From: a virus
Reading direction: 5' to 3' (one strand)
Virus record (IMG/VR): IMGVR_UViG_3300009156_000360
Span: 1-30,142 of that record
Length of the DNA: 30,142 bases
The notes beneath the pieces were generated by a model. The model saw only the letters and a list, made by a program, of their open reading frames with translations. It was not told where the DNA came from and did no database searches. Positions 1 to 30,142 of this stretch are shown piece after piece. The position numbers and the translations under genes were made by a program. The first letter of the stretch is position 1, and each line of letters opens with the position of its first letter.

Positions 1-145
1 CCTCCTTATCAAGGTGCTTCTCGTACACCCTGTACCTGTAGCCCACCGGCTGTCCGCATCTTGAGCACAGGCTTGGTTTTTGTTCCGGGCTGGGTGGCCC
101 GACGAATATCGTCTTTTGCTTGGGTTGGTTGGGATTGTGCTTCAT
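1..145 (-). CDS. Small CxxC (zinc-ribbon-like) protein, 3' end outside window
   Basis: An open frame of 48 codons runs leftward from an ATG at 145 to the window edge without a stop. The product starts MKHNPNQPKQK and contains a CSRCG motif near residue 27, followed by a basic aromatic stretch (GYRYRVYEKH). One CxxC pair is visible; a second pair, needed for a full zinc ribbon, would lie outside the window. A GGAGGAGG tract lies about 14 bases before the ATG, somewhat far. It follows the RRM gene by 25 bases in the same direction, so the two are probably co-transcribed. Function is unknown; zinc binding is only a suggestion from the motif. Confidence 0.55.
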   Translation of the reverse strand, partial: MKHNPNQPKQKTIFVGPPSPEQKPSLCSRCGQPVGYRYRVYEKHLDKE

Positions 146-170
146 TCTTATAGCCACAGCCTCCTCCACC

Positions 171-482
171 CTAGCGTCGGAACTCTTGCTTCTCGCGTCT
201 GCTCTCAGCCGCCATCACCTTGTGTGCTTCCTTACTCACCTTCGGGTTGGCGTGGTTCACCGTCAGCACCCTTCCTTTCATCCTGCTGTGGTTAAAGTTC
301 TCGATCACGGCGGCAGGGGTCTGGTCCGTGTCTATCTCCACGAACGCGAAGCCCCGGCTGTGTCCTGTCAGGTGGTCCCTGACTATCTCCACCTCCACGC
401 ACGTCGTCTTGCTCGTGGTGAAGTGTTCTGTTATCTCATCCTCTGTTGCTGAGTGCGGTGTGTTGCCTACGAACAGTCTCAT
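171..482 (-). CDS. RRM-domain RNA-binding protein
   Basis: The 103-residue product is almost entirely one RNA recognition motif. RNP2 is LFVGNT at residues 3-8 and RNP1 is RGFAFVEI near residue 43, with the usual beta-alpha-beta-beta-alpha-beta spacing and a short basic tail (ESRREKQEFRR). Small single-RRM proteins of this type are common in bacteria and bind single-stranded RNA through the aromatic residues of RNP1 and RNP2. The frame is open to 548, but the ATG at 482 is preferred: AGGAG lies 10 bases upstream and the RRM begins at once. It sits in the leftward small-gene operon between a 67-residue hypothetical gene and a CxxC gene. A role in phage or host RNA metabolism is inferred. RRM assignment is firm; target unknown. 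Confidence 0.88.
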   Translation of the reverse strand: MRLFVGNTPHSATEDEITEHFTTSKTTCVEVEIVRDHLTGHSRGFAFVEIDTDQTPAAVIENFNHSRMKGRVLTVNHANPKVSKEAHKVMAAESRREKQEFRR

Positions 483-520
483 ATCACAGTCTCCTGTTGG
501 TTGTGGTCGGTCCTTGTTTT

Positions 521-554
521 GGGGCTGGTTCCCTGTCTGGACAGTCACAGCCCC
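521..554. repeat. Inverted repeat in the leader of the RRM gene
   Basis: GGGGCTG (521-527) pairs with CAGCCCC (548-554), and an inner CTGT/ACAG pair (533-536 with 541-544) could extend the hairpin across small internal loops. It lies between two leftward genes, about 40 bases upstream of the RRM start. No T-tract follows on the - strand, so it is not a standard terminator. A folded leader or RNA-binding site is possible but unproven. Confidence 0.4.
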
Positions 555-587
555 GCCTCCAGAGTTCTGGTGTTCTGGATTCTGGCC

Positions 588-791
588 CTAGTCGGCGTAG
601 ATGTAGGCGTTGATCCCCACGTACACCGGCTTGCCGTCCACCATGACCTCGGTCTCCTTGTTCCCCTTGCTCGAGCTTACAATCAGCGTCTTGCCTTCTC
701 CCCCCTTGCTCCTCGGTGGGTTCGTCGTGTTGGCGTCGATCTCGATGATGAGCTTCTTGTTCTTTGCGTCATGTTTCACTGTCATTCCCAT
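588..791 (-). CDS. Small conserved phage-type protein of unknown function
   Basis: The 67-residue product runs from MGMTVKHDAKNK to GINAYIYAD. It has two predicted beta strands (KLIIEID, KTLIVSS) joined by a Pro/Gly-rich loop and a C-terminal VDGKPVYVGINAYI segment. From memory, small proteins with the pattern KTL-V-S-GN...VDGKPV-VG-NAYI recur in phage and bacterial genomes without a known role. The frame is open to 929, but the ATG at 791 is chosen because AAGGAGA lies a few bases upstream. It is the first gene after a strong leftward promoter (901-929) and a tRNA-like leader element, so it is probably expressed early and strongly. No catalytic motif is visible. Confidence 0.75.
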   Translation of the reverse strand: MGMTVKHDAKNKKLIIEIDANTTNPPRSKGGEGKTLIVSSSKGNKETEVMVDGKPVYVGINAYIYAD

Positions 792-832
792 TTTCTTACT
801 CTCCTTATCTAAACTTCCCCTCTCTGGGGCAA

Positions 833-879
833 GGGTGAGGATGGGAGTCGAACCCACTGTGCCCTGACCTACCTCACCC
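833..879 (-). ncRNA. tRNA-like minihelix (acceptor stem plus T-arm) in a 5' leader
   Basis: On the - strand GGGTGAGG (879-872) pairs perfectly with CCTCACCC (840-833). Immediately inside the 3' strand is a five-pair T-stem, GTGGG (857-853) with CCCAT (845-841, one G-T pair), enclosing the loop TTCGACT, which fits the T-loop consensus TTCRANY. Only 14 bases (871-858) replace the D and anticodon arms, so this is not a functional tRNA gene. It lies downstream of the promoter at 901-929 and upstream of the 67-residue gene. It could be a decayed tRNA or a mimic; an acceptor/T-arm helix is the minimal substrate of RNase P. Confidence 0.55.
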
Positions 880-900
880 GGCATGCTGCCACGTGGTTCC

Positions 901-929
901 ATTGTAACACGTCGCTTGCCTCGTGTCAA
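901..929 (-). promoter_or_regulatory. Leftward sigma70-type promoter, copy 1
   Basis: TTGACA at 929-924 and TACAAT at 906-901 are separated by 17 bases on the - strand: a perfect -35 box, optimal spacing and a one-mismatch -10 box. Transcription should start near 894 and run through the tRNA-like leader into the gene at 791. The flanks (AAGGGACTTGACAC and TACAATGGA) are shared with the promoter at 2078-2107. Confidence 0.8.
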
Positions 930-935
930 GTCCCT

Positions 936-1073
936 TCAGTCAGCCCATTCAAGGCTCGTCCAGATCTCGATGTACCAAGCGACCGGGAACTTCTCAATCA
1001 TGGTTGATGGTACGTCCTGAGACCGACTCCCCGGATGACCTGTGTCCAGCTTGCTTGTGTGGTGGAAGGTCAT
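936..1073 (-). CDS. Small hypothetical protein, uncertain
   Basis: A 45-residue frame starts seven bases after the stop of the preceding gene and ends just before the promoter at 929. The product (MTFHHTSKLDTGH... to SLEWAD) has an aromatic, acidic C-terminus (AWYIEIWTSLEWAD) that looks coding-like. No good Shine-Dalgarno is visible; a shorter start at 1001 is possible. Function unknown. It fills an otherwise empty slot in a densely packed operon, which is the main support. Confidence 0.35.
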   Translation of the reverse strand: MTFHHTSKLDTGHPGSRSQDVPSTMIEKFPVAWYIEIWTSLEWAD

Positions 1074-1080
1074 TCCCCGC

Positions 1081-1332
1081 TCAGGTGCCTGACTCTGATT
1101 CTTCGCCTTCTGGTCCTTTTTCGTTCTCACGCACAGCCTCCTTTATTTTCTGCTCTAGTTTCTGTAGTGCTTGCATTGTCCACCCTGCATGAGTGTGGGC
1201 GTCTGCCGCTCCACACGATTTCAGTGTTCCGATGTGGTACAGGCTTTCCACAAAGAAGATGGCCTGCCTGAGTTCAGTCAGGTCGACCGCCACCTCGACC
1301 ACCACGACCTTGGGCCTTGGTCCTGCCGTCAT
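1081..1332 (-). CDS. Small hypothetical protein with acidic coiled C-terminus
   Basis: The 83-residue product starts MTAGPRPKVVVVEVAVD. Its ATG overlaps the stop of the preceding membrane-protein gene as ATGA, a typical sign of translational coupling, which decides this start over an in-frame GTG at 1377. The first part carries a hydrophobic beta strand (KVVVVEVAVDL) and a helix (ELRQAIFFVESLYHIG). The C-terminal third (MQALQKLEQKIKEAVREN) is a charged helix likely to form a coiled coil, ending in an acidic tail. It does not match a family I recognise. It belongs to the leftward operon of small genes. Confidence 0.6.
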   Translation of the reverse strand: MTAGPRPKVVVVEVAVDLTELRQAIFFVESLYHIGTLKSCGAADAHTHAGWTMQALQKLEQKIKEAVRENEKGPEGEESESGT

Positions 1333-1514
1333 CGTACCCACCGCCAGACCAGCACAGCGGCGTACAGCAGCTCGCACACCGCTAGTACCACCGTTAACCT
1401 CCGTGCCAGTCTCCTTGAACTCTGGTATACCTCTACCGCCTCTCGGGCCTGCTGTGGTATCGACTTCACCACAATGACCCTTGGCCCGTATTCGATCCTC
1501 CTATCTGTTCTCAT
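1329..1514 (-). CDS. Small single-pass membrane protein
   Basis: The 61-residue product begins MRTDRRIEYGPRVIVVK, has a charged helix (QQAREAVEVYQSSRRLARR), then one hydrophobic segment near residues 40-57 (LTVVLAVCELLYAAVLVW) followed by RWVR. This predicts one membrane-spanning helix with a basic flank. AAGGAGGG lies about 5 bases upstream of the ATG. The end overlaps the next gene by ATGA, and the upstream gene frame overlaps its start. Phages often carry such peptides to alter host membranes or for lysis accessory roles, but nothing here identifies the role. Confidence 0.65.
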   Translation of the reverse strand: MRTDRRIEYGPRVIVVKSIPQQAREAVEVYQSSRRLARRLTVVLAVCELLYAAVLVWRWVR

Positions 1515-1632
1515 TCTTACCCTCCTTCCAGCTGATTTTCAGAACTTGATTCTCTTCAATGTTTACCCGAGCGTTGATCGGAATTTCGAGCCCGTGTCTG
1601 TCTAGGGAAGAGCTGTCGGTTCTTGTTTCCAT
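1501..1632 (-). CDS. Possible small protein overlapping two neighbours
   Basis: A 43-residue frame (METRTDSSSLDRHG... to WKEGKNENR) lies in a different frame from the gene at 1556-1744 and overlaps its last 77 bases. The part after residue 10 (EIPINARVNIEENQVLKISW) has an alternating pattern typical of coding sequence, whereas the competing frame becomes Arg/Ser-rich there. No good ribosome site precedes the ATG. Either this is a separate coupled gene, or the two frames form one protein broken by a frameshift. Function unknown. Confidence 0.35.
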   Translation of the reverse strand: METRTDSSSLDRHGLEIPINARVNIEENQVLKISWKEGKNENR

Positions 1633-1744
1633 CGATGCCCAGAAAGACAATCTCGATTCGGGAATCTGGTTCAAACCACGCGACGTAGCAGTGGTTGTCA
1701 CCGTTTACGTCTCGGCCTAGTTCGTACAGTGTCCTAACTCCCAT
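1556..1744 (-). CDS. Small hypothetical protein
   Basis: The 62-residue product starts MGVRTLYELGRDVNG and includes a beta-rich segment (HCYVAWFEPDSRIEIVFLG). The ATG at 1744 is chosen over the in-frame 1786 start because GGAGGTGAAAG directly precedes it. Residues after about 45 (QTRARNSDQRSGKH) look less protein-like than the overlapping frame at 1501-1632, so the true C-terminus may come from that frame. A hairpin (1765-1784) separates it from the upstream ribbon-helix-helix-like gene. No family recognised. Confidence 0.5.
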   Translation of the reverse strand: MGVRTLYELGRDVNGDNHCYVAWFEPDSRIEIVFLGIDGNKNRQLFPRQTRARNSDQRSGKH

Positions 1745-1764
1745 CCTTTCACCTCCAAGGGCAG

Positions 1765-1784
1765 GTGGGGCTGTGACACCCCAC
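1765..1784. repeat. Intergenic hairpin
   Basis: GTGGGG (1765-1770) pairs with CCCCAC (1779-1784) around an 8-base loop, between two leftward genes. No T-tract follows on the - strand, so it is more likely an mRNA-stability or attenuation element than a strong terminator. Confidence 0.4.
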
Positions 1785-1801
1785 ACTAGGTCCTACCGAC
1801 C

Positions 1802-2038
1802 CTACCCGGTTACCGCCTTACGCTGTGCCTTGAGCTTCCTCTTGATGAGCACCTTGAGCCCATTCCTGACTATGACCTGTAGCAGGTCACTTGGTGTGCT
1901 GTGGTATTTCTGGCCGTGGAAGAACTCCATCAGCCGGTCGTTGAGGTCGTCGCTCAGGTGTAGTTCGTACCGATGCCCCCCATTACCTCGGGGCGTGATC
2001 GTCGTGCTGTCATCCAGTCTACCGCGTGCCATTGCCAT
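1802..2038 (-). CDS. Ribbon-helix-helix-like DNA-binding protein, paralog B
   Basis: The 78-residue product has a disordered start, then a predicted beta strand (RYELHLS, residues 23-29), a helix (DDLNDRLMEFFHG), a loop (KYHSTPS) and a second helix (DLLQVIVRNGLKVLIKRK), ending in a basic tail. This strand-helix-helix order and size match Arc/CopG-type regulators, which dimerise through the strand and bind DNA. The second helix and loop resemble the product of 2676-2942, so the two are probably paralogs. GGAGGA lies upstream of the ATG at 2038, and promoter copy 2 (2078-2107) drives it. The fold is inferred from pattern only. Confidence 0.65.
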   Translation of the reverse strand: MAMARGRLDDSTTITPRGNGGHRYELHLSDDLNDRLMEFFHGQKYHSTPSDLLQVIVRNGLKVLIKRKLKAQRKAVTG

Positions 2039-2053
2039 ATCCAGTCCTCCAGT

Positions 2054-2070
2054 GGGCCAGTGCGCGGCCC
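2054..2070. repeat. Hairpin at the start of the paralog-B transcript
   Basis: GGGCC (2054-2058) and GGCCC (2066-2070) form a five-pair stem with a 7-base loop. It begins at the expected transcription start of promoter copy 2 and could protect the 5' end or act as an operator. Confidence 0.3.
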
Positions 2071-2077
2071 AAGGTCC

Positions 2078-2107
2078 ATTGTATCACACCTCGGGCCGCT
2101 GTGTCAA
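2078..2107 (-). promoter_or_regulatory. Leftward sigma70-type promoter, copy 2
   Basis: TTGACA at 2107-2102 and TACAAT at 2083-2078 are 18 bases apart on the - strand. The flanking sequence (AAGGGACTTGACAC before, TACAATGGA after) is shared with the promoter at 901-929, so the two look like duplicated copies of one promoter type. It should drive the gene at 1802-2038 and those behind it. Confidence 0.78.
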
Positions 2108-2116
2108 GTCCCTTAC

Positions 2117-2383
2117 TCAACCGCAGTGGGGACAGTCGACGTCAAGGTGCTCGCCTACAAAGTGGGTCGCGACCTTGAGCGTTATGTCCCGCCCTGTCTT
2201 GAGGTTTGTGCCGTGGAATCGCCAACTCTGCCCGTACGACCGGAAGTAGCCATCTTCCTCTCTGTGCTTGGCCTTCATCCTCGATCTTGGTACGTAGATG
2301 GACGTCACCTTGATCCTTGTGATACCCAGCCTCCCTGTGTGAATGTGGTAGGTCTTCCCTATCTCGACTTCATCTGCTTTCAT
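2117..2383 (-). CDS. Hypothetical beta-rich protein
   Basis: The 88-residue product starts MKADEVEIGKTYHIHTG and is rich in short beta strands (ITRIKVTSIYV, ITLKVATHFV), a pattern seen in small SH3-like barrels. It ends in DCPHCG, a single CxxC at the extreme C-terminus. GGGAGG lies upstream of the ATG, which follows the stop of the preceding gene by only three bases, so the two are probably coupled. It ends just before promoter copy 2. Function unknown. Confidence 0.65.
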   Translation of the reverse strand: MKADEVEIGKTYHIHTGRLGITRIKVTSIYVPRSRMKAKHREEDGYFRSYGQSWRFHGTNLKTGRDITLKVATHFVGEHLDVDCPHCG

Positions 2384-2386
2384 CCT

Positions 2387-2605
2387 TCAGTCCCTCCCTG
2401 TTATCTTCTTCAGTAGGCCGTTGCATTGTGCCCTGTGCACCGATGCGCTGTCCTTGTTGCTGTACCTTCCATTCTTGCTCATCTCGATGGCGTAGATCAA
2501 GATAGCGATCTCCTGTTCATGGAGCTCACTCTCCCTGACCTCAGCCACCATACCGCGTTCATCTACCAGTTCCACCTTGATAGTGGTCCTGTTCTGTACT
2601 GTCAT
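2387..2605 (-). CDS. Hypothetical small protein
   Basis: The 72-residue product starts MTVQNRTTIKVELVDERG. It has a beta-rich N-terminus, then a helix (LHEQEIAILIYAIEMSKNG) and a basic C-terminus with a cysteine (RAQCNGLLKKITGRD). The ATG at 2605 is preferred over an upstream TTG at 2632 because AGGAGGTGA lies just before it. It sits in the leftward operon between paralog A and the beta-rich gene. No family recognised. Confidence 0.65.
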   Translation of the reverse strand: MTVQNRTTIKVELVDERGMVAEVRESELHEQEIAILIYAIEMSKNGRYSNKDSASVHRAQCNGLLKKITGRD

Positions 2606-2639
2606 CGTCACCTCACCTCCTACTTTACCCAAAGTGGGT

Positions 2640-2658
2640 GGGGGGGAATGACCCCCCC
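2640..2658. repeat. Intergenic G7/C7 hairpin
   Basis: Seven G (2640-2646) pair with seven C (2652-2658) around the loop AATGA. It lies between two leftward genes. There is no T-tract on the - strand, so attenuation or RNA stability is more likely than classical termination. Confidence 0.45.
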
Positions 2659-2675
2659 GGCAGACCCTTCACCCA

Positions 2676-2942
2676 CTACCCGATCTTCTCGACCTTGTAG
2701 CCCTGTGCGGCGAGGAGGGCGATGGCGTTTGCCTGCTTCTGGCCACTGGCCTTCTTCCTCCTGCGCTCGATGGCCTTGAGTCCGGCATGGAACACGGTGT
2801 CGAGTAGGTCGGCCCGATACTTGACCTCGGTATTCGCCAGCAATGCCGCGAATCGTCCGTGGAACTTGCGGCTGATAACGAGGTCGCCGTTGTTGTTCGT
2901 GTCCGTGCTCTGTGCTGTCGTCTGTGTCTTCTTGCTACCCAT
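2676..2942 (-). CDS. Ribbon-helix-helix-like protein, paralog A
   Basis: The 88-residue product has a polar start, then a strand (DLVISRK, residues 20-26), a helix (FHGRFAALLANTEV), a loop (KYRA) and a helix (DLLDTVFHAGLKAIERRRKK) and a basic Ala-rich tail. The loop/helix region aligns by eye with the product of 1802-2038 (DLLxxVxxxGLKxxxxRxK). AGGAG lies 10 bases before the ATG at 2942; the longer frame upstream has no support. As the first gene left of the divergent control region, it is well placed to bind the repeats there, but that is inference. Confidence 0.65.
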   Translation of the reverse strand: MGSKKTQTTAQSTDTNNNGDLVISRKFHGRFAALLANTEVKYRADLLDTVFHAGLKAIERRRKKASGQKQANAIALLAAQGYKVEKIG

Positions 2943-3073
2943 GGTGTGCTCTCCTGTGGGTGGAGCTAGCTCGGCCTGCCCTGCCCTCACCCCTATCTCT
3001 GGCCGGGAGTACCGGCCCCACCCTATACGTAGCAAGCCGGATGCCACAGCCGAGCCCAACGCAACACAACCCG

Positions 3074-3188
3074 TCGTATGTCGAGGTCGGCCCACCACAG
3101 CCCGTGGCACCGGTCGCCTGTCTGGTGTCCGCCGGTGAGACACTTGGACACCCCAAGCGGTTGTGGTGCGACCTCGGCTCACATACGA
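3074..3188. other. Long imperfect inverted repeat, candidate structured RNA
   Basis: Three stacked helices are visible: TCGTATGT (3074-3081) with ACATACGA (3181-3188), CGAGGTCG (3082-3089) with CGACCTCG (3169-3176), and CACCACAGCC (3093-3102) with GGTTGTGGTG (3159-3168, one G-T pair). Bulges are GCTC (3177-3180) and GCC (3090-3092). Inside, GGTGTCC (3124-3130) pairs with GGACACC (3146-3152). The 26 paired positions across 115 bases are unlikely by chance. Which strand is transcribed, if any, cannot be told from the sequence. Confidence 0.65.
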
Positions 3189-3197
3189 CCCCTTGCG

Positions 3198-3212
3198 CTT
3201 TGTGGCACAAAG
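3198..3212. repeat. CTTTR-N5-YAAAG palindromic repeat, copy 1
   Basis: CTTTGTG-G-CACAAAG is a perfect 7-base inverted repeat. It shares the CTTTR-N5-YAAAG layout with 3394-3408 and 3430-3444. Such spacing fits a dimeric repressor operator. Confidence 0.5.
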
Positions 3213-3262
3213 TCGGGATGATCGCGGTCCTATGTCCGCCCGTGGACACCAGACGCCTGTTC

Positions 3263-3285
3263 GGTCCAAAGCGCTTTACCGGACC
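3263..3285. repeat. Palindrome GGTCC-AAAGCGCTTT-ACC-GGACC
   Basis: A 10-base perfect palindrome AAAGCGCTTT (3268-3277) is flanked by GGTCC (3263-3267) and GGACC (3281-3285). It uses the same AAAG/CTTT half-sites as the neighbouring repeats. Confidence 0.45.
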
Positions 3286-3393
3286 AACTACCGTGCGCGT
3301 ACGAGGGCTCGGTCCGACCATGTGCTTTGGTTCACACACTAGTCAACGCCACAAACCACATCAGCCGCTCGAAGCCCTTTGCTTGCTTAGGTC

Positions 3394-3408
3394 CTTTATG
3401 GCGTAAAG
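3394..3408. repeat. CTTTR-N5-YAAAG palindromic repeat, copy 2
   Basis: CTTTATGGCGTAAAG has the same half-sites and the same central spacing as copy 1, differing at a few inner positions. Confidence 0.5.
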
Positions 3409-3422
3409 TTGATGATAGGACC

Positions 3423-3444
3423 CAAAGCACTTTGCCTCGTAAAG
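3423..3444. repeat. Overlapping palindrome and CTTTR-N5-YAAAG repeat, copy 3
   Basis: CAAAGCACTTTG (3423-3434) overlaps CTTTGCCTCGTAAAG (3430-3444), so two dyad elements share the CTTTG half-site. This is the closest copy to the rightward promoter. Confidence 0.5.
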
Positions 3445-3548
3445 CTCACTATCCCATATAGCATGGAACCAAAGGTGCGAAGGTTTTTACAGGCCCCACA
3501 AAGGTATGGGGTGACTTTGACTACGACAAGTGGTCCATTGACACGATA

Positions 3549-3578
3549 TTGACAGACCTTAATGTCCCGTGGTAGTAT
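3549..3578 (+). promoter_or_regulatory. Rightward sigma70-type promoter
   Basis: TTGACA at 3549-3554 and TAGTAT at 3573-3578 are separated by 18 bases. A second TTGACA lies at 3538-3543, with a weaker possible -10 (TAATGT, 3560-3565). The first pair would start transcription near 3585, right at the ATG of the HTH gene, which has no Shine-Dalgarno. Confidence 0.55.
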
Positions 3579-3585
3579 TTCGGTC

Positions 3586-4053
3586 ATGGATGCCTCGAAG
3601 TTTCGAAAACTTATCGATCAACACAAGGCAGGTAGCACCACCTTGGCCCAGGTCGACGCCGAGATAGCGGCCTACGAAGAGGACCCGGACCAGTACCTAG
3701 TACAAAACCCGACGCCGGACAGGGACGGCGTGGTTAGACACAGGGATGGGACCCCGATATATACGGGGGATTTCGTGTTTCCGGGCATCAATATGAGCGA
3801 TATCGCAAGGGATACAGGACTGACGGTGGGGGGAGTAAGCAGGATGTTCAACGGAGACCGCAAGGCCCGACTACACACGCTAATGAGCGTGGCCCACCTC
3901 TACACAGGGGGAGACGTGGCCGCAGTACGGCTGGTCATACAGAAGCGGGTGATGAGGCGGCTAAAGGAGGACAAGGAGTTCAGGCATGCGATGAGCCCGG
4001 AGCAAAGGGAGAGGTTGATCCACAACGCAGGGCTGGAGGTGGTGTATGGGTGA
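3586..4053 (+). CDS. Helix-turn-helix transcriptional regulator
   Basis: The 155-residue product has a helical N-terminus (residues 1-35), a linker, then a HTH near residues 70-107 (NMSDIARDTGLTVGGVSRMFNG, where the GLTVGGVSRMFNG part is the recognition helix region) followed by a helix (LHTLMSVAHLYTGGD) like Cro/C1 or XRE domains. A basic C-terminal helix follows (RLVIQKRVMRRLKEDKEF). It probably binds DNA, perhaps the repeats upstream. The frame also has an ATG at 3562, but 3586 fits the promoter better; neither has a ribosome site, so a leaderless mRNA is possible. It overlaps the next gene by 8 bases. Regulator role is likely; exact class is not certain. Confidence 0.7.
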   Translation: MDASKFRKLIDQHKAGSTTLAQVDAEIAAYEEDPDQYLVQNPTPDRDGVVRHRDGTPIYTGDFVFPGINMSDIARDTGLTVGGVSRMFNGDRKARLHTLMSVAHLYTGGDVAAVRLVIQKRVMRRLKEDKEFRHAMSPEQRERLIHNAGLEVVYG

Positions 4054-4540
4054 GGAGACAGCGGTAGGCCTAAGGATAGAAGACTTCGAAAGTGACGAGG
4101 CCCAGCCATTCGTGCTGGTGGATGCCGAGGTAGTAGGGAAATCGACCCTGACGCTCGAAGCCCGGAAGCTGCTGGTCGAGGCTAAGGCAGAGGGGGTGCC
4201 GACCAAAATAATCGCCATGCAGCTGGACGTCAGCGAGGCCACAGTCGACCGCATATGGCGTGACTTCATAAAGGAGAATACCACAGCGCTAAGCGACCTC
4301 GAGCAGACCGTATACCATCGAGTCATCAGGCGCAAGTCTGTCAGGGCTATCGAGGCTGGGCTGGAGTGCACGAGGGACCCATATAGACAGGCCTCGGTGG
4401 GGATCGCGGTAATGAAGGGGATTGGTGAGTTCAGGTCTGAAGCAGACGCGGGTAGCAAAACGGTCAACATACTAGTCAACGCCGTACCACCAGACTGGAA
4501 AGGTCGGTACATTCAGGGTAAGCAAGATACAAAGGAGTAG
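4046..4540 (+). CDS. HTH protein, possible terminase small subunit
   Basis: The 164-residue product has an acidic N-terminus, a HTH at about residues 50-76 (VPTKIIAMQLDVSEATVDRI, then WRDFI), a helical middle (residues 80-128) and a C-terminal segment (NILVNAVPPDWKGRYI) that resembles the tails of some small terminase or terminase-like DNA-binding proteins. A DNA-binding HTH, a helical oligomerisation region and a C-terminal tail are the usual layout of TerS, which recognises packaging sites. However, it lies 5 kb before the large subunit rather than next to it. It could equally be a regulator paired with the upstream HTH gene, which it overlaps. DNA binding is well supported, TerS only moderately. 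Confidence 0.6.
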   Translation: MGEETAVGLRIEDFESDEAQPFVLVDAEVVGKSTLTLEARKLLVEAKAEGVPTKIIAMQLDVSEATVDRIWRDFIKENTTALSDLEQTVYHRVIRRKSVRAIEAGLECTRDPYRQASVGIAVMKGIGEFRSEADAGSKTVNILVNAVPPDWKGRYIQGKQDTKE

Positions 4541-4542
4541 GT

Positions 4543-4800
4543 ATGAATTGGAAACATTGGCTACGTGGGCTCGCGGCTGCAGCAGTAACAGGTTCCTCGA
4601 CTGCGGTCCTATCAACCATCGGTACCAACGCGACAGGTGACCCCCTCAACTGGCACCAGATTCTCACCATCACAGGGTTCAGCGGTGTCGTTAGTGCTGC
4701 TGCTTACCTCAAGCAGAGTCCGCTTCCGGCTGAGACGGAGACGAAGACGACAACGGTCACGGTCGAGCAAAAGAAGGAAACCACGAGGGACGGGGAGTAG
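4543..4800 (+). CDS. Holin-like small membrane protein
   Basis: The 85-residue product begins MNWKHWLRGLAAAAVTG. It has two hydrophobic segments, about residues 8-28 (LRGLAAAAVTGSSTAVLSTI) and 38-56 (HQILTITGFSGVVSAAAYL), and ends in a charged tail (QKKETTRDGE). The AAAYLKQSPLP motif after the second segment is one I recall from small phage holin-like proteins. Holins form membrane lesions that time lysis. AAAGGAG overlaps the stop of the preceding gene. No endolysin is recognisable nearby, so the lysis role rests on size, topology and motif only. Confidence 0.6.
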   Translation: MNWKHWLRGLAAAAVTGSSTAVLSTIGTNATGDPLNWHQILTITGFSGVVSAAAYLKQSPLPAETETKTTTVTVEQKKETTRDGE

Positions 4801-4811
4801 GGGCCACGATC

Positions 4812-5078
4812 ATGGACTCAATCAACAACAGCATACCAACAGGACCGTACACGGGTCGAGTTCGGGGCCTCCGCCAAGGTGGTAGGCCCTCGGGAGGTGG
4901 AAAGGTGAAGATGAAAGCAAAGGGCAAGAAGGGTGGGCCGCTGGCCAACAAGGCAAGGTTCCAGGCGTTGGTGGGTCAGCTATCAGCAAGACCAAAAGGG
5001 AACTCGGCTAAAGGGGTGATGGCCATGGGGGCAGCGAGGAGAGGAAAACACTACCCCGGCGACGCGGACGGCTGCTAG
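4812..5078 (+). CDS. Small basic glycine-rich protein
   Basis: The 88-residue product is strongly basic and Gly-rich (RVRGLRQGGRPSGGGKVKMK, then AKGKKGG) with a short helical middle (LANKARFQALVGQLSARPK) and a C-terminus AARRGKHYPGDADGC. It looks disordered and nucleic-acid binding. It follows the holin-like gene by 11 bases, with AGGGG upstream. No family is recognised; a packaging or virion-DNA role is speculation. Confidence 0.55.
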   Translation: MDSINNSIPTGPYTGRVRGLRQGGRPSGGGKVKMKAKGKKGGPLANKARFQALVGQLSARPKGNSAKGVMAMGAARRGKHYPGDADGC

Positions 5079-5128
5079 GTAGATCAAAATATCAAGGTCA
5101 AAATTCTAGATTAAGGAAGGATTCAATC
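5079..5128 (+). promoter_or_regulatory. AT-rich leader of the secreted-protein cassette
   Basis: Fifty bases before the gene at 5129 are markedly AT-rich compared with the surroundings and end in AAGGAAGG, a good ribosome site 8 bases from the ATG. No clear -35/-10 pair can be assigned, so a promoter is only possible. Confidence 0.25.
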
Positions 5129-6523
5129 ATGAGATTCAAGGCTTTTCTGTTAGTATTTCTGGTTCTTCTGTCATCTCTCATTGCTTACCCTCAGGCCGGT
5201 ACGGTCACCGTCAAGGCCCCGTACGAGAACTCCGCCACTTTCTCCTCCTCCACCTCCTCTACCTGTATGGGTCCCGTCCCCGTCGGCACTTTCTACTGGA
5301 CCCTCCGATGGGAGAACCCAGTAGGTACGGTGTCAGGGGGCACCGTCAAGCTTCAGGGTTCTATGTCCTCCACCTGTGCCTCCCCAGCCGACATCATCGC
5401 CGCCCAGACCGCGACGTCAGCCGGTACGGTTAATGGTACTGCTGGTGGCTACCGTTATGTTCAAATGGTCTTTGCCTCTTACTCCGGCACCGGCTCGGTT
5501 AAGGTCTTTGTCGCAGGTGACAAATCAGCAGCGGCCTTGGGTTCTGCCGTCACCGTCACCTCCGGTAACATAACGGTATCGGACGGCGCAGGTGCCCTGA
5601 ACGTCATATGCGACTCTGGTTGCGCTGGTGGTACTCAATACACCGAGGACGCCGCAGCTGCAGCTGACCCTATCGGTGGTGCGCTCAACTTAGTCCGTGC
5701 CGATACTCCCGGCGCTGTCACCAATGCTAACGGCGATAACGTGTCGGCACGTGGTACCAACTTCGGGGCTATGTATGTCACCCATATCGACCAGAATGGG
5801 GCCTTGTTCACCGCCGATGGTGCCGCAGTCGCTGGTGTCCCCCTCCGTATCTCAGGCAAGGACGGGTCTGGCAACACCCAGGACATCATCACCGATACCA
5901 CAGGTAACCAGACGGTAGTTGGTACTGGTACCGCCGGTGCCGCCGCTGGTGGGGTCCTTACTGTTCAAGGTGTCGCCTCCATGACCCCCATCCTTGCTAC
6001 TGTCAGCCAGAGTACAGCGTCCAACCTCAACGCCACCGTGGATAGTGAGTTACCCCCCGCTGCTGCCTTGGCCGATGCTACCGCTAACCCCACCGTTCCC
6101 GCCGTTGGTGCCTTCATGATGGCTTGGACTGGCTCCAATTGGAATCGTGTTCAGGCCTCGGTCGACGGTTGCAGCGGCACTACCCGATCCCGCGTCCGTA
6201 TCAAGTCCGATAACACCAACAACGACGACGAGACACAGATCAAGGCATCATCAGGTACACTGTGCAGCATAACAGGGTCGAACGCCAATACCACGACCGG
6301 TGTATATGTCAAGTGTACCAACCTCACCGCAGCTAGCACTACGCCCGGATCGAGCGCCATCTACTACAGCGTGCTCATTCCCGCCTCTCAGGAGGGTGGT
6401 GCCGTCGACCTTAACCTCGCCTTTGATACAGCCCTCACCTGCTACCTTGCTACCGGCAAGGCCGATTCCGACGCCACCGACCCGGCGCAGGACGATGCGG
6501 AGGTCTATGTCATATATAACTAG
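5129..6523 (+). CDS. Secreted or virion beta-rich protein with Sec signal peptide
   Basis: The 464-residue product starts with a clear signal peptide: basic MRFK, a hydrophobic core (AFLLVFLVLLSSLIAY) and a PQA|GT cleavage site near residue 23. The mature part is Ser/Thr/Gly/Ala-rich and beta-predicted. Residues 175-225 contain YTEDAAAAADP...LVRADTPG...NGDNVSARGTNFGAMYV, a pattern I recall from many predicted phage virion proteins. Several cysteines (CMGP, CDSGCAGG, DGCSG, CSITG) could form disulphides outside the cytoplasm. AAGGAAGG precedes the start. It overlaps the next secreted-protein gene by 17 bases. A virion adhesin or an exported host-surface protein are both possible. Confidence 0.65.
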   Translation: MRFKAFLLVFLVLLSSLIAYPQAGTVTVKAPYENSATFSSSTSSTCMGPVPVGTFYWTLRWENPVGTVSGGTVKLQGSMSSTCASPADIIAAQTATSAGTVNGTAGGYRYVQMVFASYSGTGSVKVFVAGDKSAAALGSAVTVTSGNITVSDGAGALNVICDSGCAGGTQYTEDAAAAADPIGGALNLVRADTPGAVTNANGDNVSARGTNFGAMYVTHIDQNGALFTADGAAVAGVPLRISGKDGSGNTQDIITDTTGNQTVVGTGTAGAAAGGVLTVQGVASMTPILATVSQSTASNLNATVDSELPPAAALADATANPTVPAVGAFMMAWTGSNWNRVQASVDGCSGTTRSRVRIKSDNTNNDDETQIKASSGTLCSITGSNANTTTGVYVKCTNLTAASTTPGSSAIYYSVLIPASQEGGAVDLNLAFDTALTCYLATGKADSDATDPAQDDAEVYVIYN

Positions 6524-7673
6524 ACTAACCACAGTCCTTCTTCTCCTCCTGCTGGCCCCGCCCAGCGCTTTTGCTGCTTACGGCTATTACCGTGCCGTAG
6601 ACATTGATTCTGTTGGCTCTACCCTTACCGACTTCACCATCACCGTCTGCTTCAATGGCTCTGCCCCATGTAACGCAACTGTATCGGGCCTGAACCAGAC
6701 CGGGGGTGGGGAACACGTTACTCAGGCTGATGGTGATGATATTGCCTTCGGCAGCGACAACACATGCAATACCAAACTGAAGTGGGTCCTCGTCCGGTAC
6801 GTGGCGGCGACAGGGGAGCTAGAGGCCAAGGTCAAGGTCACCCTCGGTACCTCGGTCACCACCATTTACATGTGCTACGGTGATGCCGGTGTTACCACAT
6901 TCCAGGGCGGCTCTCAGGGCGATGCCTTTGATACCAATACCAAGGCATTCTTCCCATTCCCAGACGGCACCACCTTGGACGTCAGTGACTTCTCGGTCAG
7001 CAATGCGGATGGGACCAAGGTCAATACCCCAACCGCCACAGCCGGTAAGCTCGACGGAGGGATCGAGTTCGACAACTCCGCCGACCAGTACGTAACCCTC
7101 GGTAACCCTGCTGCTCTTCAGATTACGGGCGACCTCACCATCTGTGTGTCGTTCAACCTTACCGGCTCTGGTGATGGTAATAGCGGTATTATCTTCTCCA
7201 AGGACAAGGACACCGGGGGCCGTGCCTATACTATGGACCTAGAGGCCACGGTGCCTCGTTTCTACTACAATGGTGGTGGGGCGGGTGACACCATCACCTC
7301 ATCCACCAACGTGACCGCTGGCGTCTGGTACCGCATCTGTAGTGTGTTTGATTCGGTTGCTTCTAATATGAGTACCATCCACCTGTACATTGATGGGTCT
7401 GATGCAGCCACCCCTGTTAGTGGGGCACCCACCTCTATCCCCTCTGCTACCGCCAACGTCCTTATTGGTCGCCGCGAGTACTCGGGGTTTGAGCAACCAG
7501 CCGATGCCAAGATGGATGACCTAGTCGTTGCTACCAGCCCTAGGTCGGCTGACTGGATATCTGCCGATTACGCAGCCTTCTTCACCCCTGGGTCGTTCAT
7601 CGCGATCGGAAACGAGAACTCGGTAGCAGTAACAACGGTAAGAGGCGGAATAACTTTGCGTGGAGTCCAATAA
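6507..7673 (+). CDS. Exported DUF2341/LamG-like (lectin-type) protein
   Basis: The 388-residue product starts at an ATG preceded by GCGGAGGTCT inside the end of the previous gene; an upstream in-frame ATG at 6300 has no support. It has a signal peptide (MSYITRLTTVLLLLLLAPP, then SAFA|AYGY). Residues 24-125 (YYRAVDIDSVGSTLTDFTIT ... GGEHVTQADGDDIAFGSDN ... TTIYMCYGDAGVT) match the DUF2341 pattern. Residues 140-345 (GIEFDNSADQYVTLG, ITGDLTICVSFNL, WYRICSVFD, STIHLYIDG) match a concanavalin/LamG-like sandwich. Such domains usually bind glycans. In a phage this suggests receptor binding or modification of the host surface. The ligand is unknown. Confidence 0.72.
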   Translation: MSYITRLTTVLLLLLLAPPSAFAAYGYYRAVDIDSVGSTLTDFTITVCFNGSAPCNATVSGLNQTGGGEHVTQADGDDIAFGSDNTCNTKLKWVLVRYVAATGELEAKVKVTLGTSVTTIYMCYGDAGVTTFQGGSQGDAFDTNTKAFFPFPDGTTLDVSDFSVSNADGTKVNTPTATAGKLDGGIEFDNSADQYVTLGNPAALQITGDLTICVSFNLTGSGDGNSGIIFSKDKDTGGRAYTMDLEATVPRFYYNGGGAGDTITSSTNVTAGVWYRICSVFDSVASNMSTIHLYIDGSDAATPVSGAPTSIPSATANVLIGRREYSGFEQPADAKMDDLVVATSPRSADWISADYAAFFTPGSFIAIGNENSVAVTTVRGGITLRGVQ

Positions 7674-7683
7674 GGAGGGCACA

Positions 7684-9165
7684 GTGAAACATCTGATTTT
7701 GTCCCTTCTGTTAAGTCTGTCTTTAATCTGCCCTTCTCTTTGGGCAGAGACCGTGACCGCAGCCTCATGTTCCCCCACCGACATGGCCTCTGCCGTCTCT
7801 TCTGCCAATGGTGGTGCCGGTGCTAATTCCATCGTCCGTATCCCCGCTGCCGCCTCCTGTCACTATACCATGGGTCAGACCATCAGTGACTCAGGTAAGA
7901 AGATAGAGTTCGTATGCTTGAATGGGGTGGGGACGCTTAGCTTCGACTTCGACTATGACGGGTTTAACCTCAGTGGTACAGGGTCGTCTATCCACGACTG
8001 CTATATCAAGTCCACCTACGCCGATTACCCCCAGTCCCGCCCCCCGGCCATGGTCCTGCTCGTTGGTCAGAACCAGCGTGCTCACCACAACAAACTGTGG
8101 CACGATCAGGTCAATGGTGGTTATGGCGTGTTCGGTGTCTTTGCTAATTCCCAGACTCAGCCTGCCGTCGTTACCGCTGTGGCCGACCACAACGAGTTCA
8201 TCAACGCCCGTGCTCAGGCACAGGGTAAGGGGACGGGTGATTGGACGCCGGTTAGCAAGATCGGTAATGCCGATCAGACCGGTGTCTTCTATGTCGAAGA
8301 CAACACTTTCTACGAGGACCTAAGCTTCTGGGGTAATGTGGTTGACTGTACGTTGGACGCCACCCTCGTCGTCCGATACAACACCTTCACCTCCTCTGCC
8401 ATGGCTGGTGGTGGCTTCTTTATCGAGGCCCACAGCTTGGACTCGGTTAACCGTAATTGCCGCTCTTACGAGATCTACGGCAACAAGTTCATAGGTAATG
8501 GTTCACAAAACTGGAGCATCAAGATCCGTGGTGGGACCTACATGGCGTGGGGGAACCAGACCACAGGTACGACGTTTGGTGTACTCCTGATGGACAATAC
8601 CCGTAGTGATACGGTAATCATCGGTGGTGCCTACGAAGACTGCGACGGTATGGCCTCGAGCAACGTCGACGAGAACCTCATGGGTCAGAATGGCCGGCAC
8701 TGTGGGGATCAGGTAGGATCGGGTAGGTCCACCAACGCAGGCACTATTCAGCCTCAAGCAAGGGAACCTGCCTATGGATGGCTAAACACTAATAGTGGGG
8801 TGGCCTCCCAGCCCTCCTGTTGTGATTCCACCAACGCGGTCAAGATGGGTGGGTCCAGTATGGACATACTGCACAACGATGACTGGTGGGATGAGACCGG
8901 TAGTGGGGTCATTATTGGAACTAGCAACCCAGGCACGTGCCCGACTGGGAGAGGAAATTGGAGGACAGATCGGGGCTCGTGGCGGACGGCGGTACCAACA
9001 CAAGGGGTGATCTACACAGGACAGGGGACGTTAGGCAAGTGTACCTCAACCGACACGTGGACCAATGACGTCTACGTACCATATACCTACCCACACCCAC
9101 TAACCGCTGCCACAGCAGAGACGATATCGAAAGGGCCAGCAAGGGCCAGAATCAACGTCAGGTAA
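7684..9165 (+). CDS. Exported right-handed beta-helix protein
   Basis: The 493-residue product starts at GTG 7684, 3 bases after TAAGGAGGG; an ATG at 7660 lies upstream of this site. A signal peptide (KHLILSLLLSLSLICPSLWA|ET) is clear. The rest has repeated short strands with N and G turns (HHNKLWHDQVNGGYGVFGVF, ADHNEFINA, VRYNTFTSS, YEIYGNKFIGN, YMAWGNQTTG) typical of parallel beta-helix (pectate-lyase-like) proteins. It ends with YVPYTYPHPL, a C-terminal motif I recall from bacterial exported beta-helix proteins. Enzymatic polysaccharide cleavage is possible, but no catalytic residues can be assigned. It is the third of three consecutive exported proteins. Confidence 0.7.
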   Translation: MKHLILSLLLSLSLICPSLWAETVTAASCSPTDMASAVSSANGGAGANSIVRIPAAASCHYTMGQTISDSGKKIEFVCLNGVGTLSFDFDYDGFNLSGTGSSIHDCYIKSTYADYPQSRPPAMVLLVGQNQRAHHNKLWHDQVNGGYGVFGVFANSQTQPAVVTAVADHNEFINARAQAQGKGTGDWTPVSKIGNADQTGVFYVEDNTFYEDLSFWGNVVDCTLDATLVVRYNTFTSSAMAGGGFFIEAHSLDSVNRNCRSYEIYGNKFIGNGSQNWSIKIRGGTYMAWGNQTTGTTFGVLLMDNTRSDTVIIGGAYEDCDGMASSNVDENLMGQNGRHCGDQVGSGRSTNAGTIQPQAREPAYGWLNTNSGVASQPSCCDSTNAVKMGGSSMDILHNDDWWDETGSGVIIGTSNPGTCPTGRGNWRTDRGSWRTAVPTQGVIYTGQGTLGKCTSTDTWTNDVYVPYTYPHPLTAATAETISKGPARARINVR

Positions 9166-9186
9166 GTCAAGCAATATGGAGGAGAA

Positions 9187-9384
9187 ATGCAAAATGACCC
9201 AGTCGGCTGGATGGTACTCTTTATCAGTTCAGGTACTCTCATTTCGGTTCTCATCTTCGCCTACAACCACGGTAAGCTGGTCAACCGGGTCGAGCAGGTA
9301 GAGGGGGATAGTGAGGAAACAAGGAAGGACGTCAAGGACTTAAGGAGGGATGTAGACAGGTGGCACCAGAGGAGACAAACGTAA
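9187..9384 (+). CDS. Small membrane protein with coiled coil
   Basis: The 65-residue product has one hydrophobic helix at residues 7-25 (GWMVLFISSGTLISVLIFAY), then a charged heptad-like helix (VNRVEQVEGDSEETRKDVKD). This N-terminal-membrane, C-terminal-coiled-coil layout is common in small phage lysis-associated or XhlA-like proteins. GGAGGAGAA directly precedes the ATG. Its end overlaps the next GTG-start gene by 25 bases. Holin/antiholin or membrane-anchoring roles are possible. Confidence 0.6.
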   Translation: MQNDPVGWMVLFISSGTLISVLIFAYNHGKLVNRVEQVEGDSEETRKDVKDLRRDVDRWHQRRQT

Positions 9385-9578
9385 ATCAGCTCAGGTATAG
9401 GATGAGTGAGGAGGAGATAAGGCTACTCAGGGTAGTCGAGGCGAGGGTGGCCCGCGCTACTCAGGACCTACGGACCTTCGTCAACCTTTGTGCCTCTGGC
9501 CATAACCTAGACCCAAATGGCCTAGACTTTGACTGTGTTACCGGTACTTACTATGACAGAAGACGAGATCCTAGCTAG
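9360..9578 (+). CDS. Small hypothetical protein upstream of terminase
   Basis: The 72-residue product has an acidic/basic helix (MSEEEIRLLRVVEARVARAT) and a C-terminus with two cysteines (NLCASG, DFDCVTG). GTG at 9360 is chosen because TTAAGGAGGG lies 10 bases upstream; the ATG at 9402 is an alternative. It overlaps the terminase start by 26 bases and the membrane-protein gene by 25. The overlap on both sides supports co-translation. No family recognised. Confidence 0.6.
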   Translation: MAPEETNVNQLRYRMSEEEIRLLRVVEARVARATQDLRTFVNLCASGHNLDPNGLDFDCVTGTYYDRRRDPS

Positions 9579-11469
9579 TCAACACCTCGCTGATATGGGG
9601 GTCCAGGCCGCGTCCTTGCCCGAGGACCCCTCCTCTATGCACGAGTCCGCTCGTATCCACTTCTGTCAGGAGTATCTCCACGACCGTCAACTCGCCCGTA
9701 CAGATATCATCTGGCTATGTAACAACGCCCTCCAGTACCCCGACGTCGAGCCCGATATGCATGGCCCCGTCGCCCGCCACCTTCAGGCCTTTCGTGGTCA
9801 CGAGGAGTACATGGACCACAACACCTTCCAGATCGTCTTCTCCGAGCCGATCTGTGCTATCCACACCAAGGAGAACGCAGACCCCAGCCGCGAGTCCTGC
9901 CCCGCCACCTGTTTGGGCCGTTCTTGCTGGTATCTTGACGGCCCAAGGTTCCGTATGTTATTAGACCCCCGTGGTACGCTCAAGACGACCGTCAACACGA
10001 TCAGTCACAGCATACAGTGGCAGATCAACTTCACCGATATTCGCATTGCCTTGAGCGTCGCAACATCGATGCAGGGCGCAGATATGATAACGGAGGTTGA
10101 GAACCACTACCGGTTCAACGAGAAGTTCCGGTTCCTATTTCCAGAGTTCTGCCCAGCGGCAGAAAAGACAGGTGACTGGGGGAGCAAGGACCAATTCACC
10201 CTCCCTAATAGGAGAAGGAAGTGGCTCAAGGAACCGACCATGAGGGTCGTATCCATAGGCAAGGTTGTGGCCGGCCCCCACTATGAGGTTATCAAGCATT
10301 CCGATATCGTGGACAAGGAGAACGTCAAAACCCCCGGTGGCCTGCAGGATACCAAGGACCACTTCAAATACACCATGCCCCTACTCGAGCGTGGTCCTGC
10401 CGTCCCCGACCGCCCCCTTACCCGTGGCTGGGTCGATCTTGAGGGTACCATCTACAACAACTCGGACCTTTATTGTGAGGAGCTAGACAAGGACGATGAG
10501 AGGGCGAGTAGGGGCGATCCTGTCCGTTGGTCGGTATTCCGCCGTGATTCGGTCCAAGAGGCCATATCCGACGAGGACTTATGGAAGCGTCCCTTCAAGG
10601 TTCTCTGGCCCAAGCGCTTCCCGTGGGAGGAACTGAAGGCGATATGGGAGGATATTGGCGACTACATGTTCTCGTGCCAGTACAGGCTCAAGCCGACTAC
10701 CACTGGTATGAGCTTGGCCCGTGCCTCGGAAATCCAGACCTTCAAGGCTGAGTACAAGAGGACCATCCGACCCCATGCCTATATGAAGACCACGGTCGAC
10801 TTGGCGGGTATGGAAGAGGACCCCGAGGCCTGCAACATAGCCATCACCACGGTCGGTCACCTTCGTAACGGTCGTAAGTACGTCTTCGAGGCCCTTGTTG
10901 GTCGTCCTACCCCCTTCGTTATCACCAACTATTATTTCGACCTCCACGCCCGTTACTCCACCCTCGAGTCCCCTCTAGTTATTCAGATCGAGGAGGCCCA
11001 CCATGCCCAAGCCATGAAACCTTACCTCGAGCGAGAAATGGAGCTACGCGGTGTCTTCCTCAACATTGTCTATATACCCCGTGATAACACTATCGCCAAG
11101 GACAACCGCATCTTCTACGGCCTCCAGCCTTGGTTTAACCGACGCCTCATCTACTTTAGTGACGATATCCCCTACATGCCCCACATCATCCGCGAGATCA
11201 CGAAGTTCCCGAAGTACAAGTTCAAGGACTTCCTCGACTCGCTCGTTGACCAAGGCCAGACCGAGGGGGGGACGGTAGACCACCGGACCTCAATACCACA
11301 GTTGAAGCAGGCACCCGAGGACCCCCTCAAGCTTCGAGGCACCTTCTTAGGCTTTGACCCTGTGACCAAAGAGCCCCGTTACTCCACAGACGGGCCTACC
11401 GCCGACTACTTCGGCACGGGTGTGGAAGAACAACTTAACTACCATGCCAACATGACGGGAGCACTGTAA
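9553..11469 (+). CDS. terL: Terminase large subunit
   Basis: The 638-residue product is the packaging motor ATPase/nuclease. A terminase-type deviant Walker A is seen at residues 138-146 (DPRGTLKTT). A Walker B-like segment lies near 243-256 (YEVIKHSDIVDKEN), in the place where relatives have DDLVDEEN. A coupling-type motif follows near 296-307 (EGTIYNNSDLY). The C-terminal nuclease domain probably begins near residue 411 (TTVDLAG, with a candidate metal-binding Asp), then a strand-rich stretch (GRKYVFEAL). Length is slightly above the usual range. ATG 9553 is chosen over a TTG at 9529; no strong ribosome site is seen, so coupling to the overlapping upstream gene is likely. Its stop overlaps the portal start as TAATG. 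Confidence 0.88.
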   Translation: MTEDEILASQHLADMGVQAASLPEDPSSMHESARIHFCQEYLHDRQLARTDIIWLCNNALQYPDVEPDMHGPVARHLQAFRGHEEYMDHNTFQIVFSEPICAIHTKENADPSRESCPATCLGRSCWYLDGPRFRMLLDPRGTLKTTVNTISHSIQWQINFTDIRIALSVATSMQGADMITEVENHYRFNEKFRFLFPEFCPAAEKTGDWGSKDQFTLPNRRRKWLKEPTMRVVSIGKVVAGPHYEVIKHSDIVDKENVKTPGGLQDTKDHFKYTMPLLERGPAVPDRPLTRGWVDLEGTIYNNSDLYCEELDKDDERASRGDPVRWSVFRRDSVQEAISDEDLWKRPFKVLWPKRFPWEELKAIWEDIGDYMFSCQYRLKPTTTGMSLARASEIQTFKAEYKRTIRPHAYMKTTVDLAGMEEDPEACNIAITTVGHLRNGRKYVFEALVGRPTPFVITNYYFDLHARYSTLESPLVIQIEEAHHAQAMKPYLEREMELRGVFLNIVYIPRDNTIAKDNRIFYGLQPWFNRRLIYFSDDIPYMPHIIREITKFPKYKFKDFLDSLVDQGQTEGGTVDHRTSIPQLKQAPEDPLKLRGTFLGFDPVTKEPRYSTDGPTADYFGTGVEEQLNYHANMTGAL

Positions 11470-13598
11470 TGCCTGACTATAGGGACCAATACGAGCACCC
11501 GAGCCGACGTAATTCGGTATATGACATCAACTTACCGCCTCAATACCTCAGAAATCAGGAGGTCAGTGGGCAACTACCCGATCCGGGTGATATCCGGATG
11601 CCGTTCGAGCAGCTGAGCAATGACCAAGCACTCAAGATAGTGAGGGCGGACTTCGACTCTGCCGCGAATTACCGCAACCAGAACCACGACTGGCGGTGGT
11701 TGATAGCGGATGCACTGTATACCGGTTGGAAGCAGCCCAAGTTCTGGGAGGGGACCAAGATCCCCCGTGCCGTCGTCTCGGTCATGGTCGCCTTCGAGCA
11801 GATTGAGAGCATACTACCTCGCGTCATGCAAGGGTTATTCCCATCCCCTGACTGGTTCGAGGCTGTTGGTTATGGCAAGACGACACCAGCAGCGGCGAGG
11901 TCGGTCAGGGATACCATTCAGGCCCAGCTTGGTGACTCCAACCCCCGTGAGACCGTCCGTCGTGTGTCCAAGTCCATGCTCTACTACGGTAACGGTATCA
12001 TGATGAGTGGATGGAACTACGAGGTACGTAAGGCCCTTCAGTATATACCGGAGTTCAGGCCCAAGACACGGAGGATGTTGAACCCTATTGATGGTGTCTA
12101 CCAGAACATGCCCGCCCCCGGCTACCACCGTACCATCCGTGAGAAGGTCATCGAGGAGTACATCAACCAGCCCTTCTTGCGTTACGTGCCTCTCCGCCGT
12201 TTCTATAACGATCCCAACTGCCCCTCCCCCATCGTTTCCGAGGGCCGCTTCTGCTGCCTCGAGTCCTATATGTACATCGACGAGCTTGCCGCCTTGTCCA
12301 AGTGCCCCGGTTACGAGAGCATGCCCGACCTTCATACTCTCTGGGCTATGAGCCAGCAAAACTCCATGTCTCAGGCCGATAGCTTCATGTCTGACCAGGA
12401 GGCCACCCGTCGTGCCAACTGGATGCCTTGGACCTCCTATTCTGCCGACCCCGCCGCTCAGCGCATTCGTGTTATTCTCTATTTCACCAAGGACCGTATT
12501 CTCTGGTCCCTTGACAACAAGGCCATCGTCTACAACAAACCTCACCCTATTGGGAGACTTAACTTCTATGACGCCTTCTACGCAGATCTTCTTGACCGCT
12601 TTTACGCAATGGCGATTACTGATGTGGTTGAACCTGAACAACGTGTACAGGAAGGATTGCTTGGTGCACGCTTGGATGAACTCAGTCTCTCTCTCCACCC
12701 CACAACAGTCAGAAAGAGAGGCAGTGGTACCCCCCTCTACCAGCTTCGAGTTAGACCGGGCGGCGTAGCGGAGAGCGACGACCCCAAGAACGACATAATC
12801 AGGCAGTACCCGGATAACGCGACACAGAACAGCCACCTCGAAGCACAGGCCAGCCAGATGAGAGTACAGAAGGCGACAGGGGCCAGTGATATGGCAGTGT
12901 TGGGGGTGGGTACGTCTTCCAACCCCGCTGCCAAGACGGCGACCGGGGCCGGTTTGATGGGTCAGGCCGCTGCCTCCCGTATCATCTACTTGGTTGAGAA
13001 CATTTGCGGTACTGCCATCGAGCCTGCCCTTCAGGACATCCACGACTGGAATCAACGCTTCTTGGACCCCAACCAGATGATAGAAGCAGCGGATGGGGAA
13101 GAGATAGACCCAATACTAGTGTTTGGGGCGAAGGTCAAGTTTCAGATGCGAGCCGCTGCTAAGATGCAGAGTAAGGCGGCACTATTACAGCTGATGCCAA
13201 TGACCTTACAGGCCATGCTCAACCCACAACTTCAGGCCCAGTTGAATATGATGGGCATGACGGTCGACTTCAAGGAAATGATGCAGATGTTCATGGACGC
13301 GAGTGGGTACAACAAGAAGTTCGACTGGGTGCGCAAGATGACGAAGGAAGAGAAGGAAGCGCTGGCCCAGAAGCAGCCGAGCAAGGCCGAGACTGATATG
13401 GCACTCCAGCAAGACAGGATGACGAGACTGAAGGACATGCAGCTGAGCAAGCAGGAGTTCGAGCTACTGATGAAGTTCATAGACAGTCGGCTGAGCGAGA
13501 CACAAGAAGAGATGGACGAACCAGAGGGCAAGTCCAAGCGGGACAAAAGCAGCGAGTCCAACCCCCGGTCGTCGGGGCAGAGGTATAGCATACAATGA
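11469..13598 (+). CDS. Portal (head-tail connecting) protein
   Basis: The 709-residue product follows the terminase directly through a TAATG overlap, the classical position of the portal. Features include DWRWLIADALYTGWKQPKFWEG, a helix-rich wing (FEQIESILPRVMQGLFPSPDWF), the YGKTTPAAARSVRDTIQAQL segment and MLYYGNGIMMSGWNYE, all typical of podovirus-type connector proteins. The C-terminus is helical and Met/Gln-rich (residues 560-660), ending in a charged tail. Twelve copies would form the DNA channel at one capsid vertex. Codon use changes within the gene: CGT/TCC-rich blocks alternate with AGG/AGA/ATA-rich ones. Confidence 0.85.
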   Translation: MPDYRDQYEHPSRRNSVYDINLPPQYLRNQEVSGQLPDPGDIRMPFEQLSNDQALKIVRADFDSAANYRNQNHDWRWLIADALYTGWKQPKFWEGTKIPRAVVSVMVAFEQIESILPRVMQGLFPSPDWFEAVGYGKTTPAAARSVRDTIQAQLGDSNPRETVRRVSKSMLYYGNGIMMSGWNYEVRKALQYIPEFRPKTRRMLNPIDGVYQNMPAPGYHRTIREKVIEEYINQPFLRYVPLRRFYNDPNCPSPIVSEGRFCCLESYMYIDELAALSKCPGYESMPDLHTLWAMSQQNSMSQADSFMSDQEATRRANWMPWTSYSADPAAQRIRVILYFTKDRILWSLDNKAIVYNKPHPIGRLNFYDAFYADLLDRFYAMAITDVVEPEQRVQEGLLGARLDELSLSLHPTTVRKRGSGTPLYQLRVRPGGVAESDDPKNDIIRQYPDNATQNSHLEAQASQMRVQKATGASDMAVLGVGTSSNPAAKTATGAGLMGQAAASRIIYLVENICGTAIEPALQDIHDWNQRFLDPNQMIEAADGEEIDPILVFGAKVKFQMRAAAKMQSKAALLQLMPMTLQAMLNPQLQAQLNMMGMTVDFKEMMQMFMDASGYNKKFDWVRKMTKEEKEALAQKQPSKAETDMALQQDRMTRLKDMQLSKQEFELLMKFIDSRLSETQEEMDEPEGKSKRDKSSESNPRSSGQRYSIQ

Positions 13599-14101
13599 AA
13601 GCAGCGAAGAAGATAGGGCTGGTAGCGTCCATCATCGACCGTATCAAGCGTAGGCCAGAGGTCACCGCCAACACGCCTGATTTCAGCGTTGACAAGGACA
13701 CCCCTGAGATCCTCAAGGCGGGCAGGGACTACGGGGCACTAGCCAACACCCCCGGCTATGTCCGCCTATTGAATGACCTCGAGCATCGGGCTGATGAGGC
13801 ACTTGGCAAGGTCAGGACTGCCGAGTATGCCGACCCCCAGATCCTCGTTCGTCTGGTCGAGCGGTGGCGTGAGGCTGAGGCCAGCCTCCTCTTCGTCCAG
13901 ACAAGGGTCAACGAGGCCGTCCAGCGCCGTACCGAGGTGCTGAGGGAGGTCAACCGCAAGCTTCAGGGTGAGTTGGACGACGACGGCGACCAGACTCGTA
14001 GAATTCAGGAGTTTATGGGTGTCGAGGGGGGACTGATCCCCATCGACGAGGATGAAGCAACAAACCACAACCAAAGCCCCTTTAACGAGGGCATACTGTA
14101 A
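13595..14101 (+). CDS. Helical head-module protein of unknown function
   Basis: The 168-residue product has a basic start (MKAAKKIGLVASIIDRIKRR) and a long helical region (residues 55-130: VRLLNDLEHRADEALGKVRT ... EAVQRRTEVLREVNRKLQGE) ending in an acidic tail. Its ATG overlaps the portal stop as ATGA. Position between portal and scaffold suggests an assembly or minor head role, but I do not recognise the family. Confidence 0.65.
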   Translation: MKAAKKIGLVASIIDRIKRRPEVTANTPDFSVDKDTPEILKAGRDYGALANTPGYVRLLNDLEHRADEALGKVRTAEYADPQILVRLVERWREAEASLLFVQTRVNEAVQRRTEVLREVNRKLQGELDDDGDQTRRIQEFMGVEGGLIPIDEDEATNHNQSPFNEGIL

Positions 14102-14127
14102 CACAAGAAAGGTCAGGTAATAGGTCA

Positions 14128-15177
14128 ATGAGTAGACAAATAGAAGATCCCAGCCTCACCCCAGATGTCCAAGACGACGGACAGGGTGAGGAAACAGTGT
14201 ACACGACCGACCCAAGTCAGGTCGCGGCAAGCGGTGGATGGATAATGGAAGGTCCCGATGCCACCCTCGACTTTGGGGACGCTGAGCCCCAACCAGCCGC
14301 AGCACCAGCCCAACCGGCAAGGCCTGCAGCCCCGGCCCAACCACGCCAACCTGGGCCTGCCCCCGGCCAGACCGCCCCTCGTCAGACTGGTGGTGGTCCT
14401 TCCGGTACTGCCTTCGAGGTCCAGCTTCCCAACGGGTTAGTGTTCCGAGGCCCTACCGCCGAGGCCGTCAATGCAGCCGCCTCCGCCTATCTCAATCAGG
14501 GTCGCCCTCAAGCCTACGCCTCCCCCCAGGATACCCGTCGTGGTTACCGCGAGGACGAGGCAGTAGGATCAAGCTGGAACGACGAGGCCTACTACCAGAC
14601 CTTCGCCAAGAACCCACGGGCGGCTCTGCATATGATCATGCAGGAATACTTGGGCCTCGACGACCCAGCGGGTGCCCTCAATGCCTCCTACGACACCTCC
14701 CTTCAGGTCCGTGACCGTATTAACTCCGCCGACTTCTTGGCCAACAACCCAGAGTTCCCGGCCTCCCCTGAGAACGCCGACCTCCTCTTCACCCGGTTGA
14801 GGGACGATGGTGTCGAGCCTACCGCTCACAATATGGAGGTGGCCTTCCGCCAGATGGTGAGAGAGGGCAAGATGACACCCGCCCCAGCACAGGAGGGCGG
14901 ACAGCAACCCCCAGCCGACTATCGCGATGAATACGGTGGAGCGCCCCCGACCCAGCCCGCTCAGCCCAGCCGTGGGGCCTACGCCCCTGCCGCCCCCGTT
15001 GACCGGGGTGGTGCCGCCCTTGAATCGTCCGGTACTGGTGGGCCTCCTCGCCGGGGTGAGCGCCTCGGAGATCGCGAGTTGACCATCGAGGAGTACGAGA
15101 ACTTGCCTTCCGCTGAGCACATGAAGGTCTACATGGAGCGTCGTTTCCTCCTCCGTCAGGGTCAGAATCGACGTTGA
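14128..15177 (+). CDS. Scaffold-like capsid assembly protein
   Basis: The 349-residue product lies directly before the major capsid gene, where scaffolds usually sit. It is acidic at the start, then Pro/Ala/Gln-rich (residues 52-92), has a helical core (residues 115-245: AEAVNAAASAYLNQG, AALHMIMQEYLGLDDPAG, PENADLLFTRLRDDG) and a second Pro/Gly-rich linker. It ends in a basic helix (HMKVYMERRFLLRQGQNRR) of the kind used to touch the capsid protein. Scaffolds guide procapsid formation and leave the head afterwards. The assignment is from composition and position, since these proteins diverge quickly. Confidence 0.68.
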   Translation: MSRQIEDPSLTPDVQDDGQGEETVYTTDPSQVAASGGWIMEGPDATLDFGDAEPQPAAAPAQPARPAAPAQPRQPGPAPGQTAPRQTGGGPSGTAFEVQLPNGLVFRGPTAEAVNAAASAYLNQGRPQAYASPQDTRRGYREDEAVGSSWNDEAYYQTFAKNPRAALHMIMQEYLGLDDPAGALNASYDTSLQVRDRINSADFLANNPEFPASPENADLLFTRLRDDGVEPTAHNMEVAFRQMVREGKMTPAPAQEGGQQPPADYRDEYGGAPPTQPAQPSRGAYAPAAPVDRGGAALESSGTGGPPRRGERLGDRELTIEEYENLPSAEHMKVYMERRFLLRQGQNRR

Positions 15178-15199
15178 CCCTACCTTTGCCGCCGTCAAA

Positions 15200-15222
15200 G
15201 GGGGTCTTGATCTTAGACCCCC
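15200..15222 (+). terminator. Candidate terminator before the major capsid gene
   Basis: GGGGGTCT (15200-15207) pairs perfectly with AGACCCCC (15215-15222) around a 7-base loop, followed by TGTTGCCTT. The 8-pair GC-rich stem is strong but the T-run is weak, so partial termination or mRNA processing is likely. The 160-base gap here separates scaffold and capsid genes and may also hold a capsid promoter, though no clear -35/-10 pair can be assigned. Confidence 0.6.
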
Positions 15223-15337
15223 TGTTGCCTTAAGCTTGCCGCATGATGGTCGTGTTTCGTTTTACCATGGTCGCTAAGTCGGTCAACCTCTCATCCCAAC
15301 TGAGCTTATCGCTCCCTTCTTGTAGGAGTATACGCTA

Positions 15338-16312
15338 ATGCCTTACGCTCCAGCAGGGATGCAGACGACCTCACCGGGTCTAACCCATTTCCCGGCGGCA
15401 TACTACAGGAGACGCCAGCTTGACCAGTTGATGAAGAAATTCGTCTTCATGGCAGTGACGGAACCTGACAATATACCGCTAAGGGAAGGGAAGACGATCC
15501 AGTGGTACAGGATCGACTTGCCATCCGCCAATACGACTCCGAGCGCTGAAGGTGCCGTAGGTGCTAGCCTTGGCTATGCATCGACCACCATCTCCGCTAC
15601 CGTGAATGAGTACAGTGACTTCATCACGGCGTCCACCCTTCTGCTCGAGACTGACATCAGCCCCACAGTTGAGAACATGTCCTCGTGGCTGGGCTACCGT
15701 GCTGGTCTCTCTACTGACACCATCGTCCGTACGGAACTCGATACCGCCGTTGCCTCTGTCTCTGTGAACACCATCGGTACCTATCTGGCTGCATCGGATT
15801 TCCTCCAGGTCCGAGCTCTCCTCCGTGGACAAGATGTCCCCGGACGCAGCCAGACGGATACCGAGGGTGAAGAGTTCCACGCCATCGCCCACCCCTATGT
15901 CTTGTACGATATGATGGCAGACAACACTGCCGGTGGGTGGATCGACGTCCGCAAGTATACCAGACCCGAGACCATCATCAACGCTGAGGTCGGGAAAGCG
16001 GGTGGATGCCGGATCATGGAAAGCACCAACGTCTCTACTGCTACCGTCAATGGTAACACCGTCTACTACGTCTACGTGGTCGGTGCCGGTGCCATTGGAG
16101 CCGTTGACCTCGCCGGTCGCGGTCCTTCCAATGTCAAGAACCCCAAGCGTCAGGCGTTCAAGACAAACGTCATCATGGGCAAGCCTAGCATTGCGGACCC
16201 GGAAGGCAAGATCGGGGCTGCGGTCAGCTATCGCTTCGTATTCACCGTTAAGCTCCTCGACGTGGTGGTCTACCGTTACAAGATCATCTACGCCGATCCG
16301 AGCATCGTCTAA
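15338..16312 (+). CDS. Major capsid protein, N4-gp56-like
   Basis: The 324-residue product forms the icosahedral head. Its pattern fits the N4-gp56 group of HK97-fold capsid proteins: an N-terminal helix with RRRQLDQLMKKFVF, the strand GKTIQWYRIDLPSANTTP with SAEG, the STTISATVNEYSDFITAS segment, then TDTIVRTELDTA and a middle HPYVLYDMMADNTAGGW region. The C-terminus has the strand GAAVSYRFVFTVKLLDVVVY. TAGGAG precedes the ATG by 8 bases, after a gap holding a strong hairpin, as expected for a highly expressed gene. Two further structural genes follow. Confidence 0.8.
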   Translation: MPYAPAGMQTTSPGLTHFPAAYYRRRQLDQLMKKFVFMAVTEPDNIPLREGKTIQWYRIDLPSANTTPSAEGAVGASLGYASTTISATVNEYSDFITASTLLLETDISPTVENMSSWLGYRAGLSTDTIVRTELDTAVASVSVNTIGTYLAASDFLQVRALLRGQDVPGRSQTDTEGEEFHAIAHPYVLYDMMADNTAGGWIDVRKYTRPETIINAEVGKAGGCRIMESTNVSTATVNGNTVYYVYVVGAGAIGAVDLAGRGPSNVKNPKRQAFKTNVIMGKPSIADPEGKIGAAVSYRFVFTVKLLDVVVYRYKIIYADPSIV

Positions 16313-16327
16313 GGGAGGGGAGAGCAC

Positions 16328-16891
16328 ATGAACACAATTATCTCTACCCCAAGCAGAAAACCGGCGGAACTCAACCTCGGCGGTACTTCCACCTCCGAGA
16401 AGGTGTTTCAGGACGCGGCGGGGTTGGCCGTCATCCTGCCTTTCCCGTCTGCTGGTCAGATCTGTGGCGCTACTGGCCCTGCTCTGGCTCGCATGGGAAA
16501 GATCCACGTCTCGGCTTTTGGGCGTGTCACTGGTGGTGGTACCACCAACTACACTCCTCAGCTGCAGTGGGGGACATCCCTCACCCCCGGTTCCAACACT
16601 GATATCGAGTCTGGTGGCGCGGTGGCCGTCAACTCGGTTTCAGGTTTCTGGGCTATCGAGGCCATTCTCTGGGTCGATGATGCCTCGGGTAAGATCTCGG
16701 GTATGTCGCGTCATGGCGTCCACGGTTCAACCACCACTTGGACCGACTGGGCCGCTATCGACAACAACATATCCTCGGTCGACCCCGATGGCAACGCAAC
16801 TCTCGGCTTGGTGGTCACGGGCACTTTCTCGGCGGGTTTTGCCGGGAACGCCGCCTATCTCGACCACTTCAGCATGCAGAAGGTAGCATAA
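16328..16891 (+). CDS. Virion structural protein, possible capsid decoration
   Basis: The 187-residue product is beta-rich and Gly/Thr-rich (KVFQDAAGLAVILPFPSAG, MGKIHVSAFGRVTGGG, AIEAILWVDDASGKIS). It looks like a jelly-roll-type coat or decoration protein. GGGAGGGGAG lies just upstream, and it sits 15 bases after the capsid gene. Small beta proteins in this place often sit on the capsid surface or fill the head-neck region. No family is firmly recognised. Confidence 0.6.
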   Translation: MNTIISTPSRKPAELNLGGTSTSEKVFQDAAGLAVILPFPSAGQICGATGPALARMGKIHVSAFGRVTGGGTTNYTPQLQWGTSLTPGSNTDIESGGAVAVNSVSGFWAIEAILWVDDASGKISGMSRHGVHGSTTTWTDWAAIDNNISSVDPDGNATLGLVVTGTFSAGFAGNAAYLDHFSMQKVA

Positions 16892-16904
16892 GGAGGAATG
16901 AAAC

Positions 16905-17342
16905 ATGCAATCTAACCTCCTAAGACCACGAGGGTTTGGACTGGCCTCAGCGGAAGTCAAGGTGGCCACTTTCACGAGTGCCGTCATCGAGATCCCGCTT
17001 GGCGAGTCCTATGCCTTCTATCTTCAGGTCACCGCCGCATCCGGAACCTCACCGACTCTGGATATGGCGATCCAAGTGACCCCTGACAACGGAACCACCT
17101 TCTACACAGCGGCAAGGTTTGCTCAGATGACGGGTGTCGCCATCCGCCGTTTGCAGATCCAGCCGATGATGGGGAGGGGCGAGGCAGGTACCGAGTCGGT
17201 AATCGCCGACACAGGTGGTGCCTTGAATGCCAACACTATCATCACCAGAAAGATCAAGTATAAGGCGACGATAGCTGGGACCAACCCGAGCTTCACTTAT
17301 ACCTTGTGGGTGCTGGTAGTTTCACGTTCGTCCGGCGACTAG
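16905..17342 (+). CDS. Virion structural protein, beta-rich
   Basis: The 145-residue product has strands VKVATFTSAVIEIPLG, YAFYLQVTAASG, TLDMAIQVTPDNGTTFYTAA and a terminal strand FTYTLWVLVVSRS. AAGGAGGAATG precedes the ATG. It is similar in size and style to its upstream neighbour and follows it by 13 bases, so both may be parts of the shell surface. Function is inferred from position. Confidence 0.58.
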   Translation: MQSNLLRPRGFGLASAEVKVATFTSAVIEIPLGESYAFYLQVTAASGTSPTLDMAIQVTPDNGTTFYTAARFAQMTGVAIRRLQIQPMMGRGEAGTESVIADTGGALNANTIITRKIKYKATIAGTNPSFTYTLWVLVVSRSSGD

Positions 17343-17375
17343 AGATAGTCATTGTCCGGACATAGGGAGGGTAGC

Positions 17376-17993
17376 GTGGCTCGATCAAGTTTTAGGATGA
17401 AGGACAGGAAGAAGTTCCAGACTTTCGCCATAAACGAGAAGAATCAGGCTACCCTCATTCGTACATCGACTGAAGCGATCAAGAAAGAGGACGAAGCAGC
17501 GAACCCGATGGACGGGGAGAGATCTATGGGGGACAAGAGCAAACAGATGGGGAGGGCCATGAGGGTCGACGCCTTCATCGCTAAGCTCAAGTCCCTCAAC
17601 CCCAAGCTCATCTTCGAACTCAGCAAGGGTGACCCCACCAAGTATGGCATCTACATCCCCGTCGGTCAGGCCAGAAAATTGGTCGACACCGCCCTCGCTC
17701 AGGATATTGTCTTCATCTGTGGCATGGAGAGCGGGATCAACCTTGGTGGCCGCATCAACGAGGGGATGATACCAGAATTCAGTATCATGGTCACCAAGGA
17801 CGTCATAGTCCCTGACGGTGACTCCATCAAGAAGAAGAAAAAGTTCGAGTCTGAGATCCGGGGGTGGAGGCGTGTCCTAGCTGCCCTTATCTCGGATGGC
17901 TACCTGACTGAGCCCCAAGTTGTCAAGGCCTTCGATATCGCCACCCCCAGTCAGCGGTGGCAGCAGAAGGTCAATCCCACTATTACGGTCTAG
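17376..17993 (+). CDS. Hypothetical protein in the virion gene cluster
   Basis: The 205-residue product has a basic start (ARSSFRMKDRKKFQTFAINE), an acidic middle and an alpha/beta core (residues 60-180: AFIAKLKSLNPKLIFELSKG, KYGIYIPVGQARKLVDTALA, IVFICGMESG). The C-terminal helix region ends in RWQQKVNPTITV. GTG 17376 is chosen because GGGAGGGTAGC directly precedes it; the longer frame would begin with a TTG at 17352 with no site. It does not match a family I know. A head-completion or scaffold-related role is possible. Confidence 0.58.
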   Translation: MARSSFRMKDRKKFQTFAINEKNQATLIRTSTEAIKKEDEAANPMDGERSMGDKSKQMGRAMRVDAFIAKLKSLNPKLIFELSKGDPTKYGIYIPVGQARKLVDTALAQDIVFICGMESGINLGGRINEGMIPEFSIMVTKDVIVPDGDSIKKKKKFESEIRGWRRVLAALISDGYLTEPQVVKAFDIATPSQRWQQKVNPTITV

Positions 17994-18004
17994 GAGGAAG
18001 GTCA

Positions 18005-18589
18005 ATGTCCAACAAGAACAAGTCACAGGACCCGGATAAGGCGCAGGAGCCGGAAGTCCAGGCCCAGACGTCTGAGGCCAACGGTGAGGTCATGATTGCC
18101 CTTACCAAGAGTGACCTGCTCGAACTCATCAAGGAGTTCAGGCGGGACCCTGATAAGGAGAAACAAATCGAGGCGGAAGCCAAGAGGCTGGAAACCAGAC
18201 GCAACCAGATGGTCATGTTGGCCAAGCAAGACGAGGTGGCTCGACGGCAGCGGGAGGCGAATTGTGGCCACCGCAAGCCGGACAATCAGGAGGCGAGCGC
18301 CACCCAGGAATTTTCGGACGGTATGGTACGGGTTTTTTGCCTCCGGTGTCAGAAGGTCCTTCGTACCTACCTCACCCCCGCCATGGCTCAGGCCCTCTCC
18401 ATCCGTCAGCGTATGGCGGCACTCAACATCTCCGAGGAGGAGTTGGAGGACCGCATCATGCAGGGTAAGGTGGGCATGACCACGGACGAACTGGACCAGA
18501 TGCAGCAGGATCTACACCCCGACCCATTCGCGAGGACCAAGAAGGGGACAATCCGCAACGTCCAGACGACCGAGAACCAATATCAGTAG
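18005..18589 (+). CDS. Protein with CxH...CxxC zinc-binding motif
   Basis: The 194-residue product is charged and helical at the start (LLELIKEFRRDPDKEKQIEA, EAKRLETRRNQM). It then has a likely zinc site with Cys87, His89, Cys112 and Cys115 (NCGHRKP ... FCLRCQKVL). A helical C-terminus ends in a polar tail. GGAGGAAGGTCA precedes the ATG at 18005, which is preferred to the upstream ATG at 17957 inside the previous gene. Small zinc proteins are found near head-tail genes in several podovirus-type phages. Function is unknown. Confidence 0.62.
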   Translation: MSNKNKSQDPDKAQEPEVQAQTSEANGEVMIALTKSDLLELIKEFRRDPDKEKQIEAEAKRLETRRNQMVMLAKQDEVARRQREANCGHRKPDNQEASATQEFSDGMVRVFCLRCQKVLRTYLTPAMAQALSIRQRMAALNISEEELEDRIMQGKVGMTTDELDQMQQDLHPDPFARTKKGTIRNVQTTENQYQ

Positions 18590-18604
18590 AGAGGGGAGAC
18601 GGGG

Positions 18605-19327
18605 ATGCCATCGACCTATACTTACGCCGAGCTTATCAACCACGCTCAGTCCATAGTTAAGGGCATCCCCATCTCGACTATCTCCGCCTTGGCCGTCGAT
18701 CAGCTTAATTCCATGATCTGGATGGCATACCCGTGGAAGTGGACCCGTACCCCATTGACTGCCATTCCCCTCGTCGACTCTACTCAGGACTATTCCGTTG
18801 ACGCCGCTGATACTCGTTTCCATTCCTTGCTACTTGCCCGTATCACCCTCACCTCTTCCACCCCCAACCAGTACCGTGATCTTCGCGTCACCCGCCACCT
18901 CGAGCCCTCCCTCTTCTCCAAGATTACGTGGCCCAACTTCCAGCTTATCTCTTTTGAGAACGAGGTCAATAAGCTCCGGCTTGAGTCCGCCGTACAGGTG
19001 CCGTCCGGCCTCACCATGCGAATCAACGGTGAGTATAAGCTGACGCCCTTGAAGCTGACCAACCTCGCCTCGACCATCGTCTTCCCCGATCACTATGCCA
19101 ACGTCTTTGTCAATGGTATCCTCTGGATGCTGTACCGTCTAGCCAACGACGACCGTGCCGGTACCGCCGTCCTCCAGAAGAATGTGGTCCAGTATACCGG
19201 CCAGCTTGGCGTCTTCTATGATAGCCTCGTCATGGTCAAGGATGCCGAGGAGAGTGGCATCGGTGATACCGTCTACCCTGAGGAGAGCATTGGTGCTCCC
19301 TCCCTCTACCTACCTGGGGTTTTCTAA
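18605..19327 (+). CDS. Head-tail adaptor or tail tubular-like protein
   Basis: The 240-residue product has the layout of podovirus adaptor (gp11-like) proteins: a helical start (YTYAELINHAQSIVKGIP, ALAVDQLNSMIWMAYPWKWT), a beta segment (LTAIPLVDSTQDYSV), and a helical pair near the end (NVFVNGILWMLYRLANDD, LQKNVVQYTGQLGVFYDSLV). Adaptors join the portal to the tail nozzle. It sits directly before a propeller-like tail protein and overlaps it as TAATG, which matches the usual adaptor-nozzle gene order. Confidence 0.62.
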   Translation: MPSTYTYAELINHAQSIVKGIPISTISALAVDQLNSMIWMAYPWKWTRTPLTAIPLVDSTQDYSVDAADTRFHSLLLARITLTSSTPNQYRDLRVTRHLEPSLFSKITWPNFQLISFENEVNKLRLESAVQVPSGLTMRINGEYKLTPLKLTNLASTIVFPDHYANVFVNGILWMLYRLANDDRAGTAVLQKNVVQYTGQLGVFYDSLVMVKDAEESGIGDTVYPEESIGAPSLYLPGVF

Positions 19328-21168
19328 TGGCCGTCTCTGACAAGACCATACCTCGGGTTATCGATAACATGGCGATCCCGTACAAGACGCGGGTCAATAT
19401 CGCTACTGTTTCTGCCCCCTACTTCACTGGTGGCTACAACCTCCTTGCCCAGAAGGACAGCCCACTCACCAAGCGCCCCGGCTTCCCCGGTCTTTACTCC
19501 ACCACCCAGTTTGGTGCAGGTTCTCGTGTCCGCCGTGTCTTCACTTGGTCCCGTTGGAATGGCACCTTCTACACCATGTTCGCGGTCACCAATGCCGGTG
19601 CCACCGAGAGCCGAGTGTATAACGGGACCACCCTCATCCACACCGATACGACCAGCACCGAGCCCTTCGATTTCGTAGTCTCCAATAACCACCTCTTCTT
19701 CGCTAACGGGGTGAATATGATGAAGTGGGATGGGGCGACGGTCAGCAACTGGGGGATAGCAGGGCCTACCGATAGCGATACACCAACCATAAGTAATGCG
19801 GGAGCAGGTAATGTCCCCGGCGTCGTGGGCCATACCTATGTATTTGCCTATGGGAATTCTACCACCGGCCACGTTTCAGATATTAGTTTACCCTCTACTG
19901 CCACCAACGCAGCTAACCGTAAGTGGGACGTCACTGGTCCCAAATCTACCGATACTCAGGTGGATAAGGTCCATATCTATCGTTCTGAGGATGGCTCGTT
20001 TAATGGACCTTGGCTCGAGTTGTCCAACTCTCCCATCGCCAACCCCGGTGGTGCCACGTGGACCATACAGGATAATGACTTCGACACTACCTCGACCTCC
20101 ACCCCGAGGTTACAGGGGACAGCACCGGCACCTACTCGAGGCCGTAACCGTCGCCCCCCCGCCTCCAAGGGTCCTGTCCTATCCGCTGGTCGTATCTGGA
20201 CCTTCCAGAACGACATGGTTCACAACAGTGGACTTGAGGAAATCTCGGTTGGCGTACCCGAGGAGAGCTTCCCTGTCATAGGGCAGCAGAACGGCCAGCC
20301 CTTCGGTCAAGAGGTCTTCGGTCTCGGTGTCCTTGCTGACTCCGACATCAGCTTGATCATGGTCTTCACTGGTTCTGATATCCACTACATTGCCGGTGAC
20401 TCCCTTAATACCTTCCGCATCGGGGTCCTACTTAAGAAGCGTGGCTGTCGTCAGCGTGCTACTATCTTCTGTTCCCAGCTCGACTCCGATTCCGCCCAAG
20501 GTGGCGCTACCTTCGGATTTGTCACGTGGCTAGATACCTCCAACACCGTCCGCATGATGACCACCAACTCAGGGGTCCGTCACCTATCTGCCGACATTAT
20601 TGACGATATTGCCACCATCGACCATACCCAAGCCAGCATCACCGTCCATGAGGATGCCGATCGTCGCTGGCTGGTCCTTTGTGACGGTGGTGCCGAGATT
20701 CTGAGGGTGTTGGACTTGCAGCGTGGTGAGTGGAACGTCCCATGGCCTATTACCGATGCCTTTTATATCGCGACGGGTGAGGTCTCCGCCGGTACATGGA
20801 AGCTATTCCTATCTCTCAATACTGGTGCCGTATACCAGATGAGTAACACCGTCTGGGCCGATGGTGGGACCAACTTCGGTGCTCGTATGGACCTCATGCT
20901 TGCCCCCGTCATGGACCCCAGCCGTCCTGAGCAAGTCGGTAGCGTCGAGTACGTCGGGTTTGAGCGTAATGCCACTGACATTGATGATATAGCGGTACTA
21001 CATGACGAGGACCCATATGAGGGTACACCCACCTACACCTCGATCTTGGCTAATGAGACTGACCCCTTCTTGCGTAAGGTGATAGGTACTAACTTGGTTG
21101 AGAAATGGTACTATATCCGGGAGGATGCGGGCACTCGCCGTCTGGCGGTCCGTATCGATTGGCTGTAA
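19327..21168 (+). CDS. Tail nozzle/stabilisation-like protein
   Basis: The 613-residue product is mostly beta, with repeated blade-like segments (GSRVRRVFTWSRWNGTFYTM, FDFVVSNNHLFFANGVNMMK, AGRIWTFQNDMVHNSGLEEI, DSDISLIMVFTGSDIHYIAG, RRWLVLCDGGAEILRVLDLQ). The N-terminal GGYNLLAQKDSPLTKRPGF resembles the start of tail tubular B or P22 gp10-type nozzles (conserved R-PG). Segments such as RSEDGSFNGPWLEL suggest an inserted fibronectin-like module. The nozzle extends the DNA channel below the adaptor. The exact family is inferred. Confidence 0.68.
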   Translation: MAVSDKTIPRVIDNMAIPYKTRVNIATVSAPYFTGGYNLLAQKDSPLTKRPGFPGLYSTTQFGAGSRVRRVFTWSRWNGTFYTMFAVTNAGATESRVYNGTTLIHTDTTSTEPFDFVVSNNHLFFANGVNMMKWDGATVSNWGIAGPTDSDTPTISNAGAGNVPGVVGHTYVFAYGNSTTGHVSDISLPSTATNAANRKWDVTGPKSTDTQVDKVHIYRSEDGSFNGPWLELSNSPIANPGGATWTIQDNDFDTTSTSTPRLQGTAPAPTRGRNRRPPASKGPVLSAGRIWTFQNDMVHNSGLEEISVGVPEESFPVIGQQNGQPFGQEVFGLGVLADSDISLIMVFTGSDIHYIAGDSLNTFRIGVLLKKRGCRQRATIFCSQLDSDSAQGGATFGFVTWLDTSNTVRMMTTNSGVRHLSADIIDDIATIDHTQASITVHEDADRRWLVLCDGGAEILRVLDLQRGEWNVPWPITDAFYIATGEVSAGTWKLFLSLNTGAVYQMSNTVWADGGTNFGARMDLMLAPVMDPSRPEQVGSVEYVGFERNATDIDDIAVLHDEDPYEGTPTYTSILANETDPFLRKVIGTNLVEKWYYIREDAGTRRLAVRIDWL

Positions 21169-21204
21169 TGGCTGTAATCGTGAAAGCGGGCAAGGTGATT
21201 TCAA

Positions 21205-23046
21205 ATGGCACTCTACAAACTACCCTTCGTACTCAACTTTACTGGCCCTTGGCTATTTGCCGATACCACGGATACCACCTATGAGAGTACCGCCATCTTT
21301 GTCGACCCCGCTGATTTCTCTGGCTCTGTTTCTGAGGCCTTCTTTGGTGCTACCGGTGAGGTCTCTTCTTCCGTCTTTAACCGTGGTGGTTCCGTCACCC
21401 TCACCCACTCCGTCGACGGTGACCTTGCCACCTTGGAGTGGTTGGCTCAGGAGCAACAGAACCCGGTCCGCCCCGAGAGCCGTGTAGGCACCTTCAACCC
21501 CTCTGCTTCTGCCGGTTACTACAAGCTTCGGGTCAATACCCCTAAGTTCCATCTTGCTCTTACTTTTTCTCAGGCGGTCATAGTTCGGCAGTATGACTCG
21601 AACATCCCTGCTTCCTTCTGGCTCAACAAGCCGATGCTTACCGGCGATGCCAGTTCGGGTGGCTTCAACGACCCTGAGAACGACCTCTGGTCCTATGTCG
21701 CTCGTACCATTTCCTCCACCCCCACCGCTTCCTCCCCCGATTCTGGTGGTATCTTCAACATCCACACCCATGACCTCACCAAGTTCACCACCGCTCGCAT
21801 TGACAGGTTGAAGGTCTTTGGCACCCTCTGGAACTACTGGTTAGACGTTGGCCACGACGACACCGCGACGGCCACGTGGTGGAACAAGACCAAGAATCTG
21901 CCGGTGAGTGGGGCCGTACTAACCACGGACCAGCAGACCCCCACCTATGCCGAGACAGAGTTCCTGCTCTCCGCCACCAACCTCGACGATGGTGATGACT
22001 TCGAGTTCCGTATCAACGATGCCCTCAACGACGGGTTCGGCGGTGCCCTATTTGGTCACCTCCAGTATGCCATCCACATGACAGGGGTGGTGGGTGGTGA
22101 CAAGCTGGTCGTCTGGTTCCCGGTCAACTCCATGTTCGGTGGTGTCTTGGGTAATGACATTGCTTCCCGTGCCCTCCTTCGTCGTTCTTGGTTCCCCGAC
22201 ACTGGCGTCAGCTTCAAGTACGAGCTTACCGGTCTTGACGACGGTGCCAACCCCACCGTCACCGTCAACGATACTTCATCCGACTTTGGTACCTCTGGCG
22301 CTGTCGGCACCCCCGGTACCATCACCGTCATTCAGGGTGCCGTCACCGATCCTGATCATATTATCTCCCAGTTCTTCTCCACCGGCTTTGCTACATCCTC
22401 TACCCCCAATGAGGAGGTCATTGTTGAGCTCGAGGACTTCATCTTCGACGGTGTCATCACCGATCCCGTTCAGGATACCAGCGTCCGTATTCAGGGCGGA
22501 CCTTACAACCAGACAGCTACTATGGGGGCTAACATCAATGGTGGTACCTACGTCACCGCCAGCCAGTCCGCTATCACCCGAACCGGTAGTGGCACCGGCC
22601 CTGACCCTTACATCTACCACTTGGTTGGTTTGGACTACGACTTTGGCACGACCTACGACGCCACCGACCTCAATGACCCAGCCCTCAAGGTTCGGCTCAA
22701 GTACGTCCAACCCAACAACGCCACCCCGACCGAGGGGCATTGGAGGACGTGGGCCGGATGCCTGTATGTCCTTTGTGGCTCCCCTATCGCCACCATCGAC
22801 TTTAGTGGGGTTGCCACCCGCGACGTCCTGACCTCCGGTACGGTTACCTTGGACGACACCGATGCCCGTGACCGCATCTACCCCCTGATGGAAGACCTGG
22901 AGTTTGGCATAGGGTATATCACGGCGGAGATAACAGTACCGGCGGCAGATGAGGGAGAAGGTGGTGGAGGTGGAGAACCGGGTGTGGGTCAGAACTTCAA
23001 GCTATTCAGTATCACGCTGGTTGGTGAGAGAGTGGGGAGGTCCTAA
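21205..23046 (+). CDS. Large beta-rich tail protein
   Basis: The 613-residue product is beta-rich with many Asp/Thr/Gly turns, for example NFTGPWLFADTTDTTYEST, FNRGGSVTLTHSVDG, GYYKLRVNTPKFHLALTF, FEFRINDALNDG and VRLKYVQPNNATP. A Gly-rich linker (EGEGGGGGEPGVG) lies near the C-terminus before a final strand. It follows the nozzle gene and precedes a fibre-like gene, so a tail fibre, spike base or adhesin is likely. AAGGTGATTTCAA precedes the ATG. No enzymatic motif is seen. Confidence 0.55.
   Translation: MALYKLPFVLNFTGPWLFADTTDTTYESTAIFVDPADFSGSVSEAFFGATGEVSSSVFNRGGSVTLTHSVDGDLATLEWLAQEQQNPVRPESRVGTFNPSASAGYYKLRVNTPKFHLALTFSQAVIVRQYDSNIPASFWLNKPMLTGDASSGGFNDPENDLWSYVARTISSTPTASSPDSGGIFNIHTHDLTKFTTARIDRLKVFGTLWNYWLDVGHDDTATATWWNKTKNLPVSGAVLTTDQQTPTYAETEFLLSATNLDDGDDFEFRINDALNDGFGGALFGHLQYAIHMTGVVGGDKLVVWFPVNSMFGGVLGNDIASRALLRRSWFPDTGVSFKYELTGLDDGANPTVTVNDTSSDFGTSGAVGTPGTITVIQGAVTDPDHIISQFFSTGFATSSTPNEEVIVELEDFIFDGVITDPVQDTSVRIQGGPYNQTATMGANINGGTYVTASQSAITRTGSGTGPDPYIYHLVGLDYDFGTTYDATDLNDPALKVRLKYVQPNNATPTEGHWRTWAGCLYVLCGSPIATIDFSGVATRDVLTSGTVTLDDTDARDRIYPLMEDLEFGIGYITAEITVPAADEGEGGGGGEPGVGQNFKLFSITLVGERVGRS

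Positions 23047-30142: not shown

Follow-up and report, generated by a model that had tools for sequence, protein, structure and literature searches.

The imperfect inverted repeat at 3074-3188 is most plausibly a side effect of recurring, predicted protein-binding sites with mirror-image symmetry, and we judge it probable, from the comparison of two phage sequences, that these are enhancer or operator sites in duplex DNA that drive a leftward operon with a sigma-54-type promoter, opposite the gene of an XRE-type regulator. The window, by which we mean the whole stretch of DNA analysed here, is a linear IMG/VR virus record of 30,142 bases that is not known to be complete. In the model that we favour, the 115-base structure would be double-stranded regulatory DNA holding several mirror-image sites, each 18 bp long and of kind B or kind A, which would lie upstream of a sigma-54-type promoter driving the leftward operon that starts at 2942 (Table 1). 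A dimeric, probably oligomeric activator would bind the B and A sites and, through DNA looping and ATP hydrolysis, would open the complex of host RNA polymerase and sigma-54 poised at 3046-3031. A sigma-70 promoter would serve the regulator gene that heads the opposite operon, and a phage-specific repressor would likely use the CAAAG sites between 3198 and 3444 as operators.

Table 1. Features in and around the divergent intergenic region (coordinates of the window; site centres are counted from the transcription start placed near 3020).
Feature	Coordinates	Strand	Remarks
First leftward gene	2676-2942	-	88 aa; AGGAG before ATG; start MGSKKT identical in L005
Sigma-54-type promoter (candidate)	3031-3046	-	TGGCAT-N5-TTGCT (-24/-12); putative transcription start near 3020
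B1 dyad	3063-3080	no strand	17 bp beyond sigma-54 element, centre about -51.5; second-best B match in 30 kb; overlaps left end of hairpin
Imperfect inverted repeat / hairpin	3074-3188	no strand	read as DNA with B1 right half, B2, A1 and B3
B2, weak B-like site	3091-3108	no strand	left arm of helix 3; third intergenic B match, rank 13 in record; may be chance
A1 dyad ACCGGTCGCCTGTCTGGT	3109-3126	no strand	centre about -97.5; within inner hairpin; 63 bp from sigma-54 element
B3 dyad ACCCCAAGCGGTTGTGGT	3150-3167	no strand	centre about -138.5; right half is right arm of helix 3; best B match in 30 kb
C-type palindrome CTTTGTGGCACAAAG	3198-3212	no strand	
A2 dyad ACCAGACGCCTGTTCGGT	3248-3265	no strand	centre about -236.5
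C-type site CCAAAGCGCTTTAC	3266-3279	no strand	
C-type palindrome CTTTATGGCGTAAAG	3394-3408	no strand	
TGATAGGACCCA	3413-3424	no strand	12/12 conserved with L005 4401-4412; dyads flank the 12-mer in both phages
C-type sites CCAAAGCACTTTGC and CTTTGCCTCGTAAAG	3422-3444	no strand	
Sigma-70-type promoter TTGACA-N18-TAGTAT	3549-3578	+	serves rightward regulator gene; -10 ends 7 nt before ATG; sole consensus-scan match
XRE/Cro-CI-like helix-turn-helix regulator	3586-4053	+	apparently leaderless

The structure itself is real and sits, as the preliminary description had it, in a divergent control region devoid of genes: the stretch from the leftward start codon (ATG, 2942) to the rightward one (ATG, 3586) holds no convincing gene, and both starts, the leftward one together with its AGGAG, are kept in a relative, IMG/VR contig L005, which has the same divergent region at 3908-4556. 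Over the alignments, the two phages are 68% identical in the terminase, 62% in the portal, 41% in the regulator and 37% in the first leftward gene. This contig was the sole close relative returned by IMG/VR queries with the terminase, the portal, the regulator and the small gene, and all comparisons presented here rest on these two sequences; two scans of bacterial and archaeal genomes gave no relative and hence no prophage or host. The regulator resembles phrog_4268 (E 0.00099) and Pfam HTH_3 (E 0.0016, below the Pfam cut-off), and terminase, portal and head genes follow on its right side. The leftward genes adjoining the intergenic region gave no family match, in a fragment that is probably incomplete.

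The folding of the hairpin agrees largely with what had been described. Its three stacked helices are present at 3073-3081/3181-3189 (9 bp, perfect), 3082-3089/3169-3176 (8 bp) and 3093-3102/3159-3168 (10 bp, one G-T), as is the palindrome that starts shortly after them at 3198, whereas the inner 7-pair hairpin, where the A1 dyad lies, is interrupted in the minimum-free-energy (MFE) fold. Compared with dinucleotide shuffles, 3074-3188 folds better on both strands: its MFE is -62.2 kcal/mol on the plus strand, against a shuffled mean of -44.5 (z -4.30, with none of 200 shuffles as good), and -56.8 on the minus strand (z -2.95). To call this far beyond chance was nevertheless too strong, as z fell below -4 in 10 of 2002 windows of the record, several of them in coding DNA (115-nt windows at steps of 30, which did not sample the exact 3074 frame), and coding stretches of the record reach z values of -5 to -6. 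As an inverted repeat, 3073-3189 scores 42, which falls at about the 95th to 99th percentile (40 and 45) of the top scores obtained from Markov copies of the intergenic region. In the whole record its rank is about sixth, and the strongest inverted repeat nearby is a competing pairing, 3105-3268, with a score of 53.

The same stretch may owe its fold to a structured RNA, should it be transcribed leftward or rightward with the hairpin as a leader element or a small RNA, and this we regard as unlikely. The excess of fold energy is real, the homologous stretch of L005 also folds well, and 24 of the 44 hairpin pairs can still form there, with less pairing when the partners are slid. Since so many pairs are retained, selection may act on the inverted repeat itself. 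The aligned pairs nevertheless comprise 14 that are unchanged, 6 changed on one side and 4 changed on both, the other 20 being broken, and with one relative the covariance analysis found no more double changes than shuffling gives (four were reached by 108 of 500 shuffles). No Rfam family matched, whether the window was searched at the gathering score or 2940-3600 at E 1. The better-folding strand, moreover, differs between the two phages, and what the sequence keeps is dyads at fixed distances. The two sequences do not seem to call for an RNA role. L005 folds strongly across its whole site array, with z values down to -7 and a better strand that changes along the array; over its B sites, 4064-4178 on the minus strand (z -7.0) and 4268-4382 on the plus strand (z -6.7) have folds even stronger than those in the window.

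Other roles for the structure were considered too. A DNA hairpin or cruciform, extruded from the inverted repeat or recognised as a single strand by an initiator at a replication origin, would fit a long imperfect inverted repeat placed where the strand skew changes; the skew turns just where the coding direction does, neither phage has DnaA boxes in its intergenic region, and in L005 most of the stem is lost while the sites persist, making such a role very improbable. Nothing points to a packaging site, the terminase gene being 6 kb away, and no terminator-like match was found in 2943-3586.

What the two phages have in common is a set of short blocks. Between their intergenic regions, 57 blocks of 20 bases are identical at 15 or more of 20 positions, against a mean of 3 in simulated pairs, and three at 18 of 20, against none. 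The conserved blocks include TGGCAY-N5-TTGC on the minus strand, the dyad A ACCGNACGCCTGTTYGGT, the dyad B near ACCACAACCGGTTGTGGT and the 12-mer TGATAGGACCCA. Dyad A, of 18 bp, occurs twice in each record and nowhere else in them at up to 3 mismatches. Dyad B is also of 18 bp, and a B matrix trained on six L005 sites only, when run on the entire 30-kb window, placed its two best matches at B3 (20.5 bits) and B1 (15.1 bits), with a weak third local match at B2; in none of 2000 Markov copies of the intergenic region did the top score or the runner-up come as high. B3 shares 19 of 20 bases with an L005 site. In IMG/VR, the DNA pattern of the outer arm had 17 matches, none related by tblastx, and the A pattern is absent from the distant phage Tunturi_3.

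These sites would account for much of the hairpin, because mirror-image and repeated B and A sites have halves that can pair with one another. B1 supplies the outer left arm through its right half, and B2 together with the right half of B3 forms the arms of helix 3, so that the stem contains much of the B array; the left half of B1 can alternatively pair with the right half of B3 at 11 of 12 positions. Helix 2 and the outer right arm have no identified site to account for them.

The spacing of the sites is equally conserved. Counted from the T of TGGCAY, the offsets of B1 (17) and A1 (63) are identical in both phages, that of B3 is 104 in the window and 127 in L005, which has a 23-base insert between, and that of A2 is 202 and 192. 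Dyads B1, A1, B3 and A2 would be predicted activator sites upstream of the sigma-54-like element. Their conservation and spacing are observed; that proteins bind them, and which proteins, we infer. Activator sites commonly lie about 70-150 bp upstream (PMC3844500), as A1 and B3 do, and no IHF-like sites were found. A swapped order of B sites between the phages was considered and dropped, the B matrix giving the same B-A-B-A order in both.

Sigma-54 (RpoN) enhancer-dependent promoters of bacteria follow the consensus TGGCACG-N4-TTGC[A/T]. Such promoters are marked by a GG (-24) and a GC (-12) with a spacing of 10 bp, in a TGGCAC/TTGC context, and the candidate of the window has these marks and matches 10 of the 11 scored positions, with 11 of 11 in L005; each is the best of its record, and the exact TGGCAYNNNNNTTGCW occurs once in the window record and once in L005. 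A matrix made from the RpoN sites of GC-rich Bradyrhizobium listed in PMC13207237 that are most like the consensus, many of them predictions by its authors, also ranked the site first in each of the two whole records. Its scores there, 15.6 and 15.9 bits, are in the range that the training sites span, and the P values are 0.0037 and 0.0010 for the intergenic regions and only 0.06-0.08 each for the whole records. A matrix of 24 Salmonella sites (PMC3844500) left the window site outside the six best of its record and ranked the L005 site second; part of this poor score may come from the AT-rich spacers in the Salmonella set and from the lack, in both of our sites, of a purine following TGGCAY. 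Of 12 matches to a combined pattern of the sigma-54 element and an A site, only L005 was related, while the others had no tblastx similarity and look like chance; the sigma-54 pattern is absent from Tunturi_3. Promoter-like matches such as these are observed, and the reading of the site as a sigma-54 promoter, which comes from sequence comparison, stands somewhere between an even chance and slightly better than that.

The host lineage bears on the sigma-54 reading, because cyanobacteria are not known to carry rpoN; if the host were a cyanobacterium, the sigma-54 part would fail. The nearest portal and capsid among cultured phages are those of Tunturi_3 (24-28% identity), a phage of the acidobacterium Tunturiibacter, and the terminase also matches cyanophages at 22%. 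Sigma-54-type promoters are rarely reported in phages; a search of one literature collection found no paper describing such a promoter in a phage, which is not proof of absence.

On the regulator side of the hairpin, where all C-type CAAAG sites of the window lie, L005 has the same sigma-70 promoter arrangement (4519-4548), and the regulator mRNA would be leaderless since the -10 box ends 7 nt before the ATG. In both phages, the -10 box ends 7-8 nt before the start (window 3573-3586; L005 4543-4557). The intergenic region of the window has 10 copies of CAAAG, and all other parts of the record together have 36 (P 1e-8, uncorrected for the 312 words compared); L005 has 6 copies of ACAACCG in its intergenic region and none elsewhere (2e-13). 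Operators that differ in specificity from one phage to its relative would be expected to show such enrichment of different words. A minus-strand -10 box (TATCAT/TATCAC) may lie within the 12-mer TGATAGGACCCA, with no good -35 to accompany it.

These same sites may instead belong to an operator array without sigma-54, in which the dyads would be operators of phage regulators (the XRE protein and another) on sigma-70 promoters, and TGGCAY-N5-TTGC would be something else, such as a further protein site. The regulator adjacent to the array has a recognition region nearly identical in both phages, which fits the conserved A sites, and the phage-specific enriched words fit repressor specificities; the Salmonella matrix does not support sigma-54, and no gene with a sigma-54 activator domain (PF00158) was found in the window or L005 fragments, both probably incomplete. 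Against this, the consensus scan of the intergenic region gave no sigma-70-like minus-strand promoter, and the sigma-54-like sites are the best of each record and at homologous positions, so that we regard this alternative as doubtful, at about one chance in four. We hold it about as likely as its opposite that a tailed phage has its leftward operon under host sigma-54 with an enhancer array of two alternating dyads, as a divergent switch tied to a host stress or nutrient activator; both the use of sigma-54 and the direction of control are part of this proposal.

The sigma-54-enhancer model shares with bacterial sigma-54 promoters the -24/-12 spacing, the core bases, the mirror-image sites about 50-240 bp upstream and, in both phages, the same B1 and A1 offsets, and differs from them in that the case lies in a phage, lacks a purine after TGGCAY, uses two different alternating dyads and shows neither an identified activator nor an IHF-like site. 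With the switch regions of temperate phages (of the lambda cI-cro type, and in phages with dispersed operators) it shares divergent operons, an apparently leaderless XRE-type regulator gene and several mirror-image operators whose sequence differs between related phages; unlike these, it appears to have a sigma-54-type promoter for one of the two operons, and neither a cro-like gene facing the regulator nor an integrase was seen in the fragment. Phage structured leader RNAs resemble the region in the strong predicted fold of an intergenic stretch, but here no Rfam family or convincing covariation was found and the sequence is kept as putative protein-binding dyads. Sigma-54 is best known for nitrogen, flagella and stress genes, and if the model holds, this phage lineage would sense the physiological state of its host through sigma-54. 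Arrays of mirror-image protein sites can yield strong folds, which calls for caution with folds in phage control regions.

Several other genes were seen along the way. The window encodes a 125-aa protein with an RNA recognition motif at 171-548 on the minus strand (Pfam RRM_1, E 6e-12), which has no relative among 50,697 phage records. At 4046-4540, upstream of the packaging genes, lies an HTH_23-like protein, possibly a small terminase subunit, and at 6300-7673, preceding the terminase gene, a protein with a Laminin_G_3 / concanavalin-like lectin domain (E 1.8e-19). In L005, the leftward operon holds a DUF2786 protein at 1439-2650 on the minus strand (E 9e-16), which several other phages have too.
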